Origin: Alcanivoracaceae bacterium
GTDB taxonomy: Bacteria; Pseudomonadota; Gammaproteobacteria; Pseudomonadales; Alcanivoracaceae
Assembly (NCBI GenBank): GCA_029212745.1
Contig: JARGOL010000002.1
Location: 268,133-332,132, forward strand
Direction of reading: 5' to 3'
Length of the DNA stretch: 64,000 nucleotides
The notes beneath the pieces were generated by a model that saw only the letters and a list, made by a program, of their open reading frames with translations, was not told the DNA's origin and did not search any database. The position numbers and the translations under genes were made by a program. The number at the start of each line of letters is the position of its first letter. Within the stretch, counting starts at the first letter, position 1. Shown piece by piece: positions 1 to 64,000 of the stretch.

Positions 1-126
1 GTTTCAGGCGGGTTTTTAAGGTGTTTGCGCGATTTTTTTCCGGCGGAACTGATTTGGGGCAAGGGCCGGGCAGATTCAGTCCGGGGTGCACTGATTGGTG
101 GCATGGCTCAGCGACGGTCGAGTCGC

Positions 127-132
127 TATACT
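127..132 (+). promoter_or_regulatory. Putative -10 element upstream of aspS
   Basis: TATACT lies 55 bases before the aspS start codon and resembles the sigma-70 -10 hexamer. The hexamer 17 bases upstream (104-109, TGGCTC) matches the -35 consensus poorly, so the assignment rests on the -10 only. The preceding 1-120 bases hold a T-rich run (around 32-38) but no gene I can support. Confidence 0.35.
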
Positions 133-187
133 ATGCCGCCTTTCGCGGCCCCGCCGCGTCCGAGAAACTTCAGCTGGATGTATAGAT

Positions 188-1960
188 ATGCGTAGCCATT
201 ACTGTGGTGACCTGCGCGCCGCCCATGACGGTGACACCGTAACCCTGTGTGGATGGGTGCACCGCCGCCGCGACCATGGCGGGGTGATTTTCCTCGATCT
301 GCGTGACCGTGCCGGCCTGGTCCAGGTGGTGTTCGACCCGGACACCGAACAGGCCTTTGCCCTGGCAGATAAGGCGCGTAGCGAGTTTGTGCTGCGTGTC
401 ACCGGCCGGGTCAGGATGCGCGATGAGGCGGTTCGCAACCCGCGCATGGCCACCGGTGATATCGAGGTCCTTGGCAAGGAGCTGGAGATTCTCAACGTGG
501 CGGAAACACCGCCGTTCGAGCTGGACGAATACGGCGGCGCCGGTGAAGAGGTACGACTCAAGTACCGGTACCTGGACTTGCGCCGGCCGGAGGCGCTGGA
601 GCGCTTTCGCTTCCGCTCCCGTCTCACGCATGTGGTGCGGGCCTACCTGGAAAAGGAAGGGTTCATGGATGTGGAGACCCCGGTGCTGACCCGGGCCACA
701 CCGGAAGGGGCGCGCGATTACCTGGTCCCCAGCCGGACCCATGCCGGCAGCTTTTTCGCCATGCCGCAGTCGCCGCAACTGTTCAAGCAGCTGCTGATGG
801 TGGCGGGTTTTGACCGCTACTACCAGGTGGCAAAGTGCTTCCGTGACGAAGACTTGCGCGCCGATCGCCAGCCAGAATTCACCCAGATCGACCTGGAGGC
901 CTCGTTTGTCGAGGAGAAGGACATCATGGGTGTTGCCGAAGGCATGGTGCGTTCCGCCTTCCGGGACATGCTGGATGTGGACCTTCCGGACTTCCCCTGC
1001 ATGACCTACGAGGAGGCCATGCGCCGTTTTGGTTCCGACAAACCGGACCTGCGCATTGACCTGGAACTGGTGGACGTGGCCGATCTCATGGACGGTGTCG
1101 AGTTCAAGGTCTTTGCCGGGCCCGCCAAGGATCCGCGCGGCCGGGTAGCGGCCCTGCGCGTACCGGGGGGCAGCGAGCTCAGCCGCGGCCAGATTGACGA
1201 GTACACCAAATTTGTTGGCATATATGGCGCCCGCGGCCTGGCCTACATCAAGGTCAACGACGCGGCGGCAGGGCGTGACGGCCTGCAGTCCCCGATCCTC
1301 AAGTTCCTGCCCGACGAGGCAGTGGCGGGCATCATGGAGCGTACCGGGGCGCAAAGCGGTGACCTGGTATTCTTTGGCGCCGACAAGGCCCGCGTGGTCA
1401 ATGAGGCACTCGGCGCCCTGCGGGTGCGGCTCGGGCACGACCTGGGCCGGGTCAAAGGTGACTGGGCACCGCTGTGGGTGGTGGACTTCCCAATGTTCGA
1501 GGAAGATGACGACGGCAGCATGAATGCCTTGCATCACCCCTTCACCATGCCCAAGTGTGAGCCCGGAGAGCTTGTCGATAACCCGGCACAGGCGCTGTCC
1601 AAGGCCTATGACATGGTGCTTAACGGCACAGAGCTGGGCGGTGGTTCCATCCGTATCTACCGCCAGGACATGCAGAAAGCCGTGTTCCGGGCGCTGGGCA
1701 TTTCCGAGCAGGAAGCAGACGAGAAGTTCGGCTTCCTGCTGGACGCCCTGAAGTATGGCGCGCCGCCGCACGGTGGCCTGGCATTTGGACTGGACCGGAT
1801 GGTCATGCTGATGACGGGTGCCGAGTCCATTCGCGATGTTATTGCCTTCCCCAAGACCCAGACAGCGTCCTGCATGATGACCCATGCGCCGTCACCGGTG
1901 GAAAATGCGCTGCTGCGGGAGGTGGGAATCCAGGTACGCAAGCCGGACACCGACAAGTAA
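188..1960 (+). CDS. aspS: Aspartyl-tRNA synthetase
   Basis: Class II aminoacyl-tRNA synthetase of 590 residues, the usual size of bacterial AspRS. It charges tRNA-Asp in the cytoplasm. An N-terminal OB-fold anticodon domain (about residues 1-105, with [11 protein letters not shown]) is followed by the catalytic core with motif 2 ([16 protein letters not shown]), a bacterial GAD insertion around 290-420, and motif 3 ([13 protein letters not shown]) near the C-terminus. The ATG at 188 aligns with the family start MRSHYCG; a longer in-frame extension to 95 has no family support. His30 in RRRDHGG replaces the Leu of discriminating enzymes such as E. coli AspRS, which suggests a non-discriminating enzyme that also charges tRNA-Asn. 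yebC follows after 42 bases. Confidence 0.97.
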
Positions 1961-2002
1961 CGCTGCAGGTAACAGGGCAGGCCGGATTGACGGAGGGCGC
2001 GC

Positions 2003-2737
2003 ATGGCTGGCCACAGTAAATGGGCAAACATCAAGCACCGCAAGGCTGCCCAGGATGCCCGGCGGGGCAAGATCTTCACAAAACTGATCCGCGAGCTGAC
2101 AGTGGCCGCCCGCATGGGCGGCGGCGAGCCGGCCGACAACCCGCGCCTGCGCGCGGCCGTGGACAAGGCCCTTGGCCAGAACATGACCAAGGACACCATC
2201 GAGCGGGCGATCAAGCGTGGCGCCGGTGGCGATGACGCCGGCAACATGGACGAGATCACCTACGAGGGTTACGCCCCGGGGGGCGTTGCGGTGCTGGTGG
2301 AAACCATGACCGATAACGTCAATCGCACGGTCTCCGAGGTGCGCCATGGCTTCACCAAGCACGGTGGCAACCTGGGCACCAGTGGCTCGGTGGCCTACCT
2401 GTTCAGCAAACGCGGTGAGCTCTGGTTCGAGCCGGGTACCGATGAGGAGCAGCTGATGGAAGCCGCGCTCGAAGCTGGCGCAGAGGACGTGGAAAACCAT
2501 GACGACGGCTCCATCCTCGTGGTCACGGCAGCGGATGGCTCCTTTGGTGCTGTGGTGGATGCACTCAAGGCGGCAGGGCTTGAGCCCGCCAACGCAGAAG
2601 TGACCATGCATGCCAGCACAGAGGTGGCGCTGGATGGTGAGGCCGCCGAGCCGGTGGCGCGCATGATCGAGCATCTCGAAGACCTTGATGACGTCCAGGA
2701 AGTCTATACCAATGCGGTGTTTCCCAATCAGGACTGA
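2003..2737 (+). CDS. yebC: YebC/PmpR family DNA-binding regulatory protein
   Basis: A 244-residue member of the YebC/TACO1 family, identified by the conserved N-terminus [18 protein letters not shown] and full family length. Family members have been described as transcriptional regulators and, more recently, as factors that help ribosomes through difficult sequences such as polyproline; the precise role here is not decided by sequence. A GGAGG ribosome-binding site lies about 8 bases before the ATG. It sits between aspS and ruvC, as in Pseudomonas and relatives, and is followed by a strong intrinsic terminator. Confidence 0.95.
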
Positions 2738-2767
2738 GCGCCTGCTGCGTCGCCAGAAAAGAACAAC

Positions 2768-2791
2768 GGGGTCGTGAGACCCCTTTTTTTT
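2768..2791 (+). terminator. Intrinsic terminator after yebC
   Basis: GGGGTC (2768-2773), loop GTGA, GACCCC (2778-2783), then eight T residues (2784-2791). A textbook rho-independent terminator that separates aspS-yebC from the downstream lipoprotein gene. Confidence 0.9.
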
Positions 2792-2869
2792 GCGCTGTGC
2801 GAACGTGGATGCTATTTAAAGATGGCCAGCATCGGGCATGTTTAAACGGCAGCACAAGGAACCCCCGGA

Positions 2870-4099
2870 ATGAAATGTCAGACATCACCGTCATTGCGGG
2901 GGCTGCTTGTTGCCCTCGTTGTCACATGGACTGCCGGCTGCACGGGCACGCGCTATCTGCCGGAGGGAGGGCAGCTGGTGCAGACCGTGGCGCCTCCCCA
3001 GGAACTAGGTGGTTTCGATGGCGCGCCGGAAGTGGCGTTTGACCTGCCCGGGGGCATGGCCAGTCCTGACGTGCGCCGTTATCCCACTGAACTGGCCACC
3101 TCGGAGCTGCAGGGCTGGTTCGCGGCGCCCGGCGATGACATCACCCTTGACCTGCGCTTTGAGAACATGAAGGACAGTGGCGGCTGGACGGTGCTGTTCC
3201 CGTATCTGGTTACCCTGGGATTCCTGCCGGCGTCGCTGACCAGCGAGGGCGAGACGGTACTGGAAGTGAAGGCGGGAAACGAAGTGCTGTACCAGAGCCG
3301 GCAGCCAGTGACGTATCGCACGGCCCTGTCTGTATTCCTGCCCACCGCTTATGCACTGGGCAGTCCGGGCAAGAGTCAGTATGCGGCGATGGTGGCCGAC
3401 CAGTTGAACCGCCACAAGCTGGCCATGGGGCACTATATCGCCGGCCAGAAGGCGGACTATGAGGCGGCCGTTGCGGCCGGCACCGTGGACGCCTATCGCG
3501 GCTACCTGGCGGCCAACCCGGAGTCGTTCTTCCGCATGGAAACCCTGCGCCGGCTGGCTGCGCTGGCGCCGCCTACCGGTGCTCTGGCGTTCCACCGCGA
3601 CAACCTGGCACTGGACACGGCTTACATGCTCTATCTGCCGGATGCATACGATGTCTGGTTTGTCGGTCCCGAGGGGATGCGTGTCCATGACGTACTGAGG
3701 CTGTCGCGGGAGCAGGAAGAAGTGCTGCTGGCGTCACGGATAAAGGCAGCCGGCCAGCCGTACAAGGTATTCGACAACGATGAGATCAGCCTGCTCAGGG
3801 AAGGCGGCATCAGCGCCACGCTGATTGCCGCGATGATTGATGCCTCGGCGGGGGCTGCCGCATCCGGGCCGGAGCCGGGTCCGGGTCCGGCGCCGGCCGT
3901 TGTCATGCCAGTGGCCGGTGCCGCCCCGGTAGCCGGCGAGTCCGCTGCAGCGCCGGGAGCGGCCGATATTGCCGCCCAGTGTGCCAAGCGCTATGCGGCC
4001 CTGAAAGCCTGCGACCAGGTGCCGTCCTTTGGCGCCAACCTGTGCCGTTCCAAGGTCAAGAAGACCTACAATCACCTGGCGTGCGAGTTGATACAGTAG
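2870..4099 (+). CDS. Predicted lipoprotein of unknown function
   Basis: A 409-residue protein I do not recognise. It begins with a lipoprotein signal: a basic start, a hydrophobic stretch (LLVALVVTW) and the lipobox TAGC with Cys24 as the predicted lipidated residue, so it is probably an envelope protein facing the periplasm. The middle (about 60-300) looks like ordinary folded protein. A Pro/Ala/Gly-rich linker (about 325-370) leads to a 40-residue C-terminal module with four Cys (AAQCAKRY, LKACDQ, NLCRSK, LACELIQ) that may form two disulfides. An AAGGA motif precedes the ATG. It lies alone between the yebC terminator and ruvC. Confidence 0.75.
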   Translation: MKCQTSPSLRGLLVALVVTWTAGCTGTRYLPEGGQLVQTVAPPQELGGFDGAPEVAFDLPGGMASPDVRRYPTELATSELQGWFAAPGDDITLDLRFENMKDSGGWTVLFPYLVTLGFLPASLTSEGETVLEVKAGNEVLYQSRQPVTYRTALSVFLPTAYALGSPGKSQYAAMVADQLNRHKLAMGHYIAGQKADYEAAVAAGTVDAYRGYLAANPESFFRMETLRRLAALAPPTGALAFHRDNLALDTAYMLYLPDAYDVWFVGPEGMRVHDVLRLSREQEEVLLASRIKAAGQPYKVFDNDEISLLREGGISATLIAAMIDASAGAAASGPEPGPGPAPAVVMPVAGAAPVAGESAAAPGAADIAAQCAKRYAALKACDQVPSFGANLCRSKVKKTYNHLACELIQ

Positions 4100-4167
4100 G
4101 TCGCGCGCACTGGACAAATGGGCAGTAGGCAGGTACAACGGACGTGCCTTTTCTGGTTGGTGACGGC

Positions 4168-4686
4168 ATGACCTGCATCCTTGGTATCGACCCCGGCTCC
4201 CGACACACCGGCTATGGCCTGGTTTCCCAGGTGGGTGGCCGGCTGGAGTTGGTGGCCTGCGGCACCATCAGCACCAGCGACAGGGAGATGCCGCCGCGAC
4301 TGGCGACCATTTTCTCCGGCCTGGAGCGTGTCATGGCCGAATTTTCCCCGGATGAAGTCAGCGTCGAGCAGGTATTCATGGCGCGCAACGCGGATTCTGC
4401 GCTCAAGCTGGGCCAGGCCCGGGGAGCGGCCATCGCCGCGGTGGTCCGTGATGGTGTGCCGGTGTTCGAGTATTCCGCCCGCCAGGTCAAGCAGGCGCTG
4501 GTGGGGCGTGGTGGTGCGGAGAAACGCCAGGTGGCACAGATGGTCTGCCACCTGTTACGTCTCGACGAGACGCCCCAGGCCGATGCCGCCGATGCCCTGG
4601 CCATCGCTATCTGTCATGCCCACATGCGCACCAGCCTGGCGCGTATTGCCGGTGCCCGCTCAGTCAGAAGGAGACGAGTACGATGA
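4168..4686 (+). CDS. ruvC: Holliday junction resolvase RuvC
   Basis: Crossover-junction endodeoxyribonuclease of 172 residues. It cleaves Holliday junctions presented by RuvAB during recombinational repair. The N-terminal motif [14 protein letters not shown] carries the catalytic Asp7, Glu67 lies in SVEQVF, and the C-terminal acidic cluster is in [13 protein letters not shown] chose the ATG at 4168 because it gives the family start ([10 protein letters not shown]); the in-frame GTG at 4144 adds eight residues with no family support. The stop overlaps the ruvA start by four bases (ATGA), so the two are translationally coupled. Confidence 0.97.
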
Positions 4687-5291
4687 TTGGTCAGATCCGT
4701 GGCCTGTTACTGGACAAGCGTCCGCCCTGGTTGATGGTGGAGGCCGCAGGGGTTGGCTACGAAGTGGAAGCGCCGATGACGGTGTTCTACGGCTTGCCCG
4801 AGCCAGGAACGGAAGTAGTGCTGCATACCCACCTGGTGGTGCGCGAGGATGCGCAGCTTTTATATGGCTTTGCCGACCGCTTCGAAAGGGAGCTGTTTCG
4901 CGCCCTGATCCGTATCAGCGGCGTGGGTCCGAAACTGGCGTTGTCGATCCTGTCGGGAATGGAAAGCGACCGGTTGGTACTGGCAATCCGGCAGCAGGAT
5001 TCAGCCGCGCTGGTAAAAATCCCGGGTATTGGCAAGAAGACCGCGGAGCGGCTGGTCATCGAGATGTCGGACCGACTGGACAAGCTGGACGGGGCGCCGA
5101 CGGACATGCCCGGCAATCCGGCCAGTACGCTGGCACCTGCGGAGCAGCCGATACAGGATGCAGTTGCAGCCCTTGAAGCGCTCGGGTACAAAGCCCGGGA
5201 TGCGGCGGACGCCGTGCGGCGCGTGGCCACTGATGAGTCGGCCAGCAGCGAGGCATTGATCCGGGCTGCCCTGAAGGCCCTGGCGAGATAG
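4683..5291 (+). CDS. ruvA: Holliday junction branch-migration protein RuvA
   Basis: The 202-residue DNA-binding subunit of the RuvAB branch-migration motor. An N-terminal OB fold (about 1-65) is followed by two helix-hairpin-helix motifs ([13 protein letters not shown] and [13 protein letters not shown]), an acidic flexible linker (about 140-155) and the C-terminal domain that contacts RuvB ([17 protein letters not shown]). An AAGGAG ribosome-binding site sits inside the end of ruvC. ruvB begins eight bases after its stop. Confidence 0.97.
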
Positions 5292-5299
5292 GAACGGAC

Positions 5300-6331
5300 A
5301 TGGACAGTGAGCGACTGGTTTCGCCTGCCGCAGGCAATCATGCGGACGAGCACATCGACCGGGCCATCCGTCCCGCGAGCCTGGAAGACTACAAGGGGCA
5401 GCCGCGTGTGCGCGAGCGCATGGAGATTTTCATCGACGCCGCGCGCCAGCGAAACGAAGCCCTGGATCACACCCTGATCTTCGGGCCGCCAGGTCTGGGC
5501 AAAACGACGCTGGCGCATATCATTGCCCGGGAAATGGGCTCAGAGCTGAAAAGCACATCCGGCCCGGTACTGGAAAAGGCGGGCGACCTGGCTGCCATCC
5601 TGACCAATCTTGAAGACGGCGATGTGCTGTTTGTGGATGAGATTCACCGCCTGTCGCCGGTGGTTGAGGAAATCCTCTATCCGGCCATGGAAGACTACCA
5701 GCTCGATATCATGATCGGTGAAGGGCCCGCTGCGCGCTCCATCAAGATCGACCTGCCGCCTTTTACCCTGGTGGGCGCCACCACGCGGGCGGGCCTGCTC
5801 ACCAGTCCGTTGCGTGACCGTTTCGGGATCGTGCAGCGCCTGGAATTCTACGGCATCGACGACCTCACCGGCATCGTGGTGCGTTCCTGCGACATTCTCG
5901 GTATTCCGGTGGACGAGGCAGGGGCCGGTGAAGTGGCCCGACGGTCGCGAGGAACCCCGCGTATCGCCAATCGTCTCCTGCGACGGGTGCGTGACTATGC
6001 CGAGGTGCGCGGCAGCGGTGATATCACCGGTGATATCGCCCGGGCCGCGCTGGACATGCTTGAAGTCGATGCCCACGGGCTGGACAGCAGTGACCGGCGT
6101 TTGCTGCAGTTGATGATGGAAAAATTTGATGGTGGTCCGGTGGGCCTTGAGTCCCTGGCGGCGGCACTGAACGAAGACTCCGGCACGCTCGAGGAAGTGG
6201 TGGAGCCGTACCTGATCCAGCAGGGTTTCATCCAGCGGACCCCACGCGGTCGCCAGGTGACCAATCATGCCTGGCGCCACTTCGGCCTCAAGCCAGCCGG
6301 CGGCCCGGAGGGGGATCTTTTCTCATCATGA
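5300..6331 (+). CDS. ruvB: Holliday junction helicase RuvB
   Basis: AAA+ ATPase of 343 residues that forms the hexameric motor of RuvABC. Walker A is GPPGLGKTT (62-70), Walker B is [10 protein letters not shown], sensor 1 is in [18 protein letters not shown], and the C-terminal winged helix ends in [15 protein letters not shown]. The full family length is present. It overlaps the next gene, ybgC, by four bases, so ruvCAB and the Tol-Pal operon form one continuous transcription unit by sequence. Confidence 0.97.
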
Positions 6332-6738
6332 CCACGACGCAGTCCATTCCGGTACGTGTCTATATAGAGGACACGGATGCCGGCGGTATTGTCTATTACG
6401 TCAACTACCTCAAGTTCATGGAACGCGCCCGCACCGAATTCATGCGCGGCTTTGATTACCGGCATTACGCGCTTGGTGATGCCGGCTTCCAGTTTGTGGT
6501 CCAGTCCTGCCAGGTCCGCTACCACCGACCGGGCAGGGTGGATGACCTGCTTACCGTCAGTGCCGAGCTGGTGAAACTGGGCAAGGCGTCACTGGTTTTC
6601 AGCCAGCGGGTGGAACGTGACACGGAACTCCTCTGTGAGGCAGAGGTCCGTGTAGGATGTATCGCCAACGAATCCCACAAGCCGGCTGCCATGCCGGCTG
6701 ATCTTTATCAGCGGGTCAAGAAGGAGACCGGTTTATGA
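6328..6738 (+). CDS. ybgC: Tol-Pal-associated acyl-CoA thioesterase YbgC
   Basis: A 136-residue hotdog-fold thioesterase of the YbgC/4-hydroxybenzoyl-CoA thioesterase family. The signature [21 protein letters not shown] includes the catalytic Asp at about residue 17. The E. coli homologue hydrolyses acyl-CoA and associates with phospholipid-synthesis enzymes. It is the first gene of the Tol-Pal cluster, as in most gammaproteobacteria, and overlaps both ruvB and tolQ by ATGA. Confidence 0.95.
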
Positions 6739-7427
6739 ATGCCGCCGAAGACATGTCGATTATCAGCCTGATAGGCAATGCCGGCCTGGTGGTGCAACTG
6801 GTCATGGTGTCTCTGGTGCTCGCATCGGTGGTTTCCTGGGTGATGATCGTCTCGCGTGTGCGGGTGTTGTCCCGGGCGCGGCGTGCCGGCCAGGCGTTCG
6901 AGGAGCGTTTCTGGAGCGTCGAGGACCTGGCCACCCTGTATCAGCAGGTGCGCAAGTCCCCGGATCCCGATTCCGGGCCGGAAACCATCTTTGTGGCCGG
7001 GTTCCAGGAATTTGTGCGCCTGTCGAAATCAGCCCGGCACCCGGACGCGGTGATGGAGGGGGCGCAACGTGCCATGCGTGTTGCCCTGCAGCGCGAGCAG
7101 TCGCGGCTGAACCGTCACCTTCCGTTCCTGGCATCGGTGGGTTCCACCAGTCCCTACGTCGGCCTGTTTGGTACGGTCTGGGGGATCATGAATTCCTTTC
7201 GTGCGCTGGCGCATGTCAGCCAGGCAACACTTGCGGTGGTGGCACCGGGCATTGCCGAGGCGCTGATTGCGACGGCCATGGGGCTGCTGGCAGCGATTCC
7301 GGCGGTGGTTTCCTATAACCGCTTTGCGTCGCAGTCGGATGAGTTGATCGGTGAGTGTGAGATGTTTGCCGAAGAGTTCTCCTCCGTGCTGCATCGCCAG
7401 GCGCATGGAGGGGAGGGCGGCCAGTGA
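6735..7427 (+). CDS. tolQ: Tol-Pal system inner-membrane protein TolQ
   Basis: A 230-residue MotA/TolQ/ExbB-family proton-channel subunit. Three membrane segments are visible: one near the N-terminus (VQLVMVSLVLASVVSWVMI), one around 135-160 (ASVGSTSPYVGLFGTVWGI), and one around 170-195 (VAPGIAEALIATAMGLLAAI). With TolR it forms the motor that energises TolA for outer-membrane constriction at division. The position next to tolR, tolA and pal separates it from ExbB. It is coupled to both neighbours by short overlaps. Confidence 0.96.
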   Translation: MNAAEDMSIISLIGNAGLVVQLVMVSLVLASVVSWVMIVSRVRVLSRARRAGQAFEERFWSVEDLATLYQQVRKSPDPDSGPETIFVAGFQEFVRLSKSARHPDAVMEGAQRAMRVALQREQSRLNRHLPFLASVGSTSPYVGLFGTVWGIMNSFRALAHVSQATLAVVAPGIAEALIATAMGLLAAIPAVVSYNRFASQSDELIGECEMFAEEFSSVLHRQAHGGEGGQ

Positions 7428-7858
7428 GCAGTATGCGGGTGCGTGCGCCACGCAAGCTGGTGGCCGACATCAATGTGGTGCCTTACATCGATGTGATGCT
7501 GGTATTGCTGGTGGTGTTCATGATCACGGCGCCGATGATGACCCAGGGTATCCAGGTGCAACTGCCGGAAGAGAACAGTTCGCCCATCGCGGTCAAGGAC
7601 CAGGAGCCGGTGGTCATCACTGTCAAGGCTGACGGCAGTTATTACATCAATGTCGGCGGTGACAAGAAAACGTCATCCGCCCTTGATACGGTCAAGGGCC
7701 ATGCGCTGCGCATCCGCAAGCACCAGCCGGATACGCTGTTCCTGGTGGAGGGTGACAGCAATGTTCCCTATGGTCGGGTCATCGCCCTGATGTCTGCGCT
7801 GCAGGGCGCCGGTATCACCAAGCTGGGCCTGGTAACAGAGCCTCCGGACGGTCAATGA
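7424..7858 (+). CDS. tolR: Tol-Pal system protein TolR
   Basis: A 144-residue ExbD/TolR-family protein with one N-terminal membrane helix (YIDVMLVLLVVFMITAPMM) that contains the conserved channel Asp, and a periplasmic dimerisation domain. It partners TolQ. Translation probably starts at the GTG at 7424, which overlaps the tolQ stop; an ATG at 7433 three codons later is an alternative. The stop overlaps the tolA start. Confidence 0.95.
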   Translation: MSSMRVRAPRKLVADINVVPYIDVMLVLLVVFMITAPMMTQGIQVQLPEENSSPIAVKDQEPVVITVKADGSYYINVGGDKKTSSALDTVKGHALRIRKHQPDTLFLVEGDSNVPYGRVIALMSALQGAGITKLGLVTEPPDGQ

Positions 7859-8580
7859 AGGCGATGATGTCTGGGGATCTCGGCACGGGCCTGGCGGTAT
7901 CACTGGTGCTGCACCTGGTGGTGCTGGGCCTGATCGGCTTCAGCTGGGACAGTGACCCGGCCCTGACCCGGGCGCCGGAGGTGCCACCGTTCGTGCAGGC
8001 AGTGGTCATGGAAAAGGCAAGCAAGGCGCCGGCTCCCAAGCCAGCACCGAGGCCGGCGCCAAAACCGAAGCCGACGCCAAAGCCTGCCCCGAAACCGGCC
8101 CCGAAGCCGGCGCCGAAGCCTGCCCCGGCGCCGGAAAAGCCCGCGCCGACCTGGCAGCAGCCGGATATGGAGGCCATGCTGGCAGACGAGGAGCTCGCCA
8201 TGGAGGCACAGGAGCCGGCCGAGCAAAGCAGCGCTGCCAGTAACGATGACACTGCTGACAGTGCCGGGGTTGATGGCGAAGAAGCCCGTCAGGTGGCCAG
8301 CTTCGAGCAGGCGATCATTGCCGCCATCACCAGTCGCTGGATCATTCCGGCCACGGCGCGGGCAAGGGATGATCTGGTGGCACGGGTGCGTGTGCACCTG
8401 TTGCCCGGCGGTGAAGTGGCCGATGTGGCGCTGACCAGCAGCAGTGGTGATCGTGCCTTTGACGACTCTGTGCGCGCCGCCGTGCGCGCTGCGGGTACGC
8501 TGCCGGTACCCAGTGGTGACCTTTTCCATGAGCACTTCCGTGTCATGACCATAGAATTCAACCCGAGCATGAAGAACTGA
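7855..8580 (+). CDS. tolA: Cell-envelope integrity protein TolA
   Basis: A 241-residue inner-membrane protein that spans the periplasm and links TolQR to Pal/TolB. One N-terminal helix ([19 protein letters not shown], about 10-28) is followed by a low-complexity Pro/Ala/Lys region of PKPAPKPA repeats (about 57-95), an acidic helical stretch, and a C-terminal TolA/TonB-like domain (about 150-241, [16 protein letters not shown]). It is much shorter than E. coli TolA (421 residues) because the central helical domain is reduced. tolB starts on the last base of its stop codon. Confidence 0.93.
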
Positions 8581-9854
8581 TGAGATACCTGCTGATTTGT
8601 TTGCTGTTGGTGGCGGCACCGTTGCGCGCGGAGCTGCTGATCCAGATTACCGAAGGTCGCATGGATGCCGTGCCCGTGGCCGTTGTGCCCTTCGCCAATG
8701 GAGGGGCAACGCCCGGCGATGCCATTTCCTCGATCATCGCCGCCGATCTGCACCGCAGCGGCCAGTTTCGTCCGCTGCCCGCGGAGGACATGCTGTCCCG
8801 GCCGTCGCGAAGTGAGGAGGTGGCGTATCGGGACTTCCGCGTGCTGGGCAGTGAATACCTGGTGGTTGGCAGTGTCGAGACCCTGGCGGATGACAAGTTC
8901 CGGGTGCGCTACGAATTGCATGACGTTGGCCGCGGTGTGCAATTGCTGGCAGAAACCTACCAGCCCAGCGCCCGGCAGGTGCGTGATGTGGCCCATGCCA
9001 TTTCCGACCGCATCTATGAACAGCTCACCGGTGTGCCGGGTGCGTTTTCCACGCGCATCCTTTATGTCACTGTCAACCGTGATGACGCCTACCCGTTCCA
9101 GCTGCAATATGCCGATGCCGATGGCGCACGGGCACAGACGGTTCTGCGCAGCAAGGAACCGATCATGTCTCCCAGCTGGTCACCGGATGGCAAGCGTATT
9201 GCCTATGTCTCATTCGAGGCAGACGGGCTGCCGGCGATCTACATCCATGAGCTGAGCACATCAGAACGGCGCAAGGTGACCTCATTCGCGGGCATTAATG
9301 GTGCACCGGACTGGTCGCCAGATGGTTCACGCCTGGCCCTGACCCTGTCCCGGGACGGCAATCCGGAGATTTATACCCTTGATTTGAATACCGGGTCACT
9401 GACCCGGCTGACCCGTCACTATTCCATTGATACCGAGCCGCGCTGGCTGCCGGACGGCAACTCACTGCTGTTCACCTCCGGCCGTTCCGGCGGCCCGCAG
9501 ATCTACCGGATTGACCTGAAAGACGGGTCAGTGCGTCGTCTGACCTTCAACGGCAGCTACAATGCGCGCCCCACGATCACCCCGGATGGGCGCTACCTCA
9601 CATTTATTCACCGCCAGAACGGCGATTTCCACGTTGCGGTACAGGATTTGCATCGTGGAACGTTTAATATTGTTACCCAGACAGCAATGGATGAATCCCC
9701 CAGTGTTGCGCCCAACGGAAGTATGATAATTTATGCCACGCAACACCGGGGGACTGGCGTCCTGAAAGCGGTTTCCGTAGATGGTAGGATCAAGGTAGAC
9801 CTGCCCTCTAAGGAAGGAGAAGTCAGAGAGCCGGCCTGGTCGCCGTTTCTCTGA
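8580..9854 (+). CDS. tolB: Tol-Pal system beta-propeller protein TolB
   Basis: A 424-residue periplasmic protein that binds Pal and TolA. A signal peptide ([17 protein letters not shown]) is followed by the TolB N-terminal domain and a beta-propeller made of PD40 repeats, seen as recurring blocks such as [30 protein letters not shown] and [15 protein letters not shown]. The ATG overlaps the tolA stop by one base. Confidence 0.96.
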
Positions 9855-9859
9855 TCGGT

Positions 9860-9871
9860 GTTCTTCGGAAC
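9860..9871 (+). promoter_or_regulatory. Small UUCG hairpin between tolB and pal
   Basis: GTTC-TTCG-GAAC forms a stable UUCG tetraloop hairpin six bases after the tolB stop, followed by an AT-rich stretch. It could be a weak attenuator or an RNA-processing or stability element at the tolB-pal junction. This is inference; the stem is only four base pairs. Confidence 0.35.
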
Positions 9872-9899
9872 CTAATTTTAAATGAAAGGAGTTTGTTCG

Positions 9900-10478
9900 A
9901 TGCGCGCAAATGCACCCTTCCGCCTCTCTGCCATTTTCCTGGCAGCTCTGTTGGCCGCCTGTTCCAGCACCCCGAGTGATGACACTGACGGTGCCGAGCA
10001 GTCTGCAACCACGGAAGAAACCACTGCCTCCGAGACCACTCCGGTGGCGTCTCAGGAGCCGGTACAGCCTGACACCAGCGCTATTCCGCTGACGGCTGAC
10101 AACTTCCACAACCATCCGTCCAACTACGACGGCACCACCGACACCAAGGTGATCTACTTTGCCTTCGACAAGAGCACAGTGTCTCCGGCTGCGTTCGAGA
10201 CCCTGCGCGCCCACGCCAACTACCTGAAGGGCAACAGCGCTGCCAAGGTGCGTCTGGAAGGCCATGGCGACGAGCGTGGTACCCGTGAGTACAACGTTGC
10301 ACTGGGTGAGCGTCGTGCACAGGCGGTGGAGAAGTTCCTCCGCGTCCAGGGCGTGTCCGCTTCCCAGATCGAGACTGTCAGCTACGGTGAGGAAAAGCCG
10401 GCGGCATATGGCCATGACGAAATGTCCTGGGCCAAGAACCGTCGTGTTCAACTGAACTACACTGCCGGTCGTCCGTAA
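9900..10478 (+). CDS. pal: Peptidoglycan-associated lipoprotein Pal
   Basis: A 192-residue outer-membrane lipoprotein. Its signal peptide ends in lipobox LAAC with Cys21, then comes a Ser/Thr-rich tether, and then an OmpA-like peptidoglycan-binding domain (about 80-190; [13 protein letters not shown] and [20 protein letters not shown]). It anchors the outer membrane to peptidoglycan and interacts with TolB and TolA. The ATG at 9900 has an AAAGGAG ribosome-binding site eight bases upstream (9885-9891); the in-frame ATG at 9882 lies before that site and is rejected. Confidence 0.96.
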
Positions 10479-10487
10479 GGCGGCAGT

Positions 10488-11276
10488 ATGCAGAACGTAA
10501 AGAAGTCACTGTTTTGCGTTCTGCTCGCGGGCATCGCGGGCCCTGCCTTCGGGCAGGGTACCGGTCCGCTGGCGGTGGAAGACAGGTCGGTTGCTTCTGC
10601 CCAGTCAGCGCCAGGTGGCGCCACTGACGATGGGGTCATGCTGCTGATGCAGCAGATCCAGCAGTATGAGCAGGAACTTTCCGAGCTGCGTGGTGTGGTC
10701 GAGCAGATGCGCCACGACATGGAGCAGATGCGTGAGGCATCCAGGGAGAGATACCTCGACCTTGATGGGCGTATCAACGCTGTCGCCGGTGCCGGAGCGG
10801 TATCGGGTACCCCTGGCGCAGGGGACGACAGCAGCAGCGGCGATGCCGCCAGCACAGGCTCCGACACCTCGAACGTCACAGCAACCAACGATGAAAAAGC
10901 CGATCGCAAAGCCTACATGGCGGCGCGAGACCTGCTTTTGGATCGCAAGTTCACAGAGGCCGGTACGGCGTTCAACACCTACCTCGAAGATTACCCTGGC
11001 GGACAGTTCCGTGACTGGTCGTGGTTCTGGCTGGGCAAGATTGCCCTGAGCCGGGCAACGCCCGATAACGAAGCGGCCAGAAAGGCGTTCGAGACAGTCA
11101 TCAACGACTATCCCGACAGCACCAAGGTGCCTTCGGCCATGTATCAGCTGGCCATCCTCGAGGCGAATGCCGGAGAGCCGGCCCGAGCCAGGGTGACGCT
11201 GAACAAGCTGGTGAAGCAATTCCCGCAATCGTCCGAGGCACCCCTTGCCCGCGACATGCTCGAGCAGCTCAAGTGA
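10488..11276 (+). CDS. cpoB: Cell division coordinator CpoB (YbgF)
   Basis: A 262-residue periplasmic protein, last gene of the Tol-Pal operon, which links outer-membrane constriction with PBP1B-dependent wall synthesis in E. coli. It has a signal peptide (MQNVKKSLFCVLLAGIAGPAFG), a trimerising coiled coil (about 45-90, QQIQQYEQELSELRGVVEQM), a Gly/Ser-rich linker and C-terminal TPR repeats (about 140-262, with YMAARDLLLDRKFTEA and YPDSTKVPSAMYQLA). It starts nine bases after pal. Confidence 0.93.
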   Translation: MQNVKKSLFCVLLAGIAGPAFGQGTGPLAVEDRSVASAQSAPGGATDDGVMLLMQQIQQYEQELSELRGVVEQMRHDMEQMREASRERYLDLDGRINAVAGAGAVSGTPGAGDDSSSGDAASTGSDTSNVTATNDEKADRKAYMAARDLLLDRKFTEAGTAFNTYLEDYPGGQFRDWSWFWLGKIALSRATPDNEAARKAFETVINDYPDSTKVPSAMYQLAILEANAGEPARARVTLNKLVKQFPQSSEAPLARDMLEQLK

Positions 11277-11296
11277 GTATGACTGCCAAAGTCTGG

Positions 11297-11302
11297 TAGA
11301 AT
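11297..11302 (+). promoter_or_regulatory. Possible -10 element before queE
   Basis: TAGAAT resembles the -10 consensus in the 50-base gap between cpoB and queE. The hexamer 17 bases upstream (11274-11279, TGAGTA) is a poor -35, so queE may also depend on read-through from the Tol-Pal operon. Confidence 0.3.
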
Positions 11303-11316
11303 CCGCGCTCTCGCGG
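11303..11316 (+). promoter_or_regulatory. Hairpin overlapping the queE ribosome-binding site
   Basis: CCGCG-CTCT-CGCGG forms a five-pair GC hairpin whose right arm overlaps the start of the GGGAG ribosome-binding site (11315-11319) of the TTG-started queE. It could limit translation of queE. It does not show the A-rich tail and loop expected of a preQ1-I riboswitch. Confidence 0.3.
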
Positions 11317-11326
11317 GAGCAGGACG

Positions 11327-11971
11327 TTGACAGACCTTCGCATCACAGAAATTTTCCACTCCATACAGGGAGAGGCCCGTTCCGTTGGCTGGCCGACGGC
11401 CTTTGTGCGCCTGACCGGGTGCCCCCAGCGCTGTGTCTGGTGTGATACCGAATACGCCTTTCAGGGCGGCGAGCGCTGGCGTGTGGACCAGATCCTGGCC
11501 CGCGTGGCCGGTTTCGGTGCCGATCATGTCACCGTCACCGGTGGCGAGCCCCTGGCACAGCCGGCCGTGCACGGGTTGATGACAGCCCTTGCCGATGCCG
11601 GCTACCGGGTCAACCTGGAGACCGGTGGGGCGCTGGACATCAGCGACGTGGACCCGCGCGTAAGTATTGTCATGGACCTGAAGGCACCGGCATCCGGTGA
11701 GTCGCACAACAACCGCATGGACAACGTGCCTTTGCTCTCGACCAAGGACCAGGTCAAGTTCGTGCTGATGAATCGCGCCGACTATGACTGGGCTCGTCTG
11801 CAGGTGGACATGCATGGGCTGGCCGATCGCGTTGGCGACGTGCTGTTCTCGCCGGTTGCCGGTGAGCTGCCAGCGGCCGACCTGGCCCAGTGGATACTGG
11901 ATGACAGGTTGCCAGTGCGCTTCCAGATGCAGCTGCACAAGCTGCTTTGGAATGACGCCCGCGGTCGCTGA
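11327..11971 (+). CDS. queE: 7-carboxy-7-deazaguanine synthase QueE
   Basis: A 214-residue radical SAM enzyme that converts 6-carboxy-tetrahydropterin to 7-carboxy-7-deazaguanine in queuosine biosynthesis. The [4Fe-4S]-binding CxxxCxxC motif is CPQRCVWC (Cys32, Cys36, Cys39), preceded by the family signature TEIFHSIQGEARSVGWPTAFVRLTG in two adjacent blocks, and the SAM-binding TGGEPL motif follows. The only start that keeps the conserved N-terminus is the TTG at 11327; an in-frame ATG at 11279 runs straight into a stop. queC follows, giving two consecutive steps of the pathway. Confidence 0.94.
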   Translation: MTDLRITEIFHSIQGEARSVGWPTAFVRLTGCPQRCVWCDTEYAFQGGERWRVDQILARVAGFGADHVTVTGGEPLAQPAVHGLMTALADAGYRVNLETGGALDISDVDPRVSIVMDLKAPASGESHNNRMDNVPLLSTKDQVKFVLMNRADYDWARLQVDMHGLADRVGDVLFSPVAGELPAADLAQWILDDRLPVRFQMQLHKLLWNDARGR

Positions 11972-11998
11972 CAGGCCGGTTTCCAGCGGAGGATACGG

Positions 11999-12673
11999 AT
12001 GACAGACAGAGCAGTGGTTTTGCTTTCCGGTGGCCTGGATTCGGCCACTTGCCTGGCCATGGCCAGGGCGGCGGGGTACGACTGCCATGCGCTGGCGTTC
12101 GCCTACGGCCAGCGTCATGCTGCAGAGTTGCAGGCCGCTGAGCGGGTGGCGGCGTCACTGGGGGCAGCGTCGTTCCGGGTATTGTCACTGGGCCTTGGCG
12201 ATATCGGTGGCTCTGCCCTGACGGATACGGCCATCGACGTGCCCGATGACGGTGGTGAGGGCATCCCGGTGACCTATGTGCCGGCGCGCAATACGGTTTT
12301 CCTGTCACTGGCGCTGGGATTTGCAGAGGTGCTTGATGCCTCGGCCATCTACATCGGTGTCAATGCGGTGGACTATTCGGGCTATCCGGACTGCCGGCCG
12401 GCGTTTATCGAGGCATTCCAGGCGCTGGCTGACCTGGCCACCCGGGCGGGTGTGGAAGGCCATGGGCCGGTTATCAAGGCGCCGCTGCTGACCCTGAGCA
12501 AGTCCGCCATCGTTGCCGCCGGCACCGAGCTGGGCGTGGATTATGCGCAGACCGTGTCCTGCTATCAGGCCGATGCAGACGGTCGCGCCTGCGGCCGCTG
12601 TGACAGCTGTCGCCTGCGCCAGCGCGGTTTCGCTGATGCCGGCCTGGCCGACCCGACCCGCTACCAGGGGTGA
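11999..12673 (+). CDS. queC: 7-cyano-7-deazaguanine synthase QueC
   Basis: A 224-residue ATP-dependent enzyme that turns 7-carboxy-7-deazaguanine into preQ0. The N-terminal PP-loop is SGGLDSAT (10-17), and the C-terminal zinc site is in [15 protein letters not shown] together with the upstream Cys in TVSCYQ. A GGAGG ribosome-binding site precedes the ATG. It lies 27 bases after queE, probably in the same transcript. Confidence 0.96.
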
Positions 12674-12692
12674 AATTTATCGCCCTGAGCCC

Positions 12693-12720
12693 TTGTCAGT
12701 GGCAAAAAAAACAGTATCAT
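12693..12720 (+). promoter_or_regulatory. Sigma-70 promoter for tRNA-Lys
   Basis: TTGTCA (12693-12698), 16-base spacer containing eight A residues, TATCAT (12715-12720), ending 16 bases before the first tRNA base. Spacing and hexamers fit a good sigma-70 promoter. Confidence 0.65.
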
Positions 12721-12736
12721 TTGCGCCTCTTTCGAC

Positions 12737-12812
12737 GGGTCGTTAGCTCAGTTGGTAGAGCAGTTGGCTTTTAACCAATTGGTCGTAGGTTCGAATCCTA
12801 CACGACCCACCA
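12737..12812 (+). tRNA. tRNA-Lys (anticodon UUU)
   Basis: A 76-base cloverleaf: acceptor stem GGGTCGT/ACGACCC, D arm GCTC...GAGC, anticodon stem GTTGG/CCAAT with loop CTTTTAA (anticodon TTT at 12770-12772), T arm GTAGG-TTCGAAT-CCTAC, and an encoded CCA end. It is flanked by its own promoter and terminator. Confidence 0.97.
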
Positions 12813-12820
12813 TCTCCAAA

Positions 12821-12844
12821 AGCCCCGGCCTGCCGGGGCTTTTT
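12821..12844 (+). terminator. Intrinsic terminator after tRNA-Lys
   Basis: AGCCCCGGC (12821-12829) pairs with GCCGGGGCT (12832-12840), followed by TTTT. It isolates the tRNA from the photolyase operon downstream. Confidence 0.88.
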
Positions 12845-12898
12845 CGTTTCCGCCTTTTTTAGCCACGTTCACCTATCTTCACCCGCGGCTCACAAACC

Positions 12899-12922
12899 TG
12901 TACACATGATAGCGCTTGTACA
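12899..12922 (+). promoter_or_regulatory. Direct repeat TGTACA-N12-TGTACA, putative PplR/LitR operator
   Basis: TGTACA at 12899-12904 and again at 12917-12922 with exactly 12 bases between. This fits the direct repeat reported for the Pseudomonas putida light-response regulator PplR1, T(G/A)TACA-N12-TGTA(C/T)A. It lies in the intergenic region just before the operon that encodes a MerR regulator of the same family plus a photolyase. A CATGAT hexamer (12904-12909) between the half sites could be the -10, which would fit repression in the dark, but no good -35 is visible. A second direct repeat, TTCACC-N4-TTCACC (12868-12883), lies just upstream. Confidence 0.75.
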
Positions 12923-12939
12923 AGTTTATGGAGCAAGTC

Positions 12940-13884
12940 ATGGGGCAGATATCAGTTGGCATCAGTGCCTGCCTGACCGGCCGGGAAGTGCGTCATGACG
13001 GTGGCCACAAGAACAGCCGCTACTGCATGGATGTACTGGCGGAGCACTTTGATTTCCAGCCATTCTGCCCGGAAATGGGGGCTGGCCTGGGCGTACCGCG
13101 TCCGGCCATGCACCTGATGGATGACGGCAACACCATCCGGCTGGTCAATGTCCGCGGTGAGGGTGATCACACCGACGCCATGCACGGCTGGATCACGGAA
13201 AACGTGCCCGCCATGGACGGGCTGCGTGGCTTCATCCTGATGGCCAAGTCGCCCAGCTGTGGCATGGAGCGCGTGCGCGTCTACAACGCGGACGGCGAGG
13301 TGCTGCATCGCGAGGGCAGTGGTTTGTTCGCCAGTGCCCTGCAGCAGGCGTGGCCGCTGTTACCGGTGGAAGAAGAAGGACGCCTGAACGACGACGCCCT
13401 GCGCGAAAACTTCATGGAGCGCGTGTTCTTCTACGATGACTGGTGCGCGTTGCTGGCACAGGGCCTCAGCGCCAGCGGCCTGCTCGAATTTCACACCCGA
13501 CACAAGTTCCAGCTGCTCGCCCATGACCAGGCAGCCTACCGGGCGCTGGGCCCGCTGCTGGCTGACCTCAAGGCGGCGCCGCTCGAGCAAATCGCCGACA
13601 CGTACATCCGTGGCGCCATGCAGGGCATGCGTCGGCTGGTGTCCCGCGGCGCCCATGTGAACACACTTCAGCACCTGTTCGGGTTTTATCGCGATGACCT
13701 GTCTGATGCTGAGCGGGCCGAGGCCAACGACCAGTTGCAGGCCTACCAGCGTGGCGAAGTGCCGCTGGTGGTGCCCATGACCCTGCTGCGCATGTTCCAG
13801 CGGCGCTTCCCCAGTGATTATGTGGGCAGTCAGCATTACCTGTCGCCATACCCCGACCGGCTTGGCCTGAGGAACAGGGTCTGA
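12940..13884 (+). CDS. DUF523 and DUF1722 (YbgA-like) fusion protein
   Basis: A 314-residue two-domain protein. The N-terminal DUF523 (about 1-150) has conserved Cys motifs (GISACLTGREVRHDGGHK and MAKSPSCGMERV). The C-terminal DUF1722 (about 190-305, HTRHKFQLLAHDQAAYRALG) corresponds to E. coli YbgA, whose gene sits directly before phr. Biochemical function is unknown. I chose the ATG at 12940, which has GGAG six bases upstream (12930-12933); earlier in-frame TTG 12916 and ATG 12928 overlap the putative operator or the ribosome-binding site. It is the first gene of a six-gene operon, and its stop overlaps the regulator's start by one base. Confidence 0.88.
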   Translation: MGQISVGISACLTGREVRHDGGHKNSRYCMDVLAEHFDFQPFCPEMGAGLGVPRPAMHLMDDGNTIRLVNVRGEGDHTDAMHGWITENVPAMDGLRGFILMAKSPSCGMERVRVYNADGEVLHREGSGLFASALQQAWPLLPVEEEGRLNDDALRENFMERVFFYDDWCALLAQGLSASGLLEFHTRHKFQLLAHDQAAYRALGPLLADLKAAPLEQIADTYIRGAMQGMRRLVSRGAHVNTLQHLFGFYRDDLSDAERAEANDQLQAYQRGEVPLVVPMTLLRMFQRRFPSDYVGSQHYLSPYPDRLGLRNRV

Positions 13885-14732
13885 TGCCAGCAAGCGGTTT
13901 TTCCATCGGTGAGCTGTCCGAGCAGACCGGCGTAAAGCCGGTCACCCTGCGGGCCTGGGAGCGGCGCTACGGCCTGCTGCGGCCCGGTCGCAGTGACAGT
14001 GGGCACCGTATCTACAGTCCCTCTGACGTCAGCCGTGTGCGCCAGGTGGTGAGCTGGCTGCAGCAGGGCGTGGCCATTGGCCAGGTACCATCACTGCTGC
14101 ACGGGAGTGGTCGCGCACGTCCTGCCGCACCGCCGGGCCCGGCGGCGGAAATCGTCGATTCTGCGTTGCGTTTTCGCCAGCAAAAGCTGGACCAGCAACT
14201 GGGCCGCTGCCTGGTGGAACAGCCCCTGGCCGTGTTCGCCCGCGACATCCTGGTGCCGGTGCGCAGTCGCCTTCGCGATATTGGCGGTGACAGCGCCACC
14301 GCACTGGCGCTGCTGGACGGTGTGCTGCAACACAAGCTTGGCGCCCTGGTGCTGAAGCACTCGCGCCGGGTGCGCCGCCAGGCCGCGTGGCTGGTTGTGG
14401 CTGCGGGCGGCCATGAAAGCCGGCTCATGGCGTTGCTCTATTCCGTTGCCTTGCTGGAAGCCGGTGCGGAGGTATTGCACGTGCCGCGTCTGGTGACCGG
14501 TCCGGGCCTGGCCGCCCTGGTGGAGAGCCAGCGAGCGGGTGGGGTGCTGCTTGTCGCCTGTCCGGGTACACGCCCGGGGGAATGGCGCCGTCTGGTGTCC
14601 GCCGGCGCGGATCAGGGCCAATGGCTGGTTGCCGGCCATGCCGCCACGCTGCCATTGGCGGCGCACATGCGTGGGCTGGACGGTGGTCCCGGCGAGGTTA
14701 TCGACGCGCTTGGCAGGGAGGGCACGCAATGA
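13884..14732 (+). CDS. MerR-family regulator of the LitR/CarH/PplR type
   Basis: A 282-residue regulator. The N-terminal MerR helix-turn-helix (about 5-72) has the subfamily signature TLRAWERRYGLLRPGR followed by GHRIYSPSDV. The C-terminal part (about 95-270) aligns in layout with the helical-bundle plus Rossmann cobalamin-binding module of CarH/LitR. The paired Glu-His of the CarH helix bundle is not visible (ALALLDGVLQHKLGALVLKH), and the loop that supplies the cobalt-ligand His reads VVAAGGHESRLMALL, so B12 binding is doubtful. That resembles class II LitR (PplR) proteins, which respond to light through separate LOV proteins. The ATG overlaps the upstream stop, and the stop overlaps phrB by four bases. 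It probably regulates its own operon through the TGTACA repeat. Confidence 0.85.
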   Translation: MPASGFSIGELSEQTGVKPVTLRAWERRYGLLRPGRSDSGHRIYSPSDVSRVRQVVSWLQQGVAIGQVPSLLHGSGRARPAAPPGPAAEIVDSALRFRQQKLDQQLGRCLVEQPLAVFARDILVPVRSRLRDIGGDSATALALLDGVLQHKLGALVLKHSRRVRRQAAWLVVAAGGHESRLMALLYSVALLEAGAEVLHVPRLVTGPGLAALVESQRAGGVLLVACPGTRPGEWRRLVSAGADQGQWLVAGHAATLPLAAHMRGLDGGPGEVIDALGREGTQ

Positions 14733-16174
14733 CCAAACTGGTCTGGTACCGCAATGATCTGCGCTGTCATTTCCATCAGGGTCTGCAGCATGCGCTGGCA
14801 TCCGGCGAGGCGGTAAGGGCGGTTTATCTCGATTGCCCGCAACAGTGGCACGACCATGGCATCGCACCGCTGCGACAGCGCTATGTGCTGCGCGCGTTGC
14901 TTTCTCTCGGTGACAATCTGGCCGCCCTTGGCGTGCCCCTTGATGTGATCGACTGTGGCCGTTTTTCCCGGGTAGCCGATGTGCTGGCGTCGCATGCTGA
15001 TACGCACGACGTCGACGAGATTTTCTGTACCCGGGAATACCCCTTCAATGAGATGGCGCGTGACCGTGCCGTGGCCAGGGTGATGGCGCAACGGTCAGTG
15101 GCGATCACCGCGTTTGACGACGCCGTGCTGGTGCCGCCACGGACACTGACCACCGGGCAGGGTGGCTGGTACAGCGTTTTCACACCGTACCGCAAGCGCT
15201 GGCAGGTGTGGCTGGCGGAAAACCCGCCGCCGGGGGATGGGCTGGACGCGTCGCCACGGAAAAAATCCGGGCGCTTTCCCGGGCGTGAGTACCTGCAAGC
15301 GCGGTTGGCCGAGACTGAGCACCTTGCCGGCCATGACCGGCAATGGCCGGCAGACGAGGCGACGGTGCGCGAGGAGCTGGCCCGTTTCATTGACGAGCAC
15401 CTGGCCGGCTACAAGCGGGACCGTGATTTTCCGGCGCTGGACGGTACCAGTGGCCTGTCAGCAGCACTTTCGACAGGGGTTCTGGCCGCCGCCGAATGCT
15501 ATCGGTTGGCAGAGGATGAAATGGCGCGCCGGCCGGCAGCGAAAGAGGGCGGCAACACCTGGGTCGGAGAGCTGGCCTGGCGCGACTTCTATCGCCAGAT
15601 CATGGCCAATCATCCGCGCCTGGCCACCGGCGAGCCCTACCGGGACGAAACCCGCTTCATCCAGTGGTCGCGGGACGAGGCGCTCTACCAGGCCTGGTGT
15701 GAGGGTCGAACCGGGTACCCGCTGGTGGATGCCGCCATGCGCCAGCTGCGCCAGACCGGGTGGATGCACAACCGCCTGCGCATGGTAACGGCCATGTTCC
15801 TGACCAAGAACCTGTTTATTGACTGGCGCTGGGGGGAGCAATGGTTCATGCAGCATCTGGTAGACGGGGATTTCGCCGCCAACAACGGTGGCTGGCAGTG
15901 GAGCGCTTCAACGGGTACGGATGCAGCGCCCTATTTCCGGGTGTTCAATCCGGTGCGCCAGGGCGAGCGTTTTGACCCGGAGGGTGACTTCATTCGCCGA
16001 TACGTGCCTGAGTTGGCCCAGCTTGAGGGCAAGGCCGTGCACCAGCCCTGGAAGAGTCCCATGCTCTGCCCGGATTACCCGCAACCGGTGGTTTCGCTGG
16101 ACGGTGTGAGAGACAAGGTGGTGTCTGCTTTTCAGGCAGCCCGTGATATTGCTCAACAGAAGGATTTCGCCTGA
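14729..16174 (+). CDS. phrB: Deoxyribodipyrimidine (CPD) photolyase
   Basis: A 481-residue class I photolyase that splits cyclobutane pyrimidine dimers using blue or near-UV light. The N-terminal antenna domain starts KLVWYRNDLRCHFHQGL. The C-terminal FAD domain has GELAWRDFYRQIMANHPR, GYPLVDAAMRQLRQTGWMHN, and the FAD/DNA-binding signature NNGGWQWSASTGTDAAPYFR. Length and motifs are those of E. coli Phr. I use the ATG at 14729 (family start MTKLVWYRNDLR), which overlaps the regulator's stop by four bases. The stop overlaps the next gene by one base. Neighbouring a LitR-type regulator suggests light-induced expression. Confidence 0.96.
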   Translation: MTKLVWYRNDLRCHFHQGLQHALASGEAVRAVYLDCPQQWHDHGIAPLRQRYVLRALLSLGDNLAALGVPLDVIDCGRFSRVADVLASHADTHDVDEIFCTREYPFNEMARDRAVARVMAQRSVAITAFDDAVLVPPRTLTTGQGGWYSVFTPYRKRWQVWLAENPPPGDGLDASPRKKSGRFPGREYLQARLAETEHLAGHDRQWPADEATVREELARFIDEHLAGYKRDRDFPALDGTSGLSAALSTGVLAAAECYRLAEDEMARRPAAKEGGNTWVGELAWRDFYRQIMANHPRLATGEPYRDETRFIQWSRDEALYQAWCEGRTGYPLVDAAMRQLRQTGWMHNRLRMVTAMFLTKNLFIDWRWGEQWFMQHLVDGDFAANNGGWQWSASTGTDAAPYFRVFNPVRQGERFDPEGDFIRRYVPELAQLEGKAVHQPWKSPMLCPDYPQPVVSLDGVRDKVVSAFQAARDIAQQKDFA

Positions 16175-17421
16175 TGGCACGAATAGCAGTAGTTGGCGCC
16201 GGCATCAGTGGCCTGACATGCGCCTGGTTGCTGGGACGTTCCCACGAGGTGGTGGTGTTCGAGGCCGAGGACTATATCGGCGGACACACGCACACCGTGA
16301 CGGTGTCGCGGCCAGAAGGTGAGTACAGTGTGGATACAGGCTTCATTGTCTTCAATGACCGCACCTATCCGAATTTCAACAAGCTGCTGGACCAGCTTGG
16401 CATTGGGCGCCAGGAAACGGCCATGGGGTTTGCGGTGTCTGCCGAGGCCACCGGGGTTGAATACTGTGGTGATGGTCTCGGCGGTGTGTTCGCCCAGCGC
16501 AGGAACCTGTTTTCCCCGGCACACTGGCGAATGGTTTTCGAGATCCTGCGTTTCAATCGGCAGGCGCCTGAGCTGCTGGCATCGGATGAGGGCGAGCTGC
16601 CCCTGGGCGAGTACCTGCGCCGCAACGGCTACAGCGATCGTTTCCTGACGCACTACATTCTCGCCATGGGCGGCGCCATCTGGTCCTGTGGCGAAGCGCA
16701 GATGGCCTCCTTTCCGGCCAGGTTCTTCGTGCAGTTCTTCCATAATCACGGGTTGCTGGCCCTGCGTAACCGGCCGCAATGGTATGTGGTGCCCGGAGGC
16801 AGCCGCACCTATGTGGACCGTATGCTGGAGGATATGCCCGCCGTTGTCCGCCCGGGGACGCCGGTACAGTCAGTAAGGCGCTTCCCGGAGCATGTGGCGA
16901 TCACCACGCAGGCCCATGGGGAAGAGCATTTCGACCAGGTGGTGATGGCCTGTCACAGCGACCAGGCCAGTGCCCTGCTGGCCGATATCGATGCCGGGGA
17001 AAAGCGCCTGCTGGACGCCATTCCCTACCAGGCCAACGACGTGGTGCTGCACACGGACGCCAGCCTGATGCCGCGTAATCGTCGCACCTGGTCAAGCTGG
17101 AATGCGTTGCTGCCGGCCCAGGCCAGTGCCGCCGCCCAGGTCACGTACAACATGAACATCCTCCAGGGTATCGCGTCGCCGGTGGATTTCTGCGTTACCC
17201 TGAATGCCACGGACCGCATTGACCCGGCCAGCATCATTGGCCAGTGGCGGTTTGATCACCCCGTGTTTACACCGGAAGGGGTGCAGGCGAAAGCAGAGAT
17301 TGCCCGCCGCAATGGCTCACGGCGCACCTGGTTCTGCGGGGCCTGGTGCCGTTACGGCTTCCACGAGGACGGCGTGGTGTCGGCGCTGGCAGTGGCGGAA
17401 CAGTTCGGGGAGCAACTGTGA
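16174..17421 (+). CDS. FAD/NAD(P)-dependent oxidoreductase of the amine-oxidase superfamily
   Basis: A 415-residue flavoprotein. An N-terminal dinucleotide-binding motif (RIAVVGAGISGLTCAWLL, then VVVFEAEDYIGGHTHTV) identifies the amine-oxidase/phytoene-desaturase-like superfamily, and DTGFIVFNDRTYPNFNKLL is typical of the subgroup clustered with DUF1365 and CFA-type methyltransferases. The C-terminal FAD contact is in WFCGAWCRYGFHEDGV. The substrate is probably a fatty-acyl chain, by context with the downstream methyltransferase, but this is not shown by sequence. It overlaps phrB and the DUF1365 gene. Confidence 0.88.
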   Translation: MARIAVVGAGISGLTCAWLLGRSHEVVVFEAEDYIGGHTHTVTVSRPEGEYSVDTGFIVFNDRTYPNFNKLLDQLGIGRQETAMGFAVSAEATGVEYCGDGLGGVFAQRRNLFSPAHWRMVFEILRFNRQAPELLASDEGELPLGEYLRRNGYSDRFLTHYILAMGGAIWSCGEAQMASFPARFFVQFFHNHGLLALRNRPQWYVVPGGSRTYVDRMLEDMPAVVRPGTPVQSVRRFPEHVAITTQAHGEEHFDQVVMACHSDQASALLADIDAGEKRLLDAIPYQANDVVLHTDASLMPRNRRTWSSWNALLPAQASAAAQVTYNMNILQGIASPVDFCVTLNATDRIDPASIIGQWRFDHPVFTPEGVQAKAEIARRNGSRRTWFCGAWCRYGFHEDGVVSALAVAEQFGEQL

Positions 17422-18179
17422 ATGATGTGATGGTGGCCCGGGGAAACGTTTGGCATCGCCGGTTGCGGCCGGCGCAGCACGCGTTCGCGTATCCTTTCTG
17501 GATGGTCTGGGCCGACCTGGACCAGCTGGATGCGTTCGGCCGGGGCTCACGGTTCTGGGGACACCGGTGGCGCCCCGTGGTGCTGCGAGACAAGGATTAC
17601 CTGCCGGGGTCCGGGGCACGCCTGAGGGACCGGGTAGCGTCCCGCGCCGCAGAACTGGGCGCGGATTGGCGTGCCGGCCGGATCTGCATGCTCGGCCAGC
17701 CGCGCATGTTCGGCTGGTTATTCAACCCGCTGGTGCTTTACTGGCATTTTGCCCCGGGGGCATCCGCGCCGGACGGTGTGCTGGCCGAGGTGCAGAATAC
17801 CCCCTGGAAGGAGCGCCACTGCTATTTGCTGCCCCTTCAGGGGCAGGGACCCTGGGAGGTGGTCCAGCCCAAGCAGTTCCATGTCTCGCCATTTCTGGAC
17901 ATGGCCATGGATTACCACTGGCGGATACATTTGCACAACAATGAAATCAGCGTGGCTATACGTAATCATGACGTTGAGGGAGCTATTTTCCAGGCAGGTA
18001 TAAAGCTGCACGGCGAGCCGGCAACAGTGGCGCTGATGCGGCGCATGGCCTGGCGGCACGGCCTTCAGGCAGTGAAGGTCAGCGTCGGCATTCACGTCCA
18101 TGCGTTGCGGTTGTGGTTAAAAGGGGTGCCATTTCTGGTGCATCCGGGAAAACGGAAAAAACTGTCCGAGGAGAAATAA
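17418..18179 (+). CDS. DUF1365 domain-containing protein
   Basis: A 253-residue protein of the DUF1365 family, recognised by RGNVWHRRLRPAQHAFAYPF, MFGWLFNPLVLYWHF and KQFHVSPFLDMAMDYHWR. No signal peptide. Its function is unknown; it is regularly encoded between an FAD oxidoreductase and a CFA-family methyltransferase, so a role in fatty-acyl modification is likely. The GTG at 17418 overlaps the previous stop and has GGGGAG five bases upstream; an ATG at 17430 is an alternative with poorer spacing. The methyltransferase gene begins two bases after its stop. Confidence 0.88.
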   Translation: MNDVMVARGNVWHRRLRPAQHAFAYPFWMVWADLDQLDAFGRGSRFWGHRWRPVVLRDKDYLPGSGARLRDRVASRAAELGADWRAGRICMLGQPRMFGWLFNPLVLYWHFAPGASAPDGVLAEVQNTPWKERHCYLLPLQGQGPWEVVQPKQFHVSPFLDMAMDYHWRIHLHNNEISVAIRNHDVEGAIFQAGIKLHGEPATVALMRRMAWRHGLQAVKVSVGIHVHALRLWLKGVPFLVHPGKRKKLSEEK

Positions 18180-18181
18180 CA

Positions 18182-19420
18182 GTGGGGATGTTGAACCTGG
18201 ATAATGTCAGCCAGGCCAGTGCGCCCGGTGGCTATGACCGGACGTCGCGGCGGTTTGTGCTCGCCAGCCTGGCGCGTTTCCCGCATGGCTGCCTGCATCT
18301 GGTTGAGCCCGATGGCAACCGCATCACGATCGGTGAGGGTGCCCCGGAAGCGGCCCTTGAGATGCACGACTGGCGCACCTACCGGATGATGTTCACCGGC
18401 GGCGGTCTGGGCGCGGCCGAGGCGTACATGGAAAACCTCTGGAGCAGCCAGGACCTCACGGCGGTGGTGCGTTTCTTCGCCGCCAACGTCGAGCACATGC
18501 AGGCGCTGGAAAAAGGCATGGCCCGGGTGGTACGGCCACTGAGGGCATGGTTTCATGCCCTCAACCGCAATTCCCTGCGTGGTTCCCGGCGCAATATCTC
18601 GGCCCATTACGACCTGGGTAACGATTTTTTCTCCCTGTTCCTGGACAGCCAGATGATGTACTCGTCGGCCGTGTTCGAGAGCGAATCAGAGTCCCTGGAG
18701 AAGGCTTCCGAACGCAAGCTCGACCTGTTGTGCCAGAAACTGGACCTTAAACCGGAGCACCACCTGCTGGAGATCGGCACTGGCTGGGGCGGCATGGCGA
18801 TCTGGGCAGCGCGACATTACGGGTGCCGTGTTACCACGACCACCATTTCCCGCGAGCAGTACGAGTTTGCCCGTGCCCGGGTGGAGCAGGAGGGCCTGGC
18901 GGACCGGGTCACGGTACTGGACCAGGATTACCGCGAGCTGACCGGCCAGTACGACCGCCTGGTGTCCGTGGAAATGATCGAGGCGGTGGGCCACCAGTAC
19001 CTGCCCGAGTATTTCAGCCGCCTGGGCTCACTGCTCAAGCCCGATGGTCGCATGGTGCTGCAGGCGATTACGGTGCCTGAGCAGCGCTACCGTTTTGCCC
19101 TCAAGAACGTCGATTTCATCAAGCGCTACATCTTCCCCGGTGGCTTCCTGCCTTCCGTGGAAGTCATGCTGGGTCAGCTGTCCCGGCAGACGCGGCTGGT
19201 GGTCCAGGATATCGAGGACATTGGTCATGACTACGCCCTGACACTGAGGGCCTGGCGCGAACGATTCCTTGGCGCCAGCGACGCCGTCGCCAGCCAGGGC
19301 TTTGACGGCCGCTTCCGCCGGACCTGGGATTACTACCTGGCCTACTGCGAGGGCGCGTTCCTGGAGCGCGCCATCTCCACCGTCCAGCTGGTGGCCGCCG
19401 GTCCTGCCTGGCGGCCCTGA
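18182..19420 (+). CDS. Cyclopropane-fatty-acyl-phospholipid synthase family methyltransferase
   Basis: A 412-residue SAM-dependent methyltransferase of the CFA/mycolic-acid synthase family. An N-terminal lipid-interaction domain (1-130) precedes SISAHYDLGNDFFSLFLD-type residues (here NISAHYDLGNDFFSLFLD), the SAM motif LLEIGTGWGGMAIWAA, and VSVEMIEAVGHQYLPEYF with the catalytic Glu region. It could add a methylene bridge to unsaturated acyl chains (Cfa) or act as the methylase of furan-fatty-acid synthesis (UfaM-like), which is light-inducible in P. putida. GTG 18182 has GAGGAG ten bases upstream; ATG 18188 is an alternative. It is the last gene of the operon. Confidence 0.9.
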   Translation: MGMLNLDNVSQASAPGGYDRTSRRFVLASLARFPHGCLHLVEPDGNRITIGEGAPEAALEMHDWRTYRMMFTGGGLGAAEAYMENLWSSQDLTAVVRFFAANVEHMQALEKGMARVVRPLRAWFHALNRNSLRGSRRNISAHYDLGNDFFSLFLDSQMMYSSAVFESESESLEKASERKLDLLCQKLDLKPEHHLLEIGTGWGGMAIWAARHYGCRVTTTTISREQYEFARARVEQEGLADRVTVLDQDYRELTGQYDRLVSVEMIEAVGHQYLPEYFSRLGSLLKPDGRMVLQAITVPEQRYRFALKNVDFIKRYIFPGGFLPSVEVMLGQLSRQTRLVVQDIEDIGHDYALTLRAWRERFLGASDAVASQGFDGRFRRTWDYYLAYCEGAFLERAISTVQLVAAGPAWRP

Positions 19421-19504
19421 CCGGTACCCAACCCCGTCTGACATTGCTAAAGTTGATGGTCTGTGCCCGCCAGGGCAGGGATAATCAGACGTTTGGGGGT
19501 TGGC

Positions 19505-19990
19505 GTGAAAGCAAAATTACTGGCCTTACTGGTGTTGCTGCCAGGCACGGCACTGGCCGCTGAAGGCGGCACGATCAAGGACGATACCACCCTCAGGGCA
19601 GCGCCGGCAGGCAAGGCCCTGGGGCCGCTCACTGAAGGCGTGCTGGTGGATGTGGGCCAGCGTGACGGCGGCTGGTACGAAGTGACTCTCACCGACGGCC
19701 GCTCAGGCTGGGTGCGCATGATGGATGTGCGTCTCAACGAACAGAGCGACGATGACAGCCTGTTCGGTGGCCTCCTGTCCTGGCTCAATTCAGGCCCTCA
19801 GCGTACCCACAGCGGTACCACCACCGCCGGCATCCGTGGCCTGTCGGCGGAGGATATCCAGTCTTCCGGCAACCAGGATCCGCAAACTGTCGATGACCTT
19901 GCCGCCTTCCGTGTGGATGCCAGCGAGGCACGGTCGTTTGCCGCCAGCCATGGTCTTGAATCCCACCCCGTTGACGAGCTGGAGGACTGA
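19505..19990 (+). CDS. Secreted bacterial SH3-domain protein
   Basis: A 161-residue exported protein: signal peptide (MKAKLLALLVLLPGTALAA), one bacterial SH3 domain (about 22-80, DDTTLRAAPAGKALGPL and GGWYEVTLTDGRSGWVRM), then a polar, probably flexible tail with TTTAGIRGLSAEDI. The GTG at 19505 follows a GGGGG-containing site and gives a proper signal peptide; an upstream in-frame ATG at 19463 lacks support. It ends two bases before an M48 peptidase gene, so the two probably act together in the periplasm. Confidence 0.8.
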   Translation: MKAKLLALLVLLPGTALAAEGGTIKDDTTLRAAPAGKALGPLTEGVLVDVGQRDGGWYEVTLTDGRSGWVRMMDVRLNEQSDDDSLFGGLLSWLNSGPQRTHSGTTTAGIRGLSAEDIQSSGNQDPQTVDDLAAFRVDASEARSFAASHGLESHPVDELED

Positions 19991-19992
19991 CC

Positions 19993-20838
19993 GTGAAAGC
20001 CATTGTCTCACTCCGCTTTAGCATCATGCTGCTTGCCGTGCTGCTGGCAAGCTGCCAGACCATCGACCTGAACCAGATTACCTCGGTCACCGCGTCCCTG
20101 GGGGATGCTGTCTCCCTCAAGGGTGAAGAGGAAGAGCAGGAAGTCGGTGCCCAGGCCGCCAATGTCCTGCTCGGGGCGGCCGAGGTGGTCGAGGACGAGG
20201 ATCTGCAGCGTTACGTCAACCGGGTCGGCCACTGGGTGGCGTTGCACAGTGACCGTCCGGAGCTGCCCTGGACATTTGCCGTGCTCAATGACGGCGACAT
20301 CAATGCCTTCGCCGCACCGGGCGGGTATGTGTTCATTACCGCGGGGTTGCTGGCGCGGATGCGCTCCGAGGCGGAGCTGGCCGGGGTGCTCGGGCATGAA
20401 ATCGGGCATGTCACCGAAAAGCATCACCTCAAGGCCATACGCAAGGAGGCGCGCCTGAAGATCGCCGGGGTACTGGCGGCGGCCGCGCTGGAAAGCGAAG
20501 GCCATGACAGTGACCGTTATGTAGCCCTGGCGGATGGTGCCAAGACCATCTATACACGTGGCCTGGATCGTGGTGACGAGTACGAGGCTGACCGCATTGG
20601 CGTGGTGCTTGCGGCTCGGGCCGGCTATGACCCCTATGGCCTGCCTGCGGTCCTGCAGACGCTGGACAGTCTCAACGCTGACAGCTCGGCGCTGGCCCTG
20701 ATGACGGCCACCCATCCGGCACCGCAGAGTCGCCTGGAAAAGCTGGACAAGGCCATGTCCGCGCAAACGGGGCAGTTTGCCGGGGGCAAATCCGGCAGCA
20801 AGCGGTTTCGTGCGGAAATGACCCGCCTGACCCGCTGA
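19993..20838 (+). CDS. M48-family metallopeptidase lipoprotein (LoiP-like)
   Basis: A 281-residue zinc metallopeptidase of the M48 family. Its lipoprotein signal ends in LASC (Cys21). The zinc motif HEIGH is at 135-139 with the third ligand Glu in YEADRIGVV. LoiP and YcaL of E. coli, which are small envelope proteases in protein quality control, have this layout. The GTG at 19993 begins two bases after the SH3-protein stop. A GC-rich inverted repeat (about 20845-20870) without a T-tract follows; it is a weak terminator at best. Confidence 0.88.
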   Translation: MKAIVSLRFSIMLLAVLLASCQTIDLNQITSVTASLGDAVSLKGEEEEQEVGAQAANVLLGAAEVVEDEDLQRYVNRVGHWVALHSDRPELPWTFAVLNDGDINAFAAPGGYVFITAGLLARMRSEAELAGVLGHEIGHVTEKHHLKAIRKEARLKIAGVLAAAALESEGHDSDRYVALADGAKTIYTRGLDRGDEYEADRIGVVLAARAGYDPYGLPAVLQTLDSLNADSSALALMTATHPAPQSRLEKLDKAMSAQTGQFAGGKSGSKRFRAEMTRLTR

Positions 20839-20906
20839 AACAGCGCGGCGCTGCCGTCTCCCGGCGGCGGCGCCTGTCTTCATGCCTGCTTTCACGCCAG
20901 CTGTGG

Positions 20907-20912
20907 TATTAT
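20907..20912 (+). promoter_or_regulatory. Possible -10 element for nadA
   Basis: TATTAT lies 72 bases before the nadA start. No convincing -35 is at the right distance. Two small GC-rich inverted repeats (about 20918-20935 and 20957-20970, GGAG-TAAAC-CTCC) lie in the leader and could affect translation. Confidence 0.35.
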
Positions 20913-20983
20913 GCTTTCCCCGCTCATGAGGCGGGCCGTAACCGTATGATTTCGCTGGAGTAAACCTCCGGCAGGTGGTGACC

Positions 20984-22039
20984 ATGACTGCTGAGGCAAT
21001 CAACCTGGTGCGCGCGCACCTGGACAACCCCGACGATGCCACACCCACTGACGCCGAGAAGGCCGACCTGCGTGCCCGTATCAAGGCGCTGCTGCAGGCC
21101 CGGGACGCCGTGCTGGTGGCGCACTACTACACGGACCCGGATATCCAGTCGCTGGCCGAGGAAACCGGTGGCTGCGTTGCCGATTCCCTGGAAATGGCCC
21201 GCTTCGGCAAGGACCACCCGGCATCCACGCTGGTGGTGGCAGGGGTGCGGTTCATGGGCGAGACCGCCCGTATCCTGAGCCCCGAGAAGCGCATCATCAT
21301 GCCTACTCTGGAGGCCACCTGTTCCCTGGATATTGGCTGTCCGGCAGAAGCGTTCTCGGCATTCTGCGATGCCCACCCCGACCGCACCGTGGTGGTGTAC
21401 GCCAATACGTCTGCAGCAGTAAAGGCGCGCGCTGACTGGGTGGTGACATCCAGTATCGCGGTGGAGCTGATCGAGCACCTGGACCAGCAGGGTGAAAAAA
21501 TCCTCTGGGCGCCGGACAAGCACCTCGGTCAGTACGTGGCTGAAAAGACCGGCGCCGATGTGGTGTGCTGGGACAGTGCCTGTATCGTGCACGAAGAGTT
21601 CAAGGCGCGTGGCCTTGAAGATCTCAAGCGCGCCCATCCCGGTGCGGCGGTGCTGGTGCATCCGGAGTCACCCGCGTCTGTGGTGGCCATGGCGGACGTG
21701 GTGGGCAGCACCAGCCAGTTGATCAACGCGGCCTGCGAAATGCCCAACGACACCTTCATCGTCGCCACCGACAAGGGCATTTTCTACAAAATGCAGCAGT
21801 TGGCACCGGGCAAGCGTTTCATTGAAGCGCCCACGGCCGGATCAGGCGCCACCTGTCGCAGCTGTGCCCACTGTCCATGGATGGCAATGAATGCCCTGGG
21901 TAACCTCGAGGCGGTACTGGCGGCTGATGATGCCCTTGGCCAGGAGATCCATGTTGATCCACTGCTGGCACAGAAGGCCATGGTGCCCCTGAACCGGATG
22001 CTGGACTTCGGTCGTGCCCTGAAGGCCCGCCAGGGCTGA
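20984..22039 (+). CDS. nadA: Quinolinate synthase A
   Basis: A 351-residue [4Fe-4S] enzyme that condenses iminoaspartate with dihydroxyacetone phosphate to quinolinate, in de novo NAD synthesis. The three cluster cysteines fall in [26 protein letters not shown] and [14 protein letters not shown]; the N-terminal substrate region [13 protein letters not shown] is also conserved. The ATG at 20984 has AGG-type spacing; the in-frame GTG at 20975 is less likely. It is convergent with the bepA-like gene, with 10 bases between stops. Confidence 0.96.
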
Positions 22040-22049
22040 GGCGATTGCC

Positions 22050-23474
22050 TCAGAAATCCTCTTCTGCCAGTGCTTCCATCTCCCGCAGCCGGGCCTTGAG
22101 CCGGCTGTGGCGGGCGAAGTTCTGCTTGCTCAATTTCATCGCGTAACGCATCTGGTCATAGGCCTTGTCGTTGCTGCCATGCAGGAACAACACCTCTGCC
22201 CGCGCATGGTGGGCTTGCGCCAGTCGCTCGCTCTTGCCCCAGGCATCGGCGGCGAGCTGCCACAGGCTGGCATCCCAGGGTCTTTTCTCCAGCAGGGGCG
22301 TGAGCAGGTCAGCCGCCTCGCCGGGCGCGCCAGCCGCCAGCTGCGTGCGTGCCAGGATGATGCTGGCTGTGTAGTTGCCCGGCATTACCTCGAGAATGGC
22401 GCGCAACTCACGGATGGCCCTTTCGTAGTCTTCCATGGCAAGCAGGGTTTCCGCCCGGGCCAGCCGGTACCACTGTTCGTCAGGCGCGGCCTGCTGCAAA
22501 CGCTCAATGACCGCCAGCGCCTGCCGGAATTGTTTGTTGCGGGTGTAGGCGATGGCCAGGCCGTAGGCATTGGCGTGTTGAATCACCGTGGCACCACCAT
22601 GGTCCTGGTGGACGAAGTAGTTCACGGCGTCCGCGGGCTCGCGGTAGAAGCCCGCCAGCAGGCGCGCCCGTATCAGCTGGAAGTAGCGGGAAGCGGTGAG
22701 CCGGTGAGGTGGGGCCTGCAGGGCGCGGGCACGGCTATCCGAGATACGTGATTCGGTCACCGGGTGGGTGAGCATGAATTCCGGGGCGTTGCTGAGGCTG
22801 CTCTGTTCGCGCAGCATCTTTTCAAAGAAGCGCGGCATGGCCGTGGGGTCCATACCCGCTTCCTGTAGCGTCTGCATGCCCACCCGGTCCGCTTCACGCT
22901 CGTGGTGACGCGAGTACGCCAGCTGCTGCTGTATCGCCGCTGCCTGTGTTGCTGCCAGACCGGCCATGCCGGCGTCAGCCTCTCCGGCAATGGCAACGGC
23001 GAGACTGGCCAGCATTGCGGCCAGGACGGCCCGGTTCATGCGCTGAGCATCGGCATAGCGGCGCAGGAAGTGATGCTGGCTGACGTGGGCGATCTCGTGG
23101 GCAACAACGGCGGCCACCTCGTCCTCGGTGCCGGCGTTGAGGAACAGGCCGGCATTGAGGCCGATGACTCCGCCGGGTACGGCGAAGGCGTTGATCTCCC
23201 GGGCATTGACCACAACGATGGCCAGGTCCGGCTCTTCCAGATCACTGTGGGACGCGAGCCGGTATACCAGGTGCTCGGCGTATTCCTGTACCAGCGGGTC
23301 GGTGAGCAGCGGCACGGTACCGCGCAGCTGACGCAGCCAGGCACGGCCGAGGCGGTGCTCCTGGTCGGCCGACAGCAGGGCCACGCTGGGGTCCCCGAGG
23401 TCCGGCAGGTCATTGGCCATGGCGGGCAATACACCCGCCAGCCAGATGATGGCGGAAAGAAATACGCGTTTCAT
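22050..23474 (-). CDS. bepA: Periplasmic M48 metalloprotease with TPR domain (BepA/YfgC-like)
   Basis: A 474-residue exported protease. A signal peptide (MKRVFLSAIIWLAGVLPAMA) precedes the M48 catalytic domain with HEIAH at 126-130 and the third ligand in HHEREADRVGM. The C-terminal half (about 310-470) is made of TPR repeats (AIERLQQAAPDEQWYRLARAE and neighbours). E. coli BepA acts on stalled LptD and other outer-membrane assembly intermediates; the same role is inferred here. The gene has a near-perfect -10 on its strand at 23510-23515. Confidence 0.93.
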   Translation of the reverse strand: MKRVFLSAIIWLAGVLPAMANDLPDLGDPSVALLSADQEHRLGRAWLRQLRGTVPLLTDPLVQEYAEHLVYRLASHSDLEEPDLAIVVVNAREINAFAVPGGVIGLNAGLFLNAGTEDEVAAVVAHEIAHVSQHHFLRRYADAQRMNRAVLAAMLASLAVAIAGEADAGMAGLAATQAAAIQQQLAYSRHHEREADRVGMQTLQEAGMDPTAMPRFFEKMLREQSSLSNAPEFMLTHPVTESRISDSRARALQAPPHRLTASRYFQLIRARLLAGFYREPADAVNYFVHQDHGGATVIQHANAYGLAIAYTRNKQFRQALAVIERLQQAAPDEQWYRLARAETLLAMEDYERAIRELRAILEVMPGNYTASIILARTQLAAGAPGEAADLLTPLLEKRPWDASLWQLAADAWGKSERLAQAHHARAEVLFLHGSNDKAYDQMRYAMKLSKQNFARHSRLKARLREMEALAEEDF

Positions 23475-23509
23475 GGCATAAAGCCTATCCTGACGGGTCG
23501 GTGACAGTC

Positions 23510-23515
23510 ATTATA
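23510..23515 (-). promoter_or_regulatory. -10 element of the bepA-like gene
   Basis: On the minus strand this reads TATAAT, a perfect -10, 35 bases before the start codon. The -35 region is not a good match. Confidence 0.5.
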
Positions 23516-23559
23516 TTTGCACACGCTTTTGTTAAAGTACGTTCCTACGCTTCACGGAA

Positions 23560-23811
23560 ATGGAGGTCGGGCCATTGCCTGCAGACAAGACACTGGATGC
23601 ACGCGATCTCGTCTGTCCGATGCCACTGCTCAAGACCCGTCAGGCCCTGCGCGGATTGCTGCCGGGCGAGACGCTGCTGGTACTGGCGACTGACCCGGGG
23701 TCCTGTCGGGACATCCCGGCGTATCTTGGACAGTCCCCGCACCAGCTGGTTCAACAGCATGAGCAGCAGGGCGAATACCAATTCCTGATCGCGGCAGGCG
23801 AGGAGAGCTGA
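23560..23811 (+). CDS. TusA-family sulfurtransferase-like protein
   Basis: An 83-residue protein of the SirA/TusA/YedF family. It has the signature LDARDLVCPMPLLKTRQAL with the conserved Cys that carries persulfide sulfur, and a C-terminal half typical of the fold. It may relay sulfur for tRNA or cofactor modification, although many paralogues have no assigned partner. The ATG at 23560 has a poor ribosome-binding site; a TTG at 23575 lies about eight bases after GGAGG and may be the true start. It precedes a permease gene by three bases. Confidence 0.85.
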   Translation: MEVGPLPADKTLDARDLVCPMPLLKTRQALRGLLPGETLLVLATDPGSCRDIPAYLGQSPHQLVQQHEQQGEYQFLIAAGEES

Positions 23812-23814
23812 TAC

Positions 23815-24885
23815 ATGATGCAGGTGCTGCGCAGCTGGTTTCACCGCTATTTCTCTGACGAGCAGGCGGTGTATCTGTTCCTGGTGTTGTTGTCCGGCTT
23901 GCTGGTGGTTGTTTTCTTTGGCCGTTCCCTCGCGCCGGTGCTCACCGCCATTGTCATCGCGTACCTGCTGCAGGGTCTGGTCGGCATGCTCAACCGCCGC
24001 GGCCTGTCCGATACCGCCTCGGTCTATCTGGTGTATTTCCTGTTCCTGGCGGCACTGGTGATCTCGCTGGTGGTGATGCTGCCGCTGTTGTGGAAACAGA
24101 GCGTCCACCTGGTCCAGGAGCAGTTACCGCGCCTGCTGGCCAACAGTGAGACGTGGTTACGCGCGCTGCCACAGCGTTATCCCGAACTCATTTCCGTGGA
24201 GCAGGTAGAGCAGCTTGTGGCCGTGGCCCGCGAGGAGCTCACCGCAATGGGGCAGGCTGTCCTGTCCGTATCGCTGTCGTCCATTCCCGGCCTGCTGGAT
24301 GGGCTGGTGTTTCTGGTGCTGTTACCGTTGCTGGTGTTCTTCTTTCTCAAGGACCGACGGATGCTGACCGGCTGGGCTGTGTCCTGGCTGCCCACGGAGC
24401 GGGGCGCGCTGGCGAGTGTGTGGCAGGAGATGGACCTGCAGATTGCCAACTATGTGCGCGGCAAGGCGGTGGAAATCATCATTGTGTCGGTGGCGTCGAT
24501 GCTGGCGTTCTACCTGCTCGGGCTCAACTATGCCTTCCTTCTTGCCATCCTCGTGGGCCTGTCTGTGGTGGTGCCTTACATCGGCGCTACGGTTGTCACC
24601 CTTCCTGTGGCCGCAGTGGGCTGGGTCCAGTTCGGCTTCACCACTGATTTCGCCATGCTCATGGTGTGCTACGGCATCATCCAGTTCCTTGATGGCAATT
24701 TCCTGGTGCCCATCCTGTTTTCCGAGGCGGTTAACCTGCACCCGGTGGCGATTATTACGGCCATCCTGTTTTTCGGCGGCATCTGGGGCCTCTGGGGAGT
24801 GTTCTTCGCCATTCCCCTTGCCACGCTGATCAAGGCGGTGCTGGATGTCTGGCCCCGCCAGGAGCAGGCCGTGCCAGCGGGGTGA
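23815..24885 (+). CDS. AI-2E family transporter (putative permease)
   Basis: A 356-residue inner-membrane protein of the AI-2E/YdiK/PerM family. About eight hydrophobic segments are visible, including YLFLVLLSGLLVVVFFGRSL, ASVYLVYFLFLAALVISLVV, IIIVSVASMLAFYLLGLNYA and IITAILFFGGIWGLWGVFFA. Members include Na+/H+ antiporters and putative AI-2 exporters; the substrate cannot be assigned here. It is coupled to the TusA-like gene and convergent with bcp, 18 bases away. Confidence 0.88.
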   Translation: MMQVLRSWFHRYFSDEQAVYLFLVLLSGLLVVVFFGRSLAPVLTAIVIAYLLQGLVGMLNRRGLSDTASVYLVYFLFLAALVISLVVMLPLLWKQSVHLVQEQLPRLLANSETWLRALPQRYPELISVEQVEQLVAVAREELTAMGQAVLSVSLSSIPGLLDGLVFLVLLPLLVFFFLKDRRMLTGWAVSWLPTERGALASVWQEMDLQIANYVRGKAVEIIIVSVASMLAFYLLGLNYAFLLAILVGLSVVVPYIGATVVTLPVAAVGWVQFGFTTDFAMLMVCYGIIQFLDGNFLVPILFSEAVNLHPVAIITAILFFGGIWGLWGVFFAIPLATLIKAVLDVWPRQEQAVPAG

Positions 24886-24903
24886 TGTGGCACTGCCGGC
24901 CTG

Positions 24904-25386
24904 TTACAGGTCCGGCAGCTCCTGCACTGCTTCCAGTACTTCTTCCACGTGCCCGGGCACCTTCACCTTGCGCCATTCCTGCTGCAGTTCGCCGTTGGCG
25001 TCGATCAGGAAGGTGCTCCGCTCAATACCCTCGAACTCCTTGCCATACATCTTCTTCATGCGGATAACGTCGAACAGGCTGCACAGCTCATCGTCAGGGT
25101 CACTGATCAGCTCGAACGGGAAGTCATGCTTGGCCTTGAAGTTCTCGTGTTTCTTCAGGCTGTCCCGGGAGACGCCGAACACCTCACAGTTGGCCTTTTC
25201 GAATGCCTCGTAGAGATCCCGGAAGTCCTGGCCCTCCTGGGTGCAGCCGGGCGTGCTGTCCTTGGGATAGAAATACAGCACCAGGTGGCGACCTTTCAGC
25301 GCCTTCAGGTCCACGGTGGTGTCGCTGGTGGCTTCGGCGCTGAATGGCGGCACCTTCTTGCCAACGCTTACGGTCTTCTGGGTCAT
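24904..25386 (-). CDS. bcp: Thioredoxin-dependent thiol peroxidase Bcp/PrxQ
   Basis: A 160-residue peroxiredoxin that reduces hydroperoxides. The peroxidatic cysteine is Cys48 in YPKDSTPGCTQEGQDFRDLY. E. coli Bcp has a second Cys five residues later; here that position is not Cys, so resolution must use another Cys (CEVFG or LCSLF) or an external thiol. It lies 17 bases after gcvR and is probably cotranscribed, an arrangement common in Pseudomonas relatives. Confidence 0.95.
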   Translation of the reverse strand: MTQKTVSVGKKVPPFSAEATSDTTVDLKALKGRHLVLYFYPKDSTPGCTQEGQDFRDLYEAFEKANCEVFGVSRDSLKKHENFKAKHDFPFELISDPDDELCSLFDVIRMKKMYGKEFEGIERSTFLIDANGELQQEWRKVKVPGHVEEVLEAVQELPDL

Positions 25387-25403
25387 GCCGGAGTTCCTCC
25401 GTT

Positions 25404-25934
25404 TCAGGTGCGTTTGGGGGACATCGACGCATCGAGGTTGCGGCTGTCGCAGAAATCGAGGAAAGCGTCCTTGAGTGACGACACGGATTCTTGCGATGGG
25501 ATGCTCAATGCCATGTGAAGGCTGAACATGCGCGTGCCGGTATGGGGGGCAGCGTAGGTGCCGGTGGTCAGGTCATCAATGTTGATGCCGCGGCTGGAAA
25601 AGAAGTCGGCGATGTCATGGACGATGCCCGGATTGTCCATGGCCACCACCTCAACGCCGTAGGCCAGGGCGCCGGAGCCGGCAACCCGCTCGCGTGTGCG
25701 CTTGACGGTGATGGTCAGGCCCAGCTCCTTTTCCAGCGCCGGGGCTGCCTTTTCCAGGGCCTCCAGGTTGCTGTCGTCGCCGGCGACCAGCATCAGCACG
25801 GCGAACTCGCCGCCAAGTACGGTCATGCGTGAATCGAGTATGTTGCCGTGACGCGACAGGACGGCACCAGACAGCGACTGGACAATTCCGGGTCGGTCGG
25901 AACCCAGGGCAGAAATTACGATCAATGAATCCAT
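25404..25934 (-). CDS. gcvR: Glycine cleavage system transcriptional repressor-like ACT protein
   Basis: A 176-residue protein with two ACT domains (about 1-85, [20 protein letters not shown]; and 90-170, [19 protein letters not shown]). ACT domains bind amino acids. E. coli GcvR binds glycine and antagonises GcvA; the same function is inferred, but the orthologue outside enterics may do something different. It is divergent from dapA with 133 bases between. Confidence 0.88.
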
Positions 25935-25998
25935 GAGAGCTCCCTTGGCAGGCCCTCATGGTAGCGCCGGTGCCTGCAGCGGTGAAGGGGGGGCTCCC

Positions 25999-26027
25999 TT
26001 GTGGGCGGCTGTGGCGGGAAGTACCAT
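25999..26027 (+). promoter_or_regulatory. Putative promoter of dapA
   Basis: TTGTGG (25999-26004), 17-base spacer, TACCAT (26022-26027), 41 bases before the dapA start. Reasonable sigma-70 match in the divergent gcvR/dapA region. Confidence 0.45.
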
Positions 26028-26067
26028 AGCCGCCTTGTTCAACAGGCGGTTCCGGCAGGAGCACGGC

Positions 26068-26949
26068 ATGAAGCTGAAAGGAAGTATTGTCGCACTGGTT
26101 ACCCCCATGCACGCCGATGGCGCGGTGGACTGGGAGCGGCTGCGCAAGCTGGTGGACTGGCACGTGGAAAAGGGCACCGACGCCATTGTCGCGGTGGGCA
26201 CCACGGGCGAGTCTGCCACCCTGGGCTTTGAGGAGCACGACCTGGTGATCCGCGAGGTGCTTTCGGCTGCGGCCGGGCGTATTCCGGTGATTGCCGGCAC
26301 CGGGGCCAATTCCACCGATGAGGCTATCCGCCTGACCCGGGATGCCGCGCGGGACGGCGCCGACGCGTGTCTGCTGGTGACGCCGTATTACAACAAGCCC
26401 ACCCAGGAGGGCTTGTACCAGCATTACGCCAAGGTGGCCGCCGAAGTGGATATTCCGCAGATCCTGTACAACGTGCCGGGGCGCACGGCCTGCGACCTGC
26501 TGCCCGAGACCGTGGAACGGCTGGCCAAGGTGCCAAACATCATCGGAATCAAGGAGGCCACCGGCAACATGGACCGGGTGCGGGAGATTCGGGAGCGTTG
26601 TGGCCCGGATTTCCTGATATTTTCCGGCGATGATGCCACCGCCACCGAGGCCATCCTGCTGGGCGCCGACGGGGATATTTCGGTGACGGCAAATGTGGTG
26701 CCCGCCGAGATGGCCGCCATGTGTGCGGCGGCGCTGGCCGGCGAGGCCGAGAAAGCGCGGGCCCTGAACGCCGGGATCGCGGAGTTGCACCAGGAGCTCT
26801 TCATCGAAGCGAACCCCATTCCGGTAAAGTGGGCGCTTTACGAAATGGGCCAGATTGACCGGGGCATCCGCCTGCCGCTGACGCCACTGTCAGTGCCTGC
26901 CCAGGATCGCCTGCGCCAGTCATTGCGAAACTGTGGGTTGCTCAATTGA
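26068..26949 (+). CDS. dapA: 4-hydroxy-tetrahydrodipicolinate synthase
   Basis: A 293-residue class I aldolase that condenses pyruvate with aspartate semialdehyde, the first step of lysine and diaminopimelate synthesis. The Schiff-base Lys is in [10 protein letters not shown], the catalytic Tyr in [13 protein letters not shown], and the substrate-binding TTGES motif is in [11 protein letters not shown]. The ATG at 26068 gives the family start [14 protein letters not shown] and has GGAG upstream. The stop overlaps the bamC TTG start. Confidence 0.97.
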
Positions 26950-27539
26950 AACGATTGCTTTTGTGTTTGCCGGTGCTTCTGGCTGGATGCAGCTGGTTGC
27001 CTGACCACACCACCGACTACCAGCTCACCGAGCCGGCTCGGGCCATGAAAGTGCCCCAGGGCATGTATTTCGAGGGCGAACAGCCACTCTACACCGTGCC
27101 GCAGGTGGAGAGCCGTGTGCACAGTGACGACCCTGAAAGGGTAGAGGTGCCGCCGCCGCCCAAGCTGGATATTGTCATGCGCGAGGCGCTTGATGCCGAG
27201 GCCGAGCGCCCGGACCCGACACAGACCCGGATCGTCCTGGCCAGGGACGGCAACGGCTACCCCAATATCATGATGTACATCGCTTTCCAGTGGGCCTGGG
27301 AGTACGTTGGCCAGGCCCTGGAGCAGACCGACATCACGGTGGATGACCGCGACCGGGAATCCGGGGTGTTCTTTGTCGAGGTGCCGCGCAGTTACGGTCT
27401 CGATGACAAGGAGGCCCAGGTCAAGCTCAGTCACACCAGTAACGGTGTTCAGATTGTGGTCATGGATCGCAAGGGCAATGCGCTGGTGGATAAGGGCCCG
27501 GGCCAGGATATTCTGCAAGCGTTATACGACAAGCTCTGA
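26946..27539 (+). CDS. bamC: Outer-membrane assembly lipoprotein BamC, short form
   Basis: A 197-residue lipoprotein with lipobox LAGC (Cys15) followed by the BamC-type unstructured segment ([17 protein letters not shown]). One C-terminal helix-grip domain follows (about 85-197, [19 protein letters not shown]). E. coli BamC is 344 residues with two such domains, so this protein has lost one. The dapA-bamC pairing is the classical arrangement and supports the call. TTG at 26946 overlaps the dapA stop by four bases and is the only start that keeps the signal peptide. Confidence 0.85.
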
Positions 27540-27551
27540 GGGGGCTGTAAA

Positions 27552-28325
27552 GTGCGCTTCGCGTCGCTCGGCAGTGGCAGCAAGGGCAATGGTACAGTGG
27601 TGGCCACGGGCCAGGGCTGCCTGCTGGTAGATTGCGGTTTTGGCGTTCGTGATGCCACGGCACGTCTCGCCCGCCTGGGGCTGGCACCTGACGACCTCGC
27701 TGCCATACTGGTGACCCATGAACACGGCGATCATGTTCGCGGCGTGTCAGCCCTGGCGCGGCGCCATGATGTACCGGTATACACCACCTTTGGCACCGCG
27801 CGGGCCACACATGGGCGCCGCGATGACCTGGCCGGCACGCGGCTGGAGGAAGTGCGTCCTGGCCGGGGCTTCAGCATAGCCGACATCGACATCATGCCGG
27901 TGGCCGTGCCCCATGATGCGCGGGAGCCGTGCCAGTTCGTGTTCACTGCCAGTGATCGACGGCTGGGCGTGCTGACCGACCTTGGGGCGATCACGCCCCA
28001 TGTGCAGGCCCTTTACAGCGATTGTGATGCCCTGGTGCTGGAGACCAACCACTGCCCGCAGATGCTGGCAGACGGGCCCTACCCACCGTCACTCAAGCGC
28101 CGTGTGGGCGGGTCCCTGGGGCACTTGAGCAATGCCCAGGCCGCCGGTCTGGCGGCCGGTCTGGACGCCGGCCGGGTGCAGCACCTGGTGCTGTCGCACA
28201 TCAGTGAGCAGAACAATACGCCGGACAGGGCGCTGGCGACGATTCAGGCGGCCCTGCCGGGGGATGGCAAGGCTCTTGGTATAGCAGACCAGGACAATGG
28301 TTTTGACTGGCTGCAGGTGAATTGA
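27552..28325 (+). CDS. MBL-fold metallo-hydrolase, YycJ/WalJ-like
   Basis: A 257-residue metallo-beta-lactamase-fold protein. The zinc motif is THEHGDH (55-61), and the N-terminus FASLGSGSKGNGTVV is typical of the YycJ/WalJ subgroup. Relatives in Firmicutes are exonucleases or phosphodiesterases linked to DNA repair and wall control; the substrate here is unknown. The GTG at 27552 follows GAGGGG. It lies between bamC and purC as in Pseudomonas relatives. Confidence 0.88.
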   Translation: MRFASLGSGSKGNGTVVATGQGCLLVDCGFGVRDATARLARLGLAPDDLAAILVTHEHGDHVRGVSALARRHDVPVYTTFGTARATHGRRDDLAGTRLEEVRPGRGFSIADIDIMPVAVPHDAREPCQFVFTASDRRLGVLTDLGAITPHVQALYSDCDALVLETNHCPQMLADGPYPPSLKRRVGGSLGHLSNAQAAGLAAGLDAGRVQHLVLSHISEQNNTPDRALATIQAALPGDGKALGIADQDNGFDWLQVN

Positions 28326-28364
28326 GTGGTCCGGTTCCCGGGCTACCCGAACAGGAAGACGATC

Positions 28365-29081
28365 ATGGAAAAGCGCGATGAGCTGTATGCTGGCAAGGCC
28401 AAATCCGTGTACCAGACGGACGATGCCGACCTGCTGGTGCTGGCGTTCCGCAACGATACCTCAGCCTTCGACGGCAAAAAGGTGGAGCAGCTGGACAACA
28501 AGGGCGCGGTGAACAACCAGTTCAACGCCTTCATCATGGGCAAGCTGAAGGAAGCGGGTATTCCCACCCATTTCGAGAAGCTTCTCAGCCCGACGGAAGC
28601 GCTGGTCAAGCGCCTCGACATGATTCCTGTGGAGTGTGTCGTGCGCAACGTGGCGGCCGGCAGCCTGTGCCGTCGGTTGGGCGTGGAAGAGGGTATCGAC
28701 CTGGATCCGCCCACGTTCGAGATGTTCCTGAAGAATGATGCCCTCGGCGACCCGATGATCAACGAGTATCACGTGCGCAGTTTTGGCTGGGCCACCGACG
28801 CACAGATCGAGCAGATGAAGGCGCTGACGTTCCGCGTCAATGATGTGCTCAAGGCCCTGTTCATGGCGGGCAACATGCTGCTGGTGGATTACAAGCTGGA
28901 ATTCGGCGTCTTTCACGGTGAAATTACCCTCGGTGACGAGTTTTCCCCGGACGGTTGCCGATTGTGGGACCGTGACACCCGTGAGAAGCTCGACAAGGAC
29001 CGTTTCCGCCAGGGCCTTGGTTCAGTGGTGGAGTCCTATCAGGAAGTCGGCCGGCGGCTGGGCATCACATTCGAGTACTGA
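28365..29081 (+). CDS. purC: SAICAR synthase (phosphoribosylaminoimidazole-succinocarboxamide synthase)
   Basis: A 238-residue enzyme of de novo purine synthesis that joins aspartate to CAIR with ATP. The N-terminus [14 protein letters not shown] is the family signature and the sequence has full length ([21 protein letters not shown] in consecutive blocks). The ATG at 28365 has AGGAAG upstream and gives the conserved start [11 protein letters not shown]; an in-frame extension to 28326 is not supported. Confidence 0.96.
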
Positions 29082-29150
29082 TGGGTTGAAACGGCGCCTG
29101 CCGCTGTATTTCAATGGAGATAACCAAAACAACAAGCGCGAGGACTGACA

Positions 29151-29384
29151 ATGAAGATGCTGACGCGGTTTGCAGTGGTAGCCCTGATGGCAAGTATGCT
29201 CAGTGGCTGTTTTCTCACCAAGATCGTAACCACTCCGATGCGGATTGTCGGTGCCGGTGGCTCGGTGCTGGGTGCCGGCCTGTCGATTATTCCAGTGGCG
29301 GGCAACACCGCTGACGAGGCTCTGGAGGGTGTCGACGGCGCCATCGACCAGGCCGCAGACACCATTGATGATGTGCCGATCTGA
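29151..29384 (+). CDS. Small lipoprotein downstream of purC
   Basis: A 77-residue predicted lipoprotein with lipobox LSGC (Cys20). The mature part is a glycine-rich hydrophobic stretch (RIVGAGGSVLGAGLSIIP) and a short acidic amphipathic tail. Small proteins of this form follow purC in Pseudomonas relatives; the function is unknown. A GAGG site precedes the ATG, and an intrinsic terminator follows. Confidence 0.8.
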   Translation: MKMLTRFAVVALMASMLSGCFLTKIVTTPMRIVGAGGSVLGAGLSIIPVAGNTADEALEGVDGAIDQAADTIDDVPI

Positions 29385-29409
29385 TCGTTGATCGTCAACG
29401 GCCGTAAAC

Positions 29410-29432
29410 GGGGCGCCTGAAGGCGCCCCTTT
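29410..29432 (+). terminator. Intrinsic terminator after the small lipoprotein
   Basis: GGGGCGCC (29410-29417), loop TGAA, GGCGCCCC (29422-29429), then TTTCATTTT. Ends the dapA-bamC-purC transcription unit. Confidence 0.85.
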
Positions 29433-29505
29433 CATTTTCGTCATTGCGCCCGGACAGGTGACACGTTAAAACGGGTGCTCAGATGACAGCGCCGAAGGAG
29501 TTGGC

Positions 29506-30675
29506 ATGTTTCACGTCCAGACCCTCAACCAGATTTCCGTGGCCGGGCTCGACCGTTTCCCGCGGGATCGTTATGAAGTTGCCAGCGAATTCAGCCATCC
29601 TGATGCCATCCTCTTGCGCAGTCACAAGCTGCCGGCCGCCGATGCCGGCAAATCAGTACTGGCCGTGGCGCGGGCCGGGGCAGGGGTGAACAACATCGAT
29701 GTGCCGGCATTTACCCAGCGTGGCGTGCCGGTGTTCAACACGCCGGGGGCCAATGCCAACGCGGTGAAGGAACTGGTGCTGGCGGCCCTGTTGCTGGGGT
29801 CGCGCGGCATCCTGTCCGGCATTGAGTGGGTAAACAGTCTCGACATCGGCGATGCTGCGGAAATGCACCGTACCGTGGAGGCCGAGAAAAAGCGCTTCAA
29901 GGGCCATGAGCTGGCCGGCAAGACCCTGGGCGTGGTTGGCCTGGGGGCGATAGGCAGCAAGGTGGCAGACATGGCCCTGAGCCTTGGCATGAATGTGCTC
30001 GGTTACGACCCGGCCCTGTCGGTGGAGGCAGCCTGGCGACTGCCAAGCCGGGTAGGGCGCATGGACAACCTGCCATCACTGTTTGCCCGCAGTGACTTCG
30101 TCACACTGCACCTGCCGTTGCTGGACGCCACCCGTGACCTGGTCAATGCTGAACTGCTACGGCAGGCACGTCCGGGGATGAAGCTGCTCAATTTTGCCCG
30201 CGACGGTATCGTCTGTGAGCAGTCCGTGGTGGATGCCCTGGCCAGTGAGCAGCTGGGCATGTACCTGTGTGATTTCCCGTCGCCAATCCTGCACGGCCGC
30301 GATGGTGTGGTGGCCATGCCCCATATCGGCGCCAGCACGCAGGAATCCGAAGACAACTGTGCCGTGATGGCGGCTGACCAGCTGATGGATTTTCTCGAGC
30401 ACGGCAATATCGTCAATTCGGTCAATTTCCCCACGCTGGTGCTGGAGCGTGCCGGCGGTCACCGGATTTCGGTCACCAACCGCAATGTGCCGCGCATGCT
30501 GGGCCAGGTGCTGGCCGTGCTGTCCGACGCCAATATCAATGTCCTCGACATGCTCAACAAGTCGCGGGATGAAATCGCCTATAACCTGCTTGACCTTGAG
30601 GTGGCCCCGGATGAGGCCACCCTGGACCGGATCCGGGCGATTGAGGGTGTCGTTGACGTGCGCGCCCTGGGCTAG
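29506..30675 (+). CDS. serA: D-3-phosphoglycerate dehydrogenase-like enzyme
   Basis: A 389-residue D-isomer 2-hydroxyacid dehydrogenase. The NAD-binding motif is LGVVGLGAIGSKVADMA, the catalytic Arg is in ARAGAGVNNID and the catalytic His in MPHIGASTQESEDNC. A C-terminal ACT domain (about 315-389, NRNVPRMLGQVLAVLSDANI) fits a serine-regulated SerA of the short, two-domain kind. It probably makes 3-phosphohydroxypyruvate in serine synthesis. An AAGGAG site precedes the ATG. It is a stand-alone gene between a terminator and a divergent context. Confidence 0.88.
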   Translation: MFHVQTLNQISVAGLDRFPRDRYEVASEFSHPDAILLRSHKLPAADAGKSVLAVARAGAGVNNIDVPAFTQRGVPVFNTPGANANAVKELVLAALLLGSRGILSGIEWVNSLDIGDAAEMHRTVEAEKKRFKGHELAGKTLGVVGLGAIGSKVADMALSLGMNVLGYDPALSVEAAWRLPSRVGRMDNLPSLFARSDFVTLHLPLLDATRDLVNAELLRQARPGMKLLNFARDGIVCEQSVVDALASEQLGMYLCDFPSPILHGRDGVVAMPHIGASTQESEDNCAVMAADQLMDFLEHGNIVNSVNFPTLVLERAGGHRISVTNRNVPRMLGQVLAVLSDANINVLDMLNKSRDEIAYNLLDLEVAPDEATLDRIRAIEGVVDVRALG

Positions 30676-30708
30676 CGGGCCGGTTACAAAAGCGCTACGG
30701 TGAAGCGC

Positions 30709-30737
30709 TTGTCATCGCCGGGGCGCTTGACCACAAT
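30709..30737 (+). promoter_or_regulatory. Putative promoter of the small secreted protein gene
   Basis: TTGTCA (30709-30714), 17-base spacer, CACAAT (30732-30737). The -10 is a 4/6 match. Confidence 0.4.
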
Positions 30738-30800
30738 AGCGAGGCCTGCGGGTGCCATATCCGCGGCCAGATAAAAAGAACAATGGGGTTACGAACAGGC

Positions 30801-31259
30801 ATGCGCCACATCTTCCTTATATCAGGTTTGCTGTTTTTCGCTGCTGCCAGTGCCCGGGCGGACGTGCTCGTGGGGATTGCCCACGTGGATGGTCTCACCG
30901 GACTCAATCTGGAGTATATGGGCGAATACACCTCCTACTACGGCATTGTTGGCTCCCACACCGGCACCACCGGGCAGGAGAACGACGACGTCCGCTGGCA
31001 GGCGGGTTTCCGCAAGCGCCTCGATCGCGGGCTGGCGGCCAGCAAGGGCTTCTACGCCGGCCTGGTGGCTGGTGACCTCGGCGGCCGCAAGCAGTTCGAG
31101 CGGCTCGGGGCGGGTGGCGAGCTGGGCCACCAGTGGGTGACGCCCTATACCCGTACAACAATCAGTGCCGGTCTGGCTGCGCTGGAAGAAGTCGAGGAGT
31201 ACGGGCTGGACGCTGAGCCCCATGTATTCCTGGGCATTTCCTGGAGTCTGCGCAAGTAG
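30801..31259 (+). CDS. Small exported protein of unknown function
   Basis: A 152-residue protein (158 if started at the in-frame ATG 30783) with a signal peptide (MRHIFLISGLLFFAAASARA). The mature chain alternates hydrophobic and polar residues and has many aromatic and glycine residues (GLNLEYMGEYTSYYGIVGSH, GAGGELGHQWVTPYTRTTI), and it ends in FLGISWSLRK, as small outer-membrane beta-barrels often do. A membrane or periplasmic beta-rich protein is a reasonable guess, but I do not recognise the family. Confidence 0.65.
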   Translation: MRHIFLISGLLFFAAASARADVLVGIAHVDGLTGLNLEYMGEYTSYYGIVGSHTGTTGQENDDVRWQAGFRKRLDRGLAASKGFYAGLVAGDLGGRKQFERLGAGGELGHQWVTPYTRTTISAGLAALEEVEEYGLDAEPHVFLGISWSLRK

Positions 31260-31339
31260 CGAGCATTTTTGTACACAGGGCAGGGCCGCCTGTGGGTGTG
31301 TGCTGCCCTGCGCGCTTTCTTCATGTCTTTTCCCATGAA

Positions 31340-31373
31340 TCTTCTGTAAGTCATTGAAATTTAATACAGAAGA
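31340..31373. repeat. Perfect 9-base inverted repeat
   Basis: TCTTCTGTA (31340-31348) and its exact reverse complement TACAGAAGA (31365-31373), separated by an AT-rich 16-base spacer. It may be an operator or an RNA stem; no T-tract follows, so it is not a standard terminator. Confidence 0.55.
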
Positions 31374-31455
31374 CGGCTGTTTAATTTTTCGACATTTTGG
31401 GCCGCAGGCCGCGAATGCAGGCCCCTGGTCATCTTCCCACCCGTTTTTCACAATC

Positions 31456-31478
31456 TTATCCACAGATTCTGTGGGTAA
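31456..31478. promoter_or_regulatory. 23-base near-palindrome containing two opposed DnaA-box-like 9-mers
   Basis: The left arm TTATCCACAGA (31456-31466) and right arm TCTGTGGGTAA (31468-31478) are inverted repeats with one mismatch around a central T. TTATCCACA matches the DnaA-box consensus TTATNCACA; the opposite 9-mer reads TTACCCACA. It may bind DnaA or be the operator of another dimeric regulator. It lies 125 bases before the GntR-type gene. Confidence 0.5.
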
Positions 31479-31532
31479 CTTGCCTGCGGCAGGGTAAGCC
31501 GCTGGCGGCTGCTGGCCGCTGAAATTGGCGGT

Positions 31533-31560
31533 TTGCGCAGAACTGTGGTTGTAATATAGT
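31533..31560 (+). promoter_or_regulatory. Putative promoter of the GntR-family gene
   Basis: TTGCGC (31533-31538), 16-base spacer, TATAGT (31555-31560), 42 bases before the start codon. Confidence 0.5.
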
Positions 31561-31565
31561 CAGAC

Positions 31566-31582
31566 AACAATTACTGATTGTT
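31566..31582. promoter_or_regulatory. Inverted repeat just downstream of the -10, possible autoregulatory operator
   Basis: AACAAT-TACTG-ATTGTT (arms 31566-31571 and 31577-31582) sits at about +1 to +20 of the putative promoter, where a GntR-type dimer would block transcription. Confidence 0.45.
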
Positions 31583-31602
31583 CTACATTTTAGGTGGGGG
31601 TT

Positions 31603-32298
31603 ATGGGCTTCAAGGCGCAGGAAAGCTTGTCCGAACAGATTGCGCATCATCTGGCCAACCAGATCATTCGCGGCGAAATGTTGCCGGGCGACCGGATCCA
31701 GGAGTTGCGCATAGCCGGCGAGCTGGAAGTGAGCCGGGGCTCCGTGCGCGAGGCGTTGCTGGTGCTCGAGCGTCGGCACCTGATCGATATCCTGCCGCGC
31801 CGGGGGGCGGTGGTTAAGGACATGTCCGAGGCCCATGTGCGCAGCCTGTATGAGCTCGCCCAGATACTGCTCGGTCTGGTGGTGCGCAAGGCCATCAAGG
31901 TCATGAACGAGGATGACCTGGACCCCTTTATCGAAACCATCCACCGCCTGCAGCAGTTTGCCGAGGAGCGTGATACGGAAGGATTCTTCCAGGCCAGCTT
32001 CCGTTTTTTCGAGCTGGCCTACCCGTTTTCCCGCAATATTTTCGTGGAAGACATCATGTTCAACCTGCAGCCCGCTATCCAGCGGGCCTTCTATATGGCC
32101 CTGCACATCGACCAGGACGAGATGAAGGAATGCCTGTCGTTCTTCAAGGCCATCATCGAGACCATCTTCCGGCGTGACATCCGCTCCGCCCTGGAAATCA
32201 TCCGCGAGTTCGCCGAGCACCAGTCGGACCTGGTGCAGGAATCCATCATCCGCGCGCGCCAGATAGAGGCGGCCTGGGGCGCCCGGCGCAAACGCTAG
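31603..32298 (+). CDS. GntR-family transcriptional regulator (FadR/FCD subfamily)
   Basis: A 231-residue regulator. The N-terminal winged helix (about 5-72, LANQIIRGEMLPGDRIQELR and LEVSRGSVREALLVLERR) is the GntR signature. The all-helical C-terminal half (80-225) is the FCD ligand-binding type, although the expected metal-binding His pattern is not obvious. Start ATG 31603 follows AGGTGGGGG; a GTG at 31594 overlaps that site. A GntR-type gene next to smc occurs in Pseudomonas relatives. The ligand is unknown. Confidence 0.88.
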   Translation: MGFKAQESLSEQIAHHLANQIIRGEMLPGDRIQELRIAGELEVSRGSVREALLVLERRHLIDILPRRGAVVKDMSEAHVRSLYELAQILLGLVVRKAIKVMNEDDLDPFIETIHRLQQFAEERDTEGFFQASFRFFELAYPFSRNIFVEDIMFNLQPAIQRAFYMALHIDQDEMKECLSFFKAIIETIFRRDIRSALEIIREFAEHQSDLVQESIIRARQIEAAWGARRKR

Positions 32299-32310
32299 GG
32301 GCGCTCGCGC

Positions 32311-33078
32311 TCAGGCGGGATCAGCCGGGGCCAGCTCCCGGTGCCAGATGGTGGTGCCGGCGACGACGGCCACCGGCATCACCAGCAGGTTGATGATCGG
32401 CACCATGGTCAGCGCCAGCACCAGGCAACCGAAGGTCAGTACCAGCCAGGGCCGGGTCCGGGCGCGCAGCTTCAGTGTCCTGAATGGCACCTGGCGGGTG
32501 TCGGCGCCGTAATCCACATACTGGATGCCCAACAGCCAGCCGGACCAGAGAAACCAGACCAGTGATACGGCCACATTGACGCCGGGGATCAGCCACAGGA
32601 TCAGCAGTGCCAGCCCCACCAGGGTGGTTCGCCACAGCCAGTCCCAGGTTTTCACCAGTTCACGCCGGAAGGTGCGCACCACCATGGCCGGAATCGATTC
32701 GTCGGGCAGCGGTGAGTCGCTCACTGACTTGTCCGTGTGCTCTGCCAGCAGCCCCATGAAGGGCGCTGCCACCAGCTGCACCGCCACGGTGAAAACGCTG
32801 GCGAAAATAGCCAGCAGCAGGATCCACAACAGCAGGCTGACCAGCCAGATGGCGCCCTCGATAGCGGGGTTGAGGAAGCTCAGCCAGCCGGCGAACTCAT
32901 AGCCGGCGGCGAGGCCCGAAATCCATCCGGCCAGCCAGCTGCCGGCGAGCCAGTAGAGGGTGCCGAACAGAATGATGTTGAACAGCAGGGGTATGGCTAC
33001 CCAGGGCAGCAGGGGTGGTTTCCGCGCAGCCGCAGCGGCATCACGCAAGTACCTGAAAGCATTGAATATCTGACTCAT
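32311..33078 (-). CDS. cysZ: Sulfate transporter CysZ
   Basis: A 255-residue inner-membrane protein of the EI24/CysZ family, with an N-terminal FNAFRYLRDAAAAARKPPLL block and hydrophobic segments at about 27-50, 70-100, 150-185 and 215-245. CysZ mediates sulfate uptake for cysteine synthesis. The ATG at 33078 has GGAGG upstream on the minus strand. It is convergent with the GntR-type gene and divergent from smc. Confidence 0.93.
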   Translation of the reverse strand: MSQIFNAFRYLRDAAAAARKPPLLPWVAIPLLFNIILFGTLYWLAGSWLAGWISGLAAGYEFAGWLSFLNPAIEGAIWLVSLLLWILLLAIFASVFTVAVQLVAAPFMGLLAEHTDKSVSDSPLPDESIPAMVVRTFRRELVKTWDWLWRTTLVGLALLILWLIPGVNVAVSLVWFLWSGWLLGIQYVDYGADTRQVPFRTLKLRARTRPWLVLTFGCLVLALTMVPIINLLVMPVAVVAGTTIWHRELAPADPA

Positions 33079-33176
33079 GGCGTCCTCCTGGTGCGGGCCA
33101 GTCTAGCAGCATTCGCGGAGCCTGGCCGCTGCTGCCGCAAAGGGTGTCGGGGCATTAGTGCAGCGGCCAAATTTTC

Positions 33177-33182
33177 TATACA
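33177..33182 (+). promoter_or_regulatory. Possible -10 element for smc
   Basis: TATACA lies 120 bases before the smc start in the 224-base cysZ/smc divergent region. The candidate -35 (TTAGTG, 33155-33160) is weak. Confidence 0.35.
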
Positions 33183-33302
33183 CTAGCCGGTTTTCAGGGA
33201 GTACCCCTTTCCCCGGATTCCGGGCGGCCCCGGGGTGGTATTTCCGTGCGAAGTTAACCTGTTGCGCTGCCGGACGCGGCGCCTGTAGAGACCTGGAAAG
33301 CC

Positions 33303-36300
33303 ATGCGACTGAAGAGCATCAAGCTGGCGGGGTTCAAATCCTTTGTGGACCCCACCACCGCCTCCTTCCCCCTTAACCTGACAGCTGTGGTTGGCCCCAA
33401 TGGCTGCGGCAAGTCGAACATCATTGATGCCGTGCGCTGGGTGATGGGTGAATCCTCCGCCAAGCACCTGCGCGGCGAATCCATGACCGATGTCATTTTC
33501 AACGGTTCCAACGCCCGCAAGCCGGTGGCCCAGGCTTCCATTGAGCTGGTATTCGACAACGCCGAGGGCAAGCTTGGCGGTGAATACGGCAAGTTCAGCG
33601 AGATTTCCGTGCGCCGACAGGTCACACGGGATGCGCAGTCCAACTATTACCTGAACGGGGCCAAGTGCCGGCGCAAGGACATTACCGACATTTTCCTGGG
33701 CACCGGTCTCGGTCCACGTAGCTACGCCATTATCGAGCAGGGCATGATCTCACGCCTGATCGAGGCAAAGCCCGAGGAGTTGCGCATCTACATCGAGGAA
33801 GCCGCCGGGATTTCCAAGTACAAGGAACGCCGCCGCGAAACCGAGAACCGCATGCGCCGCACCCGCGAGAACCTGGAGCGCCTGACGGACATTCGTGACG
33901 AACTCGAGCGGCAACTGGAGAAACTCTCGCGCCAGGCAGCGGCAGCCGAGAAGTACAAGCAGTTCAAGGAAGAGGAGCGTCTCAAGGGCGCCGAGCTCAG
34001 GGCGCTTCGCTGGCGCAACCTGAATGGCCAGGTGGAACAGGTCGAGCACGTGATACGCGAGCTGGAGGTGGCGATCGAGGCCAAGGTGGCCGAGCAGACG
34101 CGCATTGACGCCGAGCTGGAACGTCACCGTGAAGGCCATACCGAGGTGCAGGAGCGCTTCAACGAGGTGCAGCAGCGTTACTACGGGCTGGGTGCCGAGG
34201 TGGCACGCCTTGAGCAGACCATCCAGCACCAGCGCGAACGCAAGCACCAGCTGGCGGAAGAGCTGGACCAGGTGGAGCGCAACTGGTCAGAGACCGGAGA
34301 GCACCTGCGCGTGGATCGAGAGCGTATTGCCGAGCTGGAAGAACGTCTGGCCGGTGTCGAGCCGGACCTGGAAGTGGCCCGCGAGCAGGAGCAGACCTCC
34401 GCCGAAGCGCTGGCCACCGCCGAGGAAACCATGCAGGCCTGGCAGCAGGAATGGGAAGGCTTCAATGACAAGGCAGCCGGTGCCCGGCGCCAGGCCGAAG
34501 TGGAGCAGTCCCGTATCCAGCACCTGGAAGCCTCTATTGAACGACTGGACGACCGCATTGAACGCCTGAGCAAGGAACAGGGCTCGCTGGAAAGTGAGCC
34601 GCTGGCGGCCGAGATGCGCCAGCTGGAAGGCCAGGTGGAGCAGTATGCCGCCCAGCTGGAAGAAGCAGAGCAGCAAGGTGAAACGCTGCAGGACGAAATC
34701 AATACACTGCGCCGTGATAACGGCGAGCGCGGACGTACGCTGGAAGAAAAGCGCGAAAAGCTGCAGCAGCTGCGTGCCCGGCATGCGTCACTGGAAGCGC
34801 TGCAGAAAGCGGCCATGGGCGACGACGGTGCAGTCAGTGACTGGCTCGAACGGCATGACCTTGACGCCAGTGCCCGGCTGGCGGACCACCTTGAGGTAGA
34901 ACCAGGCTGGGAGCGCGCGGTAGAGGCTGTTCTGGGTGATGCCCTGCAGGGGCTGCAGGTGTCCGGCATGGCTCAGGTCAGTGACTGGCTGTCGGATCTG
35001 TCCCACGGCCGGGTCTGCCTGTTTGACGAGCAGGCCGCGCCGGCGCAGGGCAGTGGCAAGCGCCCGCTGCTGGGCATGGTCAAGGGCGCCATGCCGGACC
35101 TGCTTACCGGCGTGCAGGCCGCCGAGGACCTGGCCGAGGCCCTGGCCATGCGTAGCAGCCTGTCCCCGGGCGAATCCGTTGTGACCCGTGACGGCATCTG
35201 GCTGGGACGGGACTGGTTGCGGGTGGTGCGTGAGCAGGACAACGAAGCCGGTATCCTCGAGCGGCGTCGTGAACTGGAGCGGCTCGACCAGCAGATCGAG
35301 ACGCTCGACAGTGAAGTGGCAGAATTGCGTGAGGCGCTGGAAAGCAACCGCGAGCGGGTCCAGCAGGTGGAAGAAGAGCGCGAGGAGTCGCAACGCCAGG
35401 TGACCCGGATCAACCGCGAGCTGGGTGAAGTGAATGCCCAGGTCAGTGCACGCCAAGTGCGCCTGGAACAGATCACCATGCGTCGTGACCGGCTTGGCAA
35501 GGAGCTGGAAGAATCCCGTCAGCAGCGCGATCTCGAGCAGGAGCAGGTCAAGCAGGCGCGTGCCAGCCTGTCCGAAGCGCTGGATGCCATGGAGCAGCAC
35601 AGCGGCGAGCGTGAAGCATTGTTGTCGCGCCGCGATGGCTGCCGGCAAAGCCTGGACGAATGCCGACAGCAGGCGCGCCAGCACCGCGACAGCGCTCACC
35701 AATTGGCCATGGAAGTGCAGGGCGCGCGTACCCAGCTGGACTCACTGCAGCAGGGGCTGTCGCGGCTTGATGCCCAGTCCGCCTCGCTGGCAGAGCGACG
35801 TCAGTTGCTGCAACGCCAGCTGGCCGAAGGAGACGAGCAGGGTGGCCAGGAAGTCCAGCAGCAGCTGGAGGAAAAGCTGGAAGCGCGTCTGGAAACAGAA
35901 CAGCAGTTGATGGCGGTCCGCCGTGAGCTGGAAGAAATCGAACACCAGATGCGCAACCTGGACGGTGAGCGCCAGCAATATGAGCGCGAGTCCCAGGAGA
36001 TCCGCGGCACCCTGGACCAGAAACGCATGGCATGGCAGGAAATCAAGGTGCGCCGCGCCACCGTGCAGGAGCAGCTGGCCGAGCACAACTTTGATCTTGA
36101 TACGGTGCTGTCCAACCTGCCGGAGCAGGCCGATGAATCAGCCTGGGCGGCGGAACTGGACCAGATTGGCCAGCGTATCTCCCGTCTGGGCCAGATCAAC
36201 CTGGCGGCGATTGACGAGTTCCAGCAGCAACAGGAGCGCAAGGAATACCTGGACAGCCAGAACGAAGACCTGGAAGACGCGTTGCGCACACTGGAAAATG

Positions 36301-36800
36301 CCATTCGCAAGATTGACCGCGAGACGCGGACCCGGTTCAAGGAATATTTTGACCGCATCAATGCAGGCATCCAGGAACTGTTCCCGAAAGTATTTGGCGG
36401 CGGGCACGCCTATCTGGAGCTTACTGGCGAGGACCTGCTGGATACCGGTGTGGCCATCATGGCGCGGCCGCCCGGCAAGCGGAACAGCACCATTCACCTG
36501 TTGTCAGGTGGTGAGAAGGCGTTGACTGCACTGTCGCTGGTGTTTGCCATTTTCCGGCTCAATCCGGCGCCGTTCTGCATGCTGGACGAGGTGGATGCGC
36601 CGCTTGACGATGCCAACGTCGGCCGCTTCTGCAACCTGGTGCGGGAGATGTCTCCGGTGGTGCAGTTCGTTTACATTACGCACAACAAGATCGCCATGGA
36701 AATGGCGGAGAACCTGATGGGTGTCACCATGCACGAACCGGGCGTATCGCGCCTGGTTGCGGTGGATGTGGATGAAGCTGCCGAGATGGCAAATGCCTGA
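33303..36800 (+). CDS. smc: Chromosome segregation protein SMC
   Basis: A 1165-residue ATPase that works with ScpAB to organise the chromosome. The N-terminal head has Walker A GPNGCGKSN (31-39). Two long coiled coils (about 170-500 and 670-1000, rich in Glu, Gln, Arg and Leu) flank a hinge domain (about 500-650, GDALQGLQVSGMAQVSDWL). The C-terminal head has the ABC signature HLLSGGEKALTALSLVFAI and Walker B FCMLDEVDAPLDDANVGRF. Pseudomonas-type gammaproteobacteria have SMC in the same smc-zipA-ligA order seen here; enterics have MukB instead. Confidence 0.97.
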   Translation: MRLKSIKLAGFKSFVDPTTASFPLNLTAVVGPNGCGKSNIIDAVRWVMGESSAKHLRGESMTDVIFNGSNARKPVAQASIELVFDNAEGKLGGEYGKFSEISVRRQVTRDAQSNYYLNGAKCRRKDITDIFLGTGLGPRSYAIIEQGMISRLIEAKPEELRIYIEEAAGISKYKERRRETENRMRRTRENLERLTDIRDELERQLEKLSRQAAAAEKYKQFKEEERLKGAELRALRWRNLNGQVEQVEHVIRELEVAIEAKVAEQTRIDAELERHREGHTEVQERFNEVQQRYYGLGAEVARLEQTIQHQRERKHQLAEELDQVERNWSETGEHLRVDRERIAELEERLAGVEPDLEVAREQEQTSAEALATAEETMQAWQQEWEGFNDKAAGARRQAEVEQSRIQHLEASIERLDDRIERLSKEQGSLESEPLAAEMRQLEGQVEQYAAQLEEAEQQGETLQDEINTLRRDNGERGRTLEEKREKLQQLRARHASLEALQKAAMGDDGAVSDWLERHDLDASARLADHLEVEPGWERAVEAVLGDALQGLQVSGMAQVSDWLSDLSHGRVCLFDEQAAPAQGSGKRPLLGMVKGAMPDLLTGVQAAEDLAEALAMRSSLSPGESVVTRDGIWLGRDWLRVVREQDNEAGILERRRELERLDQQIETLDSEVAELREALESNRERVQQVEEEREESQRQVTRINRELGEVNAQVSARQVRLEQITMRRDRLGKELEESRQQRDLEQEQVKQARASLSEALDAMEQHSGEREALLSRRDGCRQSLDECRQQARQHRDSAHQLAMEVQGARTQLDSLQQGLSRLDAQSASLAERRQLLQRQLAEGDEQGGQEVQQQLEEKLEARLETEQQLMAVRRELEEIEHQMRNLDGERQQYERESQEIRGTLDQKRMAWQEIKVRRATVQEQLAEHNFDLDTVLSNLPEQADESAWAAELDQIGQRISRLGQINLAAIDEFQQQQERKEYLDSQNEDLEDALRTLENAIRKIDRETRTRFKEYFDRINAGIQELFPKVFGGGHAYLELTGEDLLDTGVAIMARPPGKRNSTIHLLSGGEKALTALSLVFAIFRLNPAPFCMLDEVDAPLDDANVGRFCNLVREMSPVVQFVYITHNKIAMEMAENLMGVTMHEPGVSRLVAVDVDEAAEMANA

Positions 36801-36838
36801 GGCATATAGCAGCGTGACGGAGCAAGGAACCAGCCACC

Positions 36839-40339
<3,501 letters not shown>

Positions 40340-40361
40340 TACCCCGGACTTGGAGAACGGC

Positions 40362-40790
40362 TTGGACTCGGAATCAATCGTATACGGCTGCATCAAGCAT
40401 TTTCCGTTTGGCGACCCGGACGCCCGGCGGCGCAGCTGTGAGCATAATGCGCGGGCGCTGGCAGCCCTGCCGGATGCAGATGGCTGGCCATTCCTTTGCC
40501 GTGAAATGTTTTCCGTGCCCGGCGATGATGTGTTGACCGGCCAGTACAAGACCCAGGTGATTCACTTCGGCATGTCCTACCGGGCGGTGGAGTATGAGTG
40601 GGAACACTGGCTGGCCAAATTTGAGGCACTTCTGAAGGACATGTACTGGGTCACGGCAGTGGTGCACCTGGAAACGGAATTTGCCGGTCATCACACTTTT
40701 GTCTGGGACAGCGCAGAAACCTGCCATGAGCCCAGTGACCAGCCCCTCCACGTGCGCTGTGAATGGGCCCGTGAGGGGATGCCGCTGTGA
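40362..40790 (+). CDS. Hypothetical protein of unknown function
   Basis: A 142-residue cytoplasmic protein that I do not recognise. It is rich in His, Trp and aromatic residues (YRAVEYEWEHWLAKFEALLK, ETEFAGHHTFVWDSAETCHE) and has Cys residues in GCIKHF, RSCEHNA, FLCREM, TCHEPS and HVRCEW that might bind a metal. GGAG at 40351-40354 suits the TTG at 40362 (seven bases) better than the TTG at 40350. It follows the SLT-like lipoprotein closely. Confidence 0.6.
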   Translation: MDSESIVYGCIKHFPFGDPDARRRSCEHNARALAALPDADGWPFLCREMFSVPGDDVLTGQYKTQVIHFGMSYRAVEYEWEHWLAKFEALLKDMYWVTAVVHLETEFAGHHTFVWDSAETCHEPSDQPLHVRCEWAREGMPL

Positions 40791-40851
40791 AACCGGCCGG
40801 GTTCATCGTTGCCGGCGCCACAGCGCCATGCCTGCTGGCGTGCCAGAAACC

Positions 40852-41082
40852 ATGATTGTCCCTGCCGAAGCCATACCGGCCGACACGCTGGAAAACCTGA
40901 TCGAGGAGTTCGTGACCCGGGACGGGACGGATTACGGTGAGCAGGAAGTGCCGTTGCAGACACGGGTCGAGCAGGTCAGGCGCCAGTTGGTCAGTGGTGA
41001 CGCTGTGGTCTGGTTTGATGCCACCACGGAAACGGTGTCGATATTTTCCCGCGAAGCGCTGGCAAACCTGCCCGCCGAATAA
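40852..41082 (+). CDS. YheU/UPF0270 family protein
   Basis: A 76-residue protein matching the YheU family: MIVPAEAIPADTLENLIEEF, TRDGTDYGEQEVPLQTRV and SGDAVVWFDATTETVSI align with its conserved blocks. Function unknown. The ATG at 40852 is homologous to the family start; an ATG at 40828 adds eight residues. It ends convergent with the MAPEG gene. Confidence 0.88.
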   Translation: MIVPAEAIPADTLENLIEEFVTRDGTDYGEQEVPLQTRVEQVRRQLVSGDAVVWFDATTETVSIFSREALANLPAE

Positions 41083-41088
41083 TCGGCC

Positions 41089-41484
41089 TCAACGGACTGT
41101 CACGGTAACCAGCAAGTGTACCGCGATGGCCAGCATCACGATCCAGGTGACCAGTACCCCCAGTTGTCGTGGCGCATTCACGGATGGCTTGCGCATGAGG
41201 CCGAGTGGATGCATGGCCCGCGCAATGAAAAAGACGGCGCCGTAGCCATGCAGCAGGAGAACGCTGGCCCCGGACATTTCAAGCAGTGCCAGACCAATCA
41301 GCACCGGTGGTATGTGTTCGATGGCGTTGCCGTGGGCACGAATGGCGCGCCGCAGATCCGCGTGTTCGCCGTCGCCGAGGCTGACCTGTGCCTGGCGTCG
41401 CCAGCGGACCACGTTGACGGCCAGCGCCAGTAGCAGCAGTAACAGCAGGGCGGTGTACAGGCTGGTAACAGGCAGGGTGGTCAT
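41089..41484 (-). CDS. MAPEG-family membrane protein
   Basis: A 131-residue inner-membrane protein with four hydrophobic segments and the MAPEG signature RRAIRAHGNAIEHIPPVLIG. The family contains glutathione transferases and peroxidases of eicosanoid metabolism in eukaryotes; bacterial members often have unknown substrates. It reads away from mnmC in the same direction, 28 bases downstream. Confidence 0.9.
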   Translation of the reverse strand: MTTLPVTSLYTALLLLLLLALAVNVVRWRRQAQVSLGDGEHADLRRAIRAHGNAIEHIPPVLIGLALLEMSGASVLLLHGYGAVFFIARAMHPLGLMRKPSVNAPRQLGVLVTWIVMLAIAVHLLVTVTVR

Positions 41485-41512
41485 CTCGGTTCTCCGGCGT
41501 GCGTGACAGTGT

Positions 41513-43387
41513 TCACGGCGTTTTCGGCTCAGGTTTGTTCCCGGTTCGCGACTTTCCCTGGCGTTCCTTGCGCCGGCGAAAACGGCCGGGGGCCAGCGCG
41601 TCGCGGAGTCTGCGATCCGCTATTTGCGTTTCTCCACAGATACTGGCAGCAATCAGATCGGCGCACAATGGCGTGCCGCTGATGCCGCGACTGCCATGGG
41701 CGACATTGCAGTACACGCGGCTCGACAGGGCGCCGGCCAGTGGCAGGAAGTCGGGGCTCTGGCAACGAAACCCAACCCGTGACCCGGCCAGCTGCATATC
41801 GTCGCCACCCATGGCCTGCCACAGGTGGCCTGCGTTACGGCGTAACTCCGACAGATTGGCCTGGTCATCCTCGGCCCTTGCCTGCGGGCTAAGGTCGTGT
41901 AGGTTGAAGCTGGCACCGACACAGTGAAAGCCGTCGATGGCCGGTGTCCAGTAGCCGCTGTGACAGAGTGCCTGGTCAATGACTGCGGATGCCGCTGTGG
42001 CATGCACCAATGTGACCTGTCCACGAATCTTCTTCAGGGGCACGTCCAACCGGGCCTGCCTGGCAGCGTCATGGGCGCTTGCGATGATCAGTGCGTCGGC
42101 ATGCAGCGGTGATGTCTGGTCCTGCAAATCAACCAGGACGCCGTCAGGTGTTTCCCGGTATCCGGTCATGGCGGTTTTCACCACCGGGATGCGATACAGC
42201 GACAGCAGGTGATGGCACCAGCGCTGCGGGTTGATGTAGCCGGCCTGGGGCAGGAGATAGCTGCCCGGAGGCCCGTCTTCCACCGCGTTCATCAGTCCGT
42301 CTGGCCAGAACCCGGCAGCCAGTGCGGCCAGCGCCTTGTCCCGATGTCGCTCGCTGCCCGGCAGTTGCACCAGGCCATTGAGGCGCCCCTGGGAGGGCTC
42401 CGCGGGAAAGCCGTAACGCCGCATCCAGCCCAGCGCATGCAGGTAGCTGGCCTGGTAGAAACGGTTCTGGTCTGTCATGTGCGCGCTGGGTGTGCTGTAG
42501 ACGATGCCGGCAAGATTGCCTGAACCCTGCGTGGCAACGCCGGACGGGTCTGCCAGTGTCACGGAATGCCCGCGGGCGGCAAGCGCTGCGGCGGCAGTGA
42601 CACCGGCAAGGCCGGCGCCAGCGATGACGACATGCCTGCGCGGGTGGATTGCCGCTTCGCCGGCAGCGGCGACGCCGGTCGCTACGGTCATGTGGCGCTT
42701 GCCGGCATAGCCGGGCTGCTTGCTGACCCTGAAGCCGGCGCCAGCCAGGCCGCGACGGACATGACCGGCGGCACTGTAGGTGGCCGCTGTGGTGTGCGCA
42801 TGACTCAGGCGTGCCATTTGCTGGTACAGCTCGGGTTGCCACATGCTGTCATTGCGCGACGGAGAGAAGCCGTCCAGGAACCAGGCGTCCACCCGGCCAT
42901 CCAGCAGACGCAGCTGGTCCGTGGTGTCGCCATACAGCAGTGTCAGCGTGACCCGGTCGCGGCCAAACCAGAGTGTGTGCCAGCCGGGTGTTGCCGCCGG
43001 CCATTGCGCCTGGAGCTGATGGCAGCGTGCCCCGTGTTCGGGCCAGGCGCGATGGGCGCGCTTCAGGTCGGACAGGGACAGCGGCTGCAATTCGGTGGAC
43101 AGAAAGTGCAGGCGAGCGCCGGCGGGAGCGCATTGGTCAAACAGGGCCAGCGTTTCGAGGAAGTTCAGTCCGGTGCCAAACCCGGTTTCCGCCACAGTGA
43201 AACAGTCGCCGGAATGCAGGGCAGAAAATCGCCGCTGCAGATCGTTGCCACTGAGGAAAACATGGCGCGTTTCCTCGGTGCCGCCGGCCAGCGAGAAGTA
43301 CGGGTCGTCGTGCAGCACCGATACCGGTGTGTCCGCCTTCCAGGTGACTTCGGCTTCGTGGATGGCAGCAAAAGGGGTGTCGTTCAT
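41513..43387 (-). CDS. mnmC: tRNA 5-methylaminomethyl-2-thiouridine bifunctional enzyme MnmC
   Basis: A 624-residue fusion that completes mnm5s2U34. The N-terminal methyltransferase domain (MnmC2, about 1-235) has the SAM motif VAETGFGTGLNFLE and ends around DAWFLDGFSPSRND. The C-terminal FAD oxidoreductase (MnmC1) has VIAGAGLAGVTAAAALAARG and a C-terminal FAD contact in VYCNVAHGSRGI. The ATG at 43387 gives the family start MNDTPFAA; six upstream in-frame residues are not supported. The target tRNAs include tRNA-Lys(UUU), also encoded in this window. Confidence 0.94.
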   Translation of the reverse strand: MNDTPFAAIHEAEVTWKADTPVSVLHDDPYFSLAGGTEETRHVFLSGNDLQRRFSALHSGDCFTVAETGFGTGLNFLETLALFDQCAPAGARLHFLSTELQPLSLSDLKRAHRAWPEHGARCHQLQAQWPAATPGWHTLWFGRDRVTLTLLYGDTTDQLRLLDGRVDAWFLDGFSPSRNDSMWQPELYQQMARLSHAHTTAATYSAAGHVRRGLAGAGFRVSKQPGYAGKRHMTVATGVAAAGEAAIHPRRHVVIAGAGLAGVTAAAALAARGHSVTLADPSGVATQGSGNLAGIVYSTPSAHMTDQNRFYQASYLHALGWMRRYGFPAEPSQGRLNGLVQLPGSERHRDKALAALAAGFWPDGLMNAVEDGPPGSYLLPQAGYINPQRWCHHLLSLYRIPVVKTAMTGYRETPDGVLVDLQDQTSPLHADALIIASAHDAARQARLDVPLKKIRGQVTLVHATAASAVIDQALCHSGYWTPAIDGFHCVGASFNLHDLSPQARAEDDQANLSELRRNAGHLWQAMGGDDMQLAGSRVGFRCQSPDFLPLAGALSSRVYCNVAHGSRGISGTPLCADLIAASICGETQIADRRLRDALAPGRFRRRKERQGKSRTGNKPEPKTP

Positions 43388-43461
43388 GGGCGCCCCGGGG
43401 CACAATGCGGCGGTTGGTTCAGATACGGAAGTGCATTATGCCGCACGCACTGAAATAAGCC

Positions 43462-44349
43462 ATGGCAGCACATCTTTTCTCAGTGCTGGCGCCGGTGATG
43501 GTCGCGGTGCTGGCCGGTTATTTCTGGGCCCGCAAAGGCCAGCCGTTTGACCGCGATATGGTGTCGCGCCTGGTCATGGTGCTGGGGGCGCCCTGCCTGA
43601 TTGTCTCCACGCTCGACCAGACACGCCTGTCGGTGCAGGCATTGGCCGATGTGTTGTTTGCCTATGCCGCGGTACTGTTGGTCACTGTCATCGCCAGTGT
43701 GGTGATGTTGCGCCTGTGTTGTTTGCCGTGGCGTAGCTGGTTCAACGTGCTGGTGTTCCCGAACGTGGGCAACATGGGCCTGCCGTTGTGCCTGCTGGCG
43801 TTTGGTGACACCGGTCTGGCGCTGGCACTGGCCTGGTTCATGGTCAATTCGCTGCTGCATTTTTCCATTGCGCCACTGGTGGCCAGCGGTGAAAGGGACT
43901 TTCTCGCTTTTCTGCGGCATCCCATTATCTGGTCTGTGGCCGCTGCACTGGCAATGATCGCCACCGATGCCTCGTTGCCTGACTGGCTGGCAAACACGGT
44001 GTCACTGGTGGGCGGATTCACCATACCGCTGATGCTGATCACGCTCGGCGTATCCCTTTACGGCCTGCCGCTGAAGCATTTGCGGGTGGCCACGCTGGTG
44101 TCGCTGCTGCGCCTGGGGCTTGGTCTGCTTGCCGCCTGGCTGGTCTGTGAGTGGCTGGGCCTTGATGGCGTGCTGCGTGGCGTGGTGATGGTGCAGTCCT
44201 CCATGCCGGTGGCGGTTTTCAACTACCTTTTTGCCGAGCGTTATCAACGCGACGCCTCCGCTGTCGCCGCATCCGTGCTGGTGTCCACTGTGCTGTCATT
44301 CATGGTGCTGGTGCCATTGCTGTCGCTGTTGCTGCCAGACGCCGGTTGA
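43462..44349 (+). CDS. AEC-family auxin-efflux-like transporter
   Basis: A 295-residue membrane protein with about ten hydrophobic helices, including LFSVLAPVMVAVLAGYFWAR and VVMVQSSMPVAVFNYLFAER; the latter, with FPNVGNMGLPLCLLAF, is typical of the auxin efflux carrier (AEC) family. The substrate is unknown (malonate and small organic acids are known for relatives). Divergent from mnmC by 74 bases; its last 106 bases overlap the end of the convergent lipoprotein gene. Confidence 0.88.
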   Translation: MAAHLFSVLAPVMVAVLAGYFWARKGQPFDRDMVSRLVMVLGAPCLIVSTLDQTRLSVQALADVLFAYAAVLLVTVIASVVMLRLCCLPWRSWFNVLVFPNVGNMGLPLCLLAFGDTGLALALAWFMVNSLLHFSIAPLVASGERDFLAFLRHPIIWSVAAALAMIATDASLPDWLANTVSLVGGFTIPLMLITLGVSLYGLPLKHLRVATLVSLLRLGLGLLAAWLVCEWLGLDGVLRGVVMVQSSMPVAVFNYLFAERYQRDASAVAASVLVSTVLSFMVLVPLLSLLLPDAG

Positions 44350-44945
44350 GGCCGGCCAAACAGCTGCGCAATGACGTTTTCCATCAGCGCCTGGGCCTGT
44401 TGCGGGTTAAGTCCGTCGCCGTTGCCATCGATATGCTCCATGCGCACAAACAGGGGCTGGTGAGCGGACAGCATCAAGGTGTAGCGGGTCTTTGCTGCCC
44501 GTTCATGCTGGATCATCTGCGCAAAGCCGATGGGGTAGGCGAGCGCGGCAGAATCCACCAACCGGTCCTCCAGCAGTTCGAGCTCGTCATTGCTGGACCG
44601 GAGCAGATGCTGGATCAGGCTTTCACGCACCTGGCCGTAGTGGCCGGCCACCAGTCGCGTCGGCGCCATGTCGTCCCAGCCCTCGGGAATGGCGTAGATG
44701 GCCAGCTGAAGCCTGGCGCCGTCGCTGCCAGTGTCCTGGTAAACAAACACGCGCCGCTGGCTTACCTCGAGCTTGCCGTCACCCATGAACTGGTAGCCAG
44801 AAAGGGCAGGTGCCGGGTAGGCAAGCAGGTCCACCGTCTTTTTCGGCAGGTTGCGTGGCACCGAGTCCGGTATGGCCGCGGTTCCAGCGCCGGGATTCTG
44901 GCAGGCCACTAGCAGGGCAAGGGCAAGTACAAGGCAATAACGCAT
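44244..44945 (-). CDS. Predicted lipoprotein overlapping the AEC transporter gene
   Basis: A 233-residue protein with lipobox LVAC (Cys15), otherwise unrecognised. The first 195 mature residues look normally folded (VFVYQDTGSDGARLQLAIYA, YTLMLSAHQPLFVRMEHIDG). The last 35 residues are Ser/Thr/Asp-rich (SGSNSDSNGTSTMNDSTVD) and are encoded on the strand opposite the transporter's last helix. AGAGGAA lies seven bases before the ATG at 44945, which fixes the start; a 19-residue in-frame extension is rejected. It is divergent from the histidine kinase gene by 132 bases. Confidence 0.75.
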   Translation of the reverse strand: MRYCLVLALALLVACQNPGAGTAAIPDSVPRNLPKKTVDLLAYPAPALSGYQFMGDGKLEVSQRRVFVYQDTGSDGARLQLAIYAIPEGWDDMAPTRLVAGHYGQVRESLIQHLLRSSNDELELLEDRLVDSAALAYPIGFAQMIQHERAAKTRYTLMLSAHQPLFVRMEHIDGNGDGLNPQQAQALMENVIAQLFGRPQPASGSNSDSNGTSTMNDSTVDTSTDAATAEASR

Positions 44946-45077
44946 CCAGTGTTCCTCTTGTTTGCTGGTTCTTTTCGGGTATTGGAGCAATGTCGCCATG
45001 ATGTCAGAATGTTTTGATGCTCCCGGTCATGCGCCGGGCAGGCATCGGCCAGCCACCGGGAGAGGCGCACTGTAATC

Positions 45078-47642
45078 ATGGACAGATACGAGACAGGTCA
45101 GATCCCCGCCATTCCCTTGTCCATGGTACTCATGGTCTCGTCACCTTTCATCCTGCTGGCCTGGCTGCTGGTATCTGCCATTTCATCTGACGTCCAGCGG
45201 TTCCAGAGTGTTGACCGCACACTGGCTGTCTTCCAGCACGGCGAACAGCTGCTGGGGTCACTGGAAGACCTGCGTGACGTGGCGCCATTACATATCTTTA
45301 TCGGTGATGACACCATTGATGCCGAGTTTCAAAGGGCGCGCGCCCGCGTGGATGAAGAGCTTCCCGCCTTCACCGGGGCGCTGGAAAGCCTGGGGATAGA
45401 CAGCCTGACGAGTTACGCCGAGCAGCTGACCGAATCCTGGCGGCAGATCAGCCTGCGCACGCCCTCATCCAACACCCTCGGGCCATTCGACAGTGTTGAT
45501 GCGTTTATCAACCGGGTCTATGGCGCCCTGTCCGCGACGCTTTATGTCACTGACCTGGGTATTGGGGAAAAGGTGCAGGTCAGTGAGGCACTGTTGCTGT
45601 ACCAGGATACGGTCAGAAATGTGCGCCAGTCTGCCGGGGTGCTCAGGGCGTTGTCGCGATACAGCGCCGAACGCTCTGGCTATCTTGGTTCCCAGGATGC
45701 GGCCCGTCTTGATGATGCCTGGTGGCGCCTGGAGCAGGATATTGATGCGCTGACCGCACAACTGGCATTGCAGACCGAGAGGCGCCCCGCATTTTTTCCC
45801 TCCCAGGCGGTGAACATGGAGCCGGTCAAGACCTGGCTCGGGTATGTGGAAGACGAGCTGGTCATGGCGGATGTCATTTCCCTCACGGGCGAGCAGGCGG
45901 AACGCAGTGGTGCCGTGGCCATGGCCCATGTACGCGCTGCGGCCGGCGGCTTGCTGGCAGGGTCCACGGCGCTGGCAGATGAAGCCCGCGTCAGTCGTCT
46001 GACCCGGGACTCCCTGCTGGCACTGGGCTTGCTGCTGCTATACATCCTGGTGGCCGGCTTCGGCCTGCTGTTTTACCGCTCCCGCTACGGGTTTCTCCAG
46101 GCCCAGGCAGAAAACCAGGCCAAAAGCCAGTTCCTTGCACGCATGAGTCATGAAATCCGCACGCCCCTCAACGGAGTGATCGGGCTTGCCGAATTGCTGG
46201 CCGGCACCCCCATGGAGGACAAGCAACGCAATTATGTGCGTTTGATCGAAAGTGCCGGGCGCACGCTGCTGGGACTGGTCAACGATATCCTTGATTACTC
46301 TCGCATCGAGGCGGGAAAACTGCAGCTGGAGCAGGCGGCATTCGGGTTGCCCGGGTTTATTGCCGAGACGGCGCAGATTTTCAGCCTTCCGGCCCAGGAC
46401 AACAACAACGTGCTGGTCTACCACCTTGAGCCCGGCGTGCCGTTGGAGGTGCTGGGAGACTGCGCCCGCCTGCGCCAGGTACTGATCAACCTCGTGGGTA
46501 ACGCGATCAAGTTCACCGAGAATGGTCGCGTCATGATGGTGGTGCGCTGTCTGGAGTCCGGTTCAGGCTCGGCGCGGCTGCGCTTCGAGGTGGCCGATTC
46601 CGGCATCGGCCTGAGTGAGAGTGAACAGGCCAGCCTGTTCCGGTTGTTTTCCCAGGCCTCTCCGGATGTGGCGCGCCGTTATGGAGGGAGTGGGCTGGGG
46701 CTTAGCATCAGCCGCGAGCTGGTGCGCCTCATGGGTGGCGACATCAGTGTGTCCAGCGCCCCGGGTATGGGGGCGAGATTCTGGTTCGACCTCGACTTCC
46801 CGGTGCAGGGGAGTGCGGTAACGCCGCCGCTGGCCCCCCTGGCGCACCGCGTGTACCTGCTGGATGAGGCAGACCAGCTCAGCTGGGTGTTCAACATCCT
46901 CGGTTTCAGGGCGCCGCAGGTACGCCGTTATGCCAGTGTCGCCGCGCTGGTTGAGGCATGGCGGGAGCACCCGGATGGCAGTGAGGGCATGGTGCTGATG
47001 CATGTCTGCACCATGGAGCGTGTTCACTACGATGCCCTGCTGGAAATCCGCGCCGCCTTGCCGGATGCCCGCGTGTCACTGCTGACCGGTGTGCGCAATC
47101 CGCCAGCCCCGGCCCTGTGCGCCCAGGTATCACTGATCAAGTCGCAGGCCGCTTCGGTGCTGTCAACGGCGGAGCTGCTTGCCCTGGCCGGGGCCCGGGC
47201 ACCGGTGGATACGGTTGCACAGACCCCGGCACGCGGTGAGACGGGGCCGCTGGCGGACCTGTCCGGTTTGCAGGTGCTGGTGGCAGAGGATAATCCGGTC
47301 AACCAGATGGTCACCGCAGGCTACCTGCGCCGGCTCGGCATCGAGCCAGACCTGGTAGACAACGGACGCGATGCCGTCCAGCGCTATCGTGAGGCAGGCG
47401 GCCACTATGATGTCATCCTGATGGATCTGGACATGCCCATCCTCGGCGGCACTGAGGCCGCCCGACAGGTGCGGCACCTGGAGCGGGAAGCGGGCTGGCC
47501 CGGTTGCCGCATTCTCGCCGTCAGCGCCCATGTGCTGCCGGAGTACGGCCGGGCGGTGACCGACGCCGGCATGGATGGCCAGCTGGTCAAGCCGGTGGGG
47601 CTGAATGACCTTGCCAGCGCCCTGTCAACGCCTGCCCCCTGA
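45078..47642 (+). CDS. Hybrid sensor histidine kinase/response regulator
   Basis: An 854-residue membrane kinase. Two transmembrane helices (about 15-36 and 312-334) enclose a helical periplasmic sensor of about 275 residues without a recognised domain. HisKA follows with His358 in ARMSHEIRTPLNG, then HATPase (LINLVGNAIKFTENG, ADSGIGLSE, GGSGLGLSIS). A degenerate receiver (about 590-705, HRVYLLDEADQLSWVF) lacks the phospho-accepting Asp. A canonical receiver (about 730-850, VAEDNPVNQMVTAGYLRRLG) has Asp783 in VILMDLDMP. There is no HPt domain, so a separate phosphotransfer protein is required. No partner response regulator is encoded nearby. Confidence 0.93.
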   Translation: MDRYETGQIPAIPLSMVLMVSSPFILLAWLLVSAISSDVQRFQSVDRTLAVFQHGEQLLGSLEDLRDVAPLHIFIGDDTIDAEFQRARARVDEELPAFTGALESLGIDSLTSYAEQLTESWRQISLRTPSSNTLGPFDSVDAFINRVYGALSATLYVTDLGIGEKVQVSEALLLYQDTVRNVRQSAGVLRALSRYSAERSGYLGSQDAARLDDAWWRLEQDIDALTAQLALQTERRPAFFPSQAVNMEPVKTWLGYVEDELVMADVISLTGEQAERSGAVAMAHVRAAAGGLLAGSTALADEARVSRLTRDSLLALGLLLLYILVAGFGLLFYRSRYGFLQAQAENQAKSQFLARMSHEIRTPLNGVIGLAELLAGTPMEDKQRNYVRLIESAGRTLLGLVNDILDYSRIEAGKLQLEQAAFGLPGFIAETAQIFSLPAQDNNNVLVYHLEPGVPLEVLGDCARLRQVLINLVGNAIKFTENGRVMMVVRCLESGSGSARLRFEVADSGIGLSESEQASLFRLFSQASPDVARRYGGSGLGLSISRELVRLMGGDISVSSAPGMGARFWFDLDFPVQGSAVTPPLAPLAHRVYLLDEADQLSWVFNILGFRAPQVRRYASVAALVEAWREHPDGSEGMVLMHVCTMERVHYDALLEIRAALPDARVSLLTGVRNPPAPALCAQVSLIKSQAASVLSTAELLALAGARAPVDTVAQTPARGETGPLADLSGLQVLVAEDNPVNQMVTAGYLRRLGIEPDLVDNGRDAVQRYREAGGHYDVILMDLDMPILGGTEAARQVRHLEREAGWPGCRILAVSAHVLPEYGRAVTDAGMDGQLVKPVGLNDLASALSTPAP

Positions 47643-47709
47643 AAGGCACCGTTCGTCTTCCGGGCGCCGGATTACATACTTTTTTGCAAACGTCGTAGCA
47701 CTTTCGCCG

Positions 47710-47715
47710 TATAAT
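47710..47715 (+). promoter_or_regulatory. -10 element of the small secreted protein gene
   Basis: A perfect TATAAT 29 bases before the start codon. The best -35-like hexamer (TTGCAA, 47684-47689) has a 20-base spacer, longer than ideal. Confidence 0.5.
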
Positions 47716-47744
47716 CTGTGTCATTCAAGTTTCGGAGGTGTTCC

Positions 47745-48194
47745 ATGCGTTTTGCAGCCCTGTTCCTGATCAGCCTTTTCCCCGCCCTGGCGCAGGCCGC
47801 CCTTGCTGGTGAGGCCAGTCAACGCCTGTGTCAGGCAGCGACCGAGGAAGCGCAACTGGAAGTGGCCCTGGCCAGCCTGGCGGCAGATGACGCCATGGCT
47901 GTAGCACGTGGCAACAGCGTCCTGTTCCTGTCCTGCGGTGATCGCACCCTGCTGGAAGTGATGGTGGAAGCCCGCCAGGCGGAAAACCTGGAATACGTGA
48001 TTATCGACATGGGCGTGGATGTGCGTGCTCCCCTGATTCCGGAAGAGGGCGGCAAGCTGGACGTGACCCAGTACCTGCTGCAGCAGGCGGCTGTAAATCC
48101 CTCGGAAGACGTGCGCGCCTTCGCGCTGGAGTATTTCCGCAATTTCCGTGACGGCGAATTCAACCCGAACCTGTACCTGGTCAGCATGAACTGA
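47745..48194 (+). CDS. Small exported protein of unknown function
   Basis: A 149-residue exported protein: signal peptide (MRFAALFLISLFPALAQAA), then an alpha-helical mature domain with Cys in RLCQAAT and FLSCGDRT that could form a disulfide. I do not recognise the family. GGAGG (47732-47736) is eight bases before ATG 47745, which excludes an in-frame extension to 47718. It has its own promoter and terminator, so it is a stand-alone gene. Confidence 0.75.
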   Translation: MRFAALFLISLFPALAQAALAGEASQRLCQAATEEAQLEVALASLAADDAMAVARGNSVLFLSCGDRTLLEVMVEARQAENLEYVIIDMGVDVRAPLIPEEGGKLDVTQYLLQQAAVNPSEDVRAFALEYFRNFRDGEFNPNLYLVSMN

Positions 48195-48217
48195 TCAGTT
48201 GTGCCCGGGAGGTCAGG

Positions 48218-48242
48218 CCCTGCCTTATGGCAGGGTTTTTTT
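48218..48242 (+). terminator. Intrinsic terminator
   Basis: CCCTGCC (48218-48224), loop TTAT, GGCAGGG (48229-48235), then seven T residues. Ends transcription of the small exported protein gene. Confidence 0.9.
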
Positions 48243-48260
48243 ATGCCCGCGAGAAACGGT

Positions 48261-48836
48261 CTAGAGGTAGACCTGGAGCTTCTCCCGGATCACGTTACGG
48301 ATGCTGCGCACCTCCATGTCTGAACGTTCGGTCAGCCGTGACGGGATGATGCGCTGCAGGTGCAGACACGGCGAATCCTTGCGGAATGCGCGCAGGTCGC
48401 CTTTGGTGATGACGGGCAGGAATGGATTGTTTTCCTTTTCCTGGCGCATCAGCGCCGAAATGCCAGCCTTGAGAGGCACCGTGCGGGTGATCTGTTCGCC
48501 ATTACGGTGCATGGGAAGGGTCATGTACAGGCCTTCCTTGCCTTCCAGTTCGCCCGGGATAATGTTGATGCCGGTGGGCTTGACCGCCTCTTCAGGGATG
48601 CCATTGAAGGTGTCGTGATAGGCGTACGGATTGGGCAGGATGATCAGGGAGCGATCGTCCTGTTCAGGCACGCTGATTTCGTAGTTGGTGTACAGCTGCT
48701 GGACCGGCCCACTGAACACGCACAGCGTATCCTGGAACTGTTGCACGAAACGGATGGCCCGGTCGTGGTTGTCGAAGTGATTCAAACGCCAGATCAGGTG
48801 ATCCGGTGCCTGCATCTCACTCATGCCTGATTCCAT
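48261..48836 (-). CDS. Cytoplasmic protein of unknown family
   Basis: A 191-residue protein with no signal peptide or membrane helix. I do not recognise it. It has two mixed alpha/beta halves: HLIWRLNHFDNHDRAIRFVQ to NYEISVPEQDDRSLIILPNP, then GLYMTLPMHRNGEQITRTVP and a basic C-terminal region (RIIPSRLTERSDMEVRSIRN). The ATG at 48836 has AAGGA five bases upstream; in-frame TTG 48872 and ATG 48824 are alternatives. It is divergent from hrpB with 156 bases between. Confidence 0.65.
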   Translation of the reverse strand: MESGMSEMQAPDHLIWRLNHFDNHDRAIRFVQQFQDTLCVFSGPVQQLYTNYEISVPEQDDRSLIILPNPYAYHDTFNGIPEEAVKPTGINIIPGELEGKEGLYMTLPMHRNGEQITRTVPLKAGISALMRQEKENNPFLPVITKGDLRAFRKDSPCLHLQRIIPSRLTERSDMEVRSIRNVIREKLQVYL

Positions 48837-48878
48837 GCGTATCCTTTCCCCCAGGTCGTGAATTACGGCCAACCCAAA

Positions 48879-48884
48879 TATAAT
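48879..48884 (+). promoter_or_regulatory. -10 element of hrpB
   Basis: A perfect TATAAT on the plus strand, 109 bases before the hrpB start, with a weak -35 (TCGTGA, 48856-48861, 17-base spacing). Confidence 0.45.
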
Positions 48885-48992
48885 GCATCTCTGTAAAGGC
48901 TATCATACTTAATTCTGAGGGGCAGGGGATGCAGTTCCGGTTTGTGCCGTTACGCCGGCAAGACCCGCACAGACGCGCCGGGAGCCGGCTGA

Positions 48993-51452
48993 ATGGGTGA
49001 CCAGCCACTGCCCATTGACGCCCACCTGGGTGCCATCGGTGAGGCGCTGGCCGGGCAGGTGACGCTGGTGTTGTCTGCCGAGCCCGGTGCCGGGAAGACC
49101 ACCCGGGTACCATTGCACTTGCTGGACGCCGAATGGTGCCAGGGCCGCAAATTGCTGCTGCTGGAGCCACGGCGCGCGGCGGCCCGGCTGGCGGCAACGC
49201 GTATGGCGCAGGCCATGGGGCAGGCGGTCGGTGGCGTGGTTGGCTATCGCACCCGCCATGACAGCCGCACCAGCGCCGATACACGGCTGGAGGTGGTCAC
49301 TGAGGGTGTTTTCAACCGTCTCGTGCTGGCTGATCCGGCGCTGGAAGGCTACGCCGGCGTGCTGTTTGACGAAGTGCACGAGCGCACCCTGCAGGGCGAC
49401 ACCGGTCTGGCGCTGGCCCTGCAGAGCCAATCCCTGTTGCGCCCGGACCTGCGCTTGCTGCTGATGTCTGCCACGCTGGATATCAGTGCCCTGCAGCGCT
49501 TCCTGCCCCAGGCGCGTGTCATCCAGGTCCCGGTGGCGTCGCCCTGGCCGGTGACGGTGACACACCGTCCCCCGCCGGCCGGTGATGACGGCCTGGCCCA
49601 CCTGGTGAGCCTGGTACGCGACGCGGTCGCCGACTGTGACGCGGCTGTGCTGGTGTTCCTGCCCGGCCAGCGGGAAATCCTTGCCGCCCGGGACCGTCTG
49701 CAGGCGCTGCTGCCGGATGTGCCGATACAGCCTCTCTACGGTGCCCTGGCGGCGGAGCAGCAACAGGCTGCCCTGACCGTGCCGCAGCCGCCGTCAGCGC
49801 GTGTGATCCTGGCCACCAACCTGGCCGAAACATCCTTGACCATCGCTGATGTGGAAACCGTGATCGATTCGGGCCTGTGCCGGCGCCCGGTGTTCCATCT
49901 CGGGAGCGGCCTGACGCGTCTGGAAACGGGGCGCGTCAGTCGCCAGAGCGCCACCCAGCGCTGCGGTCGGGCGGGCCGCACCGGGCCAGGCCGCTGCCTG
50001 CGCCTGTGGCCAGCCAGCGAAGTGCTGGCCCAGGCGGAGAGCGCCGAGATTACGTCAGCAGACCTGTCGGCAACGGTGCTCGACCTGGCCGCATTGGGCT
50101 GTCGCGACAGTGACGAGCTGCGCTGGCTGACGCCACCGCCGCAACCGGCCTGGCGCGCCGCGCAGGCATTGCTGCGCCAGTTCGGCGCACTGGATGATGA
50201 TTGCCGTATCACTGAACACGGCCGGCAGTTGCAGCGTCTGCCGCTGGCGCCGCGTCTTGGCCAGCTGCTGCTTGCCGGGCGGCGCGCCGGGCAGGGTACA
50301 CTGGCGGCGGCCATGGCAGCGGCGCTGGACAGCTCTGCCGGCACGCAGCCGCTGGCACCCCAGGTGTCAGACCTGCTCACGGGGCGCGATCGCCGCTCTC
50401 CGGCGGCATCGCTTTTCCGGCGCCTGTGCCGCGATAGTCCTGCTGCGCACGAGGATGCGTTGCCGGGAGAAGTGATTCCCGGGTGGATGCTGGCCTGTGC
50501 CTGGCCGGACCGCATTTCCCGCCGCCGTGACGGGCAGCTGAGCTACCTGTTGTCCAGCGGTCGCGGGGCACGACTGCCCCGCGGCTCGGCACTGGCCGGG
50601 GCCGAGCTGCTGGTGGTCCACGATCTTGTTGACGGCAAACCCGAAGCGCAGATTCGCCAGGCTGTGGCGATCACCCGGGATGACCTTGAGCAGGCCCTGC
50701 CCGTGGCCATTGCCCGGACCACAGAGCACTACTGGGACAGCGACGCTGGCCGCGTGCGCGCACGCACGGTTGAACGCCTCGGGGCGCTCGAGCTGTCGGT
50801 TCGTGAGGGGGTGCCGGTGGATCCGGCCGCAGCGTCCGGGCTGCTGCGTGAACAGGTGCTGGAGTGCTGGCCAGACTGCCTGCCCTGGAACGCCCGCGCC
50901 CGGCAGTGGCAAGCGCGCGTCCAGCGGCTGCATGAGCTGGCGCCGGCGGTTTGGCCGGATGTCCGGGATGAGGCGCTGCGCCAGTCCGTGGATGAGTGGC
51001 TGCTGCCGTGGCTGGAAGGACACACCGGTATGACAGATGTGGCGGCACTGCCGTTACTGGACCTGCTTCGCAGTCGTCTCGATTACGCGCAGCACCAGCA
51101 ACTGGAAAGCCTGATGCCGGAACAGGTCGAGGTACCGTCGGGGCGGCGCGTGCCGCTGGATTACACCGCCAGCGGCGGGCCGGTGCTGGCGGTGAAACTG
51201 CAGGAAATGTTTTCCTGCGACGGGCTGCCGGCACTGGCACAGGGGCGCATTGCGGTGACGGTGCACCTGTTGTCACCCGCGGGGCGGCCGTTGGCGGTGA
51301 CCGCGGACCTGGCCAGCTTCTGGCGCAATGCCTGGCCGGATGTGCGCCGGCAGATGCGTGGCCGTTACCCGAAACACCCGTGGCCGGAAGACCCGCTGTC
51401 GGCGGAGCCCACCGGTAAAACTCGCCCGCGCGGCAAAGGAGGCAGACAATGA
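48993..51452 (+). CDS. hrpB: ATP-dependent helicase HrpB
   Basis: An 819-residue DEAH-box helicase. Walker A is in AEPGAGKTTRVPLHLL (29-44), Walker B is DEVH in FDEVHERTLQGD, motif III is SATLD, and motif VI is in QRCGRAGRTGPGRCLRLW. C-terminal HA2 and the HrpB-specific domain (to RRQMRGRYPKHPWPEDP) are present. The family is common in proteobacteria; the RNA target is unknown. It overlaps the thioesterase gene by four bases. Confidence 0.95.
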   Translation: MGDQPLPIDAHLGAIGEALAGQVTLVLSAEPGAGKTTRVPLHLLDAEWCQGRKLLLLEPRRAAARLAATRMAQAMGQAVGGVVGYRTRHDSRTSADTRLEVVTEGVFNRLVLADPALEGYAGVLFDEVHERTLQGDTGLALALQSQSLLRPDLRLLLMSATLDISALQRFLPQARVIQVPVASPWPVTVTHRPPPAGDDGLAHLVSLVRDAVADCDAAVLVFLPGQREILAARDRLQALLPDVPIQPLYGALAAEQQQAALTVPQPPSARVILATNLAETSLTIADVETVIDSGLCRRPVFHLGSGLTRLETGRVSRQSATQRCGRAGRTGPGRCLRLWPASEVLAQAESAEITSADLSATVLDLAALGCRDSDELRWLTPPPQPAWRAAQALLRQFGALDDDCRITEHGRQLQRLPLAPRLGQLLLAGRRAGQGTLAAAMAAALDSSAGTQPLAPQVSDLLTGRDRRSPAASLFRRLCRDSPAAHEDALPGEVIPGWMLACAWPDRISRRRDGQLSYLLSSGRGARLPRGSALAGAELLVVHDLVDGKPEAQIRQAVAITRDDLEQALPVAIARTTEHYWDSDAGRVRARTVERLGALELSVREGVPVDPAAASGLLREQVLECWPDCLPWNARARQWQARVQRLHELAPAVWPDVRDEALRQSVDEWLLPWLEGHTGMTDVAALPLLDLLRSRLDYAQHQQLESLMPEQVEVPSGRRVPLDYTASGGPVLAVKLQEMFSCDGLPALAQGRIAVTVHLLSPAGRPLAVTADLASFWRNAWPDVRRQMRGRYPKHPWPEDPLSAEPTGKTRPRGKGGRQ

Positions 51453-52237
51453 CCAGCGCGTTTGATCACATGCTTGACCGGGTGAGGGACGGCGCCGCCG
51501 TCATCGAACCGGGTTGGGGGCAGGGCCGCGCCGCGTTCGGTGGCCTGATGGCGGCGCTCGCCTACCAGGGCCTGGCGCAGTCGCTGGCACCCGCGGCGCC
51601 CCTGCGCGCCCTGTCGGTATCATTTGTGGCACCGGGCACGCCGGGGCCGGCACGGGTGCAGGCCGAGTTGCTGCGCCAGGGGCGCAGCGCCAGCCAGAGC
51701 CTGGCACGCATCAGCCAGCAGGACGGTGTCTGTACGCTGATCCAGGCCAGTCACGGCGCGCCGCGGCAATCGGTGATTGCCATTGATGCGGCAACGGCGC
51801 CAGCGCTGCCGGGTCCGGGTGAAGGCCAGGTGTTGCCCTGGCTGGAAGGCATGGTGCCGGAGTTCACCCGCCACTTCGAGCTGGTGTTCGTCCAGGGCGG
51901 TCTTCCGTTCAGTGGTGAAGGGCGGGGCGACATGGCGGGCTGGGTGCGCTTTCGTGAGCCGCCGGCCCGCATCGATATCCCGCACGTGCTGGCACTGCTG
52001 GATGCCTGGCCCCCGGCCGTGTTGCCCATGTATCGCCAACCGGCGCCGATCAGCAGCCTGGCCTGGACCATGGAATGGTTGCCCGGGGCGGCGCTTTCTT
52101 CACCACAGGGTTGGTGGCAGTATCAGGCCCATACCGATGTGGCGGCGGATGGTTACGCCCAGATCGGTGCCAGACTTTTCAATGAACAGGGTGAGCTGGT
52201 GGTGATAAGCCGCCAGACCGTGGCCCTGTTTGGCTAG
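51449..52237 (+). CDS. TesB-like acyl-CoA thioesterase
   Basis: A 262-residue double-hotdog thioesterase, recognised by GWGQGRAAFGGLMAALAYQG and RALSVSFVAPGTPGPARV in the first hotdog and SLAWTMEWLP/WWQYQAHTDVAADGYAQ in the second. It probably hydrolyses medium- or long-chain acyl-CoA. It is translationally coupled to hrpB and followed by an acyl-CoA-binding protein, which fits acyl-CoA handling. Confidence 0.88.
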   Translation: MTSAFDHMLDRVRDGAAVIEPGWGQGRAAFGGLMAALAYQGLAQSLAPAAPLRALSVSFVAPGTPGPARVQAELLRQGRSASQSLARISQQDGVCTLIQASHGAPRQSVIAIDAATAPALPGPGEGQVLPWLEGMVPEFTRHFELVFVQGGLPFSGEGRGDMAGWVRFREPPARIDIPHVLALLDAWPPAVLPMYRQPAPISSLAWTMEWLPGAALSSPQGWWQYQAHTDVAADGYAQIGARLFNEQGELVVISRQTVALFG

Positions 52238-52308
52238 ACGCGACGGGCCGGGATATTTCCGGCCCGCGTCAGGACCAGTGGCGGCGGTGCCGCAAGAGGA
52301 GATGAACG

Positions 52309-52572
52309 ATGTCCAATGTTGACGCTTTCGAGCAGGCACAGAAAGATGTGAAAACCCTGACCCAGCGGCCGGGCAATGACGACCTGCTGGCGCTGTATGC
52401 CCACTTCAAGCAGGGCACAGACGGAGATGTCTCCGGCAAGCGCCCGGGCATGCTCGACATGGTGGGCCGTGCCAAGTACGACGCCTGGGCAAAGCTCAAG
52501 GGAATGGACGCTGAGAAGGCCCGCCAGGCCTACATCGACAAGGTGGAGGCGCTGCTCAAATCGCATCGTTGA
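52309..52572 (+). CDS. Acyl-CoA-binding protein
   Basis: An 87-residue four-helix ACBP. It shows the family motifs LALYAHFKQGTDGDV and KYDAWAKLKGMDAEKARQAY. ACBPs bind long-chain acyl-CoA and are uncommon in bacteria but present in several hydrocarbon- and lipid-using gammaproteobacteria. AGGAGATG precedes the ATG (52309). Confidence 0.94.
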   Translation: MSNVDAFEQAQKDVKTLTQRPGNDDLLALYAHFKQGTDGDVSGKRPGMLDMVGRAKYDAWAKLKGMDAEKARQAYIDKVEALLKSHR

Positions 52573-52724
52573 TCCTTTCGTCACCCGGTTGTCGTCCAGG
52601 GTCAAAAACGGGTGTGCTGTAAACAGCTTGTTTAACCCGGCGCCGTCCGGTAGCTTCGAAAGCCATTCAGGCGTTCCTGTGGGGCGCCTTCACGGCTTTG
52701 CCGAGGTTGCGTGAGGACCACTGC

Positions 52725-53369
52725 ATGACTACCCGGAATCAGGCAGCAGATGCTGTCGCGCCGCTGGCCCAGGTCAGTCGGCGCCGTTTCGTCAAGACCG
52801 CCCTGTGGGGTACGGGCGCCGTGCTCGCCCTGGCCGGCGGCAGCTTTGCCATACTCAGGCGTTCGCCGCTGGACGACGTGTCCAAACCAGCGTCCCTGGT
52901 TCACCTCAGTGCCCCTGAATACCATCTGTTCAATCGTGCCATCGAGGTGCTGTTGCCCATCGATGATGGCGGCCTGACGCCGGTGGACCAGGTCCCGGTG
53001 ATGGCCAATATCGATCACACCATGGGCCTGGTTGACCCGGCAGTGCGCGAAGATATCCGCATCGGCCTGGCGCTGTTCGATAACGCTGCGGTGGTGGCAG
53101 GGTTGCATGGGCGCCGGTTTGTGGACCTCGACCGGGTTGACGCGATTGCCTACTTCGACAGCTGGTCACGCGGCAATGTGCTGCAGAAAGCCCTGCAGAC
53201 GGTGGTGAAGAAATTTGTCTATGTGTCCTACTGGCGTGATCCGGCCACCTGGCCGCCGGTGGAATTCGATGGCCCGGTATCTGATCGCTGGGGCATTGCC
53301 TATCTGGGCAATGCGCCGCTGCCGGATGAAAGCACGTCGGACACCGCGTCAGGGGAGGCTCGCGCATGA
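52725..53369 (+). CDS. Tat-exported small subunit of a GMC dehydrogenase (copy 1)
   Basis: A 214-residue protein related to the gamma subunit of membrane gluconate/fructose-type dehydrogenases. The twin-arginine motif is SRRRFVKTAL (about 18-27), followed by a hydrophobic helix (GAVLALAGGSFAIL) that may stay as an anchor. The conserved C-terminal block is YWRDPATWPPVEFDGPV and ...YLGNAPLP. The ATG at 52725 has AGGA upstream. Its stop overlaps the GMC gene by four bases, so the two are made together. Confidence 0.85.
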   Translation: MTTRNQAADAVAPLAQVSRRRFVKTALWGTGAVLALAGGSFAILRRSPLDDVSKPASLVHLSAPEYHLFNRAIEVLLPIDDGGLTPVDQVPVMANIDHTMGLVDPAVREDIRIGLALFDNAAVVAGLHGRRFVDLDRVDAIAYFDSWSRGNVLQKALQTVVKKFVYVSYWRDPATWPPVEFDGPVSDRWGIAYLGNAPLPDESTSDTASGEARA

Positions 53370-54940
53370 CGGTCAAATCCATTCTCAAGGGTCTGCCGGT
53401 GACGCAGGCCAGCGATGTTGTTGACGGGCAGCTGGACCTGCAGGCTGACGTGGTGATTGTCGGCTCCGGGGCCGGTGGTGCGGTGACGGCTTACGAACTG
53501 GCCCGACAGGGCCTGTCTGTGCTGGTGCTGGAGGCGGGGCCATACGTGCCGTCGAGCGAATTCACCGAGGATTTCACTGAGGCGCTTGAGGCCCTGTACG
53601 AGGATCATGGTGGCCAGACCAACAAGGCCGGGGACCTGTTGCTTCTGCAGGGCCGCTGTGTCGGTGGCTCCACCGTGGTCAACGGGTGTGTGTCCTTCCG
53701 CACGCCGGATTTCATTCTCGAGGACTGGCAGAGGGACTTCGGTCTCGACAACCTGACGCCGGAGACACTGGCACCGTATTTCGAGCGGGTGGAACGCCAC
53801 CTGTCCATTGATGACAACGGTGAACACGAGATTGCCATGCACAGCCGGCTGGTGCGCGACGGGGCAAAGGCGCTGGGCTGGTCGGTGAAGCCATTCAAGC
53901 GCAACATCCGCGACTGTGCCCTGACCGGGCATTGCCTGTCTGGCTGCAAGACCGAGCGCAAGCAGAGCATGCTGGTCACCTACCTGCCCTGGGCGGCTGC
54001 CCATGGAGCGCGAATTTACAGCGATACGCGCGTAACCCGTGTGCTTGAAGAGGGCGGGCGGGCCCGTGGCGTGCATGCCGAAGTGATTGCCCATGACGGC
54101 AGCAAAGTGGCGGATATGCGCGTCCAGGCGGACATGGTCATACTCGCTGCCGGCGCGGTACAGACGCCACTGCTGCTGCTCAAGAGCGGCCTTGCCAACC
54201 GCTCCGGCGAGGTGGGGCGTAACTTTGCCTGCCACCCGTCCATGTACGTGTCGGCACGCTACCCGCAGCCGGTGTACCCGTGGCGCGGGGCCCTGCTGGG
54301 GACGTACGTGGACGAGTTCATGCGCCCGGAGAAGGGTGGCTTCATCCTTGAGGCCGGCGGGCTTGGGGCGGCGGAGATGTGCCTGATCACCGAGCCGGGC
54401 ACGGGCAAGCCCTACCTGGAGTACATGCAGGACATCAAGTACTACAGCGGCATCGTCACCCTGATTCATGACCATAACGTCGGCCAGATCAGCTGGCAGG
54501 ACGGTGAGCGCAAGGTCATCGACTATGACGTCGCGGATTCCGATTTCCCGTCCATGGTGGCGGCGCTGCGGGCCGCGGCCAGGGTGCATTTCGCTGCCGG
54601 TGCCAGCGAGGTGTTCATGCCCACCACGGCACCGCTGAAAGCGACCTCCGAGGACGAGCTGGAGAGTGTGCTGGCGCAGCTGGAAAATGCCCCGCATACC
54701 CTCAGGCTGGTGTCCTACCATCCGCAGGGCAGCTGCCGCATGGGGGCCGACCCGGCCAGCAGCGTGGTGGCACCACACGGTGAGACCCATGATGTGGCCG
54801 GACTCTACGTGGCCGACGCCAGCCTGTTGCCCACCTCGATCATCGTCAACCCGCAGGTGACGGTGTATGCCCTGGCGACCTACATTGCCGACCAGATCCT
54901 TGACCGCCGTGAACAGTACTTTCGCCTGAAGAGCGCCTGA
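53366..54940 (+). CDS. GMC-family FAD-dependent oxidoreductase (copy 1)
   Basis: A 524-residue flavoprotein with N-terminal FAD motif VVIVGSGAGGAVTAYELARQ, GMC signature GGSTVVNGCVSFRTPDF, and C-terminal active-site region SYHPQGSCRMGADP and DASLLPTSIIVNPQVTVYAL. No signal peptide of its own; it is likely exported in complex with the upstream Tat subunit, as in other alpha/gamma GMC dehydrogenases. The substrate is not predictable (alcohol, sterol or sugar). No cytochrome subunit is encoded nearby. Confidence 0.9.
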   Translation: MTVKSILKGLPVTQASDVVDGQLDLQADVVIVGSGAGGAVTAYELARQGLSVLVLEAGPYVPSSEFTEDFTEALEALYEDHGGQTNKAGDLLLLQGRCVGGSTVVNGCVSFRTPDFILEDWQRDFGLDNLTPETLAPYFERVERHLSIDDNGEHEIAMHSRLVRDGAKALGWSVKPFKRNIRDCALTGHCLSGCKTERKQSMLVTYLPWAAAHGARIYSDTRVTRVLEEGGRARGVHAEVIAHDGSKVADMRVQADMVILAAGAVQTPLLLLKSGLANRSGEVGRNFACHPSMYVSARYPQPVYPWRGALLGTYVDEFMRPEKGGFILEAGGLGAAEMCLITEPGTGKPYLEYMQDIKYYSGIVTLIHDHNVGQISWQDGERKVIDYDVADSDFPSMVAALRAAARVHFAAGASEVFMPTTAPLKATSEDELESVLAQLENAPHTLRLVSYHPQGSCRMGADPASSVVAPHGETHDVAGLYVADASLLPTSIIVNPQVTVYALATYIADQILDRREQYFRLKSA

Positions 54941-54948
54941 CAGGGCTT

Positions 54949-54976
54949 TTTCACGGAGGGCAAATTCGGCTAGACT
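54949..54976 (+). promoter_or_regulatory. Possible promoter before the second Tat/GMC unit
   Basis: TTTCAC (54949-54954), 16-base spacer, TAGACT (54971-54976). The -35 match is weak. A GACTC-GGG-GAGTC inverted repeat overlaps the -10. Confidence 0.35.
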
Positions 54977-55030
54977 CGGGGAGTCGAATAATAATAACAG
55001 GGTGGGGTGTTCCCCCGCCCGGAGCAGGAC

Positions 55031-55621
55031 ATGAGTAAAAACGATTCGTCCCCCGCGTTCATGGCCGGTCTGGAACCGTTGTCACGACGCAGCCTGTTGC
55101 GCACCACGGCCCTCGCCGGGGTGGCGTTCACCACCGGGTGCGCGCGCGTATTCGGGCGGAAGGATGCCCCCGAACAGCTCGAATTTGTTCACCTGACCGA
55201 AGATGAGGTGCGCGTCATCACCCACCTGACCGTGGTGCTGCTGCCTACCGAACGCCACGGCCTGCCTTCGAGCACGGAAACCATTCCCACCGTACAGAAC
55301 CTTGATGACATGGTCGGCCAGATGTCGCCGCAGACGCGCGAGCTTCTCGGGCTTGGCCTGTGGGTATTCGAGCGCCGTCCGATGGTGAGCTTCAAATTCA
55401 GCCGCTTCAGCAAGCTGGACCGGGAAGAAGCCACCCGCTATGTGCATGCGATGCAGGAAGGCAGTTTCTTCGAGCGTGGACTGACGGCGACCCTCAAGGC
55501 GCTGGTGACCCTTAATTACTGGCGCGATTCGCGCACATGGCCGGCTCTGGATTACTGGGGGCCAGTGACCCAGAAGTGGGGCGTTCGTCGCCTCGGCAAC
55601 GCACCCCTGCCACCGGTATAA
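55031..55621 (+). CDS. Tat-exported small subunit of a GMC dehydrogenase (copy 2), lipoprotein type
   Basis: A 196-residue homologue of the upstream small subunit. The Tat motif SRRSLLRTTALAGVAF is followed by TTGC, a lipobox, so this copy may be anchored as a Tat-exported lipoprotein. The conserved C-terminal block (YWRDSRTWPALDYWGPVTQK and LGNAPLP) matches copy 1. Start ATG 55031 follows GGAGCAGG; an in-frame start at 55007 is rejected. The GMC gene starts 18 bases after its stop. Confidence 0.83.
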   Translation: MSKNDSSPAFMAGLEPLSRRSLLRTTALAGVAFTTGCARVFGRKDAPEQLEFVHLTEDEVRVITHLTVVLLPTERHGLPSSTETIPTVQNLDDMVGQMSPQTRELLGLGLWVFERRPMVSFKFSRFSKLDREEATRYVHAMQEGSFFERGLTATLKALVTLNYWRDSRTWPALDYWGPVTQKWGVRRLGNAPLPPV

Positions 55622-55639
55622 GCGGTCCGGAGAGAAATC

Positions 55640-57241
55640 ATGCAGCGTATCGTGAGAGTGCCACAGGATGGTGTGCCGGTTACCGAGGCCAGGGACGTGG
55701 CCGCAGATCCATCCATGGGTCGCAAGTTCAGTATCAAGACCGATGTGGTTGTTGTCGGCTCCGGGGCGGGCGGCTCCGTGGTGGCCTATGAGATGGCCAA
55801 GGCCGGCAAGAGCGTGCTGGTGCTGGAATCGGGCAAGTATTACCCCAGTGCCGAGTTCACCGAGCACCTGGGTGACACCATCCATGAGGTTTACCGTGAC
55901 CAGGCCGGCCAGGCCAACAGCACGGCAGACGTGCTTTTCATCGAGGGCAATTGCGTAGGCGGTTCCACGGTCATTGGCGCCTGCGTCATGCACCGCCTCA
56001 ACCCCAGCGTCTGGCAGGACTGGGCAGACAACCACGGCCTCAAGGACCTGGCTCCGGACAAGATTGCCCCCTACACGAAGATCGTTGACCGCTGGCTGAA
56101 CGTCCACGTCAACGAAGCGCACGAGATCAACGCGACGGCGCACAAGGTCATTCAGGGTTGCGAGCGCATGGGCTTCAGCTGGCGGCCGGTGGAGCGCAAC
56201 GTGAAGAAGTGCGCCCTGACCGGTCACTGCCTGGCAGGCTGCCCGTCGGACCGGAAGATGTCTGCGCTGGTGACCCATCTGCCGTGGGCCGCAGCCTACG
56301 GCGCGCGACTGTTTGCCGACACCCATGTTACCCGCGTGCTTGAGCGTGGAGGCCGGGCCGTGGGCGTCGAGGCTGTTATCCGTGATCCGAAAACCGGCAG
56401 CATCGTCTCCGACCTGCGCGTTGACGCCGAAGTCGTGGTGCTGGCTGCTGGTGCCATCCACACACCTTTGATCATGCAGCGTAGCCAGCTGGCAGATCGC
56501 AGTGGCCGGATTGGTAACGGCATGGCGGTTCAGCCGTTCGTGCAGGTGCTGTCTACCTTCAAGGAACCGGTATACGGTTTCCGTGGCGCGCTGACCGGTG
56601 TGCAGGTGGATGAATTCCAGGATACCGACGGCTACTTCTTCATCTCTGGCCTGGCCGAGCCTGAACAGCTGATGGCGGTGGGTGAGCAGAAGGCCGGTGA
56701 CGCGCATATCGAGTTCATGAAGAGTTACAACCGCATGGCTGGTATCAATGCGTTCAGTCTTGATGAGGGTAGTGGCTCCGTGGTCTGGGAAGGCGGGCTC
56801 ACGGATGGTCGCAAGGTGATCAAGTGGAACCCGAGCCGCAAGGAATTCAAGGATATTGTGCGCACCACGGCGCTGGCATCGCGGATACTTTTTTCTGCCG
56901 GTGCCGAGCGGGTCTGGCTGCCGACGTTCGAGAAGATGCATGCAGACAGTGTCTTCGACCTGGATGACAAGTTGCGCAGTGTGGACTACGGCATCAACGG
57001 TCTTTATACCTTCCGCATGAACACCTTCAGCCCGCATGGCTCTGCGCGCATGGGTGTGGATCCTTACGAGTCAGTGGTGTCACCGGACGGCGAGATGCAC
57101 GATGTCAGCGGCCTGTACGTGGCGGACGCGTCCCTGTTCCCGACACCTGTGGCGGCGGGGCCGCAGTGGGCGACCCAGGTGTTTGCCAAATATGTGTCTG
57201 ACCGCATTCTTGCACGTGGCTCCAATCATTTTCTTGGCTGA
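55640..57241 (+). CDS. GMC-family FAD-dependent oxidoreductase (copy 2)
   Basis: A 533-residue homologue of the first GMC protein: FAD motif VVVVGSGAGGSVVAYEMAKA, GGSTVIGACVMHRLNPS, the shared block KKCALTGHCLAGCPSDRKMS, and C-terminal SPHGSARMGVDP and DASLFPTPVAAGPQWATQVF. It has no signal peptide. It differs from copy 1 mainly in the substrate-domain middle (about 290-400). It is followed by a bidirectional terminator and a convergent gene. Confidence 0.9.
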   Translation: MQRIVRVPQDGVPVTEARDVAADPSMGRKFSIKTDVVVVGSGAGGSVVAYEMAKAGKSVLVLESGKYYPSAEFTEHLGDTIHEVYRDQAGQANSTADVLFIEGNCVGGSTVIGACVMHRLNPSVWQDWADNHGLKDLAPDKIAPYTKIVDRWLNVHVNEAHEINATAHKVIQGCERMGFSWRPVERNVKKCALTGHCLAGCPSDRKMSALVTHLPWAAAYGARLFADTHVTRVLERGGRAVGVEAVIRDPKTGSIVSDLRVDAEVVVLAAGAIHTPLIMQRSQLADRSGRIGNGMAVQPFVQVLSTFKEPVYGFRGALTGVQVDEFQDTDGYFFISGLAEPEQLMAVGEQKAGDAHIEFMKSYNRMAGINAFSLDEGSGSVVWEGGLTDGRKVIKWNPSRKEFKDIVRTTALASRILFSAGAERVWLPTFEKMHADSVFDLDDKLRSVDYGINGLYTFRMNTFSPHGSARMGVDPYESVVSPDGEMHDVSGLYVADASLFPTPVAAGPQWATQVFAKYVSDRILARGSNHFLG

Positions 57242-57254
57242 TCCTGGTTGAACC

Positions 57255-57283
57255 AAAAAAAGGCGCCTGATGGCGCCTTTTTT
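57255..57283. terminator. Bidirectional intrinsic terminator
   Basis: A run of A (57255-57261), stem AGGCGCC/GGCGCCT (57261-57267 and 57272-57278) around loop TGAT, then a run of T (57278-57283). It works in both directions between convergent genes. Confidence 0.9.
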
Positions 57284-57312
57284 GTGGTCTGCGTTTTTGT
57301 GCGCGGCCGTTC

Positions 57313-58584
57313 CTAGTTGCTGCTGGTAAAGCTGACCACCGGTTCATCCAGGGTGGAAGCAGCATAACGACCCGGCGGCAGCCCGTCGCTGTTACCACTG
57401 AAAAACAGTGATGCCAGGAAATAGAATTCCTTGCCGATGGGAATGTCTTCGATGGTGAAGCCGACATTGGGCAGCTGGCCGGGAAAGCGTTCCGGCTCGT
57501 TGGAGAGGGTGGCGTCATCCTGGTAGAGAAGGCGAGCAGGCTGTTCGAAACCGCTGCGGAAATCGAGCATGGCAAGCAGGTCGAAGCCGCGATCGGTGCT
57601 GAACCAGAGCCAGTTGCGGCCCTGCATGGCATTGCCAACCATGGCTTCTTCATCCGCACTCATCTTGCCATCCGTGAGAGCTACCTTGCTGCCGGTCCAG
57701 CTGGTGACGAGCTTGCCACCATAGAGCTGGTTGCCATCCATGGAGATGGAAATGTCCGGACGCTGCAGCACGGTCTTGGCCACCAGGGGCAGGGTAAAGC
57801 GGGAGTGGATATCCACCTGCTTGGGCTGCAGCAGGAAATAGTTGCGGATCTTCATCACCGGGATCCGGGCCACATGCAGGGTGGTGGTGGCGAAAACGCC
57901 CCAGGCCAGGGGGCCCTCCACAATCTCCTCGATGCGGGGTTCCAGATTGCTGTTGTTCATGGTGATGCGGGTGTTCTCGGAAAAAACGCCGGCACTGAGG
58001 CGAATCTTGAGGGTGTCCAGTATGCTTTCCCGGGCGCCGCTGCTGCCCTGGTAGCCCCGGTAGTAGAAGTCATTCCAGATAAGCATGTTCTCCGGGTCCA
58101 TGCTCAGTGCATAGTTGGTGCTCTTGACCACCATTTTTTCCCGGTCGAACTTGACGTAGCGCTGGGTGGCCTGGCGATAGGCGTTGGCGACGACGTAGAA
58201 ATAGCGTGTTTCACCTGCCACCGACACAGCCAGTTCGCCCACCACTGTTTCACTGACGCGACCAGCCAGTTTGTCGCCGCCGTCCTCCCGGCGAAGCAGC
58301 AGGCGATCCGTGCTGTCGATGGTCGTGGTGGTGCCGGAATTTTCCGTGGTTGAATCACTGGCAAACCAGGGCAGGCCGTCGCGGGTGAACTCCATCCACT
58401 GGTGCGGGACCGGATCAAAGCGCCCATCGCGCTGGGCAAAGAAGCTGTAGCTTGCTACCGGTTTGCCGATCAGGGCATCCAGTGCGCTGGCCTCGATTTT
58501 CAGTACCTGCGCCAGGGCGGATGCCGGCAGGCCCGCAAGCGCACTGACCAGAAGGACTGCCAGTTGTAGGGTGAGTCGGCGCAT
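57313..58584 (-). CDS. Exported protein of unknown function
   Basis: A 423-residue protein with a clear signal peptide (MRRLTLQLAVLLVSALAGLPASALA). The mature protein appears mostly beta-structured (PHQWMEFTRDGLPWFASDST, ETRYFYVVANAYRQATQRYV, NRIFLLQP-like NYFLLQPKQVDIHSRF). I do not recognise the family. It is convergent with the GMC unit; its promoter region on the minus strand (58585-58690) has TTGACG but no clear -10. Confidence 0.7.
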   Translation of the reverse strand: MRRLTLQLAVLLVSALAGLPASALAQVLKIEASALDALIGKPVASYSFFAQRDGRFDPVPHQWMEFTRDGLPWFASDSTTENSGTTTTIDSTDRLLLRREDGGDKLAGRVSETVVGELAVSVAGETRYFYVVANAYRQATQRYVKFDREKMVVKSTNYALSMDPENMLIWNDFYYRGYQGSSGARESILDTLKIRLSAGVFSENTRITMNNSNLEPRIEEIVEGPLAWGVFATTTLHVARIPVMKIRNYFLLQPKQVDIHSRFTLPLVAKTVLQRPDISISMDGNQLYGGKLVTSWTGSKVALTDGKMSADEEAMVGNAMQGRNWLWFSTDRGFDLLAMLDFRSGFEQPARLLYQDDATLSNEPERFPGQLPNVGFTIEDIPIGKEFYFLASLFFSGNSDGLPPGRYAASTLDEPVVSFTSSN

Positions 58585-58696
58585 GGGTTAGTTATTCTTG
58601 CCGCAGGAAGAGCCTTTACTGTTCACTTTCCGTGGCCTTTCGTCAATGGTTACAAAGACATAGGACACGGCTTTCAGACCAAGGTTCAACTTTATA

Positions 58697-60637
58697 TCAG
58701 TGTTTCAGGGCCTCCAGGCCGGAAAAGTGCCCAAGTGCCTCGGGATTGGCCAGCGCGCTGACATTCTGCACCGCACGCCCGTGTATGGTGTCGCGAACCG
58801 CCAGTTCGACCACCTTTCCGCTGACAGTGCGGGGAATCTCCGGGACTTCGATGATGCGGGCAGGAACATGGCGCGGCGTGGCACCACTGCGAATGGCCGT
58901 ACGAATGCGCTGGCAAAGCGCCTCTGTCAGCGTGTTTCCTGGCTGCAGGACGACAAACAGCACTACCCGGACATCGCCCTCCCAGTCCTGGCCAACCACC
59001 ACGCTTTCACGGATTTCGTCGAGGGTCTCCACCTGTCGATAGATCTCTGCGGTACCAATACGGACGCCGCCCGGGTTGAGTACGGCATCGGAGCGGCCAT
59101 GGATGATCAGGCCATCATGGCTGTCGTGGGCGACCAGCTCGGCGAAGTCACCGTGGGCCCAGGTATCAGGGAATCGGTCGAAGTAGGCATCGTGATAGCG
59201 CTTGTCGCCGTCGTCGTCCCAGAAGCCGGTAGGCATGCTCGGGAACGGCCGTTGGCATACCAGCTCGCCACGCTCTCCGATGACCGCCTGGCCGTCCTGG
59301 TCGTACACGGCGACATCCATACCCAGTCCGGCGCATTGCAGCTCGCCGCGAATCACGGGCAGCAGCGGATTGCCGAGGGCGAAACAGGAAATGATATCGG
59401 TGCCGCCGGAGATGGAACTCAGCTGCACCGAATCGCTGATATGGGCATAAATGAAATCATAGCTTTCATGCAACAGCGGGGAGCCGGTGGAGTAGAGCAC
59501 CCGCATGGCCGAGAGGTCGTACTGGCGGGCCGGCTGCAGACCGCTCTTCTCCACCGCCTGAATGAACTTGGCGCTGGTGCCGAAGTGGGTGACCGACAGG
59601 GTTGCGGCCATGTCGAACAGGCGGCCGCTGTCCGGCCAGGCCGGGTTGCCGTCGTACAGCACCAGGCTGGCCCCTGCCTGCAGGCCGGAGAGAAGCCAGT
59701 TCCACATCATCCAGCCGCAGGTAGTGAAGTAGAAAAGGGTGTCATCGCGGCGCAGGTCACCATGAAGCTGGTGTTCCTTGGCATGTTGCAACAAGGTGCC
59801 GCCGGCCCCGTGGACGATGCACTTTGGCTTGCCTGTTGTACCGGAAGAAAAAAGGATGAACAGCGGGTGATCAAACGGTAGTTGGCAGAAATCCGGCAGG
59901 CCTGTCGTGGCTGACTGGATCTGTTCCCAGGGGGTGGCGCCGGCTATCCGGTGGCTTCTCGCGGAGGTCACCTGAACCAGCTTGCAGGGCCCCAGGGCAT
60001 CAACGACGGCACTGATGCGCGCGTCAAGCTCGATCCATTTGCCACCGTATTGGTAGCCGTCTGTGACAAGCAGTACCGCCGGTTCAATCTGGCCAAACCG
60101 GTCGAGCACACCGGAAATGCCAAAGTCCGGCGAGCACGAACTCCACACCGCGCCGATCCACGCGCTTCCCAGGGCGGCGACCATGGCCTCGGCACGGTTG
60201 GGCAGCCAGCCAGCTACCCGGTCGCCGGCAGATATGCCGTTGTCCAGCAGCCATGCCGCAAAGCGGCCAGCCTGCTGGAACAGCTCAGCGTAGGTCAGGG
60301 TTTGCTGGCTACCGTCCTCCTGTTCGGCCGTGATGGCTGTCGCCCGGTCCCGCCGCTGCAACAGGTTCTCGGCAAAGTTGAGCCGGGCGCCCGGAAAGAA
60401 TCGCCGTTGGTGAAAGGCGCCGTCGCGCTGCTGGACACTGTCTCCCGGTTCGCCGGTGATGCCGCAAACGTCCCACACCAGCGGCCAGAACCGCTCGGGG
60501 TTATCGCAGCTCCAGCGGTGCAGGCTGCGCCAGTCCGGCAGCGACACCCCGGCTGCCTGTTCAGCCTGGCGCCAAAATCCGGACAGGCGCGTGTCGCTGT
60601 GGTGCGTTGCCGGTGGTTGCCAGAGAATGTCAGTCAT
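58697..60637 (-). CDS. Acetoacetyl-CoA synthetase
   Basis: A 646-residue AMP-forming ligase of the ANL superfamily that activates acetoacetate. The P-loop is LFSSGTTGKPKCIVHGAGG, the N-terminal domain matches acetoacetyl-CoA synthetase rather than Acs (NFAENLLQRRDRATAI), and the C-terminal hinge is in HGDFAELVAHDSHDGLIIHG with GRSDAVLNPGGVRIGTAEIY. ATG 60637 (MTDILWQPPATH) is the family start; a 13-residue upstream extension is rejected. It lies downstream of liuD with an 8-base overlap, where acetoacetate from leucine would be used. Confidence 0.92.
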   Translation of the reverse strand: MTDILWQPPATHHSDTRLSGFWRQAEQAAGVSLPDWRSLHRWSCDNPERFWPLVWDVCGITGEPGDSVQQRDGAFHQRRFFPGARLNFAENLLQRRDRATAITAEQEDGSQQTLTYAELFQQAGRFAAWLLDNGISAGDRVAGWLPNRAEAMVAALGSAWIGAVWSSCSPDFGISGVLDRFGQIEPAVLLVTDGYQYGGKWIELDARISAVVDALGPCKLVQVTSARSHRIAGATPWEQIQSATTGLPDFCQLPFDHPLFILFSSGTTGKPKCIVHGAGGTLLQHAKEHQLHGDLRRDDTLFYFTTCGWMMWNWLLSGLQAGASLVLYDGNPAWPDSGRLFDMAATLSVTHFGTSAKFIQAVEKSGLQPARQYDLSAMRVLYSTGSPLLHESYDFIYAHISDSVQLSSISGGTDIISCFALGNPLLPVIRGELQCAGLGMDVAVYDQDGQAVIGERGELVCQRPFPSMPTGFWDDDGDKRYHDAYFDRFPDTWAHGDFAELVAHDSHDGLIIHGRSDAVLNPGGVRIGTAEIYRQVETLDEIRESVVVGQDWEGDVRVVLFVVLQPGNTLTEALCQRIRTAIRSGATPRHVPARIIEVPEIPRTVSGKVVELAVRDTIHGRAVQNVSALANPEALGHFSGLEALKH

Positions 60638-62588
60638 CCTGGTCTCCCTCGAACGCCACCAGCAGCTGGCCATCACTGACCTGGTCGCCCTCGGCGGCCA
60701 GGAACGCGGTGACGGTGCCGGGTGCGGGTGCGCGCAGGGTGTGTTCCATCTTCATGGCTTCCAGGGTGATGACGGCATCGCCGCTGTCCACGTGAGCGCC
60801 GGGTGCCGTGTGCCAGGTAACCACGGTGCCGCTCATGGGCGCCTGAAACGCATGCTCGGCACTGGTGACAGTATCGGCGCTGGCCTGGGACGGTGACAGT
60901 TCGACGGTGCGGCCAAGGCCGTTGGCAAACACGATGACCCGGTTCGCCTGCGGATGGGGGTCGCAGTGCAGGGCATGCGTGCCCCATTGCAGGGACAGGC
61001 CCTGTTGCTGCCAGTGGAAACGCAGGGGCTGCTGCTGGTCATCGATTCGTGCCATCCAGTGACCATCTCGGGAAGTGATGACGACCTCATGAGTGTGGCC
61101 GGCCAGGGAAACGCCCAGCTGAATCCGCGCGCTGGCATTACCGCGCCAACCGGGCAGTTGGTCCCAGGGGGACAGGCCGGTGGCGCGGCCGGTGCTGGCG
61201 AGCACGGCAGCCAGTAAAATGCAGGGGTTGCTGGCGTCACTGTCAGACATCAGTTCGGGCCAGTGCTCCAACAGTCGGGTGTCCAGCCGTGCATCGACAA
61301 AATCGGGGCACTGCAGGACCCGTATCAGGAAGCCGATGTTGTGCTTGATGCCGTGCAGACGCGTTGCCGTCAGCGCTGCAACCAGTTTCGCCAGCGCCTG
61401 GTGGCGGGATGCACCGTGGACGATGATTTTCGCCACCATCGGGTCATAATGCCGGCTGATGGCATCACCCTGTTCGGCACCCGTGTCCACGCGAGCCAGA
61501 TGCCGTGGCCATTGCGCCAGCGACAGGGTGCCGGTACTGGGGAGGAAATTGTCAGCCGGATCCTCCGCGTACACCCTGACTTCCATGGCATGCCCATCCA
61601 GGGTGATGTCGTCCTGCGCCAGCGGCAGTGGGGCGCCGCCGGCCACCGCCAGTTGCCAGGCGACCAGGTCCTGGCCGGTAATCAGCTCGGTGACCGGGTG
61701 CTCCACCTGCAGGCGCGTGTTCATTTCCATGAAATAGAACTCGCCATCGGGGGCGAGCAGGAACTCCACCGTGCCGGCACCCAGATAGTCGATGGCCCGG
61801 GCGGCACGAACAGCGGCCTGTCCCATGGCGGCGCGCTGCTCACTGCTAAGGCCAGGGGCGGGGGCTTCCTCGATGATCTTCTGGTGGCGTCGCTGCACGG
61901 AACAGTCGCGCTCGAACAGGTGCACTGCGTTGCCGTGGCTGTCGGCAAATACCTGTACCTCTACATGGCGGGCGCTGGCAAGGTAACGTTCCAGCAGCAC
62001 GCGATCGTCGGCGAAGGCCGCCATGGCTTCGCGGCGGGCGGCCTTGAGTGCTTCATCGAAATCGGCCGCTGTTTCGACAATGCGCATGCCCTTGCCACCA
62101 CCGCCAGCCACGGCCTTGATCAACAACGGAAAGCCGATGGTTGTAGCTGCTTCCCGCAAGGCGTCATCACTGGCGCCGTTCCGGTCAAAGCCGGGCAACA
62201 CGGGCACGCCGTGCTCTGCCATCAGTTGGCGCGCTGCGGCCTTGTCGCCCATCAGGCGGATGGCGTCGGGGCGCGGGCCGACAAACTGCATGCCGGCGTC
62301 AGTCACTGCCCGGGCAAAGGCCTCATTCTCTGACAGGAATCCATAGCCGGGATGGATTGCATCCACGCCCAGCGCTGTCGCTTCCCGGACGATTCTGTCA
62401 GCACAAAGGTAGCTGTCACGTGCAGGAGCAGGGCCGATGGCGATGCCCAGGTCGGCGTCGCGCACATGAGCGGCCTGGCTGTCTGCATCGGAATATATTG
62501 CCACCGTCTCGATACCCAGTTGTCTGGCCGTGGCGATGATGCGCCGGGCAATTTCTCCCCGGTTGGCGATCAGCAGACGTTTTATCAT
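60630..62588 (-). CDS. liuD: 3-methylcrotonyl-CoA carboxylase, biotin-containing alpha subunit
   Basis: A 652-residue biotin carboxylase/carboxyl-carrier fusion of leucine degradation. The ATP-grasp domain has IKAVAGGGGKGMRIVE and FYFMEMNTRLQVEHPVTE. The C-terminal biotinyl domain has EAMKMEHTLRAPAPG with the biotin-accepting Lys in AMKM. Length is typical of the alpha subunit. The start overlaps the upstream hydratase stop by four bases, and the order liuB-liuC-liuD is that of Pseudomonas relatives. Confidence 0.94.
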   Translation of the reverse strand: MIKRLLIANRGEIARRIIATARQLGIETVAIYSDADSQAAHVRDADLGIAIGPAPARDSYLCADRIVREATALGVDAIHPGYGFLSENEAFARAVTDAGMQFVGPRPDAIRLMGDKAAARQLMAEHGVPVLPGFDRNGASDDALREAATTIGFPLLIKAVAGGGGKGMRIVETAADFDEALKAARREAMAAFADDRVLLERYLASARHVEVQVFADSHGNAVHLFERDCSVQRRHQKIIEEAPAPGLSSEQRAAMGQAAVRAARAIDYLGAGTVEFLLAPDGEFYFMEMNTRLQVEHPVTELITGQDLVAWQLAVAGGAPLPLAQDDITLDGHAMEVRVYAEDPADNFLPSTGTLSLAQWPRHLARVDTGAEQGDAISRHYDPMVAKIIVHGASRHQALAKLVAALTATRLHGIKHNIGFLIRVLQCPDFVDARLDTRLLEHWPELMSDSDASNPCILLAAVLASTGRATGLSPWDQLPGWRGNASARIQLGVSLAGHTHEVVITSRDGHWMARIDDQQQPLRFHWQQQGLSLQWGTHALHCDPHPQANRVIVFANGLGRTVELSPSQASADTVTSAEHAFQAPMSGTVVTWHTAPGAHVDSGDAVITLEAMKMEHTLRAPAPGTVTAFLAAEGDQVSDGQLLVAFEGDQDD

Positions 62589-63364
62589 CGGGTTGCTCTC
62601 CAGCCGGGCGTGCTCTTGTTGAGGAAGGCGTCAAGTCCGTCGCGACCCTCGCTTTCGGTGCGCAGGTTGGCAATCAGTTCAGCGGTAAATTCAACCAGCG
62701 CGTCATCGATGGGACCTGCTGCCTTTTCCACCAGTTCACGCGAGCGCCATTGTGCCCCCGGCGCGCCATCCAGAAGGGCGCTGCAGGTTTTCTCAATCAC
62801 GCTGTCAATGTCTTCAGCGGCGCAGAGTTCATGGATGATGCCCAGCTGTTTGGCGGGCTCGTCGGCGATCACTTCTGCGGTCATGAAAAACCGTTGTGCC
62901 TGGCGCCGGCCGATGGCCCGCACGACGTAGGGCGAAATGACGGCAGGCAGTATGCCCAGCCGCACCTCGCTCAGGCAGAATCGACTGCCGCGTGCAGCAA
63001 TGGCGATATCGCTGGCGCAGATCAGCCCCAGCGCGCCTCCATAAGCCGCACCCTGGACGCGACAGATTACCGGTTTCGGATTCTGGTCTATGGTCCGCAT
63101 CAGCTCCGCCAGTGCCAGTGCGTCGGCCCGATTCTGTTGCCAGTCCATGTCGGCCATGCGTCGCATCCAGTCGAGGTCTGCGCCGGCACTGAAATGCTTG
63201 CCGTTGGCCTGCAGAATGATGATGCGCACCGCGGGGTCCTTTCCGGCCTGCTCGAAACAGCCGGCCAGCTTTTCGATGACCGCGTCATCAAAGGCATTGT
63301 GCTTTTCCGGCCGGTCCAGCGTTATCGTCGCGATCGCATCTTTTCGGTTCAGGCTTACAGTCAT
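62585..63364 (-). CDS. liuC: 3-methylglutaconyl-CoA hydratase (enoyl-CoA hydratase family)
   Basis: A 259-residue crotonase-fold hydratase. The oxyanion-hole blocks are FSAGADLDWMRRMA and QGAAYGGALGLICASD. GADLDWMRR is typical of LiuC. It converts methylglutaconyl-CoA to HMG-CoA. It is 23 bases after liuB and overlaps liuD. Confidence 0.92.
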   Translation of the reverse strand: MTVSLNRKDAIATITLDRPEKHNAFDDAVIEKLAGCFEQAGKDPAVRIIILQANGKHFSAGADLDWMRRMADMDWQQNRADALALAELMRTIDQNPKPVICRVQGAAYGGALGLICASDIAIAARGSRFCLSEVRLGILPAVISPYVVRAIGRRQAQRFFMTAEVIADEPAKQLGIIHELCAAEDIDSVIEKTCSALLDGAPGAQWRSRELVEKAAGPIDDALVEFTAELIANLRTESEGRDGLDAFLNKSTPGWRATR

Positions 63365-63387
63365 GGTCGTTGTCCTGACATCTGGCG

Positions 63388-64000
63388 TTACATGCGGAAC
63401 ACGCCGTAGCGTGTTTCCTCGATGGGGGCGTTGAGGCTGGCAGCGATGGCCAGGCCAAGCACATCCCGGGTGTCTGCCGGATCGATGACGCCGTCGTCCC
63501 AGAGTCGGGCACTGGCGTAATAGGGATGGGCCATGGCGTCATAGCGATCAACCATGTCGCTGCGAAACTGTTCGGCCTCGGCATCGTCCCAGGGCGTGCC
63601 TTTCTTCGCCAGCGAAGCGCTCTTTATCTGGGTCAGCACACTGGCGGCCTGTTCGCCACCCATGACCGATATCCGTGCATTGGGCCACATGAACAAGAAG
63701 CGCGGGTCGTAGGCCCGTCCGCACATGCCGTAGTTGCCGGCACCAAAACTGCCGCCGATGACCACGGTAAACTTCGGTACGCTGGCGCAGGCCACCGCGT
63801 TGACCATCTTGGCGCCATGCTTGGCAATGCCCTCGGCTTCGTGCTTCTTGCCCACCATGAAGCCGGTGATGTTCTGCAGGAACAACAGCGGGATGCGGCG
63901 CTGATTGCACAGTTCAATGAAGTGCGCGCCTTTCTGTGCTGATTCCGAAAACAGGATGCCGTCATTGGCGACAATGCCCACAGGGTAACCATGAATATGG
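63388..64000 (-). CDS. liuB: 3-methylcrotonyl-CoA carboxylase beta subunit, C-terminal part
   Basis: The visible C-terminal 203 residues of a carboxyltransferase beta subunit; the gene starts beyond the right edge. The last frame before the edge reads [20 protein letters not shown], and [20 protein letters not shown] and [20 protein letters not shown] follow. These match MCC beta. It is the first gene of liuB-liuC-liuD-acetoacetyl-CoA synthetase seen here. Confidence 0.92.

Follow-up and report, generated by a model that had tools for sequence, protein, structure and literature searches.

A LitR-type operator and a candidate response-regulator box at the promoter of the rudS-litR-phrB operon in the Alcanivoracaceae

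The operon and its upstream site

We analysed 64,000 nucleotides of contig JARGOL010000002.1 from an Alcanivoracaceae bacterium (hereafter the window), which carry the operon rudS-litR-phrB-amine oxidase-DUF1365-ufaM on the forward strand. Its first gene, rudS-like, joins a TudS (2-thiouracil desulfurase) domain to DUF1722 (12940-13884); the function of RudS, and the presence of rudS genes within light operons, are discussed in PMC11417400. This gene is followed by a class II-like MerR regulator of the LitR/CarH family (13884-14732), presumably the ligand of the operator described below and its own repressor, then by the deoxyribodipyrimidine photolyase phrB (14729-16174), an FAD amine oxidoreductase of the furan-fatty-acid operon type (16174-17421), a DUF1365 protein (18179 being its last base and 17418 its first, with an approximate start codon) and a UfaM/CFA-synthase-like methyltransferase (18188-19420, start codon likewise approximate). 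Many of these genes overlap or nearly overlap.

The upstream boundary is a tRNA-Lys(TTT) gene (12737-12812, forward strand), followed on the same strand by a terminator-like hairpin with a T run (12827-12840). The stretch from the end of this tRNA to the start of rudS at 12940 was rightly described in the initial annotation as the only intergenic space before the operon. It contains, at 12899-12922 on the forward strand, the sequence TGTACACATGATAGCGCTTGTACA, a TGTACA-N12-TGTACA repeat in which, as had been claimed, both hexamers are perfect, the spacer is exactly 12 bases and 17 bases separate the end of the site from the rudS ATG. An alternative in-frame ATG lies at 12928, but a better Shine-Dalgarno sequence (GGAG, 12930-12933, forward strand) precedes the ATG at 12940.

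The description of this site as a direct repeat is literally true, but inverted repeat is the better name, since TGTACA is its own reverse complement. Conservation of the flanks over 32 distinct promoters extends the site to the dyad ACYTGTACAA-N10-TTGTACARGT, the window version of which is ACCTGTACAC-N10-TTGTACAAGT, spanning 12896-12925 when the conserved flanks ACC and AGT are included. Such dyad symmetry is what would be expected for a MerR dimer.

The site is rare. In agreement with the earlier reading, the window holds 0 further exact matches to T(G/A)TACA-N12-TGTA(C/T)A; allowing as many as 2 mismatches raises the count to 5, where 1.7 would be expected, and each of the four added matches has 2 mismatches. 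Across the whole 3.315 Mb genome (99.2% complete) the site at 12899-12922 is the sole exact match, so that the scatter of unrelated copies that the initial annotation had allowed for was not seen, and a reversed control pattern gave 0 matches in the same genome. The composition-based expectation for the exact pattern is 0.12 per genome, and 4e-6 in the intergenic space upstream of rudS.

Distribution of the operator and its known relatives

Our family sample comprised 46 genomes, our own being designated G000, and 37 of them were scored as LitR-positive, that is, as encoding a full LitR-like MerR protein with an E value below 1e-18. An exact operator motif was found upstream of litR in 37/37 of these genomes, a count that does not represent independent events since the family genomes are related. 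The operator usually lies about 1 kb ahead of litR, that is, ahead of rudS; in G034 (L084), where the litR operon has no rudS, it lies 94 bp ahead of litR itself. The sequence of the 12-base spacer diverges among the family genomes. In the 9 family genomes without LitR we found either no operator match or stray matches only. Because every litR genome carries the site while LitR-less genomes carry none or strays, the sequence at 12899-12922 is, judging from its pattern and distribution, a LitR operator like those of PplR1 and PmlR2, and this identification, already made in the initial annotation, is strengthened by the shared consensus, the shared operon type and the presence of the site at all orthologous family operons.

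The comparison is with Pseudomonas, where the PplR1 consensus of P. putida KT2440 is T(G/A)TACA-N12-TGTA(C/T)A, as given in PMC9758184. In P. mendocina NBRC 14162 the operon PME6650-pmlR1-phrB...ufaM is light-induced, its promoter has two TGTACA-N12-TGTACA sites within the PmlR2 footprint, and PmlR2 no longer binds once both TGTACA half sites of Site 2 are mutated (PMC9758184). Our genome shares the identical consensus, the rudS-litR-phrB-...-ufaM operon and the location of the site at the promoter or 5' leader. It differs, however, in having one site rather than Site 1 and Site 2, one litR rather than two or three, no other exact target of the folE or cryB type in the genome, no short-LOV signature, and an additional box for a response regulator (see below). 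In the class II LitR-short LOV arrangement two operator sites lie about 50 bp from each other; such pairs, spaced by 50-51 bp, occur in 6 of the 21 LitR loci from other families, compared with the one site here. The operator itself belongs to a known type. Taken together, the elements of the promoter make up a new variant, in which a two-component box would replace the second operator and the LOV partner appears to be absent.

Several arrangements were seen beside the main pattern. The litR promoters of G003, G012 and G017 (L046, L033 and L060) carry TGTACA-N12-TGTACA-N12-TGTACA, which amounts to two overlapping operators. G013 has a near-identical 24-mer, TGTACATACGCTCAGC..TGTATA, at five places, probably belonging to a mobile or repeated element. 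In genus g2, dyads of the form TATACATTCA...ATGTATA occur beside TetR (MAATS) genes (L091:2039, L048:1501 and others), one of them where the TetR gene is divergent from an RND-efflux (HlyD) gene. These TATACAT...ATGTATA matches at TetR and RND-efflux genes are probably TetR operators rather than LitR sites. Of the other stray matches that we inspected in relatives, all but the sites at response-regulator genes described in the next section are within or close to genes without a link to light. Outside the family, in two Nitrococcus metagenome-assembled genomes (L012, L013), rudS is preceded, at a distance of about 3 kb, by amine oxidase-DUF1365-UfaM genes; blast found no LitR relative in either of them, the gene set being the same and its arrangement different.

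A second promoter element and a clustered response regulator

Alignment of the litR promoters revealed a second conserved element upstream of the operator, a box of the form TTCAC-N6-(TTGAC, TTCAT or NTCAC). In the window the predicted box is the direct repeat TTCAC-N6-CTCAC with an 11-bp period (12878-12893, forward strand), a 9/10 match found at a rate of 0.006 in 500 shuffles. A possible third repeat, GTTCAC, may lie 10-11 bp upstream of it (12867-12872, forward strand), and is also seen in G029 and G030. Of 32 litR promoters, 30 have a box of at least 9/10 and one more has 8/10, with shuffled rates mostly below 0.01; the G018 litR promoter has no box. The distance between box and operator varies by genus, being either 0-5 or 17-18 bp. 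Near the operators of LitR operons in other families we found no such box (0 of 11 loci with operators).

The box also stands in a constant relation to a putative core promoter. A hexamer NAnnnT follows it at 11 or 12 bp in 30/30 promoters with a scored box, although as -10 elements these hexamers are poor (3-5 of 6 matches). In the window the proposed -10 is CATGAT (12905-12910, forward strand), 11 bp after the box and within the N12 spacer of the operator, and transcription would be expected to start near 12916-12918; a standard sigma-70 promoter scan reported no promoter at the operator. Activators of the PhoB/OmpR type show this geometry where the -35 region of the promoter is poor. The initial annotation had placed the repeat at or just after the promoter and suggested repression; its location at the -10 and start region fits that suggestion, but the second conserved promoter element had been overlooked.

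The box has a plausible partner in a response regulator of the PhoB/OmpR type, encoded in our genome at G000:C21:178229-178909, with orthologs of at least 74% identity in 42 of the 46 genomes (absent from G018, G019, G031 and G032). The regulator belongs to a conserved cluster (L170:8215-13921, G000:C21) with divergent SnoaL-like and chalcone-isomerase-like genes and, after the regulator gene, a convergent operon for a membrane histidine kinase, a CMAS-like protein, DUF1295 and DUF2878. The divergent intergenic region of this cluster has a box of score 9 or 10 in 26/26 genomes scored, often one per direction, with a shuffled rate of at most 0.08 for score 9 and at most 0.01 for score 10; five of these 26 genomes are LitR-less. 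In our genome the region contains an exact TTCAC-N6-TTCAC followed by ATGATAG, a 7-mer that is also present in the litR promoter. Most genomes have a box ahead of the regulator gene as well, mostly TTGAC-N6-TTGAC; ours is weak there (TTTAT-N6-TTCAC). A literature search returned no papers linking this cluster to light.

Further observations connect the cluster with the litR operon. In G029 and G030 it lies immediately after ufaM of that operon. G018, which is related to these two, lacks the whole stretch that begins with the amine oxidase and ends with the regulator, and it also lacks the box at litR; G018 is the only LitR genome without an ortholog of the regulator and the one without a box in its litR promoter, a loss that counts as one event and in which ufaM went together with the regulator. 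Furthermore, five genomes, G015 (L090:2090-2821), G005, G007, G011 and G013, have a second LitR operator directly ahead of the regulator gene, perfect in each of them and located below the TTGAC-N6-TTGAC box, which suggests that in this subclade the regulator itself may be under light control. The TTCAC box of the litR promoter is previously unreported, and through it a two-component stress regulator can apparently activate that promoter.

Could the promoter nevertheless be a Pseudomonas-style LitR operator and nothing else, with the TTCAC repeat explained as a chance relic or as a -35 region of poor quality? The evidence for the operator is independent of the box, and in genus g2 the second repeat is TTGAC, which resembles a -35. 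However, both TTCAC repeats are kept at the 11-bp period, the -10-like hexamer follows the box at 11-12 bp and not at the 16-18 bp of a -35, and the box also stands ahead of another gene cluster and is lost together with the response regulator; we consider this reading unlikely.

It is also conceivable that LitR itself binds the 11-bp repeats in the manner of CarH, making a single extended LitR site with no second regulator. CarH uses tandem 11-bp repeats with the half-site TnnACA (PMC9304148), which TGTACA fits, and TTCAC and TTGAC fit TnnAC. The system shares with class I (B12-dependent) CarH/LitR a protein with a MerR-type HTH and this half-site, but has an N12 dyad in place of the 11-bp tandem repeats. 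The box, moreover, is kept at the regulator cluster in LitR-less genomes and in promoters without TGTACA, it is absent from G018 although LitR is present there, and it shows no conservation of the last A of TnnACA. All this makes the extended LitR site improbable.

A slimmer chance still attaches to CreB, or another OmpR-type regulator, binding the box in place of the clustered one. In sequence the box coincides with the cre/blr tag, published as TTCAC-N6-TTCAC (PMC4689548), CreB is of the same regulator family as the clustered protein, and the CreB/BlrA tag, like PhoB-type boxes, is a direct repeat with a period of 11 bp that lies some 11 bp ahead of a weak -10. On the other hand, a search for CreD alone, the hallmark CreB target, found it neither in G000 nor in any of the 7 genomes that represent genus g5, which retains the box; the box tracks instead a different PhoB-like regulator, the one with the fatty-acid-modification cluster. 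That the TGTACA pair is a chance occurrence with no regulatory role can be practically dismissed, for despite stray exact matches in relatives, for example within coding sequence or at TetR genes, it is conserved at the orthologous place in all 37 LitR genomes although its spacer diverges.

Light input and a proposed two-input promoter

In Pseudomonas, a short LOV protein acts as the switch of class II LitR. A search of G000 for NCRFLQ, the motif of the LOV photocycle, allowing up to 1 mismatch, gave no match, and the loci of ten PAS_9 matches in G000 lack the motif; it was found in 0 of the 46 family genomes. The pattern does work elsewhere in the order, where it matches 75 of 295 genomes; many LitR genomes of the order also lack it, so that this family is not alone in doing so. 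The idea of a Pseudomonas-like system thus held for the operator and the operon, but the LOV part of the known mechanism was not found in the genome. BLUF was rejected as the light sensor, since G000 has none and it occurs in just 9 of the 46 family genomes.

The LitR protein gives a further indication. Its family profile aligns with CarH over most of its length, with a strongly conserved HTH and a degenerate C-terminal half in which the positions that we take to be the B12 contacts of CarH are gapped or substituted. This differs from class I CarH/LitR, and LitR is therefore predicted to have a MerR HTH with no capacity for B12 binding.

We propose, with a probability of roughly 0.7, that the promoter takes two inputs: repression through the LitR operator and activation by the phosphorylated response regulator at the adjacent box. 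A LitR dimer on the dyad would cover the -10 region and the start point, holding rudS-litR-phrB-amine oxidase-DUF1365-ufaM off in the dark, and light, through some sensor, would remove it. The phosphorylated regulator would bind the TTCAC-N6-YTCAC box and recruit RNA polymerase to the weak core promoter, so that the operon would answer both to LitR derepression and to two-component activation, the latter also driving the regulator's own fatty-acid-modification cluster. The sites, their conservation, their spacing and their co-occurrence are directly visible in the genomes; from them we infer the protein that occupies each site, whether its effect is positive or negative, and that the signal is light.

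A parallel may be found in V. cholerae, where the MerR-like VCA0056 and ChrR/sigma-E jointly account for the blue-light response (PMC5241685). There too a LitR-like regulator lies beside phr and a second stress pathway feeds the light response, but that second input is an ECF sigma factor with its anti-sigma factor, whereas here it is apparently a two-component system. The family would thus offer a testable case of a two-component system in the place that ECF sigma/ChrR holds elsewhere in the control of photo-oxidative stress, with G018, where box and regulator are missing together, as a natural experiment.

With these findings, a light-repressor operator that had been defined biochemically is seen across an entire family in which its known photoreceptor partner is absent, and this raises a clean question: what tells the LitR of this family that it is light? 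There is about an even chance, in our estimate, that this lineage rewired the class II LitR light operon, losing the second operator as well as the LOV partner and recruiting as activator a PhoB-type two-component system, which some species have in turn placed under a LitR operator. If so, LitR would sense light by an unfamiliar route, and DNA photorepair, removal of s4U from tRNA and fatty-acid modification would form one regulon, gated by a light repressor together with an envelope or membrane signal.
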